Shown here piece after piece: positions 1 through 64,000 of a stretch of DNA of 64,000 nucleotides (the first letter of the stretch is position 1; every line of letters starts with the position of its first letter). The translations under genes were made by a program, and so were the position numbers. Source of the DNA: Succinivibrio dextrinosolvens (GTDB lineage: Bacteria > Pseudomonadota > Gammaproteobacteria > Enterobacterales > Succinivibrionaceae). The notes beneath the pieces were generated by a model. The model was given only the letters and a program-made list of their open reading frames with translations. It made no database searches and was not told where the DNA came from. The stretch spans positions 2,316,747-2,380,746 of the forward strand of contig NZ_CP047056.1 in assembly GCF_011065405.1 (NCBI RefSeq), written 5' to 3'.

Positions 1-288
1 TGTATCTGGGTAGCCTACCTGATCGCCTGTGCCAAAGAGGGCTACTGTTTTGCCGGTAAAGTCCATCTTCTGTAGCTTAGGCATAAAATCATTCCAATCT
101 TCCTGAAGTTCTCCGATACTCCAAGTTGATGTTCCGATAATGAGCTTCTTATAGTTTTCCATCTTATCGCCGTCTTTGCTGATATTGAAAATATCAACCT
201 TATCAGCTCCAAGCTCATTAACTATTTTCTGGGCAACCTCTCCAGTTACGCCTGTATAAGTTCCATAAAAGAGTGCTACTTCTTTCAT
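1..288 (-). CDS. Flavodoxin, C-terminal part outside the window
   Basis: The reverse strand reads from an ATG at 286-288 off the left edge; about 96 N-terminal residues are visible. The start MKEVALFYGTYTG matches the flavodoxin pattern in which the first strand leads into the FMN-phosphate loop (usually GSDTGNT; here GTYTGVT). Later GTSTWSIGELQEDW and the stretch ending FGTGDQ match the two FMN-contacting loops of long- and short-chain flavodoxins. A GGAAGA ribosome site lies about 7 nt before the ATG. Flavodoxins are small cytosolic FMN electron carriers that replace ferredoxin under iron limitation or in radical-enzyme activation. The remainder of the gene cannot be judged. Confidence 0.85.
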   Translation of the reverse strand, partial: MKEVALFYGTYTGVTGEVAQKIVNELGADKVDIFNISKDGDKMENYKKLIIGTSTWSIGELQEDWNDFMPKLQKMDFTGKTVALFGTGDQVGYPDT

Positions 289-564
289 AAATCTTCCGAA
301 TTTTAAAAATAACCAACACAGGAATTATATTTTTTACATGCGAAATAAAAAAGGCTTTTTGCTAACCTTTATCATCTTTGACGAAAAATCTTTGGTTTTG
401 GAGAAAAAAGCCTGTAATACTGTTTTTTGGGGGGGTCAATGCGTTAGACTTGATAAACTTAATTGCTGTGGAGAATGCGTAAATTACGATATTTCTTGTC
501 AAAGAGCTCTTTTCAGTTGAAAATTAATAGAAAAGAGCCTGTGTTGCGAAAAGTGTTATGAATA
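289..564. other. Intergenic region, no convincing gene
   Basis: This 276-base stretch lies between the flavodoxin start and the hpt stop. A 60-codon frame on the plus strand at 338-520 has no recognisable domain and no good ribosome site. A hairpin at 506-538 is listed separately. Nothing else is supported. Confidence 0.5.
506..538 (-). terminator. Hairpin downstream of hpt
   Basis: Arms at 506-514 and 530-538 are perfectly complementary over 9 bp (GCTCTTTTC against GAAAAGAGC) with a 15-nt loop. The hairpin lies about 26 nt past the hpt stop. The reverse-strand sequence after it is only weakly T-rich, so termination is possible, not certain. Confidence 0.4.
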
Positions 565-1104
565 TTATTCCTCTTTAATAACAGCTTCATAAACAGCAGG
601 AAGATTACGGTATCTACCGTCAAAATCCATGCCGTAACCTAAAATAAAGCCCCTATCTAGCTCAAAGCCGTAGTAGTCGATGTTAACGTCAACCTCACGA
701 CGCTCTTTCTTGTTAATAAGTGCACAGAGCTTTACTGAATTGGCTCCTCGTTCTTTGAATACTTCCTGAACTCTTTTCATGGTCAGTCCTGAGTCAATTA
801 GATCTTCGACTATAAGCACATTTTTTCCTGCCATATTGAATTTAACGTCTTCAATAATTTTTACAACACCTGTGGTTTCAGTGGCACTTCCGTATGAGGA
901 TACTCGCATGAAATCTAAAGAAACTCTTGTGGAATCAATATTCTTGAGCAGATCTGAAAAGAAGATGACAGCACCACTTAAAACACCAACACAGATGAAG
1001 TCTTTTCCTTCATAGTCTCGGGTAATCTGTTCTCCTAGCTCTTTTACTCTTTTCTGAATCTGTTCTGCGGTAAATACTGGTTTTAATTCCTGAATTGTAA
1101 TCAT
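565..1104 (-). CDS. hpt: Hypoxanthine phosphoribosyltransferase
   Basis: Cytosolic purine-salvage enzyme that joins hypoxanthine (and possibly guanine) to PRPP, giving IMP or GMP. The PRPP-binding motif VLIVEDLIDSGLT (around residues 97-109) is intact, and the flexible-loop region around MRVSSYGSATETTG is typical of the family. At 179 residues it is the usual length. I start at the internal ATG at 1102-1104, preceded by GGAG at good spacing; the longer frame to 1146 adds 14 residues unlike the family. A short ACAGG/CCTGT hairpin (1119-1133) sits in the leader. Genes on either side are unrelated, so it is probably monocistronic. Family assignment is firm; the choice between hpt and gpt rests on the overall Hpt-like sequence. 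Confidence 0.93.
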   Translation of the reverse strand: MITIQELKPVFTAEQIQKRVKELGEQITRDYEGKDFICVGVLSGAVIFFSDLLKNIDSTRVSLDFMRVSSYGSATETTGVVKIIEDVKFNMAGKNVLIVEDLIDSGLTMKRVQEVFKERGANSVKLCALINKKERREVDVNIDYYGFELDRGFILGYGMDFDGRYRNLPAVYEAVIKEE

Positions 1105-1338
1105 AATGAAAACTCCAGACAGGTTTTTCCTGTAGGTTATATTCAAGCAGAGAGGTTCTCTCTCGTACCTATAAAAATCTATGTATTATCACAATAGTAT
1201 GGTTTACTATTAGAAGTTATGAAGGGGTAATTATATCACTATTAGGCAGATAAATCGAAAAATGTGATGAGTTAGATGTTTTGAAAAAAATGATAGAGAA
1301 GTAAAGAGAACACAAAACAGAACGATAAGGTAAAATCA

Positions 1339-1359
1339 GCGTCCTGAGAAACAGGACGC
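1339..1359 (-). terminator. Strong GC-rich hairpin between the DUF805 gene and hpt
   Basis: A perfect 8-bp stem, GCGTCCTG against CAGGACGC, with a 5-nt loop. On the reverse strand it is followed by TGATTTTACC, so it may terminate the DUF805 transcript before hpt. The T tract is imperfect. Confidence 0.45.
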
Positions 1360-1392
1360 AACAAATACATGTCATCATTAGATGAACATTTC

Positions 1393-1414
1393 AAATGTAG
1401 TTATCACTACATTT
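1393..1414. terminator. Hairpin just past the DUF805 stop
   Basis: A perfect 8-bp inverted repeat (AAATGTAG and CTACATTT, 6-nt loop). The T-rich side is on the plus strand, so its direction is unclear. It is probably part of the 3' end of the DUF805 transcript. Confidence 0.35.
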
Positions 1415-1432
1415 CTACTTATTTTTTTCTTA

Positions 1433-1887
1433 CTATGCGTTAACAGCGGCCTTGTTTTCAACAAATTCGTAAGGCTTCTCTCCATACTTGTTAGGCCCTT
1501 GAGTACCTGGGAAAATGAAGTAGATGTTTAAGGCAATTGTTCCTAGACCTCCAATAGACACTACGAATATTCCAAAGTAAAGAAGTCCTGTACTTTGTAA
1601 ATAAATTCCTAGAATCATGATTAGAGTACCCACAAGAAAAACTAATGCAGGTGCAAACAGAATCTTTCCACTCCTACCTAGATCATGACAACGTCTTATG
1701 CACACTGTAATGCTTGGAACTATAAGTCCCAATGCGATCACTATGCCGATTAGTGGAATAAAATTTCCAATAAAATTCAGAATGTAGCATAACAGTATAA
1801 ACCACCAGTATTCGGAACGGCTTGCTCTACCCTGAATTGAAAAGTATTTTTGCATTAGGCAGGTTTTGATTGATTCTACGAAGGTCA
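1433..1887 (-). CDS. DUF805 family inner-membrane protein
   Basis: A 151-residue membrane protein with the DUF805 hallmarks in order: FSIQGRASRSEYW near the N-terminus, ITVCIRRCHDLGRSG in the middle and PGTQGPNKYGEKP at the C-terminus. Four hydrophobic segments are visible (about residues 25-45, 45-65, 83-103, 112-135). The family (E. coli YhaH/YhaI) has no established biochemical function. I start at the ATG at 1885-1887, preceded by TTGGGAAATCAA; the longer frame would need a TTG. It stands alone between hairpins. Confidence 0.85.
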
Positions 1888-2246
1888 TTTGATTTCCCAA
1901 TTTTCAATGTGTTTGTTTATGATAAAGGACAGTATTCTTTAATGAAAAACATAAATGAAATTTATTTTAATTTAAATATCTTGATAAATTAAAATTTATA
2001 ACATTTTGCGCTCTGAATTTACTATTTGATTCTTAGCGAAAAATTAGCAAGTGCTAATTTTGTTTTTTTGACTTCTATTTGCACAAAATTGACGATAAAT
2101 CCTAATGGTAAAAGCTAGGAGCGAACAGGGGAGATTTTAATATATCATGAAAGTAAACTGCATTTTTTTCTAGTGTGAGAAACTAATCATAGTAATTCCA
2201 TTATCATTTCTTTATCATTCGCTAATGTCCATTAAGAGTTAGAGAT
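1888..2246. other. AT-rich intergenic region between divergent genes
   Basis: Contains the promoter zone for the DUF805 gene (reverse) and the unknown 384-residue gene (forward), and a plus-strand terminator-like hairpin at 2041-2069. No further coding frame is seen. Confidence 0.45.
2041..2069 (+). terminator. Orphan plus-strand intrinsic terminator
   Basis: AAATTAGC, a 4-nt loop AAGT, and GCTAATTT form a perfect stem, followed by TGTTTTTTT. This is a good intrinsic terminator on the plus strand, but no plus-strand gene lies upstream within the window region after hpt and DUF805, both on the reverse strand. It may end a small RNA or act as an attenuator for the next gene. Confidence 0.5.
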
Positions 2247-3401
2247 ATGTATATGACAAGTTTTATTGTAGATGAAAGCAAGTTCATGATTTCAGATGAA
2301 GAGAGTGATGCTTTTTTTGATTCTGAATATAAACTTGCATCCGGAATTGTAATCGGTGAACTTGAGGATGAATCTGATACCTGGCAGCTGTATATAAGTT
2401 CTGATGGCAGACATTATATTCTTGCTGTTCTTCCAATGCTTCGTGATAGGTGGGTTGAAAGTCGTTTACTTAAAGACAGAGATTTTGAATGCGTTGAAGT
2501 TAATTCAAGAAAACTTTATCTTTTATTCTCATCCTCTGTTCATAGAGTAACCCGTTTGACCAATATCAGAGTTAATAATTCTCTGCGTTTTGCTCATGCT
2601 CTCTTCTCTGCCTTTGTTCATACAAGACAGCTTGATCTTGATTCTAATTTAAGGGATGGTCTGTATTTTGAGGGGCATTCGATTATTCTTCCAACCTATT
2701 CTCTTATTGGCAAGGTTTCAGATAGATGTCTGTTTGAAAATGCGTTAAGAGGCAAGAATGATCCTGAGAATCTGTCTGCTCCTGATGGACTGAGTGATTC
2801 TGTATCCTATTTCTATTTCAGAAAATATCTATCTGATCATGGGTATAAGCTAAATGCCTGTGAGCCTTTATTTGAGGCTGGTGAAATTGTAGATGATTTC
2901 CTCTTAGGGGAAGATAATAATTCAATGATTACGGCTCCTCTTATTATTAGAGACCACTATCAGCTCTTTGATACTACTTCTGACAGCTACATTCTAATGA
3001 TTGACAGTCTGTGGGGAGAAGCTCTGATTGCATCTAATCTTGTAAATCAGATTCACATGAATTCTTTTCCAATTAACTCTCAGAGATTCTTTGTCTTATC
3101 CTTTAAAAAAGATCAGATTATCGAATGTATGGATGATAGACACGGAGGTTTAAATAAGGAGAATGCTTTTGAGCTTACAGAAGCTATTAGACGAACTCGT
3201 TCTCTGCTCCCTGAGTGCGATTTAAGAAATGCTCTGTATATTCAGAAACTGGGGTATCTGCTACCAGAAAAGTTCACAGCCTCTGATAATACCAACGACA
3301 GAGATCTTCTAGTGGATGTGCTGTCCCACGGTCCATTCGCCATGGCACCGCTGATGGATGATATAAATCATGATCTTGTAACCATTCTGATTCATCAGTA
3401 G
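2247..3401 (+). CDS. Protein of unknown function, 384 residues
   Basis: I do not recognise this family. The frame is long, has coding-like composition and ends at a strong bidirectional terminator, so it is very likely real. It is acidic at the N-terminus (many Asp, Glu and Ser in the first 50 residues). It has no signal peptide or membrane segment, so it is predicted cytosolic. Strand-rich text such as WQLYISSDGRHYILAVLP and KLYLLFSSS suggests a mixed alpha/beta fold. No catalytic motif is evident. Either the ATG at 2247 or the one at 2253 could be the start, and the ribosome site is weak in both cases. It stands alone and is convergent with acrB. Confidence 0.7.
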   Translation: MYMTSFIVDESKFMISDEESDAFFDSEYKLASGIVIGELEDESDTWQLYISSDGRHYILAVLPMLRDRWVESRLLKDRDFECVEVNSRKLYLLFSSSVHRVTRLTNIRVNNSLRFAHALFSAFVHTRQLDLDSNLRDGLYFEGHSIILPTYSLIGKVSDRCLFENALRGKNDPENLSAPDGLSDSVSYFYFRKYLSDHGYKLNACEPLFEAGEIVDDFLLGEDNNSMITAPLIIRDHYQLFDTTSDSYILMIDSLWGEALIASNLVNQIHMNSFPINSQRFFVLSFKKDQIIECMDDRHGGLNKENAFELTEAIRRTRSLLPECDLRNALYIQKLGYLLPEKFTASDNTNDRDLLVDVLSHGPFAMAPLMDDINHDLVTILIHQ

Positions 3402-3416
3402 CTTACTTTAAGAAAA

Positions 3417-3443
3417 AAAATGGTCACGTTTTGTGACCATTTT
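3417..3443. terminator. Bidirectional terminator
   Basis: AAAATGGTCAC, loop GTTTT, then GTGACCATTTT. A-rich on one side and T-rich on the other, it can serve both the unknown plus-strand gene ending at 3401 and the reverse-strand acrB ending at 3463. Confidence 0.8.
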
Positions 3444-3462
3444 CAGAACCCTTTCCTAAAGA

Positions 3463-6400
3463 CTAATCTTCTTCTTCTTCTTTTGCTTCTTTTATCTGAG
3501 AAATAAGTTTCTCCTGATGATGTTTTGCTTTTTCCTGTTTTACATCAGCAGGAACATACTTGGTGAAGTATCTCATTACCAGAACGAAGAATACAGGAAC
3601 GTAGAAGATTGCAAGTACAGTTGCTGTCAACATTCCGCCGATAACGCAGATACCGATTTCATTACGTCCAGCAGCACCGGCTCCTGAAGATACAGCCAAA
3701 GGCAGCACACCTAGGATAAAGGCCATAGAGGTCATGATGATTGGACGGAAGCGCAGTCTTGCTGCGTGCACAACTGCCTCGGTAAGTCTTTCTCCTCGGT
3801 CGTACAAATCTTTTGCAAATTCCACAATCAGAATTGCGTTCTTAGATGCCAGACCTACTGTGGTCAGCAGACCAACTTGGAAGTATACGTCATTTGTTAA
3901 TGATGTAACAAATGGTACGTACTGAGTCAGGATTGCAGCACCGATTGCGCCAATAATACCTAATGGTACAACCAGCATTACAGAGAACGGAATAGACCAG
4001 CTTTCATACAATGCAGCAAGAGATAGGAATACCACTAGCAGAGAGACCAGATACAGCATAGGTCCCTGTGCACCTGCCAATCTTTCCTGATAGGAAACTC
4101 CATACCATGAGATACTGTAGCCCGGAGGTAAAACTTCCTTTGCAATTCTTTCAACTTCAAGCATAGCCTGTCCTGATGAAACTCCTGGAGCTGCTGAACC
4201 CTGAATTTCCATAGCTGATAGTCCATTAAATCTTTCCAGACGTGGTGAACCATAAGTCCACTCTGTGGTTACGAAAGCGCTGAATGGAACCATGCTACCA
4301 TTTGAGCTCTTTACATACCATTTCCTCAGATCGTTTTCGGTCATACGATCTTTTGCCATGCCCTGAATTCGAACCTGCTTAACACGGTTTCTATCCATGA
4401 AGTTATCAATGTAGGCTGAACCCCATGCAGATGAGAATGTTGTATTGATTTCCGATGGAGATAAGCCTAAGGCCATTCCTTTTTCATAATCAATATTGAT
4501 CTTTAATTGAGGCGTATCATCCATGCCGTTAGCACGAACTTGAGTCAACAGTTTAGATTGTCCGCATGCATATAAAAGACTGTTTCTGGCTTCAGTAAGT
4601 TTTTCGTGTCCCTGAGAGCCACCATCAACCAGATAAAAATCAAAACCATCCGCAGTACCAAGTTCAGGAATTGCTGGAATATTAAAGGCAAAAGCTAAAC
4701 CGTCACGAATACCTCCTAATAATGGCATTTGGGCTCGGTTGGCGATTTCATCTGGATGCTGTGATCTTGATGTGCGTTCTGCCCAATCCTTTAATTTGAT
4801 GAATCCCATACCTGTATTCTGGCCTTGACCTGCAAAGGAGAATCCAGCAACAGCCATCACACTTTCAATGTTTTCCTGTTCTGCATGGAGGAAGTAATCT
4901 GTCACCTGTTTCAATACTCCTTCGGTTTTCTCTTTAGTAGAACCCGCAGGTAAAGATACCATTGTCAGTAGAACACCCTGATCCTCACTTGGAAGGAATG
5001 CTGTAGGAATTCTTGTGAATCCAAATACCAGGGCCACACAGATGATTACGTAGATTACAATGTATCTAGCTATCTTATGAACGATTAAAACAACAAGCGA
5101 CTGATACTTCTCTGAAATATATGCAAAGAATTTATTCCAAAGCTTAATCAGTTTGCGAATTGGTTCATAGAATTTGTCAAATCTGTAAACAATATAAGTA
5201 AACAGATTTCGTTTCTCAGGTTTATATCCTGGTGGCAGAAGAATGGTTGCACATAGTGCCGGAGTCAGCACAATAGCGATGAATACCGACAGTACCATAG
5301 CAGATACGATAGTAATAGAAAACTGACGGTAAATAATACCAGTAGAACCACCAAAGAAGGCCATAGGCACGAACACAGCTGACAGTACCAATGCAATACC
5401 GACAAGAGCACCTGTAATTTCATCCATGGACTTTACAGTTGCCTGTTTAGGTGTAAGATTTGGTTCCTCGTGAAGAATACGTTCTACGTTCTCTACAACA
5501 ACGATCGCATCGTCAACCAAAAGTCCAATTGCCAGAACAAGGCCGAACATTGTCAGAGTGTTGATTGAGAATCCAAGTACCTGCATGATTGCGAATGTAC
5601 CAAGTAGCACAACCGGAACTGTAATGGATGGGATTAAAGTTGCACGAAAGTTCTGCAAGAACAGATACATAACCACGATAACCAGCAGAATGGCTTCAAA
5701 TAGTGTGTGGTAAACCTCGTTAATTGAAACTTCAATGAATTCGGTGGTGTCATAAGGATAAATAAGTTCAACCCAGTCAGGGAAGTATTGAGATAAATTA
5801 TCTACGGCTGCCTTAACTTTTTGAGCTGTTTCTAGAGCGTTTGCTCCTGATGATAGTTTGATAGCCAAACCAGATGCAGGTCTACCGTTGTATTTACCAC
5901 TTGCATTATATGATTCTCCACCGAGCTCAATTTTTGCAACATCTTTAAGTTTTACCTTGGTTCCGTCAGGATTTACCTTTAAAAGAATATTCTCAAATTG
6001 CTCTACTGTTTCCAGACGTTTCTGTCCTGTAATAGTATATGAGTACATCTGACCTGGAAGAGCAGGGGTGCCTCCAAGAGAACCATAGGTAACCTGAGCG
6101 TTTTGAGCTGTAATTGCGTTTGTAACTTCCCCTGCTGAGATTGCATAGTTATTCAGTTTTTCCGGATCAAGCCATATACGCATAGAGTACTTGGCACCGA
6201 AAACTTGCAGTGAACCTACGCCGTCAATTCGGGACAGAGGTTCTTTTAGATTGGCCTCCATGTAGTCTGAGATGTCAGTTGCATCATGCTGATCATCAGT
6301 TGATGCTAAAGAAACAATCATTAGGAAGGCATCAGTTGATTTTGAAACATCAACACCGTTTTGCTGAACTGTTGAAGGTAACTGAGACTGTGTCTGCTGC

Positions 6401-6732
6401 ATCTTATTCTGAACCTGTACCTGCGCAATATCAGCGTTGGTTCCTGGCTCAAAGGTGATCTGAATGCTTGAATTACCGAAAGAATCTGAAGATGAGCTCA
6501 TATACATAAAGCCATCAAGTCCGGTCATATTCTGTTCGATAATCTGAGTTACAGATCTCTCTACTGTCTGTGCATCAGCTCCAGGGTAAGAGGAGGAGAT
6601 AGATACTGAAGGAGGTGCAATTGTAGGATATTGAGATACAGGCAGAGTGTTAACTGCAAATACACCTGCAAGCATAATACAGATTGCAATCACCCATGCA
6701 AAAATAGGGCGGTTAATAAAAAAACGAGCCAT
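3463..6732 (-). CDS. acrB: RND multidrug efflux pump, inner-membrane transporter (HAE1 type)
   Basis: Proton-driven trimeric drug exporter of the inner membrane, working with the adaptor AcrA and an outer-membrane TolC channel, which is not in this window. The protein starts [16 protein letters not shown], typical of AcrB/MexB. The TM4 proton-relay pair is present in [18 protein letters not shown] (near residue 408) and the TM10 lysine in [12 protein letters not shown] (near residue 940). The length of 1089 is slightly above the usual 1030-1050, the excess being a Lys/Glu-rich tail. It follows acrA by 23 nt, so the two form an operon. Regulation is probably through the divergent TetR repressor. 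Substrates cannot be read from sequence. Confidence 0.95.
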
Positions 6733-6755
6733 TGACTATATTTCCTCGTTACTAT

Positions 6756-7922
6756 TTATTTTTTTTGTGGTTCCTGATCTTTTTGTGGTTCCTGTCCTGG
6801 GATAATAGGTGTTACAGGTACACCTGGACGGATTTTCTGAGTGTTGCTGGTAATAACCTTGTCTCCTTCTTTTAGTCCGTCAATAACCACGTATGCATTT
6901 TCTGTCTCAGCTCCAAGCTTAACATTGATTCTTTGTACCACACTTTGTTCGTTTACTGCATATACATAGGTGATACCATTAGCTTCACGCTGAACACCGT
7001 TTGCTGCTACAGTAAGTGCATTAGGCATAACACCCTGATTGATTTCACCTCGCAGGAAGATCCCTGGGAGCAGAATATGCTCTGGATTTGGTACTAGAGC
7101 TCTGAGGTTAACCATACCAGTTGACTCATCTACACTCATTTCAGCAAACTCAATGGTTCCTGAATGTGCATACTTGGTTCCGTCTGACAGGTAGATATCA
7201 ACTTTAGCTTTGCCGTCGCTTAACAGTTTACCATCAGTCAGATTTTTGCGCAGTAGAATGTTCTCCTCTGCAGTCTGACCTAGGTCAACATAAATAGGAT
7301 CGAGTTGCTGGATGGTAGTCATTGCTGTTACCTGTCCAGAAGAAACCAGAGCCCCTTCTGTAATTTCTGAGCGACTTATCGTTCCTGTTATTGGTGCGTA
7401 TACCTTGGTGTATGCAAGATTAATGTTGGCGGTGGCCAGACTTGCCTCAGCAGATTTAACATTGGCATTAGCAGTCAGATAGGCAGCCTGAGCATCATCA
7501 TAATCCTGTTTGCTTACTGCTTTTTTCTCAAGTAAGCTCCTATATCTTTCTGCTTTTAGCTTAGTTGAATGCAGGGTGGCCTTGGCACTGGCCAGAGCCG
7601 CTTCTGCTGACTTTACATTTGCCTCATATACTGCTGGATCGATTTGATACAGCTGGTCACCCTGTTTAACGATAGAACCTTCAACAAAAAGGCGTTTCTG
7701 CAGAATTCCTGTAACTTGAGGCCTTACTTCTGCTTTACGTGTTGCCGAGGCTCTTCCGGTTAGACGGGAAATAACTGCAACATCAGCTTTTTTTACAAGT
7801 GTAACATCGACAGGTAGTGCTCCGTGCTGCTGATTTTCTTTTTTATCACATCCTACTAGAGAAACGATTGCGACTGCAATCGCACAAGGTAATATGAATT
7901 TGTTTGCTCTGAACAATAACAT
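6756..7922 (-). CDS. acrA: RND efflux periplasmic adaptor lipoprotein
   Basis: Membrane-fusion protein linking AcrB to the outer-membrane channel. The N-terminus has a hydrophobic signal ending in a lipobox, VSLVGC, so the mature protein should be an inner-membrane-anchored lipoprotein. Then follow a lipoyl/beta-barrel half (RLTGRASATRKAEVRPQVTG), a long alpha-hairpin (about residues 95-165, rich in Ala, Lys and Ser) and the second barrel half. The C-terminus is Gln/Lys/Pro-rich with a short repeat of the EPQK type. I start at the ATG at 7922; the longer frame would need a TTG. First gene of the acrA-acrB operon. Confidence 0.93.
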   Translation of the reverse strand: MLLFRANKFILPCAIAVAIVSLVGCDKKENQQHGALPVDVTLVKKADVAVISRLTGRASATRKAEVRPQVTGILQKRLFVEGSIVKQGDQLYQIDPAVYEANVKSAEAALASAKATLHSTKLKAERYRSLLEKKAVSKQDYDDAQAAYLTANANVKSAEASLATANINLAYTKVYAPITGTISRSEITEGALVSSGQVTAMTTIQQLDPIYVDLGQTAEENILLRKNLTDGKLLSDGKAKVDIYLSDGTKYAHSGTIEFAEMSVDESTGMVNLRALVPNPEHILLPGIFLRGEINQGVMPNALTVAANGVQREANGITYVYAVNEQSVVQRINVKLGAETENAYVVIDGLKEGDKVITSNTQKIRPGVPVTPIIPGQEPQKDQEPQKK

Positions 7923-8302
7923 ACACAAGGGTCCTATAGATAAAGAGGAGTCTTTTTCAAGTATAGTTGGAAAATGCTTAATATAAAGCAGGTTGTAATT
8001 ATGCTACTTAAATCCCATTTTGTGACTAAACACAAATAAAACAAATGTATGTCATTATTACGAAAAGCTTTAGTTTTTTCAAAAGATTATGATGATTTTG
8101 AGATTTTTCTTGAGGTTAAGCTGCATATGTTAGTTTTATACATTAGTCAGGTTGTGTTATCTAACTGTTGCATTTATAAGAGTTATTTGTGCTGTGGACT
8201 TTTAAATTCATTGACAAATACCTCAAATTTCATAAAATCTAACTAGATTTACATACAAAAAACAGATTCTTGTTCAAAAATAAAAATATAAAGGTGACTT
8301 TT
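7923..8302. promoter_or_regulatory. Divergent acrAB / tetR-type regulatory region
   Basis: This 380-base interval holds the promoters of both the efflux operon and its putative repressor. Besides the strong repressor promoter and dyad listed separately, it contains AATGTATGT at 8044-8052 and TTACATACA at 8249-8257. These resemble halves of the E. coli AcrR operator but lie about 200 bp apart, so their meaning is uncertain. A 65-codon frame at 8049-8246 is not convincing. Confidence 0.5.
8211..8250 (+). promoter_or_regulatory. Sigma-70 promoter with overlapping operator dyad for the TetR-type regulator
   Basis: TTGACA at 8211-8216 and TAAAAT at 8233-8238 are separated by 16 nt, a near-consensus sigma-70 promoter. 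The perfect inverted repeat AAATCT-AACT-AGATTT (8235-8250) overlaps the -10 element and the expected start site. This placement is typical of an autoregulatory repressor site. The binding protein is inferred from position only. Confidence 0.7.
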
Positions 8303-8938
8303 ATGCCTCGCAGAACACAGGAAGACTCACAAGCTACAAGAAGAAAAATCCTTGAAAGTGCCCAGAGATTATTTACACGCAGAGGTTATGAGAGAACCAG
8401 TCTTTCTGATATTGCTAAGTATGCAGGGGTTACCAGGGGTGCTATCTACTGGCATTTTGAGAATAAGGAAGAGCTTCTGGTTAATCTGATGGATTTTATG
8501 GATAAGGAGAAGTTCTCTATTGATCTTCTGCACGATGCCGCTGATCCAGACGAAAAAGATCCTTTGGGCAAACTTAAATCCTGTATCAGATCAATGGTAG
8601 ATGAGGAAGGAAACAAATTCATCAGTTCCTCTCTGATGTCCATGATTATCTCAATTATGAGCGGATCTGCCGGCAATGACGAGGTAAGAGAAAGAATTCT
8701 TGATTTTATAAAATCAAGACATGATCTTATGAACAAGATTTTAAGAAACTGTATTTCCAAAGGACAGCTTCCAGCAAATCTTGCTGTTGAAGCTGCAGCT
8801 GAACATCTGGCTATCTTCTGTGTAGGTTTCTTCCATCAGTCCAGACTTGGCTATACAGATAATGTTAAGAAGAACTTTGATTTCTTTATTGATAGAGAAT
8901 TTGAAGAAATCAAAACATTCACCACAGACGTATTATAA
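8303..8938 (+). CDS. acrR: TetR/AcrR family transcriptional repressor
   Basis: A cytosolic DNA-binding repressor, 211 residues. The N-terminal helix-turn-helix is clear: RRKILESAQRLFTRRGYE, then TSLSDIAKYAGVTRGAIYWHF (in two pieces around residues 35-56), the classical TetR signature. The C-terminal ligand domain is helical and resembles AcrR, with ACA-like drug-pocket variability expected. I start at the ATG at 8303, preceded by AAAGGTGA at ideal spacing; the frame upstream to 8270 adds 11 residues unlike TetR proteins. It is divergent from acrAB, supporting a role in controlling the pump and itself. The symbol is by context and similarity. Confidence 0.88.
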   Translation: MPRRTQEDSQATRRKILESAQRLFTRRGYERTSLSDIAKYAGVTRGAIYWHFENKEELLVNLMDFMDKEKFSIDLLHDAADPDEKDPLGKLKSCIRSMVDEEGNKFISSSLMSMIISIMSGSAGNDEVRERILDFIKSRHDLMNKILRNCISKGQLPANLAVEAAAEHLAIFCVGFFHQSRLGYTDNVKKNFDFFIDREFEEIKTFTTDVL

Positions 8939-9014
8939 CTATCGAAACTTTTTACACGTCTTTGACCGTAAAAAATGATGTGGCTTTACCTAAGTATGGT
9001 CGAAGAAAAGCTGA

Positions 9015-10631
9015 TTAACAGACCACTTCATAAGCCGTAATCTTTCTTATTTCGTTTGTGCCGTCAAATACAGCTGCAATCTGGAGCAGCTCTCTATTTT
9101 TAAGATCCTCTGTACCGTACTCTTTATCCTTAATCTGGTTTACAGCATCCTCAAGAAGAGAATTAACATCATGACCATCATTTGAGTACTTAAGTTCAAG
9201 AATGATCCTTCTTTTATCAAGATTTATTAGAATATCACTTCTTCCTTTGAAGTTGTGCTGTTCCGCTCTGACATCACATCTTAAGCCTGAAAGATACATT
9301 TGAATCAAAGCTCTTAATATAGATTCATTCTCCACAGGATATTTGTCATATGGAATAGTTGCCAGTACACTGTTTAAGTGACTGATAATTTCATCTACTG
9401 TTCCATTCTCAAGAATAATATCAGCATCAAAAAAACTTTCTAATTTATCTGAATTGAAGAATTTTTGTGATAGCAGAGAATTTAAAGCCGCTTTTACTTC
9501 TCTGTTTGCTGTTCCAAGTTTAACTCTGCGTGGTGCTTTTATTTCTGATTTTAAGGTTAGATACCCAGTCTGACACATCAGAACATTCTCATTCATCTCT
9601 GGCAGAGAGGTTGGGTTCATAAAATCATCATAATGGATATTAATTTCAGATGTCTGGAATTTTTCAATATCAATTTCATGAGATTCCATGTAATTCTTTA
9701 GAATTGACGGAATTCCTCCTGCTTCATACCAGTAATCACCAAAACTAACACGCTGTTTCTGAGATATGGACTGAAGAAAATTGTTTACGGAATAGGTTGA
9801 AAATACCTTTCTCTCGTAGAACTCATCAAAACAGTAGCTGTCATAATGTTCAGCCATTTTATCTAGGAATTCTTCAATATCGGTGTCAGTTACCGATTCT
9901 GTGTCTATATGTTTCTCATAGCTTATACCAAGCTTCAGATAGTCAATATAGAATTTCTTAATCTCTTCTCTGGTAAAACCAATCATCTGTGAGAATGCAT
10001 GGTCGTAACTTAAATCTTTTATGTCAGAGCCAACAGAGAAAATAGAGACATCCTTTAATCTGGTGACACCTGTAATCGCAAGAAATTGTATTTGTTTCGC
10101 TCCTTTTAAAGCAGCATAAAACTCGCGAATGCAGGTTCTGAATTCCTCATATAATTTAGGTTTATTTATGTTGGCTGTCAGCTGACAGTCATATTCGTCA
10201 ATAAGAATTACAATTTGTCTATCCTTTAATGCTCTAAATAGTTCGGAAATAGCAAGATCTGGCTCCTTGCTTTTTACCTTTCCGTTGAGATTTAAATCAG
10301 AAGCAAATTCAGCTATTTTTTCTGAAAATATTTTTTTAAATTGTTCTACGTTGCTAGTTCGATATTTCAGAAAATTCAGATGAAGAACAGGGAAGGTATT
10401 CCGATTCCATTTATCATAAATCCAGGTATCCTTAAAGTAAGACTCAACTCCTTTTTCAAAAAGAGTTCCGATTGTATTTAGGGTTAAGGATTTACCAAAA
10501 CGGCGAGGACGGGAGAAGAAGACCCTTTTATAGGATTTAATAAGATTATAGATATATTCAGTTTTATCTATGTAAATAAAATTACTGTAAATAAAATCTT
10601 CAATATTTTCAGATTGAGCTATTTCTTTCAT
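9015..10631 (-). CDS. AAA-ATPase-like / PD-(D/E)XK nuclease-family protein (copy 1)
   Basis: A 538-residue protein with an N-terminal AAA-ATPase-like domain and a C-terminal PD-(D/E)XK-like domain (Pfam AAA-ATPase_like plus PDDEXK_9 architecture). Visible motifs: YIDKTEYIYNLI at the start, Walker-A-like SRPRRFGKSLTL (near residue 40), Walker B VILIDEYDCQL (near 145), TGVTRLKDVSIFS, and near the C-terminus GRSDILINL...IILELKYS, giving the Asp and Glu-x-Lys of the nuclease fold. The family is abundant in gut Bacteroidetes and some Proteobacteria, and its role is not established. No partner gene is adjacent. A paralogue lies at 49665-51284. All key motifs are intact. Confidence 0.88.
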   Translation of the reverse strand: MKEIAQSENIEDFIYSNFIYIDKTEYIYNLIKSYKRVFFSRPRRFGKSLTLNTIGTLFEKGVESYFKDTWIYDKWNRNTFPVLHLNFLKYRTSNVEQFKKIFSEKIAEFASDLNLNGKVKSKEPDLAISELFRALKDRQIVILIDEYDCQLTANINKPKLYEEFRTCIREFYAALKGAKQIQFLAITGVTRLKDVSIFSVGSDIKDLSYDHAFSQMIGFTREEIKKFYIDYLKLGISYEKHIDTESVTDTDIEEFLDKMAEHYDSYCFDEFYERKVFSTYSVNNFLQSISQKQRVSFGDYWYEAGGIPSILKNYMESHEIDIEKFQTSEINIHYDDFMNPTSLPEMNENVLMCQTGYLTLKSEIKAPRRVKLGTANREVKAALNSLLSQKFFNSDKLESFFDADIILENGTVDEIISHLNSVLATIPYDKYPVENESILRALIQMYLSGLRCDVRAEQHNFKGRSDILINLDKRRIILELKYSNDGHDVNSLLEDAVNQIKDKEYGTEDLKNRELLQIAAVFDGTNEIRKITAYEVVC

Positions 10632-10732
10632 TCTTATTTTTCCTATTCTCCTGTCAGATTATAACTTATGTATTGTGTATCTTTGAGGAATATAGTCATT
10701 TGTGATGGAAAGGAGAATTTGCAGATTTTTAT

Positions 10733-11221
10733 TTAATTTTTTAGGGAGCCGTCACTGTTAAGACCGACTCTGGCCGCATCAATTCCCTTTTCCGCTACAA
10801 TCTTTGCTGTAGGAGGCAGAGGTTTTGGCTTTCCGTCCTTATCCACGCTTACATATATAAAGTTAGCTTCGGTAACCAGATATCTGTCCACATGTTCATC
10901 TGAAGGGGAGACAATGAATTTCTTTACCCAGATTTCCATATGAACCTTTAGTGAAGTGTGTCCTACATGGGTACATTTACCGTAGCAGCAGACAATATCT
11001 CCTACAGCAACTGGCTTTAAAAATGACATTCCCTCAACCGCAACGGTTACCACTCTGCCTCCGGCGACCTCTCTTGCCAGCAGGGCTCCTGCTATATCCA
11101 TCTGTGACATGATCCAGCCACCGAAAATATCTCCAGCCGGATTGGTATCTCCTGGCATTGCCAGTGTTCTTAATAAAAGGTTCCCTACAGGAGGATGTTC
11201 TCTTTGTATGCAGTTATCCAT
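10733..11221 (-). CDS. yciA: Acyl-CoA thioesterase, YciA type
   Basis: A 162-residue hotdog-fold thioesterase that hydrolyses short- to medium-chain acyl-CoA in the cytosol. The family motif GDTNPAGDIFGGWIMSQMD (residues 24-42) includes the catalytic Asp, and VAVEGMSFLKPVAVGD follows the usual pattern. Typical length for YciA. Divergent from the squalene/phytoene-synthase-like gene, with only about 87 bp between the starts. No operon partner. Confidence 0.9.
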   Translation of the reverse strand: MDNCIQREHPPVGNLLLRTLAMPGDTNPAGDIFGGWIMSQMDIAGALLAREVAGGRVVTVAVEGMSFLKPVAVGDIVCCYGKCTHVGHTSLKVHMEIWVKKFIVSPSDEHVDRYLVTEANFIYVSVDKDGKPKPLPPTAKIVAEKGIDAARVGLNSDGSLKN

Positions 11222-11308
11222 GATATACTTTTACCCAAATCTTATTTTTATATTTTTTCTATTGACTGTATCATTATAGAAAATTTTGCGTGACGGGGTT
11301 TTTTCAAA

Positions 11309-12331
11309 GTGTTAACTGAAATTGATTTTTCTTCTCAGCAGGAACACCTGAAAAATGTTTCAAGAACCTTTGCTCTTACTATTCCAATGCTTCCTGATGC
11401 ACTGGTAGATTATATATCAAACGCTTATCTTTTATGTAGAATTGCTGATACCGTAGAGGATGATCCCAAAGCAGCGGTGGATAAAAAAATCTCCTGGTTA
11501 AAGTCCTTTTCTCTTTTCTGCAAGGAAGGCTTTAATGATGAAATGGAACTTTTAAAACTACACAAGCAGGCAGTTGATCTGGTTCATGACGGGGCTGTAG
11601 ACAAGGAATTTGATCTGATTTCCGATATGCCTGCCGTTATTAAAAGGACTCTTACCTATCCGGTAAAGATTAAAAATATTCTTTCCAGAGGAGTTTCCAT
11701 TCTTTCTTTGGGAATGTCCCGCTCCCTTGAGGGAACTGAGATTAAAGACCTAAATGATGTGGATCATTACTGCTATTATGTGGCAGGTGTGGTCGGTGAA
11801 CTTCTTGCGGCACTGTTCTATGAACACAACCATGATATCGACAGAAAAGAGCTGATGGCTCTCTCTGTAAGCTTTGGTGAAGGTCTGCAACTTACAAATA
11901 TTCTCAAGGATCGTCTCGTAGATAAAGACCGTGAGGCCTGTTTCCTGCCTATAAAAAAAGATGGTTCAAATGCATCCGAGGTCGTAAAAGAGTATCTAGC
12001 AATCTGTCAAGGTCACCTAGATGATGCCCTGAGTTTTATTCTCATGATCCCTACCAAAGAGTCGGGAATAAGATTATTCTGTCTACTCAATATTGCAATG
12101 GCTACTGCTACGCTGAAACTTCTAAGTGAAGCGGATGTGGCCGAAGACAGGAATGTTAAAATTTCCCGAAGAACCGTAAAAATACTTTATATTTTAAGTA
12201 AAATGGTGGTAAAGAATAATATTCTTACAAGAATGTTCTTTTCCTATATCAGTCGTGGGGTTAAAAGAGTAAAGCGTGACCCTCACGAACTGCGCAGCAG
12301 AGTTTCCTGCTGGGAAAGACTGCCTTTTTAA
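11309..12331 (+). CDS. Squalene/phytoene synthase family protein
   Basis: A 340-residue trans-prenyltransferase of the head-to-head class, which condenses two prenyl diphosphates. The first Asp-rich motif is in LLCRIADTVEDD (near residue 45-54) and the second in QLTNILKDRLVDKD (near 200). YCYYVAGVVGEL matches the conserved active-site helix. Both Mg-binding motifs look intact, so it should be active; whether it makes squalene, phytoene or dehydrosqualene cannot be told. The start is a GTG at 11309, with GGGG about 10 nt upstream. No desaturase, cyclase or other carotenoid/hopanoid gene is nearby. The downstream dsbA begins 14 nt after the stop, so they may be cotranscribed, although functions look unrelated. 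Confidence 0.85.
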   Translation: MLTEIDFSSQQEHLKNVSRTFALTIPMLPDALVDYISNAYLLCRIADTVEDDPKAAVDKKISWLKSFSLFCKEGFNDEMELLKLHKQAVDLVHDGAVDKEFDLISDMPAVIKRTLTYPVKIKNILSRGVSILSLGMSRSLEGTEIKDLNDVDHYCYYVAGVVGELLAALFYEHNHDIDRKELMALSVSFGEGLQLTNILKDRLVDKDREACFLPIKKDGSNASEVVKEYLAICQGHLDDALSFILMIPTKESGIRLFCLLNIAMATATLKLLSEADVAEDRNVKISRRTVKILYILSKMVVKNNILTRMFFSYISRGVKRVKRDPHELRSRVSCWERLPF

Positions 12332-12345
12332 TTAAGGATTTACTG

Positions 12346-12963
12346 ATGTTTAAGAATGCATTTAAAGTTTTTCTAGCTCTAACAGTCGGTGTGTTTTTAG
12401 TAAACAGTGTTTCTGCAAAGGAATACAAGCAGGGGACTGATTACAAGATTGTAACCGAGCATATCACCACTACTCCTCAGATCAGAGAGTTCTTCTCATT
12501 TTTCTGCTCCCACTGCTATGCTCTGGATCCAAGCTTTAATGAGATAAAAAAGGCTTTTGCCGGCAAGGCTGAGTATATCTATAATCCTGTAGGTGTTATC
12601 GGCGGTGACGCTGGAGTTGAAACCCAGAAAGCTTATGCTGTTGCCCTTAATTTAGGTATCGGCGAAGAATTAAGAGAGGAGCTTTTTGACAGAATTCATG
12701 TTAAAGAAAATTTCCCTGAAGGTCCTGAATATTTCACTGATCTTTTTGAAAGTCTGGGTGTTTCCAGGGAAAGATATGAGCAGGAGTCAAAATCCTTTAT
12801 TACGGCAGCTAAAATCTCAGAGTTCGACCGCTATGTAAAAGAGTGTGGAATTGAGGCAGTACCTGAGATTGTAGTCAACGGAAAGTATCTTGCCATGACA
12901 GATAATGTGGATACAGCTGAAGAATATATTGAGCTTATCGGATATCTTCTGACTCTTAAGTAA
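12346..12963 (+). CDS. dsbA: Periplasmic thiol:disulfide oxidoreductase, DsbA type with CSHC active site
   Basis: A 205-residue exported protein that introduces disulfides into periplasmic substrates. The signal peptide (about residues 1-24) ends VSA-K. The active site is FFSFFCSHCY, aligning with FFSFFCPHCY of E. coli DsbA but with Ser for Pro between the cysteines. The cis-proline loop AVPEIVVNG is present near residue 165. Length is normal. The dipeptide between the cysteines sets the redox potential in the thioredoxin fold, so this protein may be less oxidising than the E. coli enzyme. DsbB is not in the window. It lies 14 nt after the prenyl-synthase homologue. Confidence 0.9.
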   Translation: MFKNAFKVFLALTVGVFLVNSVSAKEYKQGTDYKIVTEHITTTPQIREFFSFFCSHCYALDPSFNEIKKAFAGKAEYIYNPVGVIGGDAGVETQKAYAVALNLGIGEELREELFDRIHVKENFPEGPEYFTDLFESLGVSRERYEQESKSFITAAKISEFDRYVKECGIEAVPEIVVNGKYLAMTDNVDTAEEYIELIGYLLTLK

Positions 12964-13095
12964 ATTCAAATAGTAAAAAGCTCGTGTATAGTAGACAAAA
13001 TCGCTCCTTGTAAAAAAAAGCTAAAAAGGCTCTTTGATTGAAAATTGAACGGATCTCGATTTAATTCTCAACTCTCTAATTTCTTTGTTTCAAGA
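12964..13095. other. Short intergenic region
   Basis: AT-rich sequence after dsbA with A tracts and no clear terminator or gene; it borders a Nudix remnant on the reverse strand. Confidence 0.4.
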
Positions 13096-13215
13096 TTATG
13101 GAGAAGGAGAATTATTTAGTTCCCTGACAATTGCTTGTTCTTTTGTCTCATTTGGTTCAACCTTGCCGCCAGGAAACTCCCAACCACCTTTTAAACTGCT
13201 CTTGTTTGAGCAGTT
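13096..13215 (-). pseudogene. Nudix (MutT-type) hydrolase remnant
   Basis: The reverse strand from about 13215 down to a stop at 13096-13098 reads KGGWEFPGGKVEPNE followed by TKEQAIVREL. This is the start of a Nudix box (G-x5-E-x7-RE), the pyrophosphohydrolase motif of MutT-like enzymes. The reading frame stops soon after REL, before the E-x2-E-x-G part needed for metal binding. The upstream part of the gene is missing and abuts the 3' end of the ATPase gene at 13215. It is therefore a roughly 40-codon relic. Confidence 0.7.
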
Positions 13216-14600
13216 TAACCTAATTCAAATAAATCAGCTAAATCTATCAGATCAAGATTCTCGCTAGGAGAGATATCAAATCCAGATCTGGATATGAATA
13301 CATATTTGTATGGATTCAATTCTGTAGATTTTACCTGTTCAATCTCTTTGTAAATAATTGCTTTTGAAATCCTAGCTTTTCTAAACTTAACTTCGTAGAA
13401 AACGTAACCTTTTTCATCAAGAGTTACAACGTCAAATTCTCCATTCCTGTGATTGACTGGATCATCATAATAATATTTGCCGATTTTTTCTATAACGGGA
13501 GATATCTGTCCAATCTGATTCTTCCTTATGAGATACTGTCTGCAGATGGTTTCGAAACGGTGCGGAACGTAGTCTTCCTCAAAATTTTGAGCGATGTACT
13601 TGTTGTAGAATACATCCTCATCCATTATTTTTTGCTGCGATGAATATTTAAAAATATATCTGTAGTAAAAGAGAGAGAGATTGTCACAGATACTATAATG
13701 TTTTTTTTTCTTGTTGTTCTCGTCATTAATAGGGGAGCTTTTTTCAACAATCTCCATTTTTATCAGTTTATTAAGTATATCTGCCAGAGTCGGACTACTT
13801 GTGACATGCGATTGAGACAGAATATCACTGAACTTGGAATATCCTCTTGATAGGGCATCAATAACTTCATTTGCATTGGTTATCTTGGCAATTTCTGATT
13901 TCAGATACATTGTTACTTCGTTCTCAAGTCGTGCCCCAGGTGCAGAGATAAGCTCAATAATATTTTCCTTAACTGTTTTTCTGTCATCTATAAGTCTGTT
14001 GTAGTAGGGGATTCCTCCAAATACAGAATAGATTCTGATCTTGTCTTCGGCTGAAAAATTTGGATAAAACAATGCAGAGTCATAGAAATCCATTTGCTGA
14101 AGATTTATGACAAGATCTACTCTGCCAAACAGTGGATTTGAGTGTTCAAGCAGGGATTTCATGATCTCAACATAAGAGCCGAGTATCACAATAGTGAGTC
14201 TGGATGTATCTCTGTACTGATCTAATTTTGCCTGCAGAATGCTATCCATGCCTTTTATTCCTTCCCTAAGATATGGATACTCGTCCAGCACTAAAACCAG
14301 TTTTTCGTCTTCTGCTGCTTTAAATAAATAATCTAAAACCTCTTCAATGGAATCTAAACCAAGTTTTGGAAGATTAAAATGTTCAGATAATAATTCACAT
14401 ATGGCATTTACATTACTTTTCTCTGACACTTGTTTGCATTCGTAGTATAAGGATTTCTTTTGACAGTCTTTCAAAGCCTGTTTTATCAGTTCGCTTTTTC
14501 CGATTCGTCTCCGTCCATATATTAGAGCAAAGCTCATTCTGTCATTGTTTAATTCATTTTCAAGCTGTTTTAACTGTCTAGTTCTGCCGATAAATTTCAT
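13215..14600 (-). CDS. ATPase with DUF234-like C-terminal nuclease-fold domain
   Basis: A 461-residue protein of the archaeal-type ATPase family (Pfam ATPase_2 with DUF234). The N-terminus FIGRTRQLKQLENEL precedes Walker A YGRRRIGKSEL (near residue 29) and Walker B LVLVLDEYPYL (near 108). A winged-helix-like middle (RGYSKFSDILSQSHVTSS) is followed by a C-terminal motif GEFDVVTLDE...YVFYEVKFRK, which fits a PD-(D/E)XK core. Function is unknown; such genes behave as mobile or defence-like singletons. The ribosome site is weak (GAG about 10 nt upstream) and the start lies right next to a large inverted repeat. No partner gene. Confidence 0.85.
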   Translation of the reverse strand: MKFIGRTRQLKQLENELNNDRMSFALIYGRRRIGKSELIKQALKDCQKKSLYYECKQVSEKSNVNAICELLSEHFNLPKLGLDSIEEVLDYLFKAAEDEKLVLVLDEYPYLREGIKGMDSILQAKLDQYRDTSRLTIVILGSYVEIMKSLLEHSNPLFGRVDLVINLQQMDFYDSALFYPNFSAEDKIRIYSVFGGIPYYNRLIDDRKTVKENIIELISAPGARLENEVTMYLKSEIAKITNANEVIDALSRGYSKFSDILSQSHVTSSPTLADILNKLIKMEIVEKSSPINDENNKKKKHYSICDNLSLFYYRYIFKYSSQQKIMDEDVFYNKYIAQNFEEDYVPHRFETICRQYLIRKNQIGQISPVIEKIGKYYYDDPVNHRNGEFDVVTLDEKGYVFYEVKFRKARISKAIIYKEIEQVKSTELNPYKYVFISRSGFDISPSENLDLIDLADLFELG

Positions 14601-14603
14601 TTT

Positions 14604-14717
14604 TTTTACTCGATTTATTTCGACTCTATTCTATCCGAATTAAACTAATTATAGACTTTAATTTTTGCTTTGCAAAAATTACTCGTTTGTAATTGAGTCG
14701 GTTTTATTCGAGTAAAA
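14604..14717. repeat. Large imperfect inverted repeat upstream of the DUF234-type ATPase
   Basis: The outer arms at 14604-14626 and 14695-14717 match at 18 of 23 positions, with the ends TTTTACTCGA and CGACTC perfectly paired. At the centre is a perfect 9-bp hairpin AATTTTTGC-TTT-GCAAAAATT (14660-14680). The whole structure starts 4 nt upstream of the ATPase start codon. It could be a small mobile repeat end, an operator, or an mRNA structure controlling translation. Confidence 0.6.
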
Positions 14718-14747
14718 TTAGAATTCTGGATAACCAAAGCGTTATAC

Positions 14748-14906
14748 TTCAATTTGAATCTCTCCTTCGGAATCTGTATAAATCTGATTGCAAAGAATCT
14801 ATCCTATCAGCTTGATGACTGCATTTATAACAGAAACCTAGGACTGAATGTTGTGACCGATGCTATTGACTGGAGTTATCCTGATAGAAGCTTTAAGAAT
14901 AGGTGA
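14748..14906 (+). pseudogene. Unassigned coding fragment
   Basis: A plus-strand frame open for at least 53 codons ends with TGA at 14904-14906. Text such as NLGLNVVTDAIDWSYPDR looks coding, but no start codon with a ribosome site and no family is recognised. It is probably the 3' end of a decayed gene. The assignment as coding is tentative. Confidence 0.35.
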
Positions 14907-15095
14907 TTAAAGAATGGTCCCATAAACAGAAGTGCTATGGCGATAACACCGAACAGATTCTTTCTGTAACGAAATTTATCCTGGATGACACCAAAGAATG
15001 GATGATAGCAAAGTGCAATCAGAGACATTGCTGAGAATACAAAGCCTGACTGAGTTTCATCAGACGAGCAATATCCTTAAGCCATATAGGAAGAA
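14895..15095 (-). pseudogene. Remnant of a LacY-type (oligosaccharide:H+ symporter) MFS transporter
   Basis: The reverse strand encodes LPIWLKDIARL, then, after a frameshift, DETQSGFVFSAMSLIALC, HPFFGVIQDKFRYRKNLFG and IAIALLFMGPFFNHLF. This aligns with the first transmembrane helices of E. coli LacY, including the MFS signature loop G-x-x-x-D-(K/R) between TM2 and TM3 (here GVIQDKFRYRK). Only about 65 codons remain; the start and the other ten helices are missing. A dead fragment of a sugar transporter. Confidence 0.7.
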
Positions 15096-15136
15096 AGGTG
15101 GCAAATAGCCACCTTCCTGAAAATAAAAACAGATAG

Positions 15137-16093
15137 TTATTTGTTTTCTTTCTGGCTGCGGTAATCAGCTTCCATCTCATCTAATAGCTGATCTTTCTTT
15201 TCCCACAGTTCACGCAGATACATGGTGAAATCGTGTTTGAAGGTCTTGTCTTCAAGATAATTACCACGAAGACGGTCGTTCTTTTCTATGATTTCGATGT
15301 TTACATAAACATCCTTGATCTTTCCGAACATCATATCCATGAAAGCCCCCTTTGAGTTTTCAGGATAATAGAATGTGTTATTGAAAATGTACTCTACCTC
15401 GTCATAGATTTCTGTCAGGGCAACACCTAAAGATGCTGCCTTTGGAGGCATAAGGTGTCTGTAGGTTGATTTTGCTTTCTTTGCTTTTTCCGGTGTAAAA
15501 CGTGTACCTTCACAGAAGTTAATCAGTGATGAAGGGTATTTAATCAGATCCTTGCATACCTTCTTGGTGGTTTCAACATCCTTGGTTCTTAGAGCAGGAT
15601 TTTTCAATAACTTCTCTTTTGGATATCTGCGAAGAAAAGGCATGCCCAGAGTGTAGCATGCCAGACCTACAAAAGGAATATAGATAAGGTTCTGCTTCAT
15701 GAAGAACTTGGTGATAGGAATTCTTCCGCCATATACTGAGCAGATGAAAAGAATATCAAGCCAGCTGATGTGATTTGACATCACGATACATGTTTTACGG
15801 GTAGATGGAATATCATCTCCTGTAATATGCCATTTAATGTCATTTGTCAGCGCCATAAGCATTCTGTTGTTTATAACCCAGACCTTATAGAGGTAGTAAT
15901 TACAGTTGTCTACAAGTCGCAAAATGAAATCAAAAGGCAGAATAATCTTGACTATTCCAAGTATCAGAATTGGAGTCGCAATCAGGATTACATTTATTGC
16001 AATCAAGAGACTGTTGATAATAAACAACAGCGGGGCTGGTAAAAAAGACAGCATATTAATAGTTAACCTTATAAGTTGGATAATTGAGTTCAC
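15137..16093 (-). CDS. yihG: Inner-membrane lysophospholipid acyltransferase, YihG/PlsC type
   Basis: A 318-residue acyltransferase that transfers an acyl chain to lysophosphatidic acid or a related acceptor. Two hydrophobic segments occupy residues 1-60. The catalytic H-x4-D box is in VMSNHISWLDILF (near 108) and the substrate-binding FCEGTRFT motif is near 195. The regions VPFVGLACYTLGMPFLRRY-like and LMPPKAASLGVAL follow E. coli YihG closely rather than PlsC itself. It stands alone, transcribed away from ilvE. The precise acceptor is not known from sequence. Confidence 0.88.
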   Translation of the reverse strand: MNSIIQLIRLTINMLSFLPAPLLFIINSLLIAINVILIATPILILGIVKIILPFDFILRLVDNCNYYLYKVWVINNRMLMALTNDIKWHITGDDIPSTRKTCIVMSNHISWLDILFICSVYGGRIPITKFFMKQNLIYIPFVGLACYTLGMPFLRRYPKEKLLKNPALRTKDVETTKKVCKDLIKYPSSLINFCEGTRFTPEKAKKAKSTYRHLMPPKAASLGVALTEIYDEVEYIFNNTFYYPENSKGAFMDMMFGKIKDVYVNIEIIEKNDRLRGNYLEDKTFKHDFTMYLRELWEKKDQLLDEMEADYRSQKENK

Positions 16094-16259
16094 ATTCTAC
16101 CACTTTTTGAGCATAATTCTATTTTTGCAAAAAAAGGAACATAATATTAACTATGTTTCATTTTTTGAGATATAATCAAATTAGACTAAAAATTTTAGAT
16201 AAATTGCTTCATACCTTGATTTGTTTGGCAAATTTGGTTTTAGCAAGGTGATAGACTTT

Positions 16260-16275
16260 CTGAACTTATGTTCAG
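16260..16275. promoter_or_regulatory. Dyad in the ilvE leader
   Basis: CTGAAC-TTAT-GTTCAG is a perfect 6-bp inverted repeat about 27 nt before the ilvE start and just upstream of the AAAGGTGG ribosome site. It could be a protein operator or a small hairpin affecting translation. No attenuator leader peptide rich in Ile, Leu or Val was found upstream. Confidence 0.4.
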
Positions 16276-16301
16276 CAAAAATTAACTAAAGGTGGTTAAA
16301 A

Positions 16302-17231
16302 ATGGACTCAGATGCAACTAAGTATATATGGTTCAACGGAAAGATGGTTCCATGGGCAGATGCCAAGGTTCACGTAACTGCACATGCTCTGCACTACGGT
16401 TCTGCTGTATTTGAGGGTATTCGTGCCTATAAGACTGCAAAGGGCCCTCAGATTTTCCGTCTTAAGGAGCATATTGACAGATTATTTAACTCTGCAAAGA
16501 TCTACAGATTCCCTGTTGCTCAGACTAAAGAAGAGATTATGGACGCCTGTAAGAAGGTTATCACCGAGAACGGTCTTGAGTTTGGCTACATCCGCCCTCT
16601 GATTTTCATGGGTGAGGTTGGTCTTGGTGTTAAGTTCAAGAAAGGTGTTAATGCCGATGCTATGGTCTGTGCTCTTCCATGGGGAGCATACCTTGGGGAG
16701 GAGGGCTTAAAGAAAGGTATTAAGGCCTGTGTTTCCTCATGGCGCCGTCTTGCTCCAGATACTATTCCTACAGAGGCTAAAGCAGCAGGTAACTACCTGT
16801 CATCAATTCTGATTGCCAATGAATGCACCAACAATGGCTACACCGAGGCAATCGCTTTAGATTCAAACGGTTATGTTTCAGAAGGTTCAGGTGAGAACGT
16901 ATTCTTTGTAAAGGATAACGTAATCTATACCGCTCCAACTACAGCCGGTCTGCTTCCTGGTATTACCCGTGATGCAGTTATCAAGGTTGCTCAGGATTTA
17001 GGCTATGAGGTTCGTACTCAGCCTCTTCCACGCGAGTTTGTATACCTAGCGGATGAAATGTTCTTCACTGGTACTGCAGCTGAGATTACCCCAATTGCCT
17101 CAGTTGACGGTATTGATGTTGGTCAGGGCTACAGAGGTCCAGTTACCGAGAAACTTCAGAATGCATTCTTCGCAATTGTAAGAGGCGAGACTGAAGATAA
17201 ATACGGCTGGTTAACTCCTTGCAAAGCCTAA
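16302..17231 (+). CDS. ilvE: Branched-chain amino-acid aminotransferase
   Basis: PLP enzyme for the last step of isoleucine, leucine and valine synthesis, 309 residues. The early motif HYGSAVFEGIRAY and the PLP-lysine context EAKAAGNYLSS (Lys near residue 160) are intact, as is the late TGTAAEITPI loop. A strong ribosome site AAAGGTGG precedes the ATG. It is the first gene of ilvE-ilvD-ilvA, a tight biosynthetic cluster; ilvGMX and ilvC are not in this window. Confidence 0.96.
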   Translation: MDSDATKYIWFNGKMVPWADAKVHVTAHALHYGSAVFEGIRAYKTAKGPQIFRLKEHIDRLFNSAKIYRFPVAQTKEEIMDACKKVITENGLEFGYIRPLIFMGEVGLGVKFKKGVNADAMVCALPWGAYLGEEGLKKGIKACVSSWRRLAPDTIPTEAKAAGNYLSSILIANECTNNGYTEAIALDSNGYVSEGSGENVFFVKDNVIYTAPTTAGLLPGITRDAVIKVAQDLGYEVRTQPLPREFVYLADEMFFTGTAAEITPIASVDGIDVGQGYRGPVTEKLQNAFFAIVRGETEDKYGWLTPCKA

Positions 17232-17332
17232 TCTAAAAACTAAGACTGCTCCTTAAATGGAGCAGTTCCGTCTTTGAATACAAAATAACACATGCATCAG
17301 TAGAATTGCGCAGATAAAAAAGGAAACCGCAT

Positions 17333-19183
17333 ATGTCAAACAACTATCGTTCTAAGGTAACCTATGAAGGCAAAATCATGGCCGGTGCCCGTGCTTTATG
17401 GAAGGCAACCGGTGTAAAGGATAGTGATTTTGGAAAGCCAATTATTGCGGTTGCAAACTCATTTACCCAGTTTGTACCAGGACATGTTCATCTTCACGAG
17501 ATCGGTCAGCTTGTAGTTGAGGAAATTCAGAAGGCTGGCGGTATTGCCAAGGAATTCAATACCATTGCTGTTGATGACGGTATTGCCATGGGCCACACTG
17601 GTATGCTTTATTCTCTGCCAAGCCGTGATATTATCGCAGACTCTGTTGAGTACATGGTAAATGCACATAAGGCTGATGCTCTGGTCTGCATCTCAAACTG
17701 TGACAAGGTAACCCCTGGTATGCTGATGGCTTCAATGCGACTGAACATTCCTGTAATCTTTGTTTCAGGCGGCCCAATGGAAGCCGGTCGTATGGATGGC
17801 TGTGACCATAAGGTTGATCTGATTGATGCCATGGTGGTATCTGCAGAACCGAATGTTACCGATGAAGAGGTTCGTGCTGTTGAATCTGCAGCATGTCCTA
17901 CCTGCGGTTCATGCTCTGGCATGTTTACCGCAAATTCAATGAATTCCCTGACCGAGGCCTTAGGTTTATCTCTACCTGGCAACGGTTCTCTTGTTGCAAC
18001 TCATGAGTACAGAAAGCAGCTGTTTGTTAAGGCTGCTCATCGAATTGTAGAAATGGCCAAGGCTCACTATGAGCGCGGTGACAATTCTGTACTTCCTCGT
18101 TCAATTGCAACCAAGAATACTTTTGAAAATGCCATGAGCCTGGATATTGCAATGGGCGGTTCTACCAATACCGTTCTGCATCTCCTGGCTGTAGCTCAGG
18201 AAGCCGGTGTCGATTTTACCATGGCAGATATCGACAGATTATCAAGAAAGGTTCCTCACATCTGCAAGATGTCCCCTTCAACTCCCCTATGGCATATGGA
18301 AGATCTGCACAATGCCGGCGGTATTATGAACATTATGGCTCAGCTCAAAAAGAAAGGTCTGCTGCATGAGGATTCAAAGACCGTTCTGGGTATGACCATT
18401 GGTGAGCAGATTGATAAATACGATCTCGAAAAGAATCCATCTGAGGAAGTTAAACAGTTCTATAAAGCCTGTGCCGGCGGTAAGTACAATACCAAGGCTT
18501 TCTCTCAGAACAACACTACTGACAAGCTGGATACCGACCGTGTAAACGGCTGTATCCACGATATTGATCATGCCTACTCAAAGGATGGCGGTCTGGCTGT
18601 ACTGTACGGTAATCTTGCTGAGAACGGCTGTATCGTTAAGACTGCAGGCGTTGATGCTTCAATTCTTAAGTTTGTCGGCCCAGCACGAATCTTCGAGAGC
18701 CAGGAGGATGGCGTAGAAGGAATTCTTGGCGGCAAGGTCAAGGAAGGTGATGTTGTAATCATCCGTTATGAAGGTCCACGTGGCGGTCCTGGTATGCAGG
18801 AAATGCTGTATCCAACCTCATATATTAAGTCTGTTGGTCTTGGCAAAAAATGTGCTCTGGTAACCGACGGCAGATTCTCCGGTGGTTCTTCAGGTCTTTC
18901 CATCGGACACGTTTCCCCTGAAGCTGCAAACGGAGGAAACATCGGTCTTCTGGAGGAAAATGATCTGATTGAGATTGATATTCCAAACAGAACCATTCGT
19001 ATGGCGGTTTCAGATGAGGAACTTCAAGCTCGACGCGCCAGAATGGAAGAAAAAGGTAAGAACGCCTGGCAGCCTGTAAGCCGTGACAGAGAGATTTCCT
19101 TTGCACTTAAGGCTTACGGTAAATTAGCCTCAAGCGCTGATAAGGGCGGTGTGCGTGATCGCAATAAATTAGAAGGATTATAA
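17333..19183 (+). CDS. ilvD: Dihydroxy-acid dehydratase
   Basis: Iron-sulfur enzyme that dehydrates 2,3-dihydroxy acids to 2-keto acids in valine and isoleucine synthesis, 616 residues, the usual length. Cluster ligands lie in [12 protein letters not shown] and [17 protein letters not shown]. The C-terminal region with [15 protein letters not shown] is intact. It follows ilvE by about 100 nt and is followed by ilvA after 4 nt. In an anaerobe its oxygen-labile cluster is not a problem. Confidence 0.97.
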
Positions 19184-19187
19184 GAAT

Positions 19188-20714
19188 ATGGCAGAAAAAC
19201 AGTTAGATGCACAGGGCTATCTTAAGAAAACTCTATTAGCCCGTATTTATGATTTGGTGAAGGTTACTCCTCTGCAGAGTCTTGACTCTCTGTCTTCAAG
19301 ACTGGGTGTGAATGTACTGCTCAAGAGAGAGGACTATCAGAAGATTCATTCTTTCAAGCTTCGCGGTGCCTACCACAAGATCAAGAATCTGGATGAGGCG
19401 GCTTTAAAGTCAGGTATTATTACTGCGTCAGCTGGTAACCATGCACAGGGCGTAGCTCTTTCTGCCAAGAAGCTTGGCATCAAGGCTGTAATTGTAATGC
19501 CTACAACCACTCCTGATCTTAAGATCGATGCCGTTAGAAATTTCGGTGCCGAGGTTGTGCTTTACGGTGACAGTTTCAATGAGTCCTATGATTATGCTCA
19601 GCAGCTGTCTAAAAAGAAGAATCTGACCATGATCCCTCCTTATGATGATCCGGACGTAATTGCAGGTCAGGGCACAATTGCTCATGAGCTTATCGGTCAG
19701 TGCGACAATATCGATACCATTTATGTACAGATCGGCGGCGGTGGTCTTGCAGCTGGTATTGCCTCCTATATCAAGGCAATTCTTCCTCACATCAAGGTTA
19801 TAGGTGTTGAGGCTGAAGGTTCTGCCTGTATGAAGGCCGCCTTAAAGGCTGGTGCTCCAGTGGATATCGGTTATGTTTCACACTTCGCTGACGGTGTCGC
19901 TGTAAGCAAGGCCGGAACCGAGACCTTCAGAGTATTAAGCAAGTATCTTGATGACATCATTACCTGTTCAAATGATGAGATCTGTGCTGCTATGAAGGAT
20001 ATCTTTGATGATACCCGTGCTATTGCTGAGCCTAGTGGAGCTTTATCTCTTGCTGGTCTTAAGAAATATGTTCGCGAGAACAACATCAAGAGCGGCAATC
20101 ACATTGCAATTCTGTCAGGTGCAAATGTGAAGTTCCATTCTCTGCGTATGGTTGCAGAACGCTGCGACGTTGGTGAGATGTCAGAGGGAATTCTTTCAGT
20201 TGAAATTCCTGAGAAGATCGGTGCCTTCCTTGATCTGGTCAAGTCTTTAGGTGATCGTGTGGTAACCGAGTTCAGTTACAGATATAATAAGGACGACAGA
20301 GCACGTGTGTTTGCATCAGTTGAACTAACTGAAGGCAAGAAGGAGCTTAATGATATCTGCAAGTCTCTAAAGAAGAACGGATATCTGGTTACCGATCTGA
20401 CCGATGACTCCCTGGCAAAGGATCATCTGCGTTATATGGTTGGCGGCCATCCTTCATCCAAGCTCAATGAGAGACTGTTCCTCTTTGAGTTCCCTGCAAC
20501 CTCAAATGCACTGTTAAGATTCCTTGAAACTCTGGGTAACTCCTACAACATTACTCTGTTCCACTTCCGTATTACCGGTCTCGAGTTCTGCTCTGTGCTG
20601 TGCGGACTTGATGTAACTGATAAGGAAGAAGGTGTTAACGAGTTTATCAAGGCTATTAACTACCCTGTAGAGGAGGTAACCTCCAATACAGCTTATCAGC
20701 AGCTTGTAAGGTAA
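19188..20714 (+). CDS. ilvA: Biosynthetic threonine ammonia-lyase
   Basis: PLP enzyme that turns threonine into 2-oxobutanoate, the committed step of isoleucine synthesis. The PLP lysine is in HSFKLRGAYHK, the glycine-rich phosphate loop is GGGGLAAG and TASAGNHAQGVA is conserved. The 508-residue length with two C-terminal ACT-like regulatory domains (from about residue 330) marks the biosynthetic, isoleucine-inhibited form, not the short catabolic TdcB. Last clear member of the ilvEDA operon. Confidence 0.96.
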   Translation: MAEKQLDAQGYLKKTLLARIYDLVKVTPLQSLDSLSSRLGVNVLLKREDYQKIHSFKLRGAYHKIKNLDEAALKSGIITASAGNHAQGVALSAKKLGIKAVIVMPTTTPDLKIDAVRNFGAEVVLYGDSFNESYDYAQQLSKKKNLTMIPPYDDPDVIAGQGTIAHELIGQCDNIDTIYVQIGGGGLAAGIASYIKAILPHIKVIGVEAEGSACMKAALKAGAPVDIGYVSHFADGVAVSKAGTETFRVLSKYLDDIITCSNDEICAAMKDIFDDTRAIAEPSGALSLAGLKKYVRENNIKSGNHIAILSGANVKFHSLRMVAERCDVGEMSEGILSVEIPEKIGAFLDLVKSLGDRVVTEFSYRYNKDDRARVFASVELTEGKKELNDICKSLKKNGYLVTDLTDDSLAKDHLRYMVGGHPSSKLNERLFLFEFPATSNALLRFLETLGNSYNITLFHFRITGLEFCSVLCGLDVTDKEEGVNEFIKAINYPVEEVTSNTAYQQLVR

Positions 20715-20722
20715 CTTTGTTT

Positions 20723-21157
20723 ATGAAGAAGCTTTTTTCTCTGTTTCTGATCTTCTTTTCTCTGAGTGCCGCTGCGGCAGTAGAGGATTTTGAAGAGGTG
20801 ATAGTGGGGAACAAGGCTTCATACTACGATGAGCAGGGAGGCAAGAATGCATCTCTGCAGATCCTCGATCCAATCGTTAATCTCTCAACTACCAAACAGT
20901 ATGCCCAATATATGATGGACTCCTATCAGGGTTGGGATTTAAAAGCTGTTGTGGATTTGAGAGGTTTTGCCTTCAAGTATGTGGATAATGCTCCATGCTC
21001 AGGACTTCTGACTTACTTTGACGGAAGATCCTATCTTTTCTTTCAGGCCTGTGGAAATTTTGAGAAGAATGAGCTTACTGCTCTTTATAAAAAGGCCAAT
21101 CAGGCCCTGAAAGTAAGCGAAATTCTGAAGCTTCAGTCAAGGCCTAATCTGTACTGA
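20723..21157 (+). CDS. Small secreted protein of unknown function
   Basis: About 144 residues with a clear signal peptide (MKKLFSLFLIFFSLSAAAA), then an acidic mature domain with two cysteines (in NAPCSGLLTYF and FFQACGNFE) that could form a disulfide in the periplasm. No family is recognised. I start at the ATG at 20723; the frame also opens at a TTG at 20717. It begins 8 nt after the ilvA stop and is probably cotranscribed and translationally coupled with the ilv operon. It is convergent with the cupin gene, whose stop is 4 nt away. Confidence 0.7.
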   Translation: MKKLFSLFLIFFSLSAAAAVEDFEEVIVGNKASYYDEQGGKNASLQILDPIVNLSTTKQYAQYMMDSYQGWDLKAVVDLRGFAFKYVDNAPCSGLLTYFDGRSYLFFQACGNFEKNELTALYKKANQALKVSEILKLQSRPNLY

Positions 21158-21160
21158 TCC

Positions 21161-22051
21161 TTACTTTAAGGTTGCCAGTTCCTTTTCATATTCTTCATCT
21201 GATACAGCATCCAGCCACTCGTTTGAGGTGTTTTCTCCGGAAACTTCAATTGCAAGATGAGAGAAATAACCATCAGGTGCAGCTCCATGCCAGTGTTTTA
21301 CATTGGCTGGAATGTTGATAACATCACCTGGTAGAATTTTTACGATAGGCTTTCCTTCCTCTTTATATAGACCCACACCGGCAACGCCGATTAGAATCTG
21401 TCCACCTCCTTTGGTTGCGTGATGAACATGCCAGTTGTTTCGACAGGAAGGTTCAAAGGTAACGTTGTAGATCCCTACTTGTTCAGTCGATAGTGGAGCC
21501 AGATAGCTCTTCTTTGTAAAGTACTTGGCGTAGGCTTCGTTGTACTTGCCTATTGGGAAGAACATTCTCTGCTGATATTCTGCAAGTTCTGGAGGTAAAT
21601 CTGATGCTTTATTTTTCTTCTCCACATCCGTCCAGACTTCCTTTGCAAGATTGAATGCTGCCCAGGCTTTTGGCCAGCCTGCATAGAATGAAATATGGGT
21701 AATAGCGGCAGCAATCTCCTTTCGGCTTACACCATTCTTTTTGGCATTCTCAAGATGATATTTTAAAGAGCTGTCGGTAATACCTGAGGAAACAAGCGCA
21801 ACCACTGTTATAAGACTTCTTGTTTTAAGTGTTAAATCCTGATTGTTCCAGTTTTCTCCAAATAAAACATCATCGTTGAAGTGGGCAAATTCAGGAGCAA
21901 ACTGACCTAATACAGTTCTTCCTGCGGTCTGGGTTACTTTTTTATTCATATTCTGATTATCTCCTTGAGGGGTAGCATATGCGTTTATGATTCCAGTTAA
22001 AAGCAGTCCGACTAATGCTGTTGTTTTTATGAAAGGTTTTAAAGATCTCAT
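21161..22051 (-). CDS. Exported carboxymuconolactone-decarboxylase-like / cupin fusion protein
   Basis: A 296-residue protein with three parts: a signal peptide (residues 1-27, ending INAYA-T), a CMD/AhpD-like helical domain (about 45-155, with THISFYAGWPKAWAAF) and a C-terminal cupin (about 190-285, with NNWHVHHATKGGGQ and the second cupin motif NIPANVKHWHGA). The cupin histidines that bind metal are present; the CMD domain lacks the AhpD Cys-x-x-Cys. Such fusions are seen near oxidoreductases and are of uncertain role. It is the last gene of a three-gene operon with an exported esterase and a flavoprotein, divergent from a LysR regulator. Confidence 0.85.
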   Translation of the reverse strand: MRSLKPFIKTTALVGLLLTGIINAYATPQGDNQNMNKKVTQTAGRTVLGQFAPEFAHFNDDVLFGENWNNQDLTLKTRSLITVVALVSSGITDSSLKYHLENAKKNGVSRKEIAAAITHISFYAGWPKAWAAFNLAKEVWTDVEKKNKASDLPPELAEYQQRMFFPIGKYNEAYAKYFTKKSYLAPLSTEQVGIYNVTFEPSCRNNWHVHHATKGGGQILIGVAGVGLYKEEGKPIVKILPGDVINIPANVKHWHGAAPDGYFSHLAIEVSGENTSNEWLDAVSDEEYEKELATLK

Positions 22052-22072
22052 TATTTCACCTTCTGTTTTCAG

Positions 22073-23041
22073 TTACTGCGCAAAGAGTCTGTCTCCAAAC
22101 TCTGAAAAATCACGGAATGATTCTTCTGTTTGTGGTAATTCCGGAAGAACTAGAGGAAAGTCATGAGGCATACCTTTATAAACCTTCAGCTCTGACTCAA
22201 CTCCAGCTTTATCTAAAGCTTCCTTCAGCATTACACTGTCTGAATACAGAAGTTCATAACTTCCAGTCTGAATCAGCATAGGAGGAAGCCCTCGTAGATC
22301 AGCATACAAAGGAGACAGTCTTGGATCTTCTGGATTTATGCCGTTGGCATAGCTGATTTTTCCAATCTCTGCATTAAGAGGGGTATTGTCTCCTAATACC
22401 TTATCTTTTGAACTGTTGTCCTTATGAGAAGGCAGTGTATTCATAGCTGTCCATGGTGATTGTAGAATTAGTCCGCGTGGCAGAGGAATTCCCTGTATCT
22501 TTAGTTCTACACTGAGAACCAAAGCAAGATTGCCTCCTGCAGAATCTCCGGCAATTACTATGTTTTCTGGCTTTACTCCGTCAGCTAGTATTTTCCTGTA
22601 AACACTAACTGCATCTTCTAGGGCACTTGGGTAAAGGTCTTTTGGAGCATGACGGTAATCAAAGGTATAGACGGTATCTGCCTTGAGTGCATTTGCCTGC
22701 AGTAATGCAAAATTACGGTAATTATCATTTAGTCCTAAAAGATAGCCTCCACCATGACATTGAAGTAAAACTCTCTGATTATGGTAGAGGTTTTTGGTGT
22801 ATTTTTCTGTTGGTACGTTGTCAACGGTAAAAGTTTCTCTTACCCAGCCATTAACAGGTCTGAATTGAGGTTTTACTCCTGTTTTTACTGGGTTAAAATA
22901 CTGATCCATCTTTTTCTGGATATAGTTCTGGGTGAGTTCTGATTCTCCATCACTGTAAATGCTCATCTCTGCAGCACTAATCTGTAGAGAAAAAGCCAGC
23001 AGAACCGATAGACTCAGACTTTTTAATTTCAAGTTTCCCAT
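22073..23041 (-). CDS. Exported alpha/beta hydrolase (hormone-sensitive-lipase-type esterase)
   Basis: A hydrolase of about 322 residues with a signal peptide. The oxyanion-hole motif QCHGGGYLLGL (near residue 92) and nucleophile motif IAGDSAGGNLAL (Ser near 165) are intact. Asp and His of the triad are expected in the LPPMLIQTGSYELLYSD and GMPHDFPL regions. The HGGG motif places it in the HSL family (esterases acting on short acyl esters or sugar acetates). I start at the ATG at 23041 because GGAG touches the upstream ATG. Middle gene of the operon. Confidence 0.85.
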   Translation of the reverse strand: MGNLKLKSLSLSVLLAFSLQISAAEMSIYSDGESELTQNYIQKKMDQYFNPVKTGVKPQFRPVNGWVRETFTVDNVPTEKYTKNLYHNQRVLLQCHGGGYLLGLNDNYRNFALLQANALKADTVYTFDYRHAPKDLYPSALEDAVSVYRKILADGVKPENIVIAGDSAGGNLALVLSVELKIQGIPLPRGLILQSPWTAMNTLPSHKDNSSKDKVLGDNTPLNAEIGKISYANGINPEDPRLSPLYADLRGLPPMLIQTGSYELLYSDSVMLKEALDKAGVESELKVYKGMPHDFPLVLPELPQTEESFRDFSEFGDRLFAQ

Positions 23042-23061
23042 TATGACCATCTCCTTAAAAA

Positions 23062-23604
23062 CTAAATCTTTGTACCAAAAGCAAAAGCTCTTTCTAAAAT
23101 TTCATCATGGGTTTTAATTTCCTTCGGATTGGTTAGTCCACCTCCGGAAAATACACCTTTAAATTCAGCGTTTGGAAAACACTCCACAAATCCTTCGACT
23201 CCACTTTTGGCCCTTTGGTAAACTGTTTCAGAATTCTCGGCTGATGATGTAATCAGGTAAACCTCTCTGAAATGATAGTCTCTGATATATAAAGGATTGC
23301 AACGGTCTAAAAAGGTTTTGAGTGCACCTGACATCTCGTAGTAATAAATAGGTGTTGAAAACACCAGTGTGTCGGCATTATTTACTTTCTCTATAAGCTG
23401 CGCCATATCATCTTTAAGAATGCATTTCCCTTGTTTCTGGCATTTTAAACAGCCTATACAGAAGTCGATTTTCTTATCCTTAAGCGACAGAAATTCAACA
23501 TTGTTTCCTGCAGATATCGCTCCTCGCTCAACTTCCTTTGAAATCAGCTCTGAATTGCTTCCCGCTCTTAAACTTGAAGATACAATCAGAATGTTTTTTG
23601 CCAT
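23062..23604 (-). CDS. NAD(P)H-dependent FMN oxidoreductase with a four-cysteine motif
   Basis: A 180-residue flavodoxin-fold protein. MAKNILIVSSSLRAGSNSE is the FMN-phosphate-binding start of the NADPH-dependent FMN reductase family. The segment FCIGCLKCQKQGKC has four cysteines spaced C-x2-C-x2-C-x5-C, like iron-sulfur flavoproteins. STPIYYYEMSGALKTFLDR is the second FMN loop. It probably reduces quinones or other electron acceptors, or delivers electrons to a partner. First gene of the operon with the esterase and cupin genes. Confidence 0.85.
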   Translation of the reverse strand: MAKNILIVSSSLRAGSNSELISKEVERGAISAGNNVEFLSLKDKKIDFCIGCLKCQKQGKCILKDDMAQLIEKVNNADTLVFSTPIYYYEMSGALKTFLDRCNPLYIRDYHFREVYLITSSAENSETVYQRAKSGVEGFVECFPNAEFKGVFSGGGLTNPKEIKTHDEILERAFAFGTKI

Positions 23605-23744
23605 AAATACCTCTGTTTTTCATTTTCTTTAGAAGTATATGAACTGATTTTTAATTATTCCATTACTTATTTTCTATAATTAGAATTAAAAAAAATGAAT
23701 AACTGTCAGATATAATCTGTGCGTTCTGTGATAAGGAAGAGAGA

Positions 23745-24647
23745 ATGGAAAACAGAGTATTACGTTATTTTGTAGAGATGGCCAGAGTAGGTAATATGTC
23801 AAAGGCTGCATCGAATCTTCACGTGACTCAGCCAACCATGTCTCGTCAGCTTAAAGAGCTTGAGGATGAGCTTAATGTAAAGTTATTTCATCGCACAAAC
23901 TACAGCATCAAGTTAACAGAAGCCGGAATTCTTTTTTTAAACAGAGCCAGAGATATACTCTCCCTAGTTGAAAAGACTAAAGCAGAATTTGCCTCTTCAG
24001 ATAAAAGCCTGGATGGTAACCTGTATATAGGCTGTCCCGAGTCAGACTCAATAAGATATATAGCTAAGACAGTAATGCTATTAAAAGAGAAAGGAGTAAA
24101 CATCCGTACCCATCTTCACAGTGCCAATGCAAGTGATGCTCTGGAAAGGCTTAACAAAGGTCTTGATGATCTTACTTTTACTGTTCACGATATTCGTGAC
24201 AGCCGTTATAACATTATTGATCTTCCTTTATATGATCAGTGGGGTATTCTTCTGAAAGAAAATCATCCCCTTGCTCAAAAGAAAGCTGTAAGTCTTGAAG
24301 ACATAGAAAATGAACCACTCATCGTATCTAAACAGGGATATGAACAGCTTTTCCCTCAATGGTTTTCAGTTGATAGCTATTCAAAACTTAATATTGCCGC
24401 CACCTATAATCTTGTCTATAACGGAACTCTGTTTGTAAAGGAAGGTCTGGGGATCTGCCTTATATTCAGTAAACTTGTATCAACCGAGGATAATGAGGGA
24501 TTGACCTTCAGACCGTTAACAGGTGTTCCAAAGGCATCGCTTAAACTTATCTGGCGAAAAAATAACCCTCTAAGTCCTCAGGCAACTGTCTTTTTGAAGG
24601 TTTTTAAACAGGAGTTCTCTCTAGAGCCAGCTTTACAGATGGAATAA
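23745..24647 (+). CDS. LysR-family transcriptional regulator
   Basis: A 300-residue LysR regulator. The N-terminal winged helix (ENRVLRYFVEMARVGNMSK, then AASNLHVTQPTMSRQLKELE) is canonical, and the rest is a periplasmic-binding-protein-like effector domain (about 90-295). It is divergent from the flavoprotein-esterase-cupin operon across about 140 bp, so that operon is its likely target. The effector is unknown. Confidence 0.9.
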   Translation: MENRVLRYFVEMARVGNMSKAASNLHVTQPTMSRQLKELEDELNVKLFHRTNYSIKLTEAGILFLNRARDILSLVEKTKAEFASSDKSLDGNLYIGCPESDSIRYIAKTVMLLKEKGVNIRTHLHSANASDALERLNKGLDDLTFTVHDIRDSRYNIIDLPLYDQWGILLKENHPLAQKKAVSLEDIENEPLIVSKQGYEQLFPQWFSVDSYSKLNIAATYNLVYNGTLFVKEGLGICLIFSKLVSTEDNEGLTFRPLTGVPKASLKLIWRKNNPLSPQATVFLKVFKQEFSLEPALQME

Positions 24648-24912
24648 GCATACTGCCTATGCGATAATAATTATTTTTATTTTCAATATGTTATTTGTAT
24701 ATTAAGATGGTAAAAAAAGGACAGTAAGTATCTAACTTACTAAAATTCAAATAAAAATTTGCCGTATATCTAAAAATTCTTCGCTTTTCTTTTAAAGTGA
24801 TGAAAAGATTCACATTCCTGATATATATCTGATTGCTAAACAGATCAGAGCCTAAATTCCTTGCGTATAATATAATGACCAATTTGGGTATTTTATTTTG
24901 AAGGACTATATT
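24648..24912. other. Intergenic region upstream of the first ompA gene
   Basis: AT-rich. A GCATA-CTGCC-TATGC hairpin right after the LysR stop (about 24649-24663) may end that transcript. The ompA promoter must lie in the remainder; TATAAT-like sequence occurs near 24867-24873. No further coding frame is supported. Confidence 0.4.
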
Positions 24913-25962
24913 ATGAAACTAAACGTATTGGCTGTTGCTGTTGTTACAGCTTTTGCTATGGGTTCTGCAAATGCAGCTCTACCTGATTCATGGACCGTTG
25001 GCGGTGCTTTAGGCTGGGCTCATATGTATGATCATAAATTCCCTAAGAGCATGACTGAAGACAATGTTGATGTTGCTATGGATTGGGGAAGAAATGGCTA
25101 TGGCATCAAGCTGTTTGGTGAATATAACTTCACTGACTGGTTCGGTCTAGGTCTTGGCTATAACTATATCGGTGGTCAGGATGGCTATCTGAAGGGAACC
25201 GTTGCTGGTGAATCCTTTAAAGAAGGCTCAAAGATGCACTTCAACATTGCCGAGCTATATGGTAAGTTTGGATATACCTTTGATGATAACGGTTCAGACG
25301 TATTCTTCAAAGCCGGTCCTACCTACAACTGGGGCTCATGGGCAGGTGAGAAGTCTCATAAGGTGGGCGGTGTAGTCGGTGTTGGTGTTACCTATGCCTT
25401 TACCAGAAATCTGGCAATCCGTGCCGGTTATGATTACTTCTTCCGTGTAGCTAAGGTCGATTTCTCTGATGTTAACGGATATGACGATGAGCGTATGGAC
25501 GAAGGCTTACTATATTTAGGCTTCCAGTATACCTTCGGAGGTCCAGCAGCACCTGCACCTGTACAGAAGGTTAAGGCAACCCAGACTCATACTCTTGATG
25601 CCGGCGTTCTGTTCCCATTTGACAGCGCCAAGTTATCAAGTGAAGGCCAGAGTGCTGTGGCTAATGTTGTTCAGTCCGCAAACAGCATGGAGAATCCAGA
25701 GTTTGAGGTATACGGCTATACTGATCGTATCGGTTCAGACGCTTATAACCTGAAGCTGTCTGACAAGCGTGCAGATGCAGTTAGTGCAGAACTTCAGAAC
25801 AATGGTATAACACCAAAGGTATCTGATGGTAAGGGTAAGGCAAATCCTGTAACTGGCAACAAGTGCGATGGTGTAAAGGGACGTAAGGCTTTAATTGACT
25901 GTCTTGCTCCTGATCGTCGTGTAGAAATTGTTGTTACCGGTGAGACCACACAGGCTAAGTAG
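24913..25962 (+). CDS. ompA: OmpA-family outer-membrane porin (copy 1)
   Basis: A 349-residue outer-membrane protein. Residues 1-21 are a signal peptide ending SANA-A. An eight-stranded OmpA-type barrel follows (to about 205, ending in LYLGFQYTFGG), then a Pro/Ala linker and a periplasmic OmpA-C peptidoglycan-binding domain (from THTLDAGVLFPFDSAKL; YGYTDRIGSDAYN is the characteristic motif). I start at the ATG at 24913 with GAAGGA upstream. The second copy (26537) shares the signal, barrel and C-terminal domain, so this is a tandem duplication. Confidence 0.94.
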   Translation: MKLNVLAVAVVTAFAMGSANAALPDSWTVGGALGWAHMYDHKFPKSMTEDNVDVAMDWGRNGYGIKLFGEYNFTDWFGLGLGYNYIGGQDGYLKGTVAGESFKEGSKMHFNIAELYGKFGYTFDDNGSDVFFKAGPTYNWGSWAGEKSHKVGGVVGVGVTYAFTRNLAIRAGYDYFFRVAKVDFSDVNGYDDERMDEGLLYLGFQYTFGGPAAPAPVQKVKATQTHTLDAGVLFPFDSAKLSSEGQSAVANVVQSANSMENPEFEVYGYTDRIGSDAYNLKLSDKRADAVSAELQNNGITPKVSDGKGKANPVTGNKCDGVKGRKALIDCLAPDRRVEIVVTGETTQAK

Positions 25963-25985
25963 TTTTTAACCTCTAAATAAATGTA

Positions 25986-26017
25986 AAAGCTCTGAGTAAA
26001 ATCAGGGCTTTTTGTTT
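25986..26017 (+). terminator. Terminator of ompA copy 1
   Basis: AAAGCTCTGA and TCAGGGCTTT form a 10-bp stem with one G-U pair, followed by TTGTTTGT. It lies about 20 nt after the stop. Confidence 0.75.
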
Positions 26018-26536
26018 GTCTGTAAAGCAATGTAAAAAAAATGTATATTTAACTAAACAAATCAAAAAGGAAGATCTTCTATTGGATCTTTTCCTTGGAC
26101 GACCTTAACCTATTAGTAATAGAGCGTTATCTTCAGCCCAGCCAGGATCCTGTCTCACAATCTCTAATGCCTGTTTCAAAGTTTTTGGGGAAGGCAACTC
26201 TCCATCAACTTCAGCAAAGTTGTATTCTTCGGTAAGACTATGTGTGTAGCAGTCCTATGTACAGTGATAGAAAGTGTATTGTATTTTTTTTTGGAATTTA
26301 TTCCTTCTCTTGAATCAAGTCTTTTGTATTATATTTTTGATCTGTTGCATTGTTTTTATAATAACAGAATAAATTTGAACATATTTATCTTTTATTGTTT
26401 CTGATTCTGTTAATTTTGCTCGAAAGACTTCACATTTTTGAAAATTACTATCATTTCATTTCTTTTTGATTTAAATCAGAATTGTATAATAAGTTGACTA
26501 AACTCTTTTAGTTTATAAAACAAAAGGAAATATATT
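26018..26536. other. Intergenic region between the two ompA genes
   Basis: More than 500 bases, strongly AT-rich after 26270. A possible reverse-strand coding relic (26105-26240) is listed separately. The rest is taken to be the promoter and 5' leader of the second ompA gene; no clear hexamers are claimed. Confidence 0.4.
26105..26240 (-). pseudogene. Unassigned reverse-strand coding fragment
   Basis: The reverse strand reads EEYNFAEVDGELPSPK then TLKQALEIVRQDPGWAEDN and ends at a stop at 26105-26107. The composition is protein-like, and the neighbouring ompA intergenic sequence is not. No start or family is evident, so it is probably the tail of a gene that was lost. Tentative. Confidence 0.35.
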
Positions 26537-27583
26537 ATGAAATTAAATTTATTAGCAGCTGCTGTCCTAACAGCTTTTGCTTTTGGTTCTGCTAATGCTG
26601 CTTTACCTGATTCATGGACTGTTGGTGCTGCAGCAGGTTATTCTTATGGTTATGACCATTCATTTAACAATGCAACCATCAATGGAATTAAAGCTAAAGA
26701 CGTTATTAACTATGATCAGGAAGGTTATGGCGTTAAGCTATTCGGTGAATACAATTTATATGACTGGTTCGGTTTAGGTTTAGGCTATAACTATATTGGT
26801 GATCAGAATCTTCATTATGAAGGTCTAGACGAAAATAACAATGAAGTTTCTGGCGGTTCAAGCCTACACTTCAACATCGTTGAGATGTACGGCAAATTTG
26901 CTTATACCTTTGATAATAAGGGCTCAGATGTATTTTTCAAGATTGGTCCTACCTATAGCTGGGGTTCATGGGATGGAGAATCAGAGCATCGTTTCGGTGG
27001 TGTAGCTGGTGTTGGTGTTCAGTATGCATTTACTCCTGAATTTGCAGTACGCTTTGGCTATGATTACTTTGTTAATACAGCAAAGTTTGAGCTAGATTCA
27101 AAAGAGCGTTTGGATGAGAGCATGTTATACCTAGGCTTCCAGTATACTTTCGGTGGTGCCAAGGCTGCTCCAGCTCCAGTGGCTAAGAAAGTTAAGACAA
27201 CTCAGACTCACACCTTAGATGCAGGTGTTCTATTCCCATTCGACAGCTCAAAGCTATCAGCTGAAGGTCAGAGCGCAGTTTCAACTGTTGTTCAGTCTGC
27301 CAACCAGCTAGAAGAGCCTGAGTTCGAAGTATACGGCTACACCGACCGCATTGGTTCAGACGCATACAACAACAAGCTGTCACAGAAGCGTGCTGATGCT
27401 GTTACCGCAGAGCTACAGAACAATGGTGTAATTGCTAAGGTTTCTGAGGGTAAGGGTAAGGCAAATCCTGTAACCGGTGACAAGTGTGATACAGTAAAGG
27501 GCCGCAAGGCTTTAATCGACTGCTTGGCACCAGATCGTCGTGTTGAGGTTGTTGTTTCAGGTTTAACTTCAGAAGTTAAATAA
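26537..27583 (+). CDS. ompA: OmpA-family outer-membrane porin (copy 2)
   Basis: A 348-residue paralogue of the preceding OmpA. It shares the signal peptide type (SANA-A cleavage), barrel and OmpA-C domain, with long identical runs in the periplasmic part (PFDSSKLS, YGYTDRIGSDAYN, CLAPDRRVE). The surface-loop regions differ: for example the second and third loops have different lengths and charge. That pattern suggests divergence under host or phage pressure while the anchor domain is conserved. It has its own terminator and leader. Confidence 0.94.
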   Translation: MKLNLLAAAVLTAFAFGSANAALPDSWTVGAAAGYSYGYDHSFNNATINGIKAKDVINYDQEGYGVKLFGEYNLYDWFGLGLGYNYIGDQNLHYEGLDENNNEVSGGSSLHFNIVEMYGKFAYTFDNKGSDVFFKIGPTYSWGSWDGESEHRFGGVAGVGVQYAFTPEFAVRFGYDYFVNTAKFELDSKERLDESMLYLGFQYTFGGAKAAPAPVAKKVKTTQTHTLDAGVLFPFDSSKLSAEGQSAVSTVVQSANQLEEPEFEVYGYTDRIGSDAYNNKLSQKRADAVTAELQNNGVIAKVSEGKGKANPVTGDKCDTVKGRKALIDCLAPDRRVEVVVSGLTSEVK

Positions 27584-27608
27584 TTAACGTTTTCTCTGAG
27601 ATTACATC

Positions 27609-27645
27609 AAATCCAGTGTCCTGACAGATGCTGGATTTTTTGTTT
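27609..27645 (+). terminator. Terminator of ompA copy 2
   Basis: AAATCCAG and CTGGATTTTTTG pair as the base of a hairpin with an inner partly paired section, followed by a T run. Confidence 0.75.
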
Positions 27646-28018
27646 TAAACTGTATTCTTCCTGATCATAAAAAGTCCTTTAAGGTGATATTTCTCAAAAA
27701 ATACCTCTAAGTGACGCCTTTCCTTCTTTAGAATTATTTATTAATTATCCTTTTACTTCGTCGATAAAAAAGAAATAAAGGAATTTATTTAGAAAAGTTT
27801 CAATAAGCTGCTATATATAAACGAGTAAAATCTATCATATTTTTTTTATCTTTTTATTTTTTATGTGATTTTTATCTGTTTATGTAGAGCTTTTTTTAGA
27901 TAACTTTCGATCTTGTTCCTATACTTAAAAAAATGTTTTTACAACGATATGACTGCATGTTTTCAGGCAGGGGCGGACAAAAGAATAATTATGGATGTTT
28001 GTATTCTGTGGAGATAAA
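27646..28018. other. AT-rich region upstream of the autotransporter
   Basis: About 370 bases, very AT-rich between 27700 and 27930, holding the autotransporter promoter and leader. A GGAG ribosome site precedes the ATG at 28019. No other gene is supported. Confidence 0.4.
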
Positions 28019-31000
28019 ATGTTGTTTAAGAAATCTCTACTAGCGATTGCTGTATTTGAGGTTATGTGCTGTTCAGCGCAGGCTGCAACCGTGAAGTATG
28101 TGGATACTTTCGGCAAGCCTATGTTTGCTCTTAATTTCGTAAATGACTATGCTCAGCGTGATGAGGAAGGCAATCTATGGAGCCTGTCCGATGCTCAGAG
28201 AAATGCGATTGCTGATGCAGCCTCCATCTGGGGAGAAATTTTTGCAAAAAAAAGTCGTAATACCACCTACCTGCCTATTTCAATCAAACTGGTATATGAC
28301 CCAAATAAACAGAATAACGCCTCAGCCTATTCAGGGGTTAGTGATAACAAAGGTTACTCCTTACTTCAGGATGGTATTATCACAGGAAGAATTGCCGGCA
28401 GTAGTCTTGCAGCATATGATATCAATCAGTCAAACTCAATTGGTTTCACTCCTTATCTGTATCCTCTACCTACCATGAATGTAAGTCAGGAATTAATCAC
28501 GCTGACCTTTCATGAACTTACACATGCCATGGGTATTTTAACCGGTACTAATACTCTTAAAGAAATAGACGCTAGATGGGAATTAATGAAGGATGATGAA
28601 GGCAGTTCTGATATTGTTGATGCTCTTCATGATTATGGATATGTTAATGATAATAACGAGCTTTCTGCCCCAGAAAGAACAGGTATTGTAGTTGAGCTTT
28701 CTGCGTTTGCAGAGCACTTGTGGTCTTACATGGAGATAGTTGATGGTAAGGGGAAAGAGAATCTTAACAAGACTCCTACTCAGCTTAAATATTTATCTCT
28801 GCTTTCATCATCTGATAATCCAAAAGTGGACTCATTTATTGTCGGTGAAGAAGATGAAAGTGGCGTTTACTTTAAAGGTGATAATGTTAAGGAAGTTCTA
28901 AATGGAGCAGAGAAATTACCTGGTGTTCCAATAAACGGTTTTGAGGCTGAGAATAATGATTTTCTTTTTGAACTGTCTCATTTTGAATTAGCCCACAGCA
29001 TGATGAGTCACCAGAACTGGCGTAACTACGTAACTCTGATGGAAGCGGAGATGGCTGTATTCCAGGATATCGGCTATAACTTTGACAGACGAAATTTTTA
29101 TGGCAGTTCTGAATACCGTGATGGACAAACCTACACCAACACTAATCCTTTCTATGCCAGAAATGCAGAGAGTACAGCCTATATTGCAGGAATGCCTAAT
29201 ACAGCAACTTTAGGTGTAGGCTTTCATCTGTATGGTTCTAACAATACCATTACCCAGGGAGCAGAGCTGTTAGCTGACGGAAGAGGCGGTACCGGTATCA
29301 GAGCAGACGGTTCAGGAAATAAAATAATAATTCCATCCTCGACCAGAATTACGGCAAACGGTGATCACGGTACAGGAATTCTGATGTCCTATGGAAGAAA
29401 CAATACGATTATAAGTCAGGGTACCGTTGAGGCAAAAGGTACAGGCGGAAAAGCGGTTGCCTTTGATTTTGGTATGAATCTGCTTGGAGATGATCTTGAA
29501 AGACGTGGATCCTATATCTATACACTTAAGGATGTGAAAAAAGATGTAACCGATCCTCTTAACCCGGCTAATGCAATATATGATGATATTAAGGAACTAG
29601 AAGGCCCACTGGTAAGTACATTTGATCTCTCCGGAAGCCTTGAAGGCAGTTATGCCTCAATCTACATTGCAAAGAATGCCTATGTTAACCAGATCAATGT
29701 GCTAAAAGGTGCTTCTATCAAAGGAGACATTATCTCTGAGTGGGATCCTAATAATGTATATATCAGTAATAATGCACCCCAAAATTTGTATACAGATCTG
29801 AATTTCGGTTATGGAGTGAATGCCGATGGAACTTCTACAGATTCAGGTGATGATTCTTTCTTCATGACTCTGGACGGTTCAATTGCAGGCTACAAGAGTT
29901 TAAATGTAAACCATAAAGCCGGAACCTTGAACATAGAAGGTACCGTCTCTGCCTATAATCTAAACAACAGCGGATATCTTGCCATCAAAGGAACCACGGC
30001 AGATAAATACAGTGCAGAAATCCAAAATTATTTTGAAACATCCGGTTCTCTTGAAACCGGCTTCTACGCGGACAGTACAAGCGATAAGATAAAAACTGCA
30101 TACGCATCTTTGGATGGAAACTGGATTTTAAGACCAAATCGTGATTTCTATAGTAATAAAGCTCGAATTTCTCCAGAGTTTCCTGTAGTTTCATCAAATT
30201 CGTTGTTAGGCAATTTTACAAAAGCAGGTTTGGTAGGCTCTTTTTCTCCAACACTGAAGATGAAGCTTTTGAATGACAGCGGAACTAATCCTGAAATTGA
30301 AATGTACCGTGACAGTGATGCCTATTCCAAATATGCAGAAAGCGGAGCAGATGCGGAGGTTGGCAGTGCCTTGTATGGTATAGCCTCTGAAGCTCATGGA
30401 GATATGCAGGAGCTGATAACCAGTCTTGATTTCTCAGACATGCAGGGAAGAAGTGTTACCTCCGCCTTAAAGCAGTTAGGACCATCAGCCTTTGACTATG
30501 GTTCTATGACAGCTTTAAAGGACAGTACCGCTGTAACCGGAGAGATGATGCGTCATATGCAGGGAACCATGCTCAGTTCCAGATACAACAATCTGTATAA
30601 CAGCGACAGTCTCATGGCCTCCAACAGCTATGATTTAAACTCAGGCTTTAAGGGGGTACAGGACAGAAAGCTGATAGGCTTTGTTATTCCATATGGAGAT
30701 TACACCAAACAGAGCGGTAGCAACGGTCTGGATAACATGAGAAGCTACTCAGGCGGTGTAGTAGTGGGAGCCGAGTGTGTCAGAGACGATGGAGTAAGCT
30801 ATGGTATTCATGGTGGACTGAGTATCAGAAATACCAAAGTAAAGGCAGAGAATATCAGCAAGATAGACAGTCAGGGACTGTTTGTAGGACTTCACGGCAG
30901 TATCTCTCCAGAGGAATGGGGCGGATATTATGCAGAAGGTCAGGTCAAGGCAGGCTGGTATGAGAATCAGTCCAAGAGATATATTGATTTTAACAACTAC

Positions 31001-31516
31001 TCAAGAAGGGCCAAGGGAAATTACAGTACCTACAGTACAGGTCTGAGCTTAGGAGGAGGCTATGACTTTACTTACGGTAGCTTAAGCTTTGGACCAATGG
31101 CGTATACAGAATATAACTTCATCCACAATGAAGGCTTTAAAGAAAAGGACGGAGGTGGCACCAATCTTAAGGTAAAGAGTACCAATGCAAATTCACTGCA
31201 GACCACTCTGGGAGGACATCTGCTGAAGATGTGGTCACCTAGTCAGGAGATTGGTATTACCGCTGATTTCAGAACCGGCTTCAAGCATGAGTTCTTAGAT
31301 GACAAATTCCATACCAGAGCATCCTTCAGTGATTATGGTTCCTACAGCTTTGAATCCTATACCAAGGGCGCAGGTAGAAACAGTATTTTCTGTCAGTCTG
31401 AGCTGACCCTTGAGAACAGGAAATACAAAACCTTTGCCTCACTGACCTTCGGTTATGAGCATCACAGGAATGCAGATATCTACAACGTTGGAATCAAAGC
31501 TGGTCTGAGGTTCTGA
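28019..31516 (+). CDS. Autotransporter with an N-terminal zinc-protease-like domain
   Basis: An 1165-residue type V secretion protein. Residues 1-23 are a signal peptide (SAQA-A). The passenger begins with a domain containing LTFHELTHAMG (His165, Glu166, His169), the HExxH zinc motif of metallopeptidases; the third ligand is not obvious. Residues about 370-700 are repeat-like Gly/Asn/Thr-rich text (beta-helix expected). The last 270 or so residues form the autotransporter beta-barrel, ending with the aromatic-terminal VGIKAGLRF typical of outer-membrane insertion. I start at the ATG at 28019 with a GGAG site rather than 27995. Probably a surface or released protease acting on host or diet proteins; the substrate is unknown. 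Confidence 0.85.
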   Translation: MLFKKSLLAIAVFEVMCCSAQAATVKYVDTFGKPMFALNFVNDYAQRDEEGNLWSLSDAQRNAIADAASIWGEIFAKKSRNTTYLPISIKLVYDPNKQNNASAYSGVSDNKGYSLLQDGIITGRIAGSSLAAYDINQSNSIGFTPYLYPLPTMNVSQELITLTFHELTHAMGILTGTNTLKEIDARWELMKDDEGSSDIVDALHDYGYVNDNNELSAPERTGIVVELSAFAEHLWSYMEIVDGKGKENLNKTPTQLKYLSLLSSSDNPKVDSFIVGEEDESGVYFKGDNVKEVLNGAEKLPGVPINGFEAENNDFLFELSHFELAHSMMSHQNWRNYVTLMEAEMAVFQDIGYNFDRRNFYGSSEYRDGQTYTNTNPFYARNAESTAYIAGMPNTATLGVGFHLYGSNNTITQGAELLADGRGGTGIRADGSGNKIIIPSSTRITANGDHGTGILMSYGRNNTIISQGTVEAKGTGGKAVAFDFGMNLLGDDLERRGSYIYTLKDVKKDVTDPLNPANAIYDDIKELEGPLVSTFDLSGSLEGSYASIYIAKNAYVNQINVLKGASIKGDIISEWDPNNVYISNNAPQNLYTDLNFGYGVNADGTSTDSGDDSFFMTLDGSIAGYKSLNVNHKAGTLNIEGTVSAYNLNNSGYLAIKGTTADKYSAEIQNYFETSGSLETGFYADSTSDKIKTAYASLDGNWILRPNRDFYSNKARISPEFPVVSSNSLLGNFTKAGLVGSFSPTLKMKLLNDSGTNPEIEMYRDSDAYSKYAESGADAEVGSALYGIASEAHGDMQELITSLDFSDMQGRSVTSALKQLGPSAFDYGSMTALKDSTAVTGEMMRHMQGTMLSSRYNNLYNSDSLMASNSYDLNSGFKGVQDRKLIGFVIPYGDYTKQSGSNGLDNMRSYSGGVVVGAECVRDDGVSYGIHGGLSIRNTKVKAENISKIDSQGLFVGLHGSISPEEWGGYYAEGQVKAGWYENQSKRYIDFNNYSRRAKGNYSTYSTGLSLGGGYDFTYGSLSFGPMAYTEYNFIHNEGFKEKDGGGTNLKVKSTNANSLQTTLGGHLLKMWSPSQEIGITADFRTGFKHEFLDDKFHTRASFSDYGSYSFESYTKGAGRNSIFCQSELTLENRKYKTFASLTFGYEHHRNADIYNVGIKAGLRF

Positions 31517-31522
31517 CAAAAG

Positions 31523-31552
31523 GCAGGGCAGTATAATACGCTGTCCTGCTTT
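31523..31552 (+). terminator. Hairpin after the autotransporter
   Basis: GCAGGGCAG and CTGTCCTGC form a 9-bp stem with one G-U pair and a 9-nt loop, followed by TTTATG. It starts 7 nt after the stop. The T tract is short. Confidence 0.5.
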
Positions 31553-31609
31553 ATGACAGTTGTAGTTTCAGTATCAATTCAGATTTTCTTCCAGGGATTT
31601 AGCTTACAT

Positions 31610-31627
31610 TGTATATAAATATACAAA
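31610..31627. promoter_or_regulatory. Perfect 18-bp AT-rich palindrome
   Basis: TTGTATAT-AA-ATATACAA is a perfect inverted repeat between the autotransporter and the small peptide gene. It may be an operator or part of a promoter. Nothing else about it is visible. Confidence 0.45.
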
Positions 31628-31777
31628 ATCTTTAAAGATCAACGAGATAATTAAGAGGTGTGATAAAATAGATTCAATGCCGATTTATATCGACGGAGGT
31701 GGTTCTATGTACTAGAACCACTGGCAATGGCTCTAGTACCGTAGAACTATGTATTAACTTTAACTAAGGAATAGAAA

Positions 31778-31840
31778 ATGACCTTAGTTAAAATCATAAT
31801 TCTGGTTCTATTATTACTATGGTGCAATCCAGTGATGTAA
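31778..31840 (+). CDS. Possible Ibs-like type I toxin peptide, 20 residues
   Basis: An ATG at 31778, with AAGGA 10 nt upstream, opens a 20-codon frame ending at TAA 31838-31840. After MTLVK comes an unbroken run of hydrophobic residues (IIILVLLLLW), then CNPVM. The length and the pattern of one charged residue followed by an Ile/Leu/Val block resemble the Ibs toxins of E. coli (18-19 residues), which depolarise the membrane and are silenced by antisense Sib RNAs. A strong terminator follows 16 nt after the stop. No antisense RNA promoter has been proven. It could instead be a chance frame. Confidence 0.4.
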   Translation: MTLVKIIILVLLLLWCNPVM

Positions 31841-31856
31841 TTTAGAACCACTTAAG

Positions 31857-31893
31857 CAAGGTAGAGGACTCGCAATCTTCTACCTTGTCTTTT
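31857..31893 (+). terminator. Intrinsic terminator after the small peptide frame
   Basis: CAAGGTAGA and TCTACCTTG pair perfectly over 9 bp with a 13-nt loop, followed by TCTTTT. It marks the end of a short transcript of about 100-250 nt that includes the 20-codon frame. Confidence 0.75.
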
Positions 31894-32104
31894 ATTATAA
31901 ATTATGTTGGCTCGAAAACCCACGGTTTTAACCGTGTGGATGAGAGCCCGTTAAGATATTAAAAGTAAAATTGCAAAATAAAAAGTTGCCAACTTTGTCA
32001 GTTGCAATAATAGCTATATATCAATAAGTTAACTTAATATTTTTCTTGAAAGCGTTATTTAAAATCGGTACACTTAACGTATAAACATTACTTAGGTGAT
32101 CTTG

Positions 32105-33214
32105 ATGAATAAAGGCGTAATCTTTAGAGCATATCCAACCAAAGAACAGGCAGAGTTAATCAGTAAGACTCTTGGCTGTTCACGCCTTATCTACAATAAA
32201 GGTCTTGCCTATAGAAATGAAAGCTATAAAAAGGGAGAGAAAGTAGGTTATAACCAGACATCAGCGATGCTTACAGCAATGAAGACAGAGGAGAAATACT
32301 CTTTTCTCAATGAAGTTGATTCTATTGCACTGCAACAGTCTCTTAGAGATTTAGACAGCGCTTTTACTCGATTCTTCAATAAAAAATCTAAATATCCTGT
32401 ATTCAAGAGCAAACATCATTACCAGCTGAGTTACAGAACAGTTAATCAGAAAAATAAAAAACAAAAAAATTATTCAATACGCATTGAGGGAAACAGAATC
32501 AGACTTCCAAAACTAGGATTTTTAAAGTTCAAGCAGACCATGGAAGTCGGACATATCAACAATGTTACAGTCCGCAGGACAGCAACCGGAAAGTATTTTG
32601 TAATACTGAATGTTGATTTTGAGCCGGAGAAACTTGAGTCTAGTTCTAACTTCACCGGAATTGATGTAGGTATCAAGACCTTTTATAAAGACAGCAACGG
32701 TAATGTGGTGAACAATCCTAAGTATCTGGAAAAATCACAGAAGAAACTCAAACGTGAACAGAGAAAGCTCTCACGTAAGAAAAAGAATTCTAAGAATAGA
32801 CAGAAACAGAGATTAAAGGTAGCACGAGTTCATGAGAAGATAGCAAATCAGCGTAATGACTTTATTCATAAAATCACTACAAAGCTTATAAACGAAAACC
32901 AAGTGATAGCGGTAGAGGATTTGAATATAAAGGGAATGCTGAAGAACCATAAGCTTGCTAAATCCATATCAAGCGTGTCATGGTCTAAATTCTTTGATAC
33001 TCTCGAATACAAGGCTGAATGGTACGGTAGAAAGGTAATCAAAGTACCTACCATGTACCCTAGCTCTCAGACGTGCTCGAAGTGCGGATATAAGAATCCT
33101 CTGGTAAAGAATCTCTCGGTTAGGGTATGGGAATGCCCATGCTGCCACGCAAGGCACGACAGAGATTTAAATGCCAGTGTGAACATCCTGAATAAAGGCT
33201 TGTCAGTAGCCTGA
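32105..33214 (+). CDS. tnpB: TnpB RNA-guided nuclease of an IS200/IS605-type element
   Basis: A 369-residue OrfB/TnpB, ancestor-type relative of Cas12. The N-terminal helix-turn-helix region (FRAYPTKEQAELISKTLGCSR) is present. The RuvC triad is intact: Asp in FTGIDVGIKTFY, Glu in IAVEDLNIKGM, Asp in HDRDLNASVNIL. The zinc finger has CSKCGYKNP and CPCCHARHD. I start at the ATG at 32105, with AGGTGA upstream, rather than 32096. By homology it cleaves DNA guided by a right-end RNA and keeps the element in place after excision. Should be functional, though no assay exists. Confidence 0.92.
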   Translation: MNKGVIFRAYPTKEQAELISKTLGCSRLIYNKGLAYRNESYKKGEKVGYNQTSAMLTAMKTEEKYSFLNEVDSIALQQSLRDLDSAFTRFFNKKSKYPVFKSKHHYQLSYRTVNQKNKKQKNYSIRIEGNRIRLPKLGFLKFKQTMEVGHINNVTVRRTATGKYFVILNVDFEPEKLESSSNFTGIDVGIKTFYKDSNGNVVNNPKYLEKSQKKLKREQRKLSRKKKNSKNRQKQRLKVARVHEKIANQRNDFIHKITTKLINENQVIAVEDLNIKGMLKNHKLAKSISSVSWSKFFDTLEYKAEWYGRKVIKVPTMYPSSQTCSKCGYKNPLVKNLSVRVWECPCCHARHDRDLNASVNILNKGLSVA

Positions 33215-33360
33215 AATACTGACAATACCGTAGGGCATACGGAAATTTAAGCCTGTGCTGAAAAGCGGGAGGAGCAATTCTCCTAGAGATCGTGTAAGAC
33301 GTAGTTCGCTATGCAGTGGTCTATGAAGCAGGAATCCCACGACTTTAGTCGTGGGAGAGT
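33120..33360 (+). ncRNA. Predicted reRNA/omegaRNA overlapping the tnpB 3' end
   Basis: TnpB guide RNAs are transcribed from the 3' end of tnpB through the right end of the element, and the guide lies just outside it. The post-stop sequence (33215-33360) is structured, with a final perfect hairpin at 33335-33356. The boundaries are inferred from family knowledge, not seen directly; the guide would begin near 33361. Confidence 0.5.
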
Positions 33361-33422
33361 CAAAGGACTTAATTTCTTAAATCTCAATATGTTAAGAATA
33401 CAGCAGTCTTTAGTTTTATGAT

Positions 33423-33452
33423 AAAAAAACAGGACAGTAATATACCGTCCTG
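33423..33452 (-). terminator. Terminator of asnB
   Basis: On the reverse strand CAGGAC and GTCCTG form the base of a hairpin with extra pairing inside, followed by TTTTTTTAT. It is about 30 nt past the asnB stop. Confidence 0.8.
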
Positions 33453-33485
33453 CAAACTATGAGTTAGTTTCTTTTTATCCAAAAA

Positions 33486-35183
33486 CTACATCTTATGTCC
33501 CATTTCATAGGCATTGTCGTGAACATCAGTTACGGTTCTGCCTGATGGATCGTTCATCTGAGCAAATTTAGCATCCCAGGCTATAGCGGTCTCGGTAGAG
33601 CAGGCAACTGACTTGCCGTATGGAACAGTCTTAACTGCGGATGGAAGCTTGAACAGATCTTCAAAAATCTCTCTGTACAGGTAGGCTTCCTTGGTAACAG
33701 GAGTATTTACAGGGAAGCGGATCTCACGCTCTGCAAATTTTCTGTCGGATACACTCTTCTCTGCATAATCTCTCAGAGCATCGATCCAGGAGTAGCCAAC
33801 TCCGTCAGAGAATTGCTCCTTCTGTCTCCACAGCACCTCTTCAGGCAGCATACCGTCAAATGCCTCACGCAGAACCTTTTTCTCAATGGTACTGCCCTGA
33901 CACATCTTGGCGCTTGGCTTGAAGTTCATGGCAATGTCCAGGAATTTCTTGTCCAGAAATGGCACACGACCTTCAACGCCCCAGGCCATCAGTGACTTGT
34001 TGGCACGCAGACAGTCATACAGATGCAGCTGATCAAGCTTTCTGATAAGTTCCTCATGCATTTCCCTGTCGTTAGGGGCTTTGTGGAAGTACAGATAACC
34101 ACCGAAGATCTCATCTGATCCTTCTCCTGACAGCACCATCTTGATGCCCATGGCCTTGATATAGCGGGCCATCAGATACATAGGAGTAGAGGCTCTGATG
34201 GTGGTTACATCATAGGTCTCAATGTGGTAGATAACATCACGAAGAGCATCCAGACCTTCCTGAATGGTGTAGTGAATCTCATGATGAACTGTACCCAGAT
34301 AGTCAGCAACCACACGGGCCTTCTTCAGATCAGGTGCACCTTCAAGACCGATGGCAAAGGAGTGCAGACGAGGGAACCAGGCATCAGTCTTTCCGTCATC
34401 TTCAACACGTTTCTGTGAGTAATACTTGGCGATGGCAGAGATTACTGATGAATCCAGACCTCCTGAGAGCAGTACACCGTATGGAACGTCACACATCAGC
34501 TGGCGACGTACTGCATCCATCAGACCATCCTTGAGAACCTTAACATCATCGGTTGCGTCTTTTACGTTCTCATACTCTGTCCAGTCTCTGAAGTAGTACT
34601 GCTTAAATTCGTAGTCACCACCCTTGGTGTAAAGATAGTGTCTTGGAGGGAATTCCTTAACAGAATCACAGACTTTTACCAGAGCCTTCATCTCGGAGGC
34701 AACATAGAAACGGCCCTCACGGTCAGTACCGACGTACATTGGGTTGATACCCATATGATCGCGGGCTGCAAAAATGGTGTTATCTTCCTCATCGTAGATA
34801 ACAAAGGCAAAATCTCCAACCAGTCTGTCTACAAAATTTTTGCCGGTACGCTTGAACTCCTCGTATAAAGGCAGAATAACCTCACAGTCTGAGCCGGTCT
34901 TGAACTTATAGTCTACAGTCAGCTCTGTCTTTAACTGCTTGTGATTGTAGATTTCTCCGTTTACAGCCAGGATATGCTTGCGGTTTTCATTATATAAAGG
35001 CTGTGCTCCGTTCTGAGGATCAACGATGGATAGACGCTCATGAACAACGATGGCGTGTTCTCCCTGATAAATACCTTCCCAGTCAGGGCCTCTATGAAGC
35101 TGAAGTCTTGAATTTTCAAGAGCAGTCTGCCGCAGTGACTCTGAGTTTTCCTTAATATCAAATATTCCAAATATAGAACACAT
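33486..35183 (-). CDS. asnB: Asparagine synthetase B (glutamine-hydrolysing)
   Basis: ATP-dependent synthesis of asparagine from aspartate with glutamine as nitrogen donor, cytosolic. Cys2 of MCSIFGI is the N-terminal nucleophile of the glutaminase domain. The synthetase half has the ATP pyrophosphatase loop SGGLDSSVISA. The length of 565 is usual for AsnB. It has its own terminator and is divergent from dapF-dapL; the 364-base interval between the genes contains a palindrome matching the enteric NtrC consensus. Confidence 0.95.
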   Translation of the reverse strand: MCSIFGIFDIKENSESLRQTALENSRLQLHRGPDWEGIYQGEHAIVVHERLSIVDPQNGAQPLYNENRKHILAVNGEIYNHKQLKTELTVDYKFKTGSDCEVILPLYEEFKRTGKNFVDRLVGDFAFVIYDEEDNTIFAARDHMGINPMYVGTDREGRFYVASEMKALVKVCDSVKEFPPRHYLYTKGGDYEFKQYYFRDWTEYENVKDATDDVKVLKDGLMDAVRRQLMCDVPYGVLLSGGLDSSVISAIAKYYSQKRVEDDGKTDAWFPRLHSFAIGLEGAPDLKKARVVADYLGTVHHEIHYTIQEGLDALRDVIYHIETYDVTTIRASTPMYLMARYIKAMGIKMVLSGEGSDEIFGGYLYFHKAPNDREMHEELIRKLDQLHLYDCLRANKSLMAWGVEGRVPFLDKKFLDIAMNFKPSAKMCQGSTIEKKVLREAFDGMLPEEVLWRQKEQFSDGVGYSWIDALRDYAEKSVSDRKFAEREIRFPVNTPVTKEAYLYREIFEDLFKLPSAVKTVPYGKSVACSTETAIAWDAKFAQMNDPSGRTVTDVHDNAYEMGHKM

Positions 35184-35547
35184 AACAGCCTCTCTAATCT
35201 TGTGTGAATTTATTTTTATTCTAGAGGTAAATTTTCAGATCTTGTTTATATAGCACCTGTTTGGTGCGTCTGTTTTAATTGAATGAATAATAAAATATTA
35301 AAACAAAATTTAATAAATATTCTATAAAACAAAAAGTTAAACAGAAGATCGCAAAAGTCTGAAAAATAAAAAAATAAATAAACTATTTAAAAACAATGTA
35401 TTAAATAAAAATCATGATTTTATCTACATAATTTTAATGTGTCCTATTTTAGTGCTTTATGCACCTAAAATAAACAATAAAACTAAACTAATTAAATAAA
35501 TGTTTAAATATGGTGCAATAAATAAAACATTAAAGTAGGAGCATTTT
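35184..35547. promoter_or_regulatory. asnB / dapF divergent control region
   Basis: A 364-base, very AT-rich interval. Besides the palindrome at 35253-35267 it holds inverted half-sites GTGC-TTTAT-GCAC (35452-35464) and TGGTGCA (35511-35517), the latter 30 nt before the dapF start. On the reverse strand TATATA lies immediately beside the palindrome and may be the asnB -10 element. No sigma-54 -24/-12 pair was found. The dapF ribosome site is TAGGAGC. Confidence 0.5.
35253..35267. promoter_or_regulatory. NtrC-like palindrome GCACC-N5-GGTGC
   Basis: GCACC-TGTTT-GGTGC matches the enteric NtrC consensus (TGCACC-N5-GGTGCA) except for the outer bases. It lies about 70 bp upstream of asnB and next to its putative -10 element. 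Binding by NtrC is inferred; a repressor site of another family with a similar consensus is an alternative. Confidence 0.5.
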
Positions 35548-36423
35548 ATGAAATTCACAAAAATGCAGGGCTGCGGTAATGACTATGTTTACATGGATAC
35601 CTTCAGTGAGGAAGTTAAAGACCGCAGTGCAATGGCAAAGTTACTATCAAACAGAAATTTTGGAATAGGTTCAGACGGACTTATCTTTATCAACCCTTCA
35701 GATAAAGCCGATTTTGAAATGGAAATGTACAACCTTGACGGATCAAGGGCACAGATGTGCGGAAACGGTATCCGCTGTGTGGGCAGATATGTATACGAAC
35801 ATGGTCTTACAGATAAGACAGACTTCACCGTTGATACTCTGGCGGGACTAAAACATCTGCATCTGAATTTAAAGAACGGAGAGGTTTCTCTGGTTAGTGT
35901 GGATATGGGAGGGGCTACCATTATTCCTGATGAGATACCTGTAAAACCAGATGAATTTGACGATTACAGGAATGGTGTCGGATCTTCGATTGAGGTTTTA
36001 GGAGAGAAATACAGCGTTACCCCTGTCAGCATGGGAAATCCTCACAGTGTCTGTTTTATTGCAGAGGATGTTGAGTCATTTGATCTTATGAGAATCGGAC
36101 CAGCCTTTGAAAAACATCCTGCCTTCCCTGAAAAAGTAAATGCCGAATTTGTAAACATTAAGGACAGAACTCATATCAAGGTTCGGGTCTGGGAGAGAGG
36201 TTCAGGAGAAACCTGCGCCTGTGGAACCGGAGCTTGTGCCTGTGTGGTTGCAGGTGTCCTGAACGGTCTTCTTGATAAAGAGGTCTTTGTGGAAATGAAA
36301 GGCGGTGTACTCAAGGTAACCTGGGATGAGGTGGAGAACAAAGTTACTCTGTCAGGACCTGCTGTAACCGTATTTGAAGGTGAAACCAGAAATATTCAGA
36401 TACCATATCAATTTGCGGAGTAA
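35548..36423 (+). CDS. dapF: Diaminopimelate epimerase with intact active site
   Basis: PLP-independent epimerase converting LL- to meso-diaminopimelate for lysine and peptidoglycan. Both catalytic cysteines are present: Cys71 in MCGNGIRC and Cys225 in TCACGTGACAC. The substrate-binding Asn in KMQGCGNDY and ERGSGET are conserved. The 291-residue sequence resembles DapF of anaerobic Firmicutes and Bacteroidetes more than the Gammaproteobacterial form (judged by eye). It overlaps nearly directly with dapL, 2 nt downstream, which makes its direct substrate. A second, degenerate DapF is at 60959. Confidence 0.95.
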   Translation: MKFTKMQGCGNDYVYMDTFSEEVKDRSAMAKLLSNRNFGIGSDGLIFINPSDKADFEMEMYNLDGSRAQMCGNGIRCVGRYVYEHGLTDKTDFTVDTLAGLKHLHLNLKNGEVSLVSVDMGGATIIPDEIPVKPDEFDDYRNGVGSSIEVLGEKYSVTPVSMGNPHSVCFIAEDVESFDLMRIGPAFEKHPAFPEKVNAEFVNIKDRTHIKVRVWERGSGETCACGTGACACVVAGVLNGLLDKEVFVEMKGGVLKVTWDEVENKVTLSGPAVTVFEGETRNIQIPYQFAE

Positions 36424-36425
36424 AA

Positions 36426-37646
36426 ATGTTAAAAGTAAATCAGAATTATTTAAAACTGCCTGGCTCATATCTCTTTTCCGATATTGCAAAAAAAGTGAAG
36501 AAATACAGGGAAGAGCATCAGGGGCAGGAGGTTATTTCTCTTGGTATCGGAGATGTTACCAGACCGCTTACACCAACTATCATCAAAGCTTTACACGATG
36601 CTGTGGATGATATGTCTGATATTGAGCGTTTTCACGGATATGGCCCTGACTTAGGTTATGCTTTCCTGCGAGAGAAGATTGCTGAATTTGATTTTAAAAG
36701 ACGCGGCTGTGATATCAGTGCAGAAGAGATCTTTGTGTCAGACGGAGCCAAGAGTGATTCTGGAAATATTCAGGAAATCTTTTCTGACAAATGTACTATT
36801 GCGGTAAGTGATCCTGTATATCCAGTGTATGTTGATTCAAATGTTATGGCAGGCAGAACCGGTACATATGATGCTCCAAGCTCCAGATGGTCAGATGTAG
36901 TCTATATGCCTTGCACCAAGGACAACGACTTTGTTCCAGACCTTCCATCTAAAACACCGGATATTATCTATATCTGCTCTCCAAATAATCCTACCGGCAA
37001 GGCTTTAACCAAAGCTCAGCTTCAGTCCTTTGTGGATTATGCTCTTAAAAACAGGGCGGTAATACTCTTTGATGCAGCCTATGAAGCCTACATCATCGAG
37101 GATGATGTTCCTCATTCAATCTATGAGTGTGAAGGCGCAAAAGACTGTGCCATAGAAATGCGATCATTCAGTAAGAATGCCGGTTTTACAGGTGTTCGTC
37201 TTGGTTATACCGTTGTTCCTAAGAATCTTGTAGATACTGAAGGCAAGTCACTGTACTCATTATGGGCCCGCCGTCATGGAACCAAGTTTAATGGAGCATC
37301 CTATATTCAGCAGAGAGCCGGCGAGGCTGTCTATACAGAAGCTGGTCAGAATGAAATCGCAGGGCTGGTATCCTACTATATGGAAAATGCCGGAACCATT
37401 CGTGATGGTCTAACTTCAGCCGGCTTTACCGTATACGGAGGTGTAAATGCACCCTACATCTGGGTAAAGACTCCTGAGACTATGACAAGCTGGCAGTTCT
37501 TTGATTATCTTTTAAACAATGCTCAGGTGGTTGGAACTCCTGGCAGCGGCTTTGGTCCAAGCGGAGAAGGCTATTTCAGACTGACAGCCTTTGGTTCCCA
37601 TAAAAATACCAGAAATGCCGTAGAGCGTATAGTATCTCTTGCCTAA
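36426..37646 (+). CDS. dapL: LL-diaminopimelate aminotransferase
   Basis: PLP enzyme that makes LL-DAP in one step from tetrahydrodipicolinate and glutamate, bypassing the succinylase steps (DapD, DapC, DapE). The start NQNYLKLPGSYLFSDIAKK is diagnostic of DapL, and the PLP-lysine loop is RSFSKNAGFTGVRLGYT. The 406 residues match the family's usual length. The pathway is common in plants, Chlamydiae, Clostridia and Bacteroidetes and is unusual in Gammaproteobacteria. The tight dapF-dapL pair suggests one transcript and joint transfer. Confidence 0.95.
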   Translation: MLKVNQNYLKLPGSYLFSDIAKKVKKYREEHQGQEVISLGIGDVTRPLTPTIIKALHDAVDDMSDIERFHGYGPDLGYAFLREKIAEFDFKRRGCDISAEEIFVSDGAKSDSGNIQEIFSDKCTIAVSDPVYPVYVDSNVMAGRTGTYDAPSSRWSDVVYMPCTKDNDFVPDLPSKTPDIIYICSPNNPTGKALTKAQLQSFVDYALKNRAVILFDAAYEAYIIEDDVPHSIYECEGAKDCAIEMRSFSKNAGFTGVRLGYTVVPKNLVDTEGKSLYSLWARRHGTKFNGASYIQQRAGEAVYTEAGQNEIAGLVSYYMENAGTIRDGLTSAGFTVYGGVNAPYIWVKTPETMTSWQFFDYLLNNAQVVGTPGSGFGPSGEGYFRLTAFGSHKNTRNAVERIVSLA

Positions 37647-37722
37647 AAAAGACCTCATAATCTATCGGCGGATAAGCATTTATTTTTTACCGCCGATCCC
37701 TATAAATATCAAGCATAGTTGC

Positions 37723-38470
37723 TTAAGCATTTACAGGCATCCTTGGAGTTTTAGATACAACTTCAATAATGTGTCTAATGCTTTTACCTCTCATGCGGTT
37801 AGTAAAACTAGGAGCGCTTTTGGTATACGTTTTGAACAGTTCAAGATGACGTTCAATGTATGACTTCAAGCGTTCTGCACTATCAAGTGCCAGCTCTATT
37901 ATGTCCATGAAATGGCACTTTATACGATTCACCAGTTTCTTTGGTGAAAAGGTTGTATCAGCAGCCTTTTGCAGCTGCTGACCAATAATCAGCTTGAGCA
38001 GATAAACAATCTGGCTCAGGTAAATTAGGGACTGCACAATACCTGATTTACGGGTATTACACTTTTTGAGTGAGCAGAATCCTTTAAGTATTCTGAAGGA
38101 GATTTCGACCTGCCATCTGGCTCGGTACAGCTCTCCTATCTGAATGGCATCAAGAGTATCCTTTGGGATATTTGTTGCGAAGTATACATGTTTATCCAAA
38201 GCTTCATTGTATACGGCAACAATTCTCTGTATAGTTTTGTAAATGGAGGTTGATTCTGAGTCGGGACATAAGATCCTTAAGGAGTCTACCAAAGGATGAG
38301 AACTGAGTTAAGCTATAAGTATCCATTAGGATGATTGTGCCGACATAGTTCTCTGGTTTATTGCCGTCGAAATTCACTCTCTTCTGGGTAGGGATTTTTT
38401 TATACGTGCAAAATCAAAATGGCTCATCCCTTATCTGATCAGGATTGAGCCTTATTTTTTTACCATGTTG
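37723..38470 (-). pseudogene. IS4-family transposase remnant
   Basis: The largest open piece (37723-38292) is the C-terminal part of an IS4-type DDE transposase and carries the Y-x2-R-x3-E-x6-K signature in LYRARWQVEISFRILK. Upstream on the same strand, in a different frame, lie KIPTQKRVNFDGN and then TIILMDTYSLTQFSSFG, more transposase sequence, so at least one frameshift has occurred; further upstream a stop also interrupts. The N-terminal half is missing. It separates dapL from the next gene and is not functional. Confidence 0.75.
38421..38462 (+). terminator. Plus-strand terminator-like hairpin
   Basis: GGCTCATCC and GGATTGAGCC form a stem with one bulged T, followed by TTATTTTTTT. It has the look of an intrinsic terminator and may be the terminator of the dapF-dapL transcript displaced by the IS4 insertion, or part of the transposase remnant. 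Confidence 0.5.
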
Positions 38471-38754
38471 TTGCAAAACATAGGTGTCAAGTGTTGAGTT
38501 TAGATTGAACTGTGATTGCACAACAGTACTGCCAGCAAATACTTAAACAGTATTCTCTCAAAGCGACACGTGGTGCATTACCAGCATTGTCTGAAGCTCA
38601 AAATACTCATATATAGCTTCAACGTCTGAATAAGAGCGAGCCACAAAAATTAAACCTGTAACGTAAAGTTAAACCTTATAGCTTGATCATTATTCACAAA
38701 ATTATCTATAATTGGGTGTATAGAATCACATAATTATATAAAAGGGAGTGAAAG
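38463..38754. other. Intergenic region upstream of the AAA_14 ATPase
   Basis: Mixed sequence with no clear gene. It includes the ribosome site GGGAGTG before 38755. No promoter is claimed. Confidence 0.4.
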
Positions 38755-40113
38755 ATGGAACGTCTGGCTATGCAGGATTTAATCAAATGGAAAGAATTTC
38801 CGTATCGCAAACCACTAATAGTCAAAGGCGTTCGTCAGGTGGGAAAGACCTGGCTTCTAAAAGAGTTTGGTAGAAAATTCTACTCCAATACAGCATATTT
38901 TAATTTCGATGAATACCCTGAATATAGAGAATTCTTTAGCCATACAAAAGACGTAAAACGAATCATTCCAAATCTGGCTATGGCCAGTGGTCAGGATATT
39001 CAGCCAGAAAGGACACTTCTTATTTTTGATGAAATACAGGATTGTCCGGAAGTAATTAATTCTCTGAAATATTTCTGCGAAAATGCTCCTGAATATCATG
39101 TTGCATGTGCAGGCTCTCTGCTGGGAATATCTCTTGCAAAACCATCCTCATTTCCTGTAGGTAAAGTAGATTTTCTGTCAGTTTATCCGTTGAATTTACA
39201 CGAATTTTTGATGGCAACGGGTAGTGATAACCTAGCAGCTTATCTCAAGGAGTTAGATGAAATTTCACCAATTCCTGAGGCTTTTTTCAATCCTTTAGCT
39301 GAAAAACTTAAGATGTTTTTTGTAACAGGAGGAATGCCAGAAGTAGTTAAACAGTGGATAGAGACACAATCTGTAGGTCAGATTCAGTCAACCCTAACTA
39401 ATATAATAAACTCGTATGAAAGAGACTTTCAAAAACATCCAGATATAACACAATTCCCTAAAATAACTAGAATATGGAACTCCGTTCCTTCACAGCTTGC
39501 CAGAGAAAATAAGAAATTTATGTACAAAACTGTCAAGGAAGGAGCACGTGCACGAGAATTTGAAGATGCACTGGAATGGCTGGTGAACGCTGCAGTTGTA
39601 TACAAAATATATAGAATCACAGCTCCAGGACTTCCCTTATCCGGATATGAGGATCAAAGCTCTTTTAAAATTTATTTATCAGACGTTGGCATTCTAAGAC
39701 GACTCGCAAAACTTGATCCATCTGCATTCCGCGAAGGAAACAGACTCTTTACAGAATTCAAAGGTGCACTAACAGAAAATTTTGTACTTCAGTCTCTAAT
39801 TCCGCAATTAGATGCTGCACCACATTACTGGTCAAGAATTAATCCCTCATATGAGGTAGATTTCGTAATTCAGAGAGAAAACGAAATTATTCCAGTAGAA
39901 GTAAAGTCTGATACAAATATCAGAAGTCGCAGTCTACAGAAATATACCGAAACATTTAAAGACCAGACAAAGCTCAGAGTTCGCTTTTCAATGAACAATC
40001 TAAAAATAGATGAAGATGTATTAAATATTCCTTTATTTATGGCTGATCAGGCATCTCGTTTAATTGGCATAGCACTTCACAAGCATAACAATTCAAATCA
40101 GGAATTATTGTGA
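38755..40113 (+). CDS. AAA_14 / DUF4143 ATPase
   Basis: A 452-residue ATP-binding protein with an N-terminal AAA_14 domain (Walker A VKGVRQVGKTWL near residue 26, Walker B LLIFDEIQDCPE near 88) and a C-terminal DUF4143 domain whose end reads YEVDFVIQRENEIIPVEVKS, a PD-(D/E)XK-like pattern. The family is widespread in gut bacteria, often in many copies, and of unknown role; toxin-antitoxin-like or mobile behaviour has been proposed. It stands alone. GGGAGTG precedes the start. All motifs are intact. Confidence 0.9.
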   Translation: MERLAMQDLIKWKEFPYRKPLIVKGVRQVGKTWLLKEFGRKFYSNTAYFNFDEYPEYREFFSHTKDVKRIIPNLAMASGQDIQPERTLLIFDEIQDCPEVINSLKYFCENAPEYHVACAGSLLGISLAKPSSFPVGKVDFLSVYPLNLHEFLMATGSDNLAAYLKELDEISPIPEAFFNPLAEKLKMFFVTGGMPEVVKQWIETQSVGQIQSTLTNIINSYERDFQKHPDITQFPKITRIWNSVPSQLARENKKFMYKTVKEGARAREFEDALEWLVNAAVVYKIYRITAPGLPLSGYEDQSSFKIYLSDVGILRRLAKLDPSAFREGNRLFTEFKGALTENFVLQSLIPQLDAAPHYWSRINPSYEVDFVIQRENEIIPVEVKSDTNIRSRSLQKYTETFKDQTKLRVRFSMNNLKIDEDVLNIPLFMADQASRLIGIALHKHNNSNQELL

Positions 40114-40604
40114 GCAAAAAATATTCCCTCAAAGAGAACCTGTAATAAAATCTCCAAGCTGATAGATCAAATGTTTTTTTTGCGCATAAAATTCAGTATT
40201 GTCTTTTAAAATGGAAAAAAACTGATCAATTCAAGTTACTATTCTTGTGAAGAATCTAAAACTCATAAGAAAGGTGTTCAGGCTTTTAAACTGTTATTTT
40301 GCGATTAAATTACTAATAGAGAATGGCATATAAAAGCTATCTGTAGCTTATTAAGCGATCGCTTAACCTCATTTTTCTGGTTCTATTGAATTCTTTGTCT
40401 TCCAGTAATGAATAACTGCTTAAAATGAACGTAACATACTGATAATAAAGATATTATTTAATAATGCACAATAATAGAACATTGTTGTGAATTATGTGTT
40501 AATATTGGTGCAAAACACTTATTTCTTTTGACTCTTAACAATACAAATTTCAAAATCACACTAACTAAACGTGTATTTGAATTTGATTTTATATGGAGTC
40601 AAAA
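40114..40604. promoter_or_regulatory. glnA upstream control region
   Basis: About 490 bases. It contains a perfect 16-bp palindrome (40351-40366) and TTGGTGCA at 40505-40512, identical to the half-site found in the asnB/dapF interval, with a TGCACA at 40465-40470. No sigma-54 core promoter is evident. GGAG 6 nt before the glnA ATG is the ribosome site. No gene is visible in the interval. Confidence 0.45.
40351..40366. repeat. Perfect 16-bp palindrome
   Basis: TTAAGCGATCGCTTAA is self-complementary throughout, centred on GCGATCGC. It lies about 240 bp upstream of glnA and could be an operator or a small hairpin; no partner is known. Confidence 0.4.
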
Positions 40605-42014
40605 ATGGATTTTAAAGCAGTACAGTCTCTTATTGATGAGCATGATGTTGAATTTGCAGATTTAAGATTTACTGATACTAAGGGTAAAGAGCAGCATATT
40701 ACTCTGCCTATTGACTGTATCAGTGAGAAGTTCTTTGTTCAGGGCAAGATGTTTGATGGTTCATCTATTGCCGGCTGGAGAGGTATCGATAAGTCAGACA
40801 TGATTCTGATGCCTGATATTGAAACTGTTCAGCTAGACCCTTTCTATGCAGATCCTACTCTGATTATCCGCTGCGATATTCTGGACACAGAAACCCTGAC
40901 CGGTTATGACCGTGATCCTCGTTCAGTTGCAAAGCGTGCCGAGACCTTCCTAAAGTCAACTGAAATCGGTGATGCCGCCTATTTTGGTCCAGAGCCAGAG
41001 TTCTTCCTGTTTGATGATGTCCGCTTTAAGTCAGATATTTCAGGGTCTTTCGTTGCAATTGATGATGTTGAGGCAGCCTGGAACAGTGCAACCGAATATG
41101 AAGGTGGTAACAAGGGCTATCGTCCGGCTGTAAAGGGCGGTTATTTCCCAGTTCCTCCTGTTGATTCTTCACAGGATATCCGTTCTGCAATGTGTAAGGT
41201 TATGAAACAGATGGGTCTGGTTTTAGAAGCTCATCATCATGAGGTGGCAACTGCAGGTCAGAATGAGATTGCAACTCAGTTCAACTCTCTAACCAAAAAG
41301 GCCGATGAAGTTCAGATCTACAAGTATGTAGTACAGAACGTTGCCTACAAGTATGGCAAGACCGCTACCTTCATGCCTAAGCCAATTTACGGCGACAACG
41401 GTTCAGGCATGCACTGCCATCAGTCAATCTTCAAGAACGGTGAGAACGTATTTGCCGGCAACCTGTACGGCGGTCTGTCTCAGACAGCTTTATGGTATAT
41501 CGGAGGTATCATCAGGCATGCTAAAGCTTTAAATGCCTTCACCAATCCTTCAACAAACTCCTACAAGAGACTTGTTCCTGGTTTTGAGGCTCCTCTAATG
41601 CTGGCTTACTCTGCAGCTAACCGTTCTGCTTCAATTCGTATTCCTTATTCAATCAATCCAAAGGCTGCTCATATTGAGGTTCGCTTCCCAGACTGCACCG
41701 CCAACCCATATTTGGCTTTCTCAGCAATGCTTATGGCCGGTATCGATGGTATCCGTAACAAGATCAACCCAGGTGAGGCTATTGATAAGAACCTGTATGA
41801 CCTGCCACCAGAGGAGGCTGCAAATATTCCTCAGGTATGTACCTCTCTTGAGGAGGCTTTGAATTCTCTGGCAGCTGATCATGACTTCTTAACCGAGGGC
41901 GGTGTCTTCACTCAGGATCTGATTGATTCCTACATTGAATTAAAGCGTGCGGAGGATACCAGAGTTCGTTCAACTCCACATCCAGCCGAGTTTGAGCTTT
42001 ACTACAGTCTGTAA
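40605..42014 (+). CDS. glnA: Glutamine synthetase, type I
   Basis: Dodecameric cytosolic enzyme that makes glutamine from glutamate, ammonia and ATP. The 469-residue length from the ATG at 40605 equals that of E. coli GlnA; the upstream ATG at 40593 overlaps the GGAG ribosome site. [18 protein letters not shown] and [11 protein letters not shown] are conserved, and [10 protein letters not shown] contains the tyrosine that is adenylylated in enteric bacteria, so GlnE control is expected. First gene of the glnA-gltB-gltD group. Confidence 0.97.
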
Positions 42015-42078
42015 GCTGTGGCATGTAACTAACTGATAACAATAATATTTTTTATGTATTACCCAAAATAGGTGACAA

Positions 42079-45000
42079 ATGGAAGCAAATCCAGGATTAT
42101 ACAGAAGTGAGTATGAACACGATGCCTGCGGTGTCGGCTTTATAGTCAACATCAAGGGGCAGAAATCTCATAGCATTGTAAGTCAGGGACTTGAGATTCT
42201 GAAAAACCTTACCCACAGAGGCGCAGTTGGAGCTGATCCTCTGCAGGGCGATGGTGCAGGCATTCTGATTCAGCTTCCAGACAAACTGTATCGTGATGAC
42301 ATGGCAAGCAGAGGTATTATTCTGCCTCCTTGCGGTGAGTATGGTGTGGGCATGGTATTCCTTCCTCAGGAGGAAGCTTCAAGACATGCCTGTGAAGAGG
42401 AAATTGAAAGAGCAATTCTGGCTGAAGGTCAGATTATCCTTGGCTGGAGAGATGTTCCTATCAGCAAGGATATACCGATGTCGCCTGTCGTAAGACAGAA
42501 AGAGCCGGTCATAAGACAGATCTTTGTAGGACATTCTCCTGACATTCTGGTAACCGATGCCTTAGAGCGAAAGCTTTATATCATCAGAAAGAGTTCTTCA
42601 ATTGCAATTGCCAATCTGAACCTGAAGCACTGTAAGGAGTTCTATATCTCCTCCTTCTCAGCCCGTACCATTGTATACAAGGGCCAGCTTCTGGCAAACC
42701 AGGTCGGAGTCTACTACAAAGACCTCTCTGACAGCCGCTGTGTAAGTGCTGTAGCCATGATTCATCAGCGCTTCTCAACCAATACCTTCCCACAGTGGGC
42801 ACTGGCACATCCATTCAGAATGATTGCGCACAACGGTGAAATCAACACCTTAAGAGGCAACTTCAACTGGATCAGAGCCCGTGAGAAGAATATATCGTCA
42901 CCTGTTTTCGGTAAGGATCTCGAAAAGCTCTGGCCTCTTATTTTCCAGGGACAGTCAGATTCAGCCTCCTTTGACAATGTCTTTGAACTTCTGACCATGT
43001 CAGGATATTCCCTGGCTCAGGCCGCTATGATGATGATTCCATCCGCCTGGGAGAAGGACCGACTGATGGATCGTAATCTCAAGGCCTTCTACGAATATTA
43101 TGCTGCCATGATGGAGCCATGGGATGGTCCTGCAGCAGTGGTGTTCACTGATGGTCGTCAGATTGGTGCAACTTTGGATCGCAACGGTTTAAGACCAGCC
43201 CGCTATATAGTAACCAAGGATGACATGGTTATTCTTGCCTCTGAAGAGGGAACGCTGCACATCGATGAGTCGAGGATCGCCAGCCGCCTGCGACTTGAAC
43301 CTGGCCGTATGCTCTTAATTGATATGGAGCAGGGAAGAATCATTGGCGATAATGAGATAAAGAATCTGATTGCGACTTCAAGACCATATCAGGAGTGGAC
43401 TGACAAGGTTAGAATCAGACTTACCGATATCAAGGAAAAGCCTGCTACCGAATCCTTTAAGCTAAACAGCAAAGATCTGATGCGTGTGTTTGGCTACACC
43501 CGCGAGGATGTGGAGAGACTTTTGAAGACCAAGGCAATTTCAGGTCAGGAACCTGTAGTTTCCATGGGTAATGATGCTCCTCTGGCAATCCTCTCATCAA
43601 AGCCAAGCTGTTTCTATGACTATTTCCGTCAGCTTTTTGCACAGGTGACAAACCCTGCAATTGATCCTATCCGTGAGGAGATGGTTACCTCTCTGGTATC
43701 CTTTATCGGTCCTCGTCCTGACCTTCTGAATATCATGGATAACAACCCTCCTGTTCGACTGAAGGTGGATCAGCCGATTTTAGACAGTCAGGAAATTGAG
43801 AAGATCAGAAATATCGGTCAGTTCACCGGTAACAAGTTCAGAAGTGTAGAGCTTGATATCACCTATCCGGTTTCATGGGGCAAAAACGGTATTGAAGCCA
43901 GACTGGCCTCCATTAGAGCTGCGGCTGTGGATGCGGTTAAGACCGGAAATAATATTCTGATTCTATCTGACAGAAAGGTAAGCCGTCAGCGTCTGGCCAT
44001 TCCTGCTCTGCTGGCTACCTCCGCTGTTCATCAGTGCCTGGTGGAAAAGGGCCTTAGAACCAGCACCGGTCTTGTAGTTGAAACCGGCTCAGCCAGAACC
44101 GTACATCATTTTGCTCTGTTAGGCGGCTACGGTGCCGAGGCTGTTCATCCATACGTGGCACTGAACGTGGTTGCCTCACTTGGTAAGGATGCAAAGCAGT
44201 CACAACAGTTCATTGAAAACTATATTCACGCTATTGATAAAGGACTGTACAAGACCATGTCCAAGATGGGTATATCCACCTATATGTCCTATATCGGAGC
44301 GCAGATCTTCGAAGCTGTGGGCCTGTCCTCAGAGTTTGTTGATAAATACTTTAAGAATACCCCAAGTCCTATTGAAGGTGTAAATCTGTTTGATATTGCT
44401 GATGAGGCAGTAAAAATTCATCAGAAAGCCTTTGAAAAGGACGCAATGCACGACGATTCTCTTGATCAGGGTGGAGAGCTTAACTGGAGATATGACGGTC
44501 AGGAGCATATGTGGACTCCTGAGGCTGTGGTTCATCTTCAGCGTTCTGTCCGTTCCGGAGATTATGAGGAATACAGAAAGTATGCTCAGATCATCAACGA
44601 TCAGAGCCGTCGTCTGATGACTCTGCGCGGTCTGTTTACCTTTAAGAAGACCAGACCTATAGATATCAGTGAGGTTGAAAGTGAGGAGAGCATTATCCAT
44701 CACTTTGCCTGTTCAGCCATGTCCATCGGAGCTATCTCTACTGAAGCTCACACTACAATGGCAATTGCCATGAACCGTCTGGGCGCCATGTCCAACAGCG
44801 GTGAAGGTGGTGAGGATCCTCGACGTGATACCGTGATTGAAAGTGATACCTCAACCAAAGCTATTTTAGGTGATGATATTGTTGTAGATATTCCTCTTCA
44901 CAAGGGGGATTCTCTGCGTTCAAAGACCCGTCAGGTGGCCTCAGGACGTTTTGGTGTAACCACAGATTATCTGTCAGGTGCAGATCTGATTCAGATTAAG

Positions 45001-46665
45001 CTTGCTCAGGGAGCAAAGCCCGGTGAAGGCGGTCAGCTGCCAGGACACAAGGTTTCTCCTTACATAGGCAAACTTCGTCATTCTCTGCCTGGTATCGGTC
45101 TGATTTCACCTCCTCCTCATCATGATATCTACTCAATTGAGGATCTGGCTCAGCTGATTTTTGATCTAAAACTTGCCAATACAAAAGCTGATATTTCGGT
45201 TAAGCTGGTATCTGAGGTGGGTATCGGAACTGTTGCTGCCGGCGTTGCCAAGTGTAAGGCCGATCATATCGTAATCTCAGGTCATGACGGCGGTACCGGA
45301 GCAGCCCCTGCATCTTCAGTAAAACATGCCGGTTCTGCCTGGGAAATTGGTCTTGCTGATGTTCAGCAGACTCTCGTTATGAACAGATTGCGTTCAAGAG
45401 TCAAACTGCAGGTAGACGGTCAGATTAAGACAGGTCGTGACGTCATCATAGGCGCAATGCTGGGTGCAGATGAATTCGGTTTTGGTACAGCTCCTCTGGT
45501 ATGTATGGGCTGCACCATCATGAGAAAGTGTCAGAAGAATACCTGTCCTACCGGAATTGCAACACAGGATCCAGAGCTGCGTAAGCAGTTTATAGGAAGA
45601 CCTGAGCATCTGGAGAATTACTTCCATTTTGTAGCCCGTGAGGTCCGTGAGCTTCTGGCAGAACTTGGCTTTAAGAAACTTGATGATCTGATTGGTCATG
45701 CCGAGCTTCTTAAGAAAAAGGATACTGACGAGTTTGAAAAGGCACGCAATCTTTCCTTTGAGAAGATATTCTATGTGGATCCAAAGGCTCAGGATAAGTT
45801 GCATCATGTAGTAGCTCAGCAGCATGATATTGATTCTGCTTTAGACAGGAAGTTTGAGGCTAATATTGAGAGCGCTCTGTCCAAAGGTGAGAGTGTTACT
45901 ATTGAAAGTACAATCGGTAACACCAACCGCTCCTTTGGAACCTATACCTCAGGACTTGTAAGTGCCTCTAAGAAAGAGCTTGTGGATGGCTTCATCTCCT
46001 ATAAGCTCAAGGGTATTGCAGGTCAGTCCTTTGGTGCCTTCCTCAAAAAAGGCGTGTCTTTAAGTCTGTGCGGTACCGCCAATGACTATGTGGGCAAGGG
46101 CTTATCTGGTGGAATCATCAGTATCTGCAAGAGCAGTGCCTTCGAAGGTGATCCTCAGAAAAACATTATTGCAGGCAACACCTGTCTTTATGGAGCAACC
46201 TCCGGAAAAGCTTTCTTCGGCGGTGTTCTTGGCGAAAGATTCGCTGTACGCAACTCTGGAGCTGATGCTGTCTGTGAAGGCTGTGGAGATCATGGTTGTG
46301 AATACATGACTGGTGGTACCGTGATGGTTTTAGGCAGAACCGGACGTAATTTCGGTGCCGGTATGACCGGAGGTGTTGCCTATGTCTATGATCCTGACAA
46401 TGAGTTTAGGGCAAAGCTTGCAAACGGTGACTTTGATGTTGAGAACGTTGTCAGTGCCGATAAGGCCGATCCATTGATTCCTCTGCATAAGAACCTGTCT
46501 GATGAGGTGATTATTAAGGATTTACTGAAAAATCATCTGAATAATACCTCAAGCAGGATAGCCAAGAAGATTCTTGAGAATTTCTCTTTGGAACTTGGCA
46601 ACTTTGTAAAGGTATTCCCTCACGAATACATGAATGCCTTAAAGTCTTTAAAGGAGGTAAAGTAA
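42079..46665 (+). CDS. gltB: Glutamate synthase (GOGAT), large subunit
   Basis: A 1528-residue NADPH-GOGAT alpha subunit, converting glutamine and 2-oxoglutarate to two glutamates. Cys17 in HDACGVGF becomes the N-terminal nucleophile after removal of a 16-residue propeptide. The central and FMN domains are present, and the 3Fe-4S site is CMGCTIMRKCQKNTCPTG. The C-terminal GXGXG repeat region (HGCEYMTGGTVMVLGR) is intact. AGGTGA precedes the ATG, 64 nt after glnA, and its stop directly abuts gltD. Confidence 0.97.
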   Translation: MEANPGLYRSEYEHDACGVGFIVNIKGQKSHSIVSQGLEILKNLTHRGAVGADPLQGDGAGILIQLPDKLYRDDMASRGIILPPCGEYGVGMVFLPQEEASRHACEEEIERAILAEGQIILGWRDVPISKDIPMSPVVRQKEPVIRQIFVGHSPDILVTDALERKLYIIRKSSSIAIANLNLKHCKEFYISSFSARTIVYKGQLLANQVGVYYKDLSDSRCVSAVAMIHQRFSTNTFPQWALAHPFRMIAHNGEINTLRGNFNWIRAREKNISSPVFGKDLEKLWPLIFQGQSDSASFDNVFELLTMSGYSLAQAAMMMIPSAWEKDRLMDRNLKAFYEYYAAMMEPWDGPAAVVFTDGRQIGATLDRNGLRPARYIVTKDDMVILASEEGTLHIDESRIASRLRLEPGRMLLIDMEQGRIIGDNEIKNLIATSRPYQEWTDKVRIRLTDIKEKPATESFKLNSKDLMRVFGYTREDVERLLKTKAISGQEPVVSMGNDAPLAILSSKPSCFYDYFRQLFAQVTNPAIDPIREEMVTSLVSFIGPRPDLLNIMDNNPPVRLKVDQPILDSQEIEKIRNIGQFTGNKFRSVELDITYPVSWGKNGIEARLASIRAAAVDAVKTGNNILILSDRKVSRQRLAIPALLATSAVHQCLVEKGLRTSTGLVVETGSARTVHHFALLGGYGAEAVHPYVALNVVASLGKDAKQSQQFIENYIHAIDKGLYKTMSKMGISTYMSYIGAQIFEAVGLSSEFVDKYFKNTPSPIEGVNLFDIADEAVKIHQKAFEKDAMHDDSLDQGGELNWRYDGQEHMWTPEAVVHLQRSVRSGDYEEYRKYAQIINDQSRRLMTLRGLFTFKKTRPIDISEVESEESIIHHFACSAMSIGAISTEAHTTMAIAMNRLGAMSNSGEGGEDPRRDTVIESDTSTKAILGDDIVVDIPLHKGDSLRSKTRQVASGRFGVTTDYLSGADLIQIKLAQGAKPGEGGQLPGHKVSPYIGKLRHSLPGIGLISPPPHHDIYSIEDLAQLIFDLKLANTKADISVKLVSEVGIGTVAAGVAKCKADHIVISGHDGGTGAAPASSVKHAGSAWEIGLADVQQTLVMNRLRSRVKLQVDGQIKTGRDVIIGAMLGADEFGFGTAPLVCMGCTIMRKCQKNTCPTGIATQDPELRKQFIGRPEHLENYFHFVAREVRELLAELGFKKLDDLIGHAELLKKKDTDEFEKARNLSFEKIFYVDPKAQDKLHHVVAQQHDIDSALDRKFEANIESALSKGESVTIESTIGNTNRSFGTYTSGLVSASKKELVDGFISYKLKGIAGQSFGAFLKKGVSLSLCGTANDYVGKGLSGGIISICKSSAFEGDPQKNIIAGNTCLYGATSGKAFFGGVLGERFAVRNSGADAVCEGCGDHGCEYMTGGTVMVLGRTGRNFGAGMTGGVAYVYDPDNEFRAKLANGDFDVENVVSADKADPLIPLHKNLSDEVIIKDLLKNHLNNTSSRIAKKILENFSLELGNFVKVFPHEYMNALKSLKEVK

Positions 46666-48114
46666 ATGGGTTTTGTAAGAGGCTTTATAGAGTTTGCCCG
46701 TGTTGACATGCCTCATGTTCCAGTGGATGAGCGCGTGAAGAGCTTCTGTGAAATCTACGGAACTCTTCCTGATGACAAGGCAAAAATCCAGGCAGGCCGC
46801 TGCATGGACTGCGGTATTCCTTTCTGTATGCATGAGTGTCCTCTGCATAACGATATGCCGGATTTCAACGATTTTGTCTGTGAGGGAGAATATAAAAAGG
46901 CCTATACGGTTTTATCCTCAACCAACAATTTCCCTGAGATAACCGGCAGAATCTGTCCTGCTCTGTGTGAGGAGGGCTGTACTCTGGGGATCCACAGAGA
47001 TCCTGTTGGGATCAAATCGGTTGAACGCAAGATTGCAGAATATGCCTTTGAGCACGGTTATGTAAGAGCGCAGAATATCAGTGAGCGCAGCGGCAAGAAA
47101 GTTGCTGTGGTAGGCTCGGGACCAGCAGCTTTAGCAACGGCTCAGCAGTTGAACCGTTACGGTCATGACGTGGTTGTTTTTGAGAAGATGAACAAGATTG
47201 GCGGGCTTTTGCGTTACGGTATTCCTGATTTTAAACTGCCTAAGGATGTGCTGGACAGACGTATTACGCTTTTAGAGCAGGAAGGTATTGTCTTTAGAAC
47301 CAGCTCTATGGTGGGCTCAATTAAGGCGCTTGAGAATGGAGTTCACAATGACTCTGTAACTGAAATCAGAGGCTCTGAGCTTTTAGAGCAGTATGATGCG
47401 GTGGTTTTAGCTCCAGGTTCAGAGACTCCTCGTGATCTGAAGATCCCTGGACGCGAGCTTAAGGGCATTCATTTTGCCCTGGATTTTCTGATTGCTCAGA
47501 ATCGTGAGAACAACGGCGACTGTATGAATCCTATTGATGTGAACGGCAAGAATGTGGTGGTAATCGGTGGAGGTGAAACAGCCTCTGACTGCATCGGTGT
47601 TTCAATCAGAAAGGGAGCTAAATCTGTAACTCAGCTTGACTACCATGAGGAACTGCCTGAGAGTGTTGATATCACCATGGCCTGGCCGGACTGGAGACGC
47701 ATCAAGCGTACCTCAAGCTCTCATGAGGAGGGCTGTACCCGTCTGTTTTCAACCAACACTCTTGAGTTTAACGGCAAGGGCAAGGTTAAGTCAGTAAAGG
47801 TTAACAAGGTTAAATGGACTGCTCCACGCAAGTTTGAGGGGATTGAAGGTACTGAATCTTCAATTGATGCCGATGTTGTACTGATTGCTATGGGCTATGC
47901 TCATCCATCAGCATCTCTGGTTAAGGAGTTCAGTTTAGAAACCGATCAGAGAGGTAACATTTTGGCTAAGACCGAAGGTGAGGATGCCTATAGAACCAGC
48001 AATCCTAAGGTATTTGCTGCAGGTGACGGCCGTAAGGGCCAGTCTTTGGTGGTTTATGCCATAGCTGAAGGCAGAAGATGTGCTGTGTCAGTAAATGCCT
48101 TCTTAAGAAAATAA
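46666..48114 (+). CDS. gltD: Glutamate synthase, small subunit
   Basis: A 482-residue GOGAT beta subunit, the FAD/NADPH part that feeds electrons to GltB. Near the N-terminus CMDCGIPFCMHECPLHND carries 4Fe-4S ligands. The FAD-binding fold starts VAVVGSGPAALA; NADPH binding VVVIGGGETASD and the late FAAGDGRKGQSL complete the domain set. It starts at the base after the gltB stop, with AAAGGAGG upstream, so coupled translation is likely. Ends with a strong terminator. Confidence 0.97.
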   Translation: MGFVRGFIEFARVDMPHVPVDERVKSFCEIYGTLPDDKAKIQAGRCMDCGIPFCMHECPLHNDMPDFNDFVCEGEYKKAYTVLSSTNNFPEITGRICPALCEEGCTLGIHRDPVGIKSVERKIAEYAFEHGYVRAQNISERSGKKVAVVGSGPAALATAQQLNRYGHDVVVFEKMNKIGGLLRYGIPDFKLPKDVLDRRITLLEQEGIVFRTSSMVGSIKALENGVHNDSVTEIRGSELLEQYDAVVLAPGSETPRDLKIPGRELKGIHFALDFLIAQNRENNGDCMNPIDVNGKNVVVIGGGETASDCIGVSIRKGAKSVTQLDYHEELPESVDITMAWPDWRRIKRTSSSHEEGCTRLFSTNTLEFNGKGKVKSVKVNKVKWTAPRKFEGIEGTESSIDADVVLIAMGYAHPSASLVKEFSLETDQRGNILAKTEGEDAYRTSNPKVFAAGDGRKGQSLVVYAIAEGRRCAVSVNAFLRK

Positions 48115-48128
48115 GAGTCCTCTCAGTT

Positions 48129-48186
48129 AAAAGCTCATTTCCTTTTTTTCACTCTGACATAGGTTGGGAAATGAGCTTTTCTTTTC
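48129..48186 (+). terminator. Terminator of glnA-gltBD
   Basis: AAAAGCTCATTTCC pairs with GGAAATGAGCTTTT over 14 bp, with a 24-nt loop, followed by CTTTTC. It lies about 15 nt after gltD and can act in both directions with the gene at 48205. Confidence 0.85.
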
Positions 48187-48204
48187 ATGTAAGCTCTATT
48201 TTGC

Positions 48205-49446
48205 CTAGGCTAAACGATAGACATCATCAGGGGTAATACAGTTTCCTTTGGAGAAGATTTCCCAGTCTGTAATAGCCTCAAAAGGATAGGTACCGATATC
48301 GCCTTCCTTGATGCCTTTAACGTAGTAGGCTTCCTGAGTAAGCTCCGCTACGATGGAGTCTTTCTTAATCTCCTTGAGCTCAAACCAGATATGCTCTTTT
48401 TCTGAGTCTTCTTCAATGAATTCCTCGTCTTTCTGCAGGGCGATTTTGACAATGATGGTATTTTCCTTGTCCTCGGCTGCCTTGAATAAATAAGGCAGTC
48501 TCTCAATAGCAAGATCGCTCATGCGTTTGGTTTCTTCATTGGAGATCATGAACATCGGATTCTGCTCAAGATAAGGATCAAACTCCTGAATAGGAGTATA
48601 TTCTTTTGCTTCCGCATCATCCGGCCCCATATACATCATCAGCACGTAGGTATCCTCGCTGTGATAGTTATCCTCATCCTCGGCTCGATCCTCCGCGGTT
48701 CCAACTGTAGCTTTAGGGTAGAATTTCAGTGCCTCTCTCCAGTCAATTGCAGTACATACCAGATACATGTCAGCTGCCTGTCCAATGAATACGGCCTCAC
48801 CTGGTTCAATTCTTTCATCATCATCGAGCATTCTGAAGGCAAAGGTTTCAATAATACGGTAATGATCCTCGTATTTGTCCCTGCTTGAACAGAGAATTTC
48901 CAGCTCATAAAGTCCGCAGCGTCGGAGGCCATGGGTGTGCAGCCAGATCTCATCGTCTCCGTTGGATACTGCCTGTACGGTAAAGAGATATCTTGGGGAA
49001 GGGGGGATTCTTGACTTTGCTGCAAAAGATACCCATTTACCGGATAAGAGCTTTTCAGCAGGGCAGTCCATTACTGCAAGGATCTCATCTGGGAACAGGG
49101 CGTTGATGATTCGGATCTGATCGTAAAAGCATTGTGTACTGCTTCCGTTAAATTCCATGTTGACTCCAAGTCCCATTCTGGCTTCATCAATCTGTTTAAG
49201 CTCTTCCTCAGAGAAGGCATGGGCGGGTCTTACCATATCCGGAATTTCAACTTCAGTAGGATCGAGGTCGACCTCGTAGACATTATCATTGATTTTCAGG
49301 GTAAGAATCAGACCTCTTTCCTCATCCGTATTGATATCCTTAATCTGGATATCCACACTCTGCATGAGGTTCTCGAGTGGTTTCTTAGGATCATGCATGT
49401 CCTCTTCATGCTTGGGAATGATAATCATATAGGAGGATTCTTTCAC
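48205..49446 (-). CDS. DUF4026/DUF2314-like protein of unknown function
   Basis: A 413-residue very acidic cytosolic protein. The C-terminal 90 residues (HIWFELKEIKKDSIVAEL, then GDIGTYPFEAITDWEI) fit the DUF2314 pattern, and the rest resembles DUF4026. No catalytic motif is visible. The family occurs as single genes in Proteobacteria and Firmicutes, and its role is unknown. The start may be a GTG at 49446 (AAGGCAG upstream) or an ATG at 49428. It is transcribed toward gltD and shares its terminator region. Confidence 0.7.
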   Translation of the reverse strand: MKESSYMIIIPKHEEDMHDPKKPLENLMQSVDIQIKDINTDEERGLILTLKINDNVYEVDLDPTEVEIPDMVRPAHAFSEEELKQIDEARMGLGVNMEFNGSSTQCFYDQIRIINALFPDEILAVMDCPAEKLLSGKWVSFAAKSRIPPSPRYLFTVQAVSNGDDEIWLHTHGLRRCGLYELEILCSSRDKYEDHYRIIETFAFRMLDDDERIEPGEAVFIGQAADMYLVCTAIDWREALKFYPKATVGTAEDRAEDEDNYHSEDTYVLMMYMGPDDAEAKEYTPIQEFDPYLEQNPMFMISNEETKRMSDLAIERLPYLFKAAEDKENTIIVKIALQKDEEFIEEDSEKEHIWFELKEIKKDSIVAELTQEAYYVKGIKEGDIGTYPFEAITDWEIFSKGNCITPDDVYRLA

Positions 49447-49664
49447 TTTGTTCTGCCTTATGAACTCTTGAGGTTCAGATTGTTATTTGATTTTCTTGAT
49501 AAACAGATAATTCTAAACTCCAAGACTTAGTGGGAAGATATTAAGCAGATTATTAAGCAGATATAGAGCAGAGAGTTATGAAAGGAGCAAGAGTCATATG
49601 GAGTCAAAGAAAAATGTTTTCTCATTAAAAGTCTCCACCTATCAAATTGGTAAAGACTTAACTA

Positions 49665-51284
49665 TTACTCAACAACTTTCCATAAAGCAATGGCTTTGTT
49701 TTCTGAGCTTATGACGACTGGTATTCTTATTAGGTCTTTAAGAGGAAGAATTTCTCCATAGCGTTTATCTACTATCTGATTTTCAGCTTCTTTTAGGAGT
49801 TTATCTTCAGAAGATTTTGTTTTGGCTAATTTGAATTCAAATACAAATCTTTTATCTGTCAGTTCTACTACCAGGTCAGCTCTGCCGTCTGCACTGATAA
49901 CTTCTCTTTGTGCGTTGATACCGGATAAGGTCAGAGTAAAGTAAACGATATCTCTGCAGTAATGCTCTGACTTGAAGGCTTCATTGTCATCATAGCCAAA
50001 GGTATTCAATGCTGCAGAAAACACTTTGATCAGAGCTTTGTAATCTAAATTATTAAAATTACTTCTTAAGGCAGAAGAGAAATCATAGAACGTATCATCA
50101 TCCAAAGAATCTTTTCTTACATCTCTATAGTAAAGCTGCACTAATGATGAATGAACCTCAAGATTTGGAGGTACTAGAAATATACTCTGTCCACCTAAAT
50201 CGTTGGCCTCTGTTCTTATAGTTAAATATCCAGTCTGATACAGTATACTCAATGGAGTAACATCAAAGTAATCATAAAACTGGTTTATTGTTTGTGGACC
50301 GCACTTTATTTTTAAGATGCTTTCCAATGGAGTCTTCTGAATATTTCTGATGTATTTAGAAATCAGTGTTGGATATGCGCCGCCAGTTTCATACCAGAAG
50401 TTTTTGAATCCGACCTCTGGTGCGGATAAGAAATTTAATACAGACCAAGGGCTATGAAGAGTGGTTTCGTTATCTACATGGAATCTGTAGCCATCATAGT
50501 GAGACTTGATTTGTGAATAGCACTCTTCTTTGGAGATATTAAGAGTCTTTGCTGCATTTTCTACATACTCATCAAAGTACTGATGCATATCATCATCTGT
50601 ATAGCCTAACAATGGAGCAAACTTACTTTCAAGACCAAGGTCTCTTAGATTGTTCAGCTGTGAGAATACAGAGGTTTTAGCAAATCTGCCAACACCAGTG
50701 ATAAAGATGAATCTCATATCGCCGGTTACTCCTTTGATGGCACCAAAGAATCCCTGCAGATACTGACGGTATGATTCAAATAATTCTTTGTTTTCCAAAG
50801 AATGAGTTAACGGATAGTCATATTCATCAATTAAAAGAACCGTTTGTGCAGGATTGTCAGAGACAATTTTATAAAGAATTGTTCCCGCATCATCTGAAGG
50901 AAGAATCTCTCTTACTTTAATTTGTTGAGTAAGGATAATATCCTTTAATCTTTCACTAAGCCTAAAATCAAACTCATTTTTGTCAGAATATGTTAAAGAT
51001 GAAAAATCCAGATGAATAACTTTATATGTTCTGCCTTTTTCCGATTCTTCCCATAGTTTTTCAATCTTAAGGCCATGAAAGAATTCAGTTCCCTTTGAGA
51101 ACAGAGATTCTAAAGTTGAGACTAGCAACGACTTGCCAAAACGACGAGGTCTTGATAAAAATGCTGGTCTTTTGAATCTTACAGCTTCATACAGTAAATC
51201 GGTGTGATCTACGTAAATTTGATTGGAATTACGTAAATCTTCAAATCTATTGTTTGAAGTAGGAAGCCTTTCTGGATTTTGCAT
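49665..51284 (-). CDS. AAA-ATPase-like / PD-(D/E)XK nuclease-family protein (copy 2)
   Basis: A 539-residue paralogue of the gene at 9015-10631, with the same domain order. Motifs: IYVDHTDLLYEAV, Walker-A-like SRPRRFGKSLLVS (near residue 42), Walker B VLLIDEYDYPL (near 150), TGVGRFAKTSVFS and C-terminal GRADLVVELTDKRFVFEFKLAK, giving Asp and Glu-x-Lys of the nuclease fold. The two copies are clearly diverged, so they are not a recent duplication. Function unknown. The ribosome site is weak and a large inverted repeat lies 140 nt upstream. Confidence 0.88.
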   Translation of the reverse strand: MQNPERLPTSNNRFEDLRNSNQIYVDHTDLLYEAVRFKRPAFLSRPRRFGKSLLVSTLESLFSKGTEFFHGLKIEKLWEESEKGRTYKVIHLDFSSLTYSDKNEFDFRLSERLKDIILTQQIKVREILPSDDAGTILYKIVSDNPAQTVLLIDEYDYPLTHSLENKELFESYRQYLQGFFGAIKGVTGDMRFIFITGVGRFAKTSVFSQLNNLRDLGLESKFAPLLGYTDDDMHQYFDEYVENAAKTLNISKEECYSQIKSHYDGYRFHVDNETTLHSPWSVLNFLSAPEVGFKNFWYETGGAYPTLISKYIRNIQKTPLESILKIKCGPQTINQFYDYFDVTPLSILYQTGYLTIRTEANDLGGQSIFLVPPNLEVHSSLVQLYYRDVRKDSLDDDTFYDFSSALRSNFNNLDYKALIKVFSAALNTFGYDDNEAFKSEHYCRDIVYFTLTLSGINAQREVISADGRADLVVELTDKRFVFEFKLAKTKSSEDKLLKEAENQIVDKRYGEILPLKDLIRIPVVISSENKAIALWKVVE

Positions 51285-51420
51285 CTTTTTTTACTACCGA
51301 TATAATCAACAGTTCTTTGAGTACTAGCTTGTATTATATTACCATATTGCGCTTGCTTGATATGCTGCCGGTTTTGCGTTCTCAATTTTTTTAGAAAAAA
51401 TGTTGGTATCGGTTGAGTCG

Positions 51421-51490
51421 CTCTCAGATACTTCAACCTATGTTTGAAAGGCATAGTCTAATTTGAAGATATTGTCTAAGTATCTGAGAG
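51421..51490. repeat. Long perfect inverted repeat between msrAB and the ATPase gene
   Basis: CTCTCAGATACTT (51421-51433) and AAGTATCTGAGAG (51478-51490) are perfectly complementary over 13 bp and flank a 44-nt loop with further partial pairing (CTATG and CATAG). On the plus strand TTTTT follows the right arm. It may be a terminator for msrAB (reverse) or the core of an RNA. Confidence 0.55.
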
Positions 51491-51515
51491 TTTTTCGGCT
51501 AAAGGCGAGTATTTT

Positions 51516-52481
51516 CTATTTAACCAGCTCCTTGAAATCAGAGTAACCTTCCTCATCCATTCTGTCGTAAGGAATGAATTTTAAGGCTGCACTGTTGATG
51601 CAGAATCTGATTCCGCCTTTATCCTTAGGTCCGTCTGTAAAGAAATGACCCAGATGGGCATTGCTGGTTTTGCTGCGTACTTCGATTCGCTGACGGTTAT
51701 CGCTCTCATCGTGATGCAGGGAAACCACAGACTGATTGATAGGTGCACTGAAGGCAGGCCATCCGCAGCCTGATTCATATTTGTCGGTGGATTTGAAAAG
51801 CGGAGCTCCGGTGATTACATCCACATAGATGCCTTTTTCAAAATGTCTGTCATATTCACCGGAAAAAGGTTTTTCTGTAGCGCTTCTCTGAGTGACCTCA
51901 TAAGCTTCTTTTGTGAGTTTATCCTTGAGAACCTCTCGCTTTTCAACTGTATATTTATCCTGATCAATAAAGCGGCTGTTATCTGCCTTCAAATCAGAAA
52001 GGGAGAGAAAATCCACATGGCAGTAGCCTTCAGGATTCTTTTTAAGGTAATCCTGATGGTAATCCTCGGCCTCAAAGAAGTTCTCAAGAGGTTTTATCTC
52101 TAGGGCAAACTGTTCCTCGTACTTGCGCTGCTCATAATCAACTACCTGGTTGATGGTATTTAAATCAGTCTCATCGGTGTAGAAGATTCCGGTTCTGTAC
52201 TGAGTTCCAAAATCCTCGCCCTGATGGTTTACAGCTACAGGGTCGATAATCTTAAAGAACTGGGTTAAAAGAGTCTTAAGGGAAACTTTTTCTGTATCGT
52301 AAATTACCTCTACAGTTTCGGCTGCTCCGGTATTACCGGTTTTTACTTCCTTATAGCTTGGATTTTCAACTTTTGAATTGGCATAACCGCTCTTTGAGGA
52401 TTTAACTCCGTCAATTCGTGAATAGTACTCTGATACGCCCCAGAAACATCCGCCTGCAAGATAAATTGTCTTAATACTCAT
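51516..52481 (-). CDS. msrAB: Methionine sulfoxide reductase A/B fusion
   Basis: A 321-residue cytosolic fusion that reduces both S and R methionine sulfoxide. The MsrA half has GGCFWGVSEYY with the catalytic cysteine and HQDYLKKNPEGYCHVDF. The MsrB half has GCGWPAFSAPI and NAHLGHFFTDGP, with its catalytic cysteine in RFCINS. Compared with E. coli MsrB the two Cys-x-x-Cys zinc motifs are absent (VDVI and RSKTS in their places), so the domain is probably the zinc-free type. It follows metQ by 73 nt, with a hairpin between them. Confidence 0.93.
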   Translation of the reverse strand: MSIKTIYLAGGCFWGVSEYYSRIDGVKSSKSGYANSKVENPSYKEVKTGNTGAAETVEVIYDTEKVSLKTLLTQFFKIIDPVAVNHQGEDFGTQYRTGIFYTDETDLNTINQVVDYEQRKYEEQFALEIKPLENFFEAEDYHQDYLKKNPEGYCHVDFLSLSDLKADNSRFIDQDKYTVEKREVLKDKLTKEAYEVTQRSATEKPFSGEYDRHFEKGIYVDVITGAPLFKSTDKYESGCGWPAFSAPINQSVVSLHHDESDNRQRIEVRSKTSNAHLGHFFTDGPKDKGGIRFCINSAALKFIPYDRMDEEGYSDFKELVK

Positions 52482-52518
52482 ATTCTTTCTCTTACCTTTA
52501 TATATATGTATTGTTATA

Positions 52519-52539
52519 GGACAGGGAAAATCCCTGTCC
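52519..52539. terminator. Hairpin between metQ and msrAB
   Basis: GGACAGGGA-AAA-TCCCTGTCC is a perfect 9-bp stem. On the reverse strand no T tract follows it, so read-through to msrAB may be only partly blocked; on the plus strand GTTTTTT follows. It may set the ratio of metQ to msrAB expression. Confidence 0.55.
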
Positions 52540-52554
52540 GTTTTTTAGTTAAAT

Positions 52555-53349
52555 TTAGAAGGCTGGTACAACTGCACCGTCATACTGTTTTTCAATGTAC
52601 TTCTTTACATCAGCAGAAGTCAGCTCATTGATAACCTTCTTCAGATCGTCATCCTGAGCAATGCTCTTGTTGGCAATCACAAGATTTACATAAGGAGAAT
52701 CCTTCTGTTCAATGAACAGGGCATCACGGGATGGATTCAGATTAGCTCCTAATGCATAGTTGGTGTTGATAACCGCTGCATCAACATCAGCAAGGGCACG
52801 TGGCAGCTGAGGAGACTCAATTTCCTTAAACTGCAGATTCTTAGGATTCTTTACAATTGAGAAGGTAGTAGCATCAATTGCATGAGGATCCTCAAGGGTA
52901 ATCAGTCCGGCACTCTGCAACAGAAGCAGTGCTCTTCCGGTATTGGTTGGCTCGTTTGGAATTGCCACTACAGCGCCGTCCTTAAGATCTTTTAAGGATT
53001 TGATGCTGTTTGAATACAGTCCTAAAGGCTCAATATGAATACCTGCAACTTCAACCAGGTTCTTGAGGTTATGATCCTTTACAAACTGTTCATACCAAGG
53101 ACGGGAAGCAAAATAATTGGCATCAAGCTGTCCGTCTTCGGTGGTTAAGAATGGCTGGATATAATCGTTGAAGATTACAACTTCAAGATCAACCCCCTGT
53201 TCTTTGAGCTTAGGCTTGATGTACTCCAAAACTTCTGCATGAGGAATCGGAGTAGCTCCGATCTTAATGGTCTTAGCCTGTGCTGATATTGATAAAAAAG
53301 AGGTTGCAGCGATTACAACAGAAGCTGCTAATACAGAAATTCTGCGCAT
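52555..53349 (-). CDS. metQ: Methionine ABC transporter substrate-binding protein
   Basis: A 264-residue periplasmic NlpA/MetQ-family protein that binds D/L-methionine for the MetNI importer; metN and metI are not in the window. The signal peptide ends ISAQA-K with no lipobox cysteine, so it should be soluble rather than lipid-anchored. KIGATPIPHAEVLEYIKP and the QLDANYFASRPWYEQF block are the family signature. GGA before the ATG is acceptable. A possible Met/Cys-rich leader peptide gene is encoded upstream (53440-53577). Downstream msrAB suggests a common methionine theme. Confidence 0.93.
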   Translation of the reverse strand: MRRISVLAASVVIAATSFLSISAQAKTIKIGATPIPHAEVLEYIKPKLKEQGVDLEVVIFNDYIQPFLTTEDGQLDANYFASRPWYEQFVKDHNLKNLVEVAGIHIEPLGLYSNSIKSLKDLKDGAVVAIPNEPTNTGRALLLLQSAGLITLEDPHAIDATTFSIVKNPKNLQFKEIESPQLPRALADVDAAVINTNYALGANLNPSRDALFIEQKDSPYVNLVIANKSIAQDDDLKKVINELTSADVKKYIEKQYDGAVVPAF

Positions 53350-53439
53350 AATAGTATTCCTATGATCTAAAAATCTTAGTTAAAAAAGTAAAGGTTATGA
53401 TTGAATAAAAGTTTTAAATAAAAACTTGAAAAAGGTGAT

Positions 53440-53577
53440 TTACATGCACATGAGAGTGCAACTGTGACAGGTACACATTGAAGAGGTATAGAATGGATTT
53501 GCATTAACATATGAGGATGTATTTGCTTGGGACAAAACTGTTAGTACAGTTTTGTAAATCCGTGTAACTTTTTTCAT
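53440..53577 (-). CDS. Possible Met/Cys-rich leader peptide of metQ, 45 residues
   Basis: The reverse strand has AGGAGATCATT then ATG, an ideal ribosome site, opening a 45-codon frame that stops at 53440-53442, about 90 nt before metQ. It starts MKKVTRIYKTVLTVLS. Its last 13 residues read SMCTCHSCTLMCM, with three Met and four Cys codons close together. Hairpin TGCAC-N6-GTGCA (53445-53460) spans the final codons, and a weak AT-rich stem (53409-53427) follows before metQ. This is the architecture of ribosome-mediated attenuation by methionine or cysteine supply. Not proven; chance is possible. Confidence 0.4.
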   Translation of the reverse strand: MKKVTRIYKTVLTVLSQANTSSYVNANPFYTSSMCTCHSCTLMCM

Positions 53578-53659
53578 AATGATCTCCTGTCATTTATAAT
53601 CTGTAAAGAAATATTAACACCTTGATTTTATCTATGCTAATTCTATTTAATTATAAGTG

Positions 53660-53683
53660 GTTATAGTTATTTGCTATAACTAT
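53660..53683. promoter_or_regulatory. Palindromic operator candidate upstream of the metQ leader
   Basis: ATAGTTAT-TTGCT-ATAACTAT (53663-53683) is a perfect 8-bp inverted repeat; GTTATAG-N7-CTATAAC (53660-53680) is an overlapping alternative pairing. It lies 80-100 nt upstream of the leader ATG, a position compatible with a promoter-bound regulator. The regulator is unknown; it does not match the MetJ or MetR consensus. Confidence 0.5.
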
Positions 53684-53712
53684 ATTTGCGAAAATCTGAC
53701 AATAAATATAAA

Positions 53713-53736
53713 AATGGCGATCATCTGATCGCCATT
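53713..53736 (-). terminator. Terminator of hemX-hemY
   Basis: AATGGCGATCA and TGATCGCCATT form an 11-bp stem with a 2-nt loop, followed on the reverse strand by TTTTATATTT. It lies 23 nt after the hemY stop. Confidence 0.85.
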
Positions 53737-53758
53737 GAAAATTGATATATATCGGACT

Positions 53759-54961
53759 CTATTTCTTTAATGTCAGAGCCTTATCCTCGTAGATGAGAGC
53801 ATTGGCTTTTCTAAAGAAGTCAGTAGCCTCTTTGACCTTTTCAAGATTAGTCAGAATGGTACCGATTCTGATATAGATATCGGTGCTAGGCTCGATAGCC
53901 AGAGCTTTTTTATAGTCATCCAGAGCGTCAGGCATCAGACCTGCTCTGAACTCCAGGTTACCCATAGCCTTCAGCAGTGGCAGATTAACCTGAGCAGAGA
54001 TTATATTCTTTGAAGCGTATTTCTTCAGGAAAATCAGAACCTCAGGAACCGCAACTTCCCAGCTGGCGATTGAATCCACAAAGACAGGATCCAGTTCTTC
54101 CTTCATCAGGTCAAGAGCCAGATCCTGTGCTTTGTCTGGATTACCGAACTTAAGGTATTTATAGACGAGAGCTCCCATGATCTTAGAATTTCTCTTGTCC
54201 TCTCGACTGAGATCCCTATAAATCTGCTCCACCTTTTCTTTAGAGTCAGCTTCCTTAATCTCTTTCTCAAGATACCTGATGTAATAATTGCGGGCATCTT
54301 CCTTGGTTAAGGCCTTGAGCTTGATAAATTCCTTGCTGTTATCAAAGATCTTTTTGTAATCCTCATTGGCAAGGTAGCTCTTTATGTACAGCTGACTTAT
54401 GTATTTATTCTTGATGGCTCCATTCATATCATCAAGGTACTCTAACGCAGCGTTGGCATTGCCGATATCAAGATTTAGCTTTGCTCTTACAATATCAGCA
54501 GCAAGCTTAGCCTGTCTGCCTCTGCTCTTGGCTTCATCAAGTGCGGCACGAGTAAAGTCATACTGTTCGAGTGCAAACGCTGCCTGAGCTGCCACCAGAA
54601 GAGATTTTTCACTCATTTTCTTAAGAGGACAGGTGTGTTTTAAAAGTCCCAGACTCTGTTCAAACTGCCCCTGACTGAAGTCGATATAAGCTTCATCCTG
54701 GGCTGAGAGTTTCCTGTTGAATGCTCTGTTTTTAAAGCCATTCCTGATACGGGATGGTATATTCAGGATTTTCTTTAGGAGCACATACATTACGAAGAGC
54801 AGCAGAATAGAAAGAACGTAAATTACTATGGCTGTATTTACTGAGGTTTCAATGATTCTGTCCCCAAACACAATGTGCACAAACCCCTGTGTATCAGCTA
54901 GCATTGGTCCCACAAAGACTGCAACACTGGTAAACAGGATTAAAATCAGAATTTTAATCAT
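53759..54961 (-). CDS. hemY: HemY-like inner-membrane TPR protein
   Basis: A 400-residue protein with two N-terminal membrane segments (about residues 1-20 and 40-62) and a TPR-like helical domain on the periplasmic or cytosolic side. YIDFSQGQFEQSLGLLKH is the HemY_N/TPR region. Its role is unclear; in Gammaproteobacteria it is encoded with hemX after hemC-hemD. It overlaps the hemX stop by one base (TGATG), so the two are translationally coupled. No hemC or hemD is found here. Confidence 0.85.
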   Translation of the reverse strand: MIKILILILFTSVAVFVGPMLADTQGFVHIVFGDRIIETSVNTAIVIYVLSILLLFVMYVLLKKILNIPSRIRNGFKNRAFNRKLSAQDEAYIDFSQGQFEQSLGLLKHTCPLKKMSEKSLLVAAQAAFALEQYDFTRAALDEAKSRGRQAKLAADIVRAKLNLDIGNANAALEYLDDMNGAIKNKYISQLYIKSYLANEDYKKIFDNSKEFIKLKALTKEDARNYYIRYLEKEIKEADSKEKVEQIYRDLSREDKRNSKIMGALVYKYLKFGNPDKAQDLALDLMKEELDPVFVDSIASWEVAVPEVLIFLKKYASKNIISAQVNLPLLKAMGNLEFRAGLMPDALDDYKKALAIEPSTDIYIRIGTILTNLEKVKEATDFFRKANALIYEDKALTLKK

Positions 54962-56685
54962 CAGATGCCTTCCTTGTTTTCAGTCTTGTTGATCTCTTTA
55001 GTCTGCTCTGCGGAAGTCTTTTTCAAGCCGTTCTTTCTGGTTTCTGCAGCATCCTTTTTTAAATCTGCCTTAGCTTCAGGCTCTGAGCTCTGAACAGCCT
55101 TGGTATTTGTTTCCTTTCCCTTCTGCTTCTGCTGGTTTTTGTACAGATTGAATCTGTGCTGAGCATGAGCATTGAACAGGGGAACACTGGTAAGCTGATC
55201 TGGTTTACCTGCTGCAATGTTTATCAATGAAATTTCATCAATAACCTCAAGATTGGTGGTTACATTGGCATTGTTTATATCGTAGTAGGCTGAAATATGT
55301 TTTTTGATTTCATTTAGGTTGTGGGCAAAGCTTTCCTGATCTTTGTTGAACAGGGCAATCTTGGCTAAAAGAATCTCTGTCTTGATGTTCTGCAGCAGAA
55401 TTGCTGACTGCTCTGGGGACAGATACTGGTTAACCACACCATCGCTGCGTCTTCTTACTTCAACAAAGCGAGATGAGAATTCCTTGAGACTGGTTAAGAG
55501 ATTCTTCTTCCAGTCACTGATATTGTCAGTGGTTGTCTCTATTTTCTTGTAGGAAGCTTTTTTCTGTGCCTCGGTTAAGAACTCGTTCAGAGGCATGCTG
55601 TCTACGTTGTTATACACACTGTCTAGCTTATAGAGAATACCTCTTGAGTCTATATGCTCAACCTTCTTTAAGGAGAGAATATCTTTACTGATTGCTTCTC
55701 TGATCTGGTTGATTGCAGGCTCGTCAATCTTGACTAAAAGGGTATCAGCCTGAGAAAGATTTAGGAGAACACCCTCAATGTTGTCACTGAAGCTTAAGAT
55801 ATTCTGGGCGTTGGAAACTAGGAAGTAGCTCTTGGCAACCAGCCAGTCGTTAGGATTTCTGTCTTCATAGTCATTGAGTCGGATGTTAACAGCTTCAGTC
55901 TGCTTGGCGGCCTTTTCAACTGATTTTTGCAGATTCTCCTGCTGATTCTTTAAAATATTGTTCTGATTCTTAAGCTCATCATTGGCAGCAAGAAGATTGC
56001 TTACTCTCTCATCCTTTGCCTTAATCTGATTGTAGAGGTCATTTATCTTGGATTCGGTTGCACTTACATTGGAGCTTGACTGCTGTACCTGCTGCTGTAT
56101 CTCCATGATGTCACTGTATTTCTGCTGATCAAGGTAATAGACGCCATAGGCTCCTGCACCGATTACCAATATTAGTGCAAAAGTTAGCAGATTAACTCTG
56201 GATTTTAAAGAGGACACCTGAGGTGTCAATCTGTCATATTCTGTAGCAGGCACAACCTGCTGTGGCTGTTCATCGTTCATGTGTAAAGGATCTTCCTTTT
56301 TTTGTAGTTCTGTTTTTATTTCTGTATTTACAGCAGCCTCTGGTTTTTTAGTATCGTCCTTGATCCTGTCTGCGGAATTATCTGAAGTGGAATGTTTCTG
56401 ATTCAGGTGTAACTCAGGATCTGTTTTTTTCTCTGCGGAAGCTGTTCTCCTGCTGTAATCGAAGGTATGGCTGTGTTCCGTAAATGAATGCTCTGGTTTC
56501 TTAGCTGCAGAATTTTTAGGCTCTGAGTCTAATAGAATCTTAGCCTGATTGAGGGTAGCGTCAACTTCTCTGTTTAACCTTGCCTGTACCAGCTTGTCAT
56601 GACTGTCTGGTACCGCTCCTTTCTTTGCTTCACCTGCCTTGTTTGCAAATGAATCCTTTATGTTTGCCTTGTGATCGTTAGACAT
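54961..56685 (-). CDS. hemX: HemX-like inner-membrane protein
   Basis: About 574 residues. The N-terminal ~160 residues are a charged, low-complexity cytosolic tail. One membrane segment (about 165-190, LLTFALILVIGAGAYGVYYL) and a periplasmic coiled coil (about 190-290, Gln/Asn/Lys-rich) follow, then a helical domain and a Lys/Glu-rich C-terminus. This is the usual HemX (Pfam HemX) layout; the N-terminal tail is longer than in E. coli. I start at the ATG at 56685, preceded by GAGATAAAGCAT. The function of HemX is not settled despite its name. Divergent from cyaA. Confidence 0.82.
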   Translation of the reverse strand: MSNDHKANIKDSFANKAGEAKKGAVPDSHDKLVQARLNREVDATLNQAKILLDSEPKNSAAKKPEHSFTEHSHTFDYSRRTASAEKKTDPELHLNQKHSTSDNSADRIKDDTKKPEAAVNTEIKTELQKKEDPLHMNDEQPQQVVPATEYDRLTPQVSSLKSRVNLLTFALILVIGAGAYGVYYLDQQKYSDIMEIQQQVQQSSSNVSATESKINDLYNQIKAKDERVSNLLAANDELKNQNNILKNQQENLQKSVEKAAKQTEAVNIRLNDYEDRNPNDWLVAKSYFLVSNAQNILSFSDNIEGVLLNLSQADTLLVKIDEPAINQIREAISKDILSLKKVEHIDSRGILYKLDSVYNNVDSMPLNEFLTEAQKKASYKKIETTTDNISDWKKNLLTSLKEFSSRFVEVRRRSDGVVNQYLSPEQSAILLQNIKTEILLAKIALFNKDQESFAHNLNEIKKHISAYYDINNANVTTNLEVIDEISLINIAAGKPDQLTSVPLFNAHAQHRFNLYKNQQKQKGKETNTKAVQSSEPEAKADLKKDAAETRKNGLKKTSAEQTKEINKTENKEGI

Positions 56686-56886
56686 ATGCTTTATCTCTAC
56701 TCTAAGCAAAAGAATTGTATCTTTTATGATACCATGTATATATTCTATTTATATGAATAAGCAAGATTTTGTACTTTGACAAGTAGCTACTGATCACTTT
56801 TTTGAGTAAATTCGTAGTATATTTTGTTAAAATTAGATTTCGTGTAGATTTCTAATAAAAACTTTCCAAAGAGGCATAGCTTTAAT

Positions 56887-59358
56887 ATGGATAAAGCTCA
56901 ATTTGAAAAAAGATTTTCAAAGGTGAGTTCCTTTAATAGAGGCCGTTTTGCTATTGCCCGTCAGATCATGACCAAGAATGTAAATGAGGTTCTTGATCTG
57001 GTTCCTATACTTATTCACTACAACCATCCCGCAATTCCCGGCTACAGAAAAAATGGCGTGCCTTTCGGTATCGACATGTTCACTCCGAATGACTTTCAGC
57101 GTAAGTATCTTCAGGACAGAGGCATTGATCCTGATGAAAAAACTGAAACCTTCTGGCCTGTTTATGCCCTTTATGCCATGGGAAGTACCTCCTCTATTGC
57201 TCAGGGACAGAAATCTGATCTGGATATCTGGGTCTGTGTAAGTAAGGATCTCCCTAATTATGAGATGAATCTTCTCGCTGAAAAATGCAGATTCATTTCC
57301 TCTTTCTGCAAGGCTCTGGGAGCGGATGTTAACCTCTTTGTTACCGCGGAGAACCGTTTTATCAGCGGTGAACACGGTACTATGGATACAGAGGACTGCG
57401 GTTCGGCACAGTCTCTGTTCCTTTTAGATGAATTCTACCGCTCATCTTTCAGAATCTGTGGACGTTACATTGTCTGGTACATGATTTCGGTTGAGGATGA
57501 GCTCAGAGATTACGCCTCTGTGGTTGAGGATTTCTATAAGCTTGACTGGCTGATTAAGGAGCAGTGGTTTGACTTCGGTTCTGTTGCCAAGTGCTCTCCT
57601 GTTGAGTACTTCGGTTCCGGCATGTGGCTGGTTTACAAGGGTATTGACCATCCTCTAAAAGCTCTTTTAAAGATTATTCTGATGGAAGCTTATGCCTCCG
57701 AATATCCTCATACTATTCTGATGTCCATGGATCTGAAGTCCTCGGTCATTTCAAGTAGAACTTTTGGTCTTGGTCATGATTCCTACTATCTTCTTTATAA
57801 AAAGGTATCCAAGTATCTTTCTAAAATAGGGGATAGGGATCGACTCGAGCTTGTAAGAAAATGTTTCTATTTAAAGCTTCTTGAGGCCATTGACGGTCAG
57901 CCTCAGAGTAAGCTGCTAAATAAGCGCAAGATTCTGATGCGAAGAGTTGCAAAGCTTTGGGACTGGTCATCATCCTATATTGAAAAGCTGTCTTCAAAGA
58001 AGAATCTTAATCTCTCTTCTATCAAGCGTTTTCAGAATCAGCTTTTAGAGTCTCTGTTAAAAAGTTACAAGGCACTGCTGCGATTCTCTGTTACCCACGG
58101 AATTGAATACGCCATTACCTCCGATGATGCAGGTGTTCTTTCAAGAAAAATCTACGCCTCCATTGACAGGTATCCGGGCAAAATCATGCAGTCGTACAGT
58201 GAAGTTGGCAACTTCATGGAAGAGGAGACTCTCTCTTTAATTATGCCATCAGAAAACACTGTCTGCAGACACGGCTGGCATGTTTATCCATGTGCAATAG
58301 ACAATATTGATCTGTTATCCACAAGAGTCGTTTATATTGCTCCGCGTGCCGTAGAAATGGTGGCATGGCTTACAGCCAACCGTGTGCTGACATCTCGTAC
58401 AAAGGTTTATGTGTCAGCCAGAAGTTCTTCTGTGGATTACAAGAAAATCAAAAGACTTGCGGATGACATTGACAGATTCTTTTTCTCAAAAAAGATTAAG
58501 GTAAGAGAGGATGATCTCAGAAAGACTCGAGATGTAGTTAAATCTATGGTGGTGATTAACTTTGAAAATGACATCACCAAAAAGTTCCTGATCTCAAACT
58601 CTGACCTTGAATTGGGAGATACCCTCTCCTGCGGTCGACAGAAAATGTGTCTGATTGGCTCCATCGATGTAATTTCCCTCAATACCTGGGGAGAGCTTAC
58701 ATGTCATTCCTATTCTGACGGAGAACTTGGAGTTGTTGAGCTTCTGGCAACAATCCTTAGAAGCAGTGCTCTGACTGTTATCCCTCGTGAAAATATCGAC
58801 CTTGAAAAAATTCTGAAGGTCTGCAGTTATTCTGATGAACATGGTGATCTGATCCGCTATGATCTGGAGTCGACCATCAAGGGTATCTTAGGCTGCTACA
58901 GTGATTATGAGTCAACCTATGTATTCAATGTTTCTCATAATACTTATGAGGCCAGAGTCAACGAGGACAGCAATGACGTTTCAATTATCAGAAGAAGCAT
59001 GTTCCGTGCCTCTGATGATGACGTAACAATCCTGTCACGTTTTGGTATGAGACCTGAGTACGCGCTTCAGGTTCCAGCCTCCGTTGAACATCATGCTACC
59101 ATCGGCATTATGCAGTATTTCTTTGCCAGGGAGCAGGAAGGCTGGAAAATCTATATCGTCAATGAGCGAAATGAAGTTAAGATTTTCTACGGGTTCAATG
59201 GCTCCCGTGCCGCACTGGTAAACTCTATCAACAGATACTACACTGCTCAGTCAGACTCGAGTTCAGCCAAATCAACTCTTAATTTCAATCTTCCACAGTA
59301 TTTTGTACTAGGAAATGATCAAAAATCGATCCATCCGTTCACAATTTCCAATAAATAG
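56887..59358 (+). CDS. cyaA: Class I adenylate cyclase
   Basis: An 823-residue cytosolic enzyme making cAMP from ATP, for CRP-dependent regulation. The catalytic nucleotidyltransferase motif MGSTSSIAQGQKSDLDIWVC (residues 98-117) with Asp-x-Asp is intact. The N-terminal region (FNRGRFAIARQI, NHPAIPGYRKNGVP) and the central sections match enteric CyaA closely. The C-terminal half is the glucose-regulated part. The length is near the enteric 848. Its neighbours hemX, lptM, lysA and dapF match the conserved Gammaproteobacterial order. Confidence 0.95.
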   Translation: MDKAQFEKRFSKVSSFNRGRFAIARQIMTKNVNEVLDLVPILIHYNHPAIPGYRKNGVPFGIDMFTPNDFQRKYLQDRGIDPDEKTETFWPVYALYAMGSTSSIAQGQKSDLDIWVCVSKDLPNYEMNLLAEKCRFISSFCKALGADVNLFVTAENRFISGEHGTMDTEDCGSAQSLFLLDEFYRSSFRICGRYIVWYMISVEDELRDYASVVEDFYKLDWLIKEQWFDFGSVAKCSPVEYFGSGMWLVYKGIDHPLKALLKIILMEAYASEYPHTILMSMDLKSSVISSRTFGLGHDSYYLLYKKVSKYLSKIGDRDRLELVRKCFYLKLLEAIDGQPQSKLLNKRKILMRRVAKLWDWSSSYIEKLSSKKNLNLSSIKRFQNQLLESLLKSYKALLRFSVTHGIEYAITSDDAGVLSRKIYASIDRYPGKIMQSYSEVGNFMEEETLSLIMPSENTVCRHGWHVYPCAIDNIDLLSTRVVYIAPRAVEMVAWLTANRVLTSRTKVYVSARSSSVDYKKIKRLADDIDRFFFSKKIKVREDDLRKTRDVVKSMVVINFENDITKKFLISNSDLELGDTLSCGRQKMCLIGSIDVISLNTWGELTCHSYSDGELGVVELLATILRSSALTVIPRENIDLEKILKVCSYSDEHGDLIRYDLESTIKGILGCYSDYESTYVFNVSHNTYEARVNEDSNDVSIIRRSMFRASDDDVTILSRFGMRPEYALQVPASVEHHATIGIMQYFFAREQEGWKIYIVNERNEVKIFYGFNGSRAALVNSINRYYTAQSDSSSAKSTLNFNLPQYFVLGNDQKSIHPFTISNK

Positions 59359-59442
59359 TGCCAAATTGGATCATTTTGGATATACTTTCACTGAAAGTAT
59401 GAAATTTTTTTCATTACTCTTAATTTTAATAGGTTAATCAAA

Positions 59443-59634
59443 TTGAATAAATTTATTGCATTACTGTCTATAACTGTTGCAACACTTTTTCTGTATGGCT
59501 GCGGAATTAAAGGCCCTCTTTATATAGAAAAAGATCCTCAGACTCAGACCCAAAAGGTGGATGATGAGCAGCAGCTTGGTACTCAAGAGAATAATCAGAC
59601 AAAAGTCTCTGATGGTCAGAGCGTGCTTTACTAG
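59443..59634 (+). CDS. lptM: LptM-type (YifL) small lipoprotein
   Basis: A 63-residue lipoprotein. The signal ends in lipobox FLYGC (Cys near residue 20), followed by GIKGPLYIEKD, the conserved LptM start. In E. coli the protein helps LptD form its disulfides and assemble the LPS translocon. The C-terminal part is Gln/Asn/Thr-rich and variable. The start is a TTG at 59443, with AGG upstream; the gene is 84 nt after cyaA and 65 nt before lysA, in the usual genomic order. Confidence 0.85.
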   Translation: MNKFIALLSITVATLFLYGCGIKGPLYIEKDPQTQTQKVDDEQQLGTQENNQTKVSDGQSVLY

Positions 59635-59699
59635 AATTCAAAAGGTAGTTAACCCGTCTGTGTCGAATGATACGCCCAATTGACTAATGGATTTGTAAA

Positions 59700-60947
59700 A
59701 TGGATTTCTTTGGCTTTAAAGATTCAGATTTGTATGCGGAATCTGTAAAGATTACCGATATTGCATCACAGTATGGAACCCCTCTCTACGTATATTCAAA
59801 GGCAACCCTCTCAAAACACATGGAGGCTTTTGAGTCTGCACTTAAGAGTCGGAAACATCTGGTCTGCTTTGCGGTAAAAGCCTGCTCAAATCTTGCTGTC
59901 CTTAATCTTATGGCAAAGCTCGGTGCCGGTTTTGATATTGTCTCAGAAGGTGAACTTCGTCGTGTAATCGCAGCAGGAGGTGATCCTTCAAAGGTAGTCT
60001 TCTCTGGTGTAGGCAAGAGTGAAAGTGAAATTGAGTTTGCGCTTTCGCAGAAGATAAACTGTCTGAATATTGAATCTCCTGAGGAGATTGATACCGTTAT
60101 AAAGGTTGCCAGAAGACTAAATGTTGTGGCTCCGGTAGCTCTGAGAGTTAATCCTGGTGTCGATGCCAAGACTCATCCTTCAATTTCCACCGGTCTTAAG
60201 AACAACAAGTTCGGTGTAAGTGAAGATCTGGCCTTTGATCTTTACAGAAAAATGTCGCTAGAGCCATGCCTGAAAGTTTCAGGTATCGACTGTCATATCG
60301 GTTCACAGATGACCTCTGTTGATCCTATAATTGAAGCTTCAGATAAACTTATTTCTCTATATAATAAGTTGGTGGCAGCAGGAATAAAGGTTGATCACAT
60401 TGATATCGGCGGTGGACTTGGGGTTATCTATGATAATGAGACTCCTCCAAGCCCTGAGGAGTATCTGACTCCAATCTTAAAGAAGCTGGAAGGTCTGGAT
60501 GTAGCTCTGTACATCGAGCCTGGACGTGCCATGGTTGCCAATGCAGCAGTGCTTTTAGCCAAGGTTTTATACCAGAAGGATAATGGCGATAAGCATTTTG
60601 TGATAACAGATACTGCAATGAATGATATGATACGTCCTGCACTTTATGGCGCTAAAATGACTATCGTAAATGCAACCAGGCATTCAGATACAGCTGCTGT
60701 AAAGTCAGATATTGTAGGCCCTATCTGTGAAAGTGACGATTTTTTAGGTAAGGATCGTTCACTTTGTGTAAAGAATGGAGATATCCTGGTTGTAAGAGGT
60801 GCCGGAGCCTACGGCTCCTCAATGGCCTCAACCTATAATACCCGCCGTCTGTGCGCAGAGGTGATGGTTGATGGCGATAAGACTGTTCTAATCAAGAAGA
60901 GACAGGCTTTCGAGGATATCTGGAAGGATGAAATTATTCCGGAATAA
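59700..60947 (+). CDS. lysA: Diaminopimelate decarboxylase
   Basis: PLP enzyme, 415 residues, that decarboxylates meso-DAP to lysine in the cytosol. The PLP lysine is in VCFAVKACSNLA (near residue 58), the phosphate-binding glycines in HIDIGGGLGVIY and the conserved CHIGSQ in GIDCHIGSQ. The second active-site cysteine appears in ICESDDF. It is followed 11 nt later by a dapF homologue, as in many Gammaproteobacteria, but that DapF lacks its catalytic cysteines. Confidence 0.96.
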   Translation: MDFFGFKDSDLYAESVKITDIASQYGTPLYVYSKATLSKHMEAFESALKSRKHLVCFAVKACSNLAVLNLMAKLGAGFDIVSEGELRRVIAAGGDPSKVVFSGVGKSESEIEFALSQKINCLNIESPEEIDTVIKVARRLNVVAPVALRVNPGVDAKTHPSISTGLKNNKFGVSEDLAFDLYRKMSLEPCLKVSGIDCHIGSQMTSVDPIIEASDKLISLYNKLVAAGIKVDHIDIGGGLGVIYDNETPPSPEEYLTPILKKLEGLDVALYIEPGRAMVANAAVLLAKVLYQKDNGDKHFVITDTAMNDMIRPALYGAKMTIVNATRHSDTAAVKSDIVGPICESDDFLGKDRSLCVKNGDILVVRGAGAYGSSMASTYNTRRLCAEVMVDGDKTVLIKKRQAFEDIWKDEIIPE

Positions 60948-60958
60948 AAAGGATTAGC

Positions 60959-61795
60959 ATGATTTTTAAATTTTCCAAAATGCAGTGCTGCGGCAACGAT
61001 TTTATGTTTGTTGACGCCATTACTCAGAAAGCGTTTTTCTCTCCTGAACTTATCAGAAAGCTTGCTGACAGACATTTTGGAATTGGTTTTGATCAGCTGA
61101 TTCTGGTAGAACCTCCTTTTGATCCTGAGGTGGATTTCCATTTCAGGATTTTCAACTCCGACGGTACCGAAGTTCAGATAGGAGCTAATGCTGCTGCCTG
61201 TTTTATTCATTTTGTCATCGAACACAAGCTTACTGCCAAAAATGAGCTTCTGGTAAGTTCAGCCTCAAGACTTCTTGAAGTCAAGCTTAACGAGGATGGT
61301 TCTGTACGCGTGAATGTCGGTGCTCCTTCCTTTGCACCTGAGGATATTCCATATGCTTCACTGCATACCTCTGATACTTATCCTTTCAGGTTCAAGGATG
61401 GAGAGGAACTGTCTCACAGTGTTGTTTCCATGGGTAATCCTCACGCTGTTTTCTTTGTGGATGATCTGAAAAAGATTCCTCTTGAGAAGTATGGTAAAGA
61501 GGTTGAATCTGACGAGAAATTCCCTGAAAAGGTGAATGTAAGCTTTGTAAAGGTCGAATCAGAGCATGAAATAACCCTCAAGCTCTTTGAGCGTGGCTGT
61601 GGAGTTACTCTGGCAAACGGTACCTGTGCCTGTGCATCCTGTGTCTGCGGAATTGTTTCTGGAAAGCTTTCTTCCCCAGTAAAAGTAAATATGCCTGGCG
61701 GTACTGCTCAGATCGAGTGGAAAGGAGGGAGAGAGCCTGTGTTTATGACTGTATCAGAGATATCCCGTGTGTACGATGGTACTTTCAGTGTCTAA
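60959..61795 (+). CDS. dapF: Degenerate DapF paralogue lacking both catalytic cysteines
   Basis: A 278-residue full-length homologue of Gammaproteobacterial DapF; LIRKLADRHFGIGFDQL and VEPPFDPEVDF match E. coli DapF nearly word for word. In the QCGNGARC motif the catalytic cysteine is Gly (VQIGANAAAC, Gly75), and in the TQACGSGACA motif the second is Asn (VTLANGTCACA, Asn220). The binding positions Asn in CCGNDF, Asn in RIFNSDG, VVSMGNPH, FPEKVNV and ERG are kept. It cannot epimerise by the known two-cysteine mechanism. It may be a DAP-binding regulator or a partner of the other DapF. Part of the lysA transcript. Confidence 0.9.
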   Translation: MIFKFSKMQCCGNDFMFVDAITQKAFFSPELIRKLADRHFGIGFDQLILVEPPFDPEVDFHFRIFNSDGTEVQIGANAAACFIHFVIEHKLTAKNELLVSSASRLLEVKLNEDGSVRVNVGAPSFAPEDIPYASLHTSDTYPFRFKDGEELSHSVVSMGNPHAVFFVDDLKKIPLEKYGKEVESDEKFPEKVNVSFVKVESEHEITLKLFERGCGVTLANGTCACASCVCGIVSGKLSSPVKVNMPGGTAQIEWKGGREPVFMTVSEISRVYDGTFSV

Positions 61796-61847
61796 CAATT
61801 CAGGAGCTGATTTCATCAAAATTGTAAAAATACAGTAGCCGTCATGA
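61796..61847. other. Short intergenic sequence
   Basis: No terminator with a clear stem is seen between dapF and the LuxR-type remnant. Plus-strand transcripts may run into the transposase region. Confidence 0.35.
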
Positions 61848-62008
61848 CTATTCACTGATTATTCTGATTAGTTCTCTTTGGTTTTTAGTTCCGGTTTTAT
61901 CAAAAATTCTTGAAATACGGTATTTCACCGTTCTCTCCGTTATGTCTAACTCTAATGCCATATCTCTGATTGACTTTAACTGAACGATTTCCTTAAGACC
62001 TGTGTTCC
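61848..62008 (-). pseudogene. LuxR-type helix-turn-helix remnant
   Basis: The reverse strand to a stop at 61848-61850 reads EIVQLKSIRDMALELD, ITERTVKYRISRIFDKTG and TKNQRELIRIISE. This is the C-terminal LuxR/FixJ DNA-binding helix-turn-helix (pattern ISERTVKNHLSRIFEKLGVKNR). An in-frame stop just upstream cuts off the receiver or sensor part, which is absent. A relic of a two-component response regulator. Confidence 0.75.
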
Positions 62009-62173
62009 GCAGCTAGAACCTAAAATTTAAGAAAATTCGAAAAAAACGTTTGGCTTCAAATAAAGGCTGAACGTTATTTTTTGCCTTAAATCACATGTTA
62101 GTATTTTAGTATGCATTGATATGAATAATATGATATACTATACCTGTGAATTTCCTCTGCGGAGTACCTGTGT
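62009..62173. other. Sequence preceding the transposase
   Basis: AT-rich, no gene seen. The left end of the IS1634-type element may lie here, but inverted repeats could not be identified because the right end is outside the window. Confidence 0.4.
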
Positions 62174-64000
62174 ATGTTTTTATCTCATAAGAAAAATAGT
62201 AATGGCTTTTATTACCTTTACCTGATGGAAGGAAAATATAATCCTGAACTTAAAAGAACCACTACATATGTGGTTAAAAGTTTCGGCAGAGTTGACGAGT
62301 TTAAAAGAATAACCCCGAGGAATATGCAAGTCTGGTAGAGAAATACGGAGATAAAAGACTCGTTCCAAAGCAGAGCAGGAACACACTATCCAGCAGTTTA
62401 TTACTGCGGGACAAAAGGCAGAAGAACAGCTGAATTTCTTTTCAAAAGTTAAGGCGCTGATGCCTCAGCGAATTGCCCATCTTGCCTTACGCAGACTCTG
62501 GAATGACGAACTGCAGATGTCAAAGTTCTTTGAATATATGACTCGCCACAACAGCGTTGATATTCAATACAACATTTCAGAGATAGCTTTGTATTTCTCC
62601 ATGCTGAAACTGGTACAACCATCCTCTTATCTTGAAGGTTTGGAGCTAAGCCCAAGATTCCTGGGTGATCCGATGTCAGAGTACACTTCTGATGATGTTT
62701 ACCGCAGTCTTCATGTGCTGGCAGAGTACAAAGACATGATTATGAAGCACGTAAACAAAAGAGTTGATGAGATGGTTCCAAGAGAGAAGTCTCTTATATT
62801 CTTTGACTGCACCAACTGTTATTTTGAAACTGCCTACAATGATGTCTACTGGTACACAAAGAAGGCTCTGAGACTGCTACGAAGAGAGCTTAGACATGAA
62901 GATAAAACATTAAAACAGCTCTCGGATAAAGAGCTTAACCAAATCATAGCCGATTCTCCTGTATATACACAGATGCTCGAAACTATCTATGAATCCCTGG
63001 GGGAGCCTCTGAGGATGCACGGCCCAAGTAAAGAAAAACGTTTCGACCTGCCATTGGTATCAATTGCTCTGGTGGTTGATGAACATGCTATTCCAATTGA
63101 CTTCAAAGTTTTTTCCGGAAATAAAGCTGAAACCTCAACCATGAAAGAGGTGGTTGGAGAACTGAAAAAGAAGCATCAGATACGCAATGCTGTTCTGGTT
63201 GCAGACAGCGCTCTGAACGGTACAAAGAATCTGTGCATGCTGCTTGAGGAAGGCTTAGGATTTTCTGTTGCTAAATCCTCATTGTCTTTTACAGAAAAAG
63301 TCAGAGAAAACGAGCTGAACCTCAATGACTTTGAAACCATTAAGGATGAAGCAGGTAACGATACCGGAATGCAGTATAAGATTGTGGATTTCCACAATGT
63401 AAGGTATGACCGTTCTGAACTGACTGAGGATGGAAAAAGTACAAAATACACCATCGACTGCAAGATGATGATTACGTTCAGCAAAACAAGATATGAAAGA
63501 GATATCGCAGTACTTGAAGAGAATATAAAAAGAGCTCAGCAGGCAATAGATACACAGGAGGCTATTGACATCAGTTCCAACGGCTGGAAGCAGTTAATTA
63601 TCCTGGAAAAGATGCAAGCAAGGAAGAAGAGTCCATCTCTGATGGAGACAAGACTTCAGAAAGCAAGAAAACCAAGAAAAAAGAGAGAACACAATTCGCT
63701 GTTTCACTGGACAGGAATGCTATTGAGAAACGGAGAAAATGTGCTGGCTTTGCCGGAATTCTATTCCATGAACCTCCTGAGGGTAAAGAACAGTTCACTC
63801 CCGCATATGTAAGTACTCTCTACCATCAGCTGGTGCAGATTGAGGACTGTTTCAGAGTAATGAAGAATGACTTTGAGATCAGACCTATGTACGTTAGGGA
63901 CAATCAGAGCATCAATGGGCACGTGCTGCTGTGCATTCTATCCCTGATTATGGCGAGAATCATCCAGAGAAAGTTTGCTCAAGAAGGTTACAGTGTAACT
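62174..64000 (+). pseudogene. IS1634-family transposase, frameshifted and cut by the window edge
   Basis: The coding sequence starts at the ATG 62174 (MFLSHKKNSNGFYYLYLM) and is shifted near 62315, again near 62370, and once more between about 63560 and 63610; the frame then continues to the window end. In between lie IIFFDCTNCYFETAY-like and VLVADSALNGTKN-type segments with the DDE aspartates, which define the IS1634 (IS4-superfamily) group. With three frameshifts the protein cannot be made unless programmed shifting occurs, which I consider unlikely. Confidence 0.8.

Follow-up and report, generated by a model that had tools for sequence, protein, structure and literature searches.

A predicted DapF pseudoenzyme of Succinivibrio dextrinosolvens, probably kept as an activator of the RNA pyrophosphohydrolase RppH

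The closest described system is the DapF protein of E. coli, which is both a diaminopimelate (DAP) epimerase and an activator of the RNA pyrophosphohydrolase RppH (Lee 2014; PDB entries 6d13 and 6vck); the activation is independent of the catalytic cysteines C73 and C217 (PMC4227774, available part). The variant DapF(C73&217A) does not epimerise DAP, yet it binds RppH and stimulates it in vitro, and upon overproduction it led to rppH-dependent salt sensitivity in E. coli and to slightly faster decay of rpsT P1, osmY and slyB (PMC4227774, available part). Overproduced alone, the same variant left the decay of ydfG, yfcZ and yeiP unchanged, which counts against the RppH-based reading favoured below, but the decay of yeiP does respond to it when RppH is overproduced too; in the authors' view, DapF may serve mainly to stimulate RppH (PMC4227774, same part). 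Furthermore, an R36A/Y268A DapF forms no dimer and still binds and stimulates RppH (PMC7144940, available part). The catalysis-dead E. coli protein thus shows that a DapF can be of use without its chemistry, as an activator of RppH. Gao 2018 and Wang 2018 reportedly contain structures of the RppH-DapF complex.

Moonlighting of DapF on RppH is therefore known; in the literature searched, mostly outside subscription journals, we found neither a natural DapF without catalysis nor, by title or abstract, a described DapF pseudoenzyme, and the published text that pairs "diaminopimelate epimerase" with "pseudoenzyme" concerns, in its available part, another protein. PhzF and other proteins of the same fold are about 11-14% identical to the protein presented here and constitute separate families with their own catalysis, whereas our protein is an ordinary DapF by sequence; to our knowledge, PhzF has no DapF cysteine pair. 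The native DapF of S. dextrinosolvens differs from E. coli DapF in that its active site was lost in natural evolution, with another DapF available for metabolism.

The native DapF of the window and its active site

The window, i.e., the whole stretch of 64,000 nt that we analysed, is part of a single-contig genome (3,468,545 bases) and contains two genes of the DapF family (Table 1). The native dapF starts 11 bases after lysA and has an open frame with an ATG start and an AAGGA-type ribosome-binding site. The DapF profile TIGR00652 matches residues 4-275 of the protein with 246.3 bits (cut-off 114.65), and E. coli DapF aligns over its full length with 47-48% identity.

Table 1 Features of the window discussed in the text.
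Feature	Coordinates	Strand	Basis
DapF2, intact DapF	35548..36423	+	CGNG and ACGTG present; without EPPxDP element
DapL-type aminotransferase, directly after dapF2	36426..37646	+	ORF, distribution
Class I adenylate cyclase, presumably cyaA	56887..59358	+	ORF; match in 19/24 loci
Short lipoprotein, which we take to be lptM-like	59443..59634	+	ORF; match in 14/24 loci
lysA, DAP decarboxylase	59700..60947	+	TIGR01048, 498 bits
Native (ancestral) DapF, predicted pseudoenzyme, 278 aa	60959..61795	+	Open ORF, profile match, alignment
GxGFx6EPPxDPxxDF element (E. coli residues 39-58), which may belong to the surface that binds RppH	61079..61138	+	Conservation
Codon of Gly75, which aligns with catalytic Cys73	61181..61183	+	Sequence, alignment
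Codon of Asn220, which aligns with catalytic Cys217	61616..61618	+	Sequence, alignment
IS1634-family transposase ORF, 3' of native dapF	62460..63812	+	NF033559, 167 bits

The gene order is that of the ancestral locus. In all 24 loci for which flanks were fetched, lysA lies directly upstream of dapF, and cyaA follows further upstream in 19 of them, the other five stretches being too short to reach it; outside these 24 loci, native status was assigned from sequence. The relatives that we looked at carry a recombinase-like gene 3' of dapF, often close to it, which is presumably xerC given the gene order. Unlike in these relatives, no match to the xerC-like protein of genome G010 was detected in the next 7,959 bases of the window genome, and in genome G004 the xerC-like gene begins about 2.3 kb after dapF. 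The transposase downstream of the window dapF comprises two ORFs and runs past the window end. A search of plasmids returned 22 records, all of which fell short of 80% query coverage; the best 5 of the 22 were partial, with 67-75% identity.

According to the alignment, both catalytic cysteines of E. coli DapF are replaced in the window protein, C73 by Gly75 and C217 by Asn220. N11, Q44, N64, N75, N157, N190, E208 and R209 (E. coli numbering), which we take to be the DAP-contacting residues, are all retained. The preliminary description of this DNA had reported a full-length, open-frame DapF without its two cysteines at the ancestral lysA-dapF locus, with the Asn and Glu-Arg residues that hold DAP in place, and the comparison with E. 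coli DapF and the relatives bears this out. Its further statement that only the acid/base pair had been lost turned out to be too narrow. We defined a set of 65 positions that are at least 98% invariant among 57 functional native DapFs of genomes with RppH; 12 of these are changed in the window protein, including G74A, G76A, E213V and G220C, none of the 12 falling into residues 1-60, and R78, which is below the 98% cut, is replaced by Ala80. Remodelling of the active site has therefore gone further than the acid/base pair. The window protein shares locus, length and N-domain with the family's functional native DapFs (e.g., that of G002, 59% identical), which differ in keeping both catalytic cysteines and in occurring together with DapD.

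The window genome belongs to a clade of five genomes, in all of which the altered motifs GANAAAC and NGTCAC are found; the other four proteins are 84-97% identical to the window DapF, and S. dextrinosolvens ACV-10 and DSM 3072 are among their sources. Sequencing error as the source of the cysteine loss was rejected, as the motif is common to five genomes. All five proteins also share Cys10, Cys11, Cys81, Cys223 and Cys225, from which one could envisage a new catalytic or metal-binding activity in a remodelled, cysteine-rich pocket of this clade. We consider this improbable: the cysteine set is not common to the other displaced lineages, and two of its members, Cys81 and Cys225, correspond to C79 and C222, which are common in functional DapFs as well. 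The predicted structure, modelled from an 11-row alignment (pLDDT 86.1, pTM 0.86), has the ordinary two-domain DapF fold. Its best match in the PDB is 6d13_A, the DapF of the E. coli RppH-DapF complex (TM 0.88), and other DapF structures score nearly as high.

Loss of the catalytic cysteines coincides with the absence of DapD

We surveyed 56 genomes of one family that includes rumen species, the Succinivibrionaceae judging from the names of close relatives, and found DapF in 55, DapL in 15, DapD in 36, Ddh in 30 and RppH in 54 of them. The alignment comprised a single native DapF per genome for these 55, together with 9 of the 14 DapF2 proteins. The 36 genomes with DapD are exactly the 36 whose native DapF keeps both cysteines, and all 19 genomes that have a native DapF and no DapD have lost one or both. 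C73G and C217N are found in the five genomes of the window clade, and both cysteines are lost in G005, G034, G025, G035 and G017 as well. C73 is lost and the region of C217 missing in G016 and G031, C73G is the only change in G073, G074 and G028, and G022, G076, G077 and G078 have a Cys aligned at 73 and none at 217. DapL accompanies 15 of the 19 pseudo-DapFs. DapL was not found in G028, G031 and G035 (84% complete), which have Ddh, and neither DapL nor Ddh was found in G017 (59% complete). G008 (69% complete) yielded no match to DapF and none to DapD.

With genomes as units, Fisher's test of cysteine loss against absence of DapD gives 3.6e-15, a value to be read with the relatedness of these genomes in mind; the four supported independent pairs all agree (sign test p 0.125). 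In a tree built from the lysA of 40 genomes (15 of the 55, for which no lysA was fetched, were left out), the pseudo state changes seven times (6-8 in bootstraps), and at least four changes are forced by well-supported branches. Within the family, loss of the active site from the native DapF is thus a repeated event, coupled to the absence of DapD.

Two genomes with DapD deserve mention. In G070 the DapD gene is split over two contigs. In G001, which also has Ddh, the DapD match (C7:21064-21648) has an internal gap, and the native DapF (locus L012) keeps both cysteines but carries R209S and R78C; this genome perhaps represents an early stage of the same retirement of DapF.

In the window genome, DapD was not found and Ddh is present. 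The second DapF of the window, DapF2, is only 36% identical to the native protein and lacks its EPPxDP element; its catalytic motifs are intact, and it presumably supplies the epimerase. It adjoins a gene that, given its place, is presumably dapL, and the same neighbourhood is found in 14 of the 15 genomes with DapL, the exception (G003) being a dapL fragment at a contig start. As DapD is absent and the dapF2-dapL pair present, the pair can supply L,L-DAP as well as its epimerisation, and it was probably acquired by transfer. A DapE-family protein (TIGR01246, 415 bits; G000:C1:377707-378822) persists in this genome despite the absence of DapD. Between positions 33486 and 48114 of the window, dapF2 and dapL lie close together with genes that, judging from their translations, are presumably asnB-, glutamine synthetase- and gltB/gltD-like. 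A paper on strain Z6 groups asnB, gltBD and dapF in one list (PMC7507024, available part).

One alternative reading is a regulatory mixed dimer in which the pseudo-subunit pairs with active DapF2; a mixed dimer had been put forward in the preliminary description. E. coli DapF is a dimer, and R36 and Y268, at which the dimer can be disrupted (PMC7144940, available part), are kept in the window protein; R36 is even kept in all 19 pseudo-DapFs. However, G028 (97% complete) and G031 (95%) have a degraded native DapF, and no second DapF or DapL was found in either; G035 has the same pattern at 84% completeness. A mixed dimer can therefore not be the general reason for retention and, given also the low identity between the two proteins, we regard it as the least probable of the alternatives considered.

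Purifying selection and the retained N-terminal domain

Selection was assessed as omega (dN/dS) in a codon model, and the fit was compared by likelihood ratio with one at omega=1. For the DapF of the window clade, omega is 0.059, with 0.030 in the N-domain and 0.077 in the C-domain, and omega=1 is rejected (2dlnL 444). These values are in the range of those for DapF2 (0.054, four of the five genomes) and for cyaA and lysA (0.056 and 0.038, all five genomes). In a tree with the sister species, omega is 0.058 in the crown of the clade and 0.025 in the background, the stem being saturated, so that selection on the window-clade DapF appears somewhat relaxed. Two other pairs of pseudo-DapFs gave 0.073 and 0.086, again with lower values in the N-domain (0.031 and 0.046) than in the C-domain (0.086 and 0.125). 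Among functional DapFs, the set G019/G063/G066 showed no difference between the domains (0.064, 0.065), whereas omega was lower in the N-domain in G060/G065 and in G021/G069/G070, the N-domain fit of the latter being saturated; the contrast between the domains is thus not unique to pseudo-DapFs. We dropped the whole-gene fit of clade C, which was inconsistent with its two halves, and several saturated fits of functional comparators.

Pseudo-DapFs are hence under purifying selection in the sets tested. The decay of orthologues to random substitution, named in the preliminary description as the contrary outcome, was not seen in the window clade. With the catalytic residues lost and the protein under purifying selection, both well supported by the sequences compared, the window protein is very probably a DapF pseudoenzyme.

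We further explored which parts of the protein are kept by grouping the 19 pseudo-DapFs into 10 lineages of our own definition and counting a position as kept in a lineage when the residue occurs in half or more of its members. N11, Q44, N64, C73, N75, N157, N190, E208, R209 and C217 are each kept in at most four of the 10 lineages. All 10 have 18 kept positions in common, and 17 of these fall within residues 1-89. Among the 65 near-invariant positions, all 19 proteins retain the same 14 (F3, K5, D12, R36, G39, G41, F42, E49, P51, P54, D57, F58, G67 and L89), each of which belongs to the N-domain. They include an element, GxGFx6EPPxDPxxDF, that is present in 19/19 pseudo-DapFs and in none of the nine aligned DapF2 proteins; its strict form occurs in 18 of the 36 functional native DapFs of the family. 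Since DapF2 does without the element, neither the fold nor the chemistry of a DapF depends on it. The shortened DapFs of G016 (L115, 143 aa) and G031 (L121, 185 aa), both from draft assemblies, keep the N-domain and the C-terminal tail in frame, and most or all of the C-domain is missing. In C. glutamicum DapF, the N-terminal domain consists of residues 1-131 plus 268-277 (PMC5296763, available part), and by these limits the two proteins resemble products of domain deletion in which one folding unit is left. The N-domain is retained across the pseudo-DapFs.

This pattern bears on two further alternatives. The first is that the gene is a slowly decaying relic, or that its frame stays open just so that a downstream xerC can be translated. 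The recombinase-like gene of the relatives would fit such polarity, and the varying degree of active-site loss among lineages would fit decay, but an omega far below 1 and the same N-domain residues in 19 of 19 proteins speak against both, as does the place of xerC, distant in G004 and without a match in the stretch searched in the window genome; we therefore think this explanation unlikely, about as much so as a new activity in the pocket.

The second is a sensor or regulator for which L,L- or meso-DAP would be a ligand, not a substrate, and which would act on DapL, LysA or another target. The low omega of the window clade and the eight retained contact residues would agree with it, and to this extent the retained DAP binding proposed in the preliminary description stands for the window clade. 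In most of the other displaced lineages these contacts are lost while the N-domain stays, so DAP sensing is not the general reason for retention; moreover, little or nothing of the C-domain is left in G016 and G031, and the window protein itself no longer has G74, G76, R78 and E213. A sensor is thus rather improbable, although slightly less so than decay. A combined version, in which the S. dextrinosolvens protein would be a DAP-gated activator of RppH, is a little easier to entertain and still doubtful. L,L- or meso-DAP bound in the non-catalytic pocket would signal the supply of cell-wall and lysine precursors, DAP-driven domain closure would tune the removal of mRNA 5' ends, and the protein of other lineages would be on its way to a bare N-terminal domain that binds RppH.

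A candidate role at RppH

The reading that we prefer, with a probability of about three in four for the mechanism as a whole, is that the native DapF was retired as an epimerase after metabolic displacement and kept as an activator of RppH. The dissimilar dapF2-dapL pair, presumably transferred, would supply L,L-DAP and its epimerisation in genomes from which DapD is gone. Released from catalysis, the native DapF has repeatedly lost its active site within the family, and in the sets tested the protein has remained under purifying selection, omega being lowest in the N-domain. Its retained function would most likely be to bind and stimulate RppH, in analogy to the E. coli protein, through a predicted contact on the N-terminal surface that probably includes the EPPxDP loop, so that the pseudoenzyme may act as a dedicated activating subunit for 5'-end-dependent mRNA decay. 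As DapF2 lacks this loop, it may not replace the native DapF at RppH.

RppH is encoded in the window genome (G000:C1:2779305-2779757, 141.4 bits) and was found in 18 of the 19 genomes with a pseudo-DapF, the exception being G017. We also considered two genomes in which RppH was not found and both DapF cysteines are kept. One is G061 of the family, a draft of about 94% completeness, so that RppH could lie in a gap; only one short match of low significance (E 0.003) came up there when the search was repeated. The other is G058, a tiny diverged genome of 348,580 bases from the order level, in which the second search was negative as well. The DapF of G061 differs at only one of the 65 near-invariant positions, Pro54, and that of G058 at nine, Pro54 and eight others. 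Pro54 is kept in 57/57 functional DapFs of genomes with RppH and in 19/19 pseudo-DapFs. In a leave-one-out control, 40 of the 57 functional DapFs showed no deviation and 17 showed one to nine, none of them at Pro54. A motif relaxed post hoc, E.P..P..DF, is present in 56/57 functional DapFs of genomes with RppH (the 57th, from G001, has P51S with RppH present), in 19/19 pseudo-DapFs, in 0/2 DapFs of genomes without RppH and in 0/9 DapF2 proteins. Fisher's test of Pro54 against RppH gives 3.4e-4, a post hoc value that depends on two RppH-less genomes.

Any other partner of the N-domain would leave the same conservation pattern. Moreover, R36 is kept in all pseudo-DapFs, yet the R36A/Y268A protein serves RppH in E. 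coli, so part of the N-domain conservation has another cause, for instance fold or dimer.

Activation of RppH by the pseudo-DapF would amount to a repeated natural separation of the two jobs of a metabolic enzyme. The role of DapF in RNA decay is known from E. coli, and it would then be under selection elsewhere in the Gammaproteobacteria, too. The RppH reading also predicts which surface of DapF matters, namely the EPPxDP loop with Pro54. Automatic annotation labels the window protein as an epimerase: its score is about 132 bits above the NCBI equivalog cut-off, although neither catalytic residue is present.
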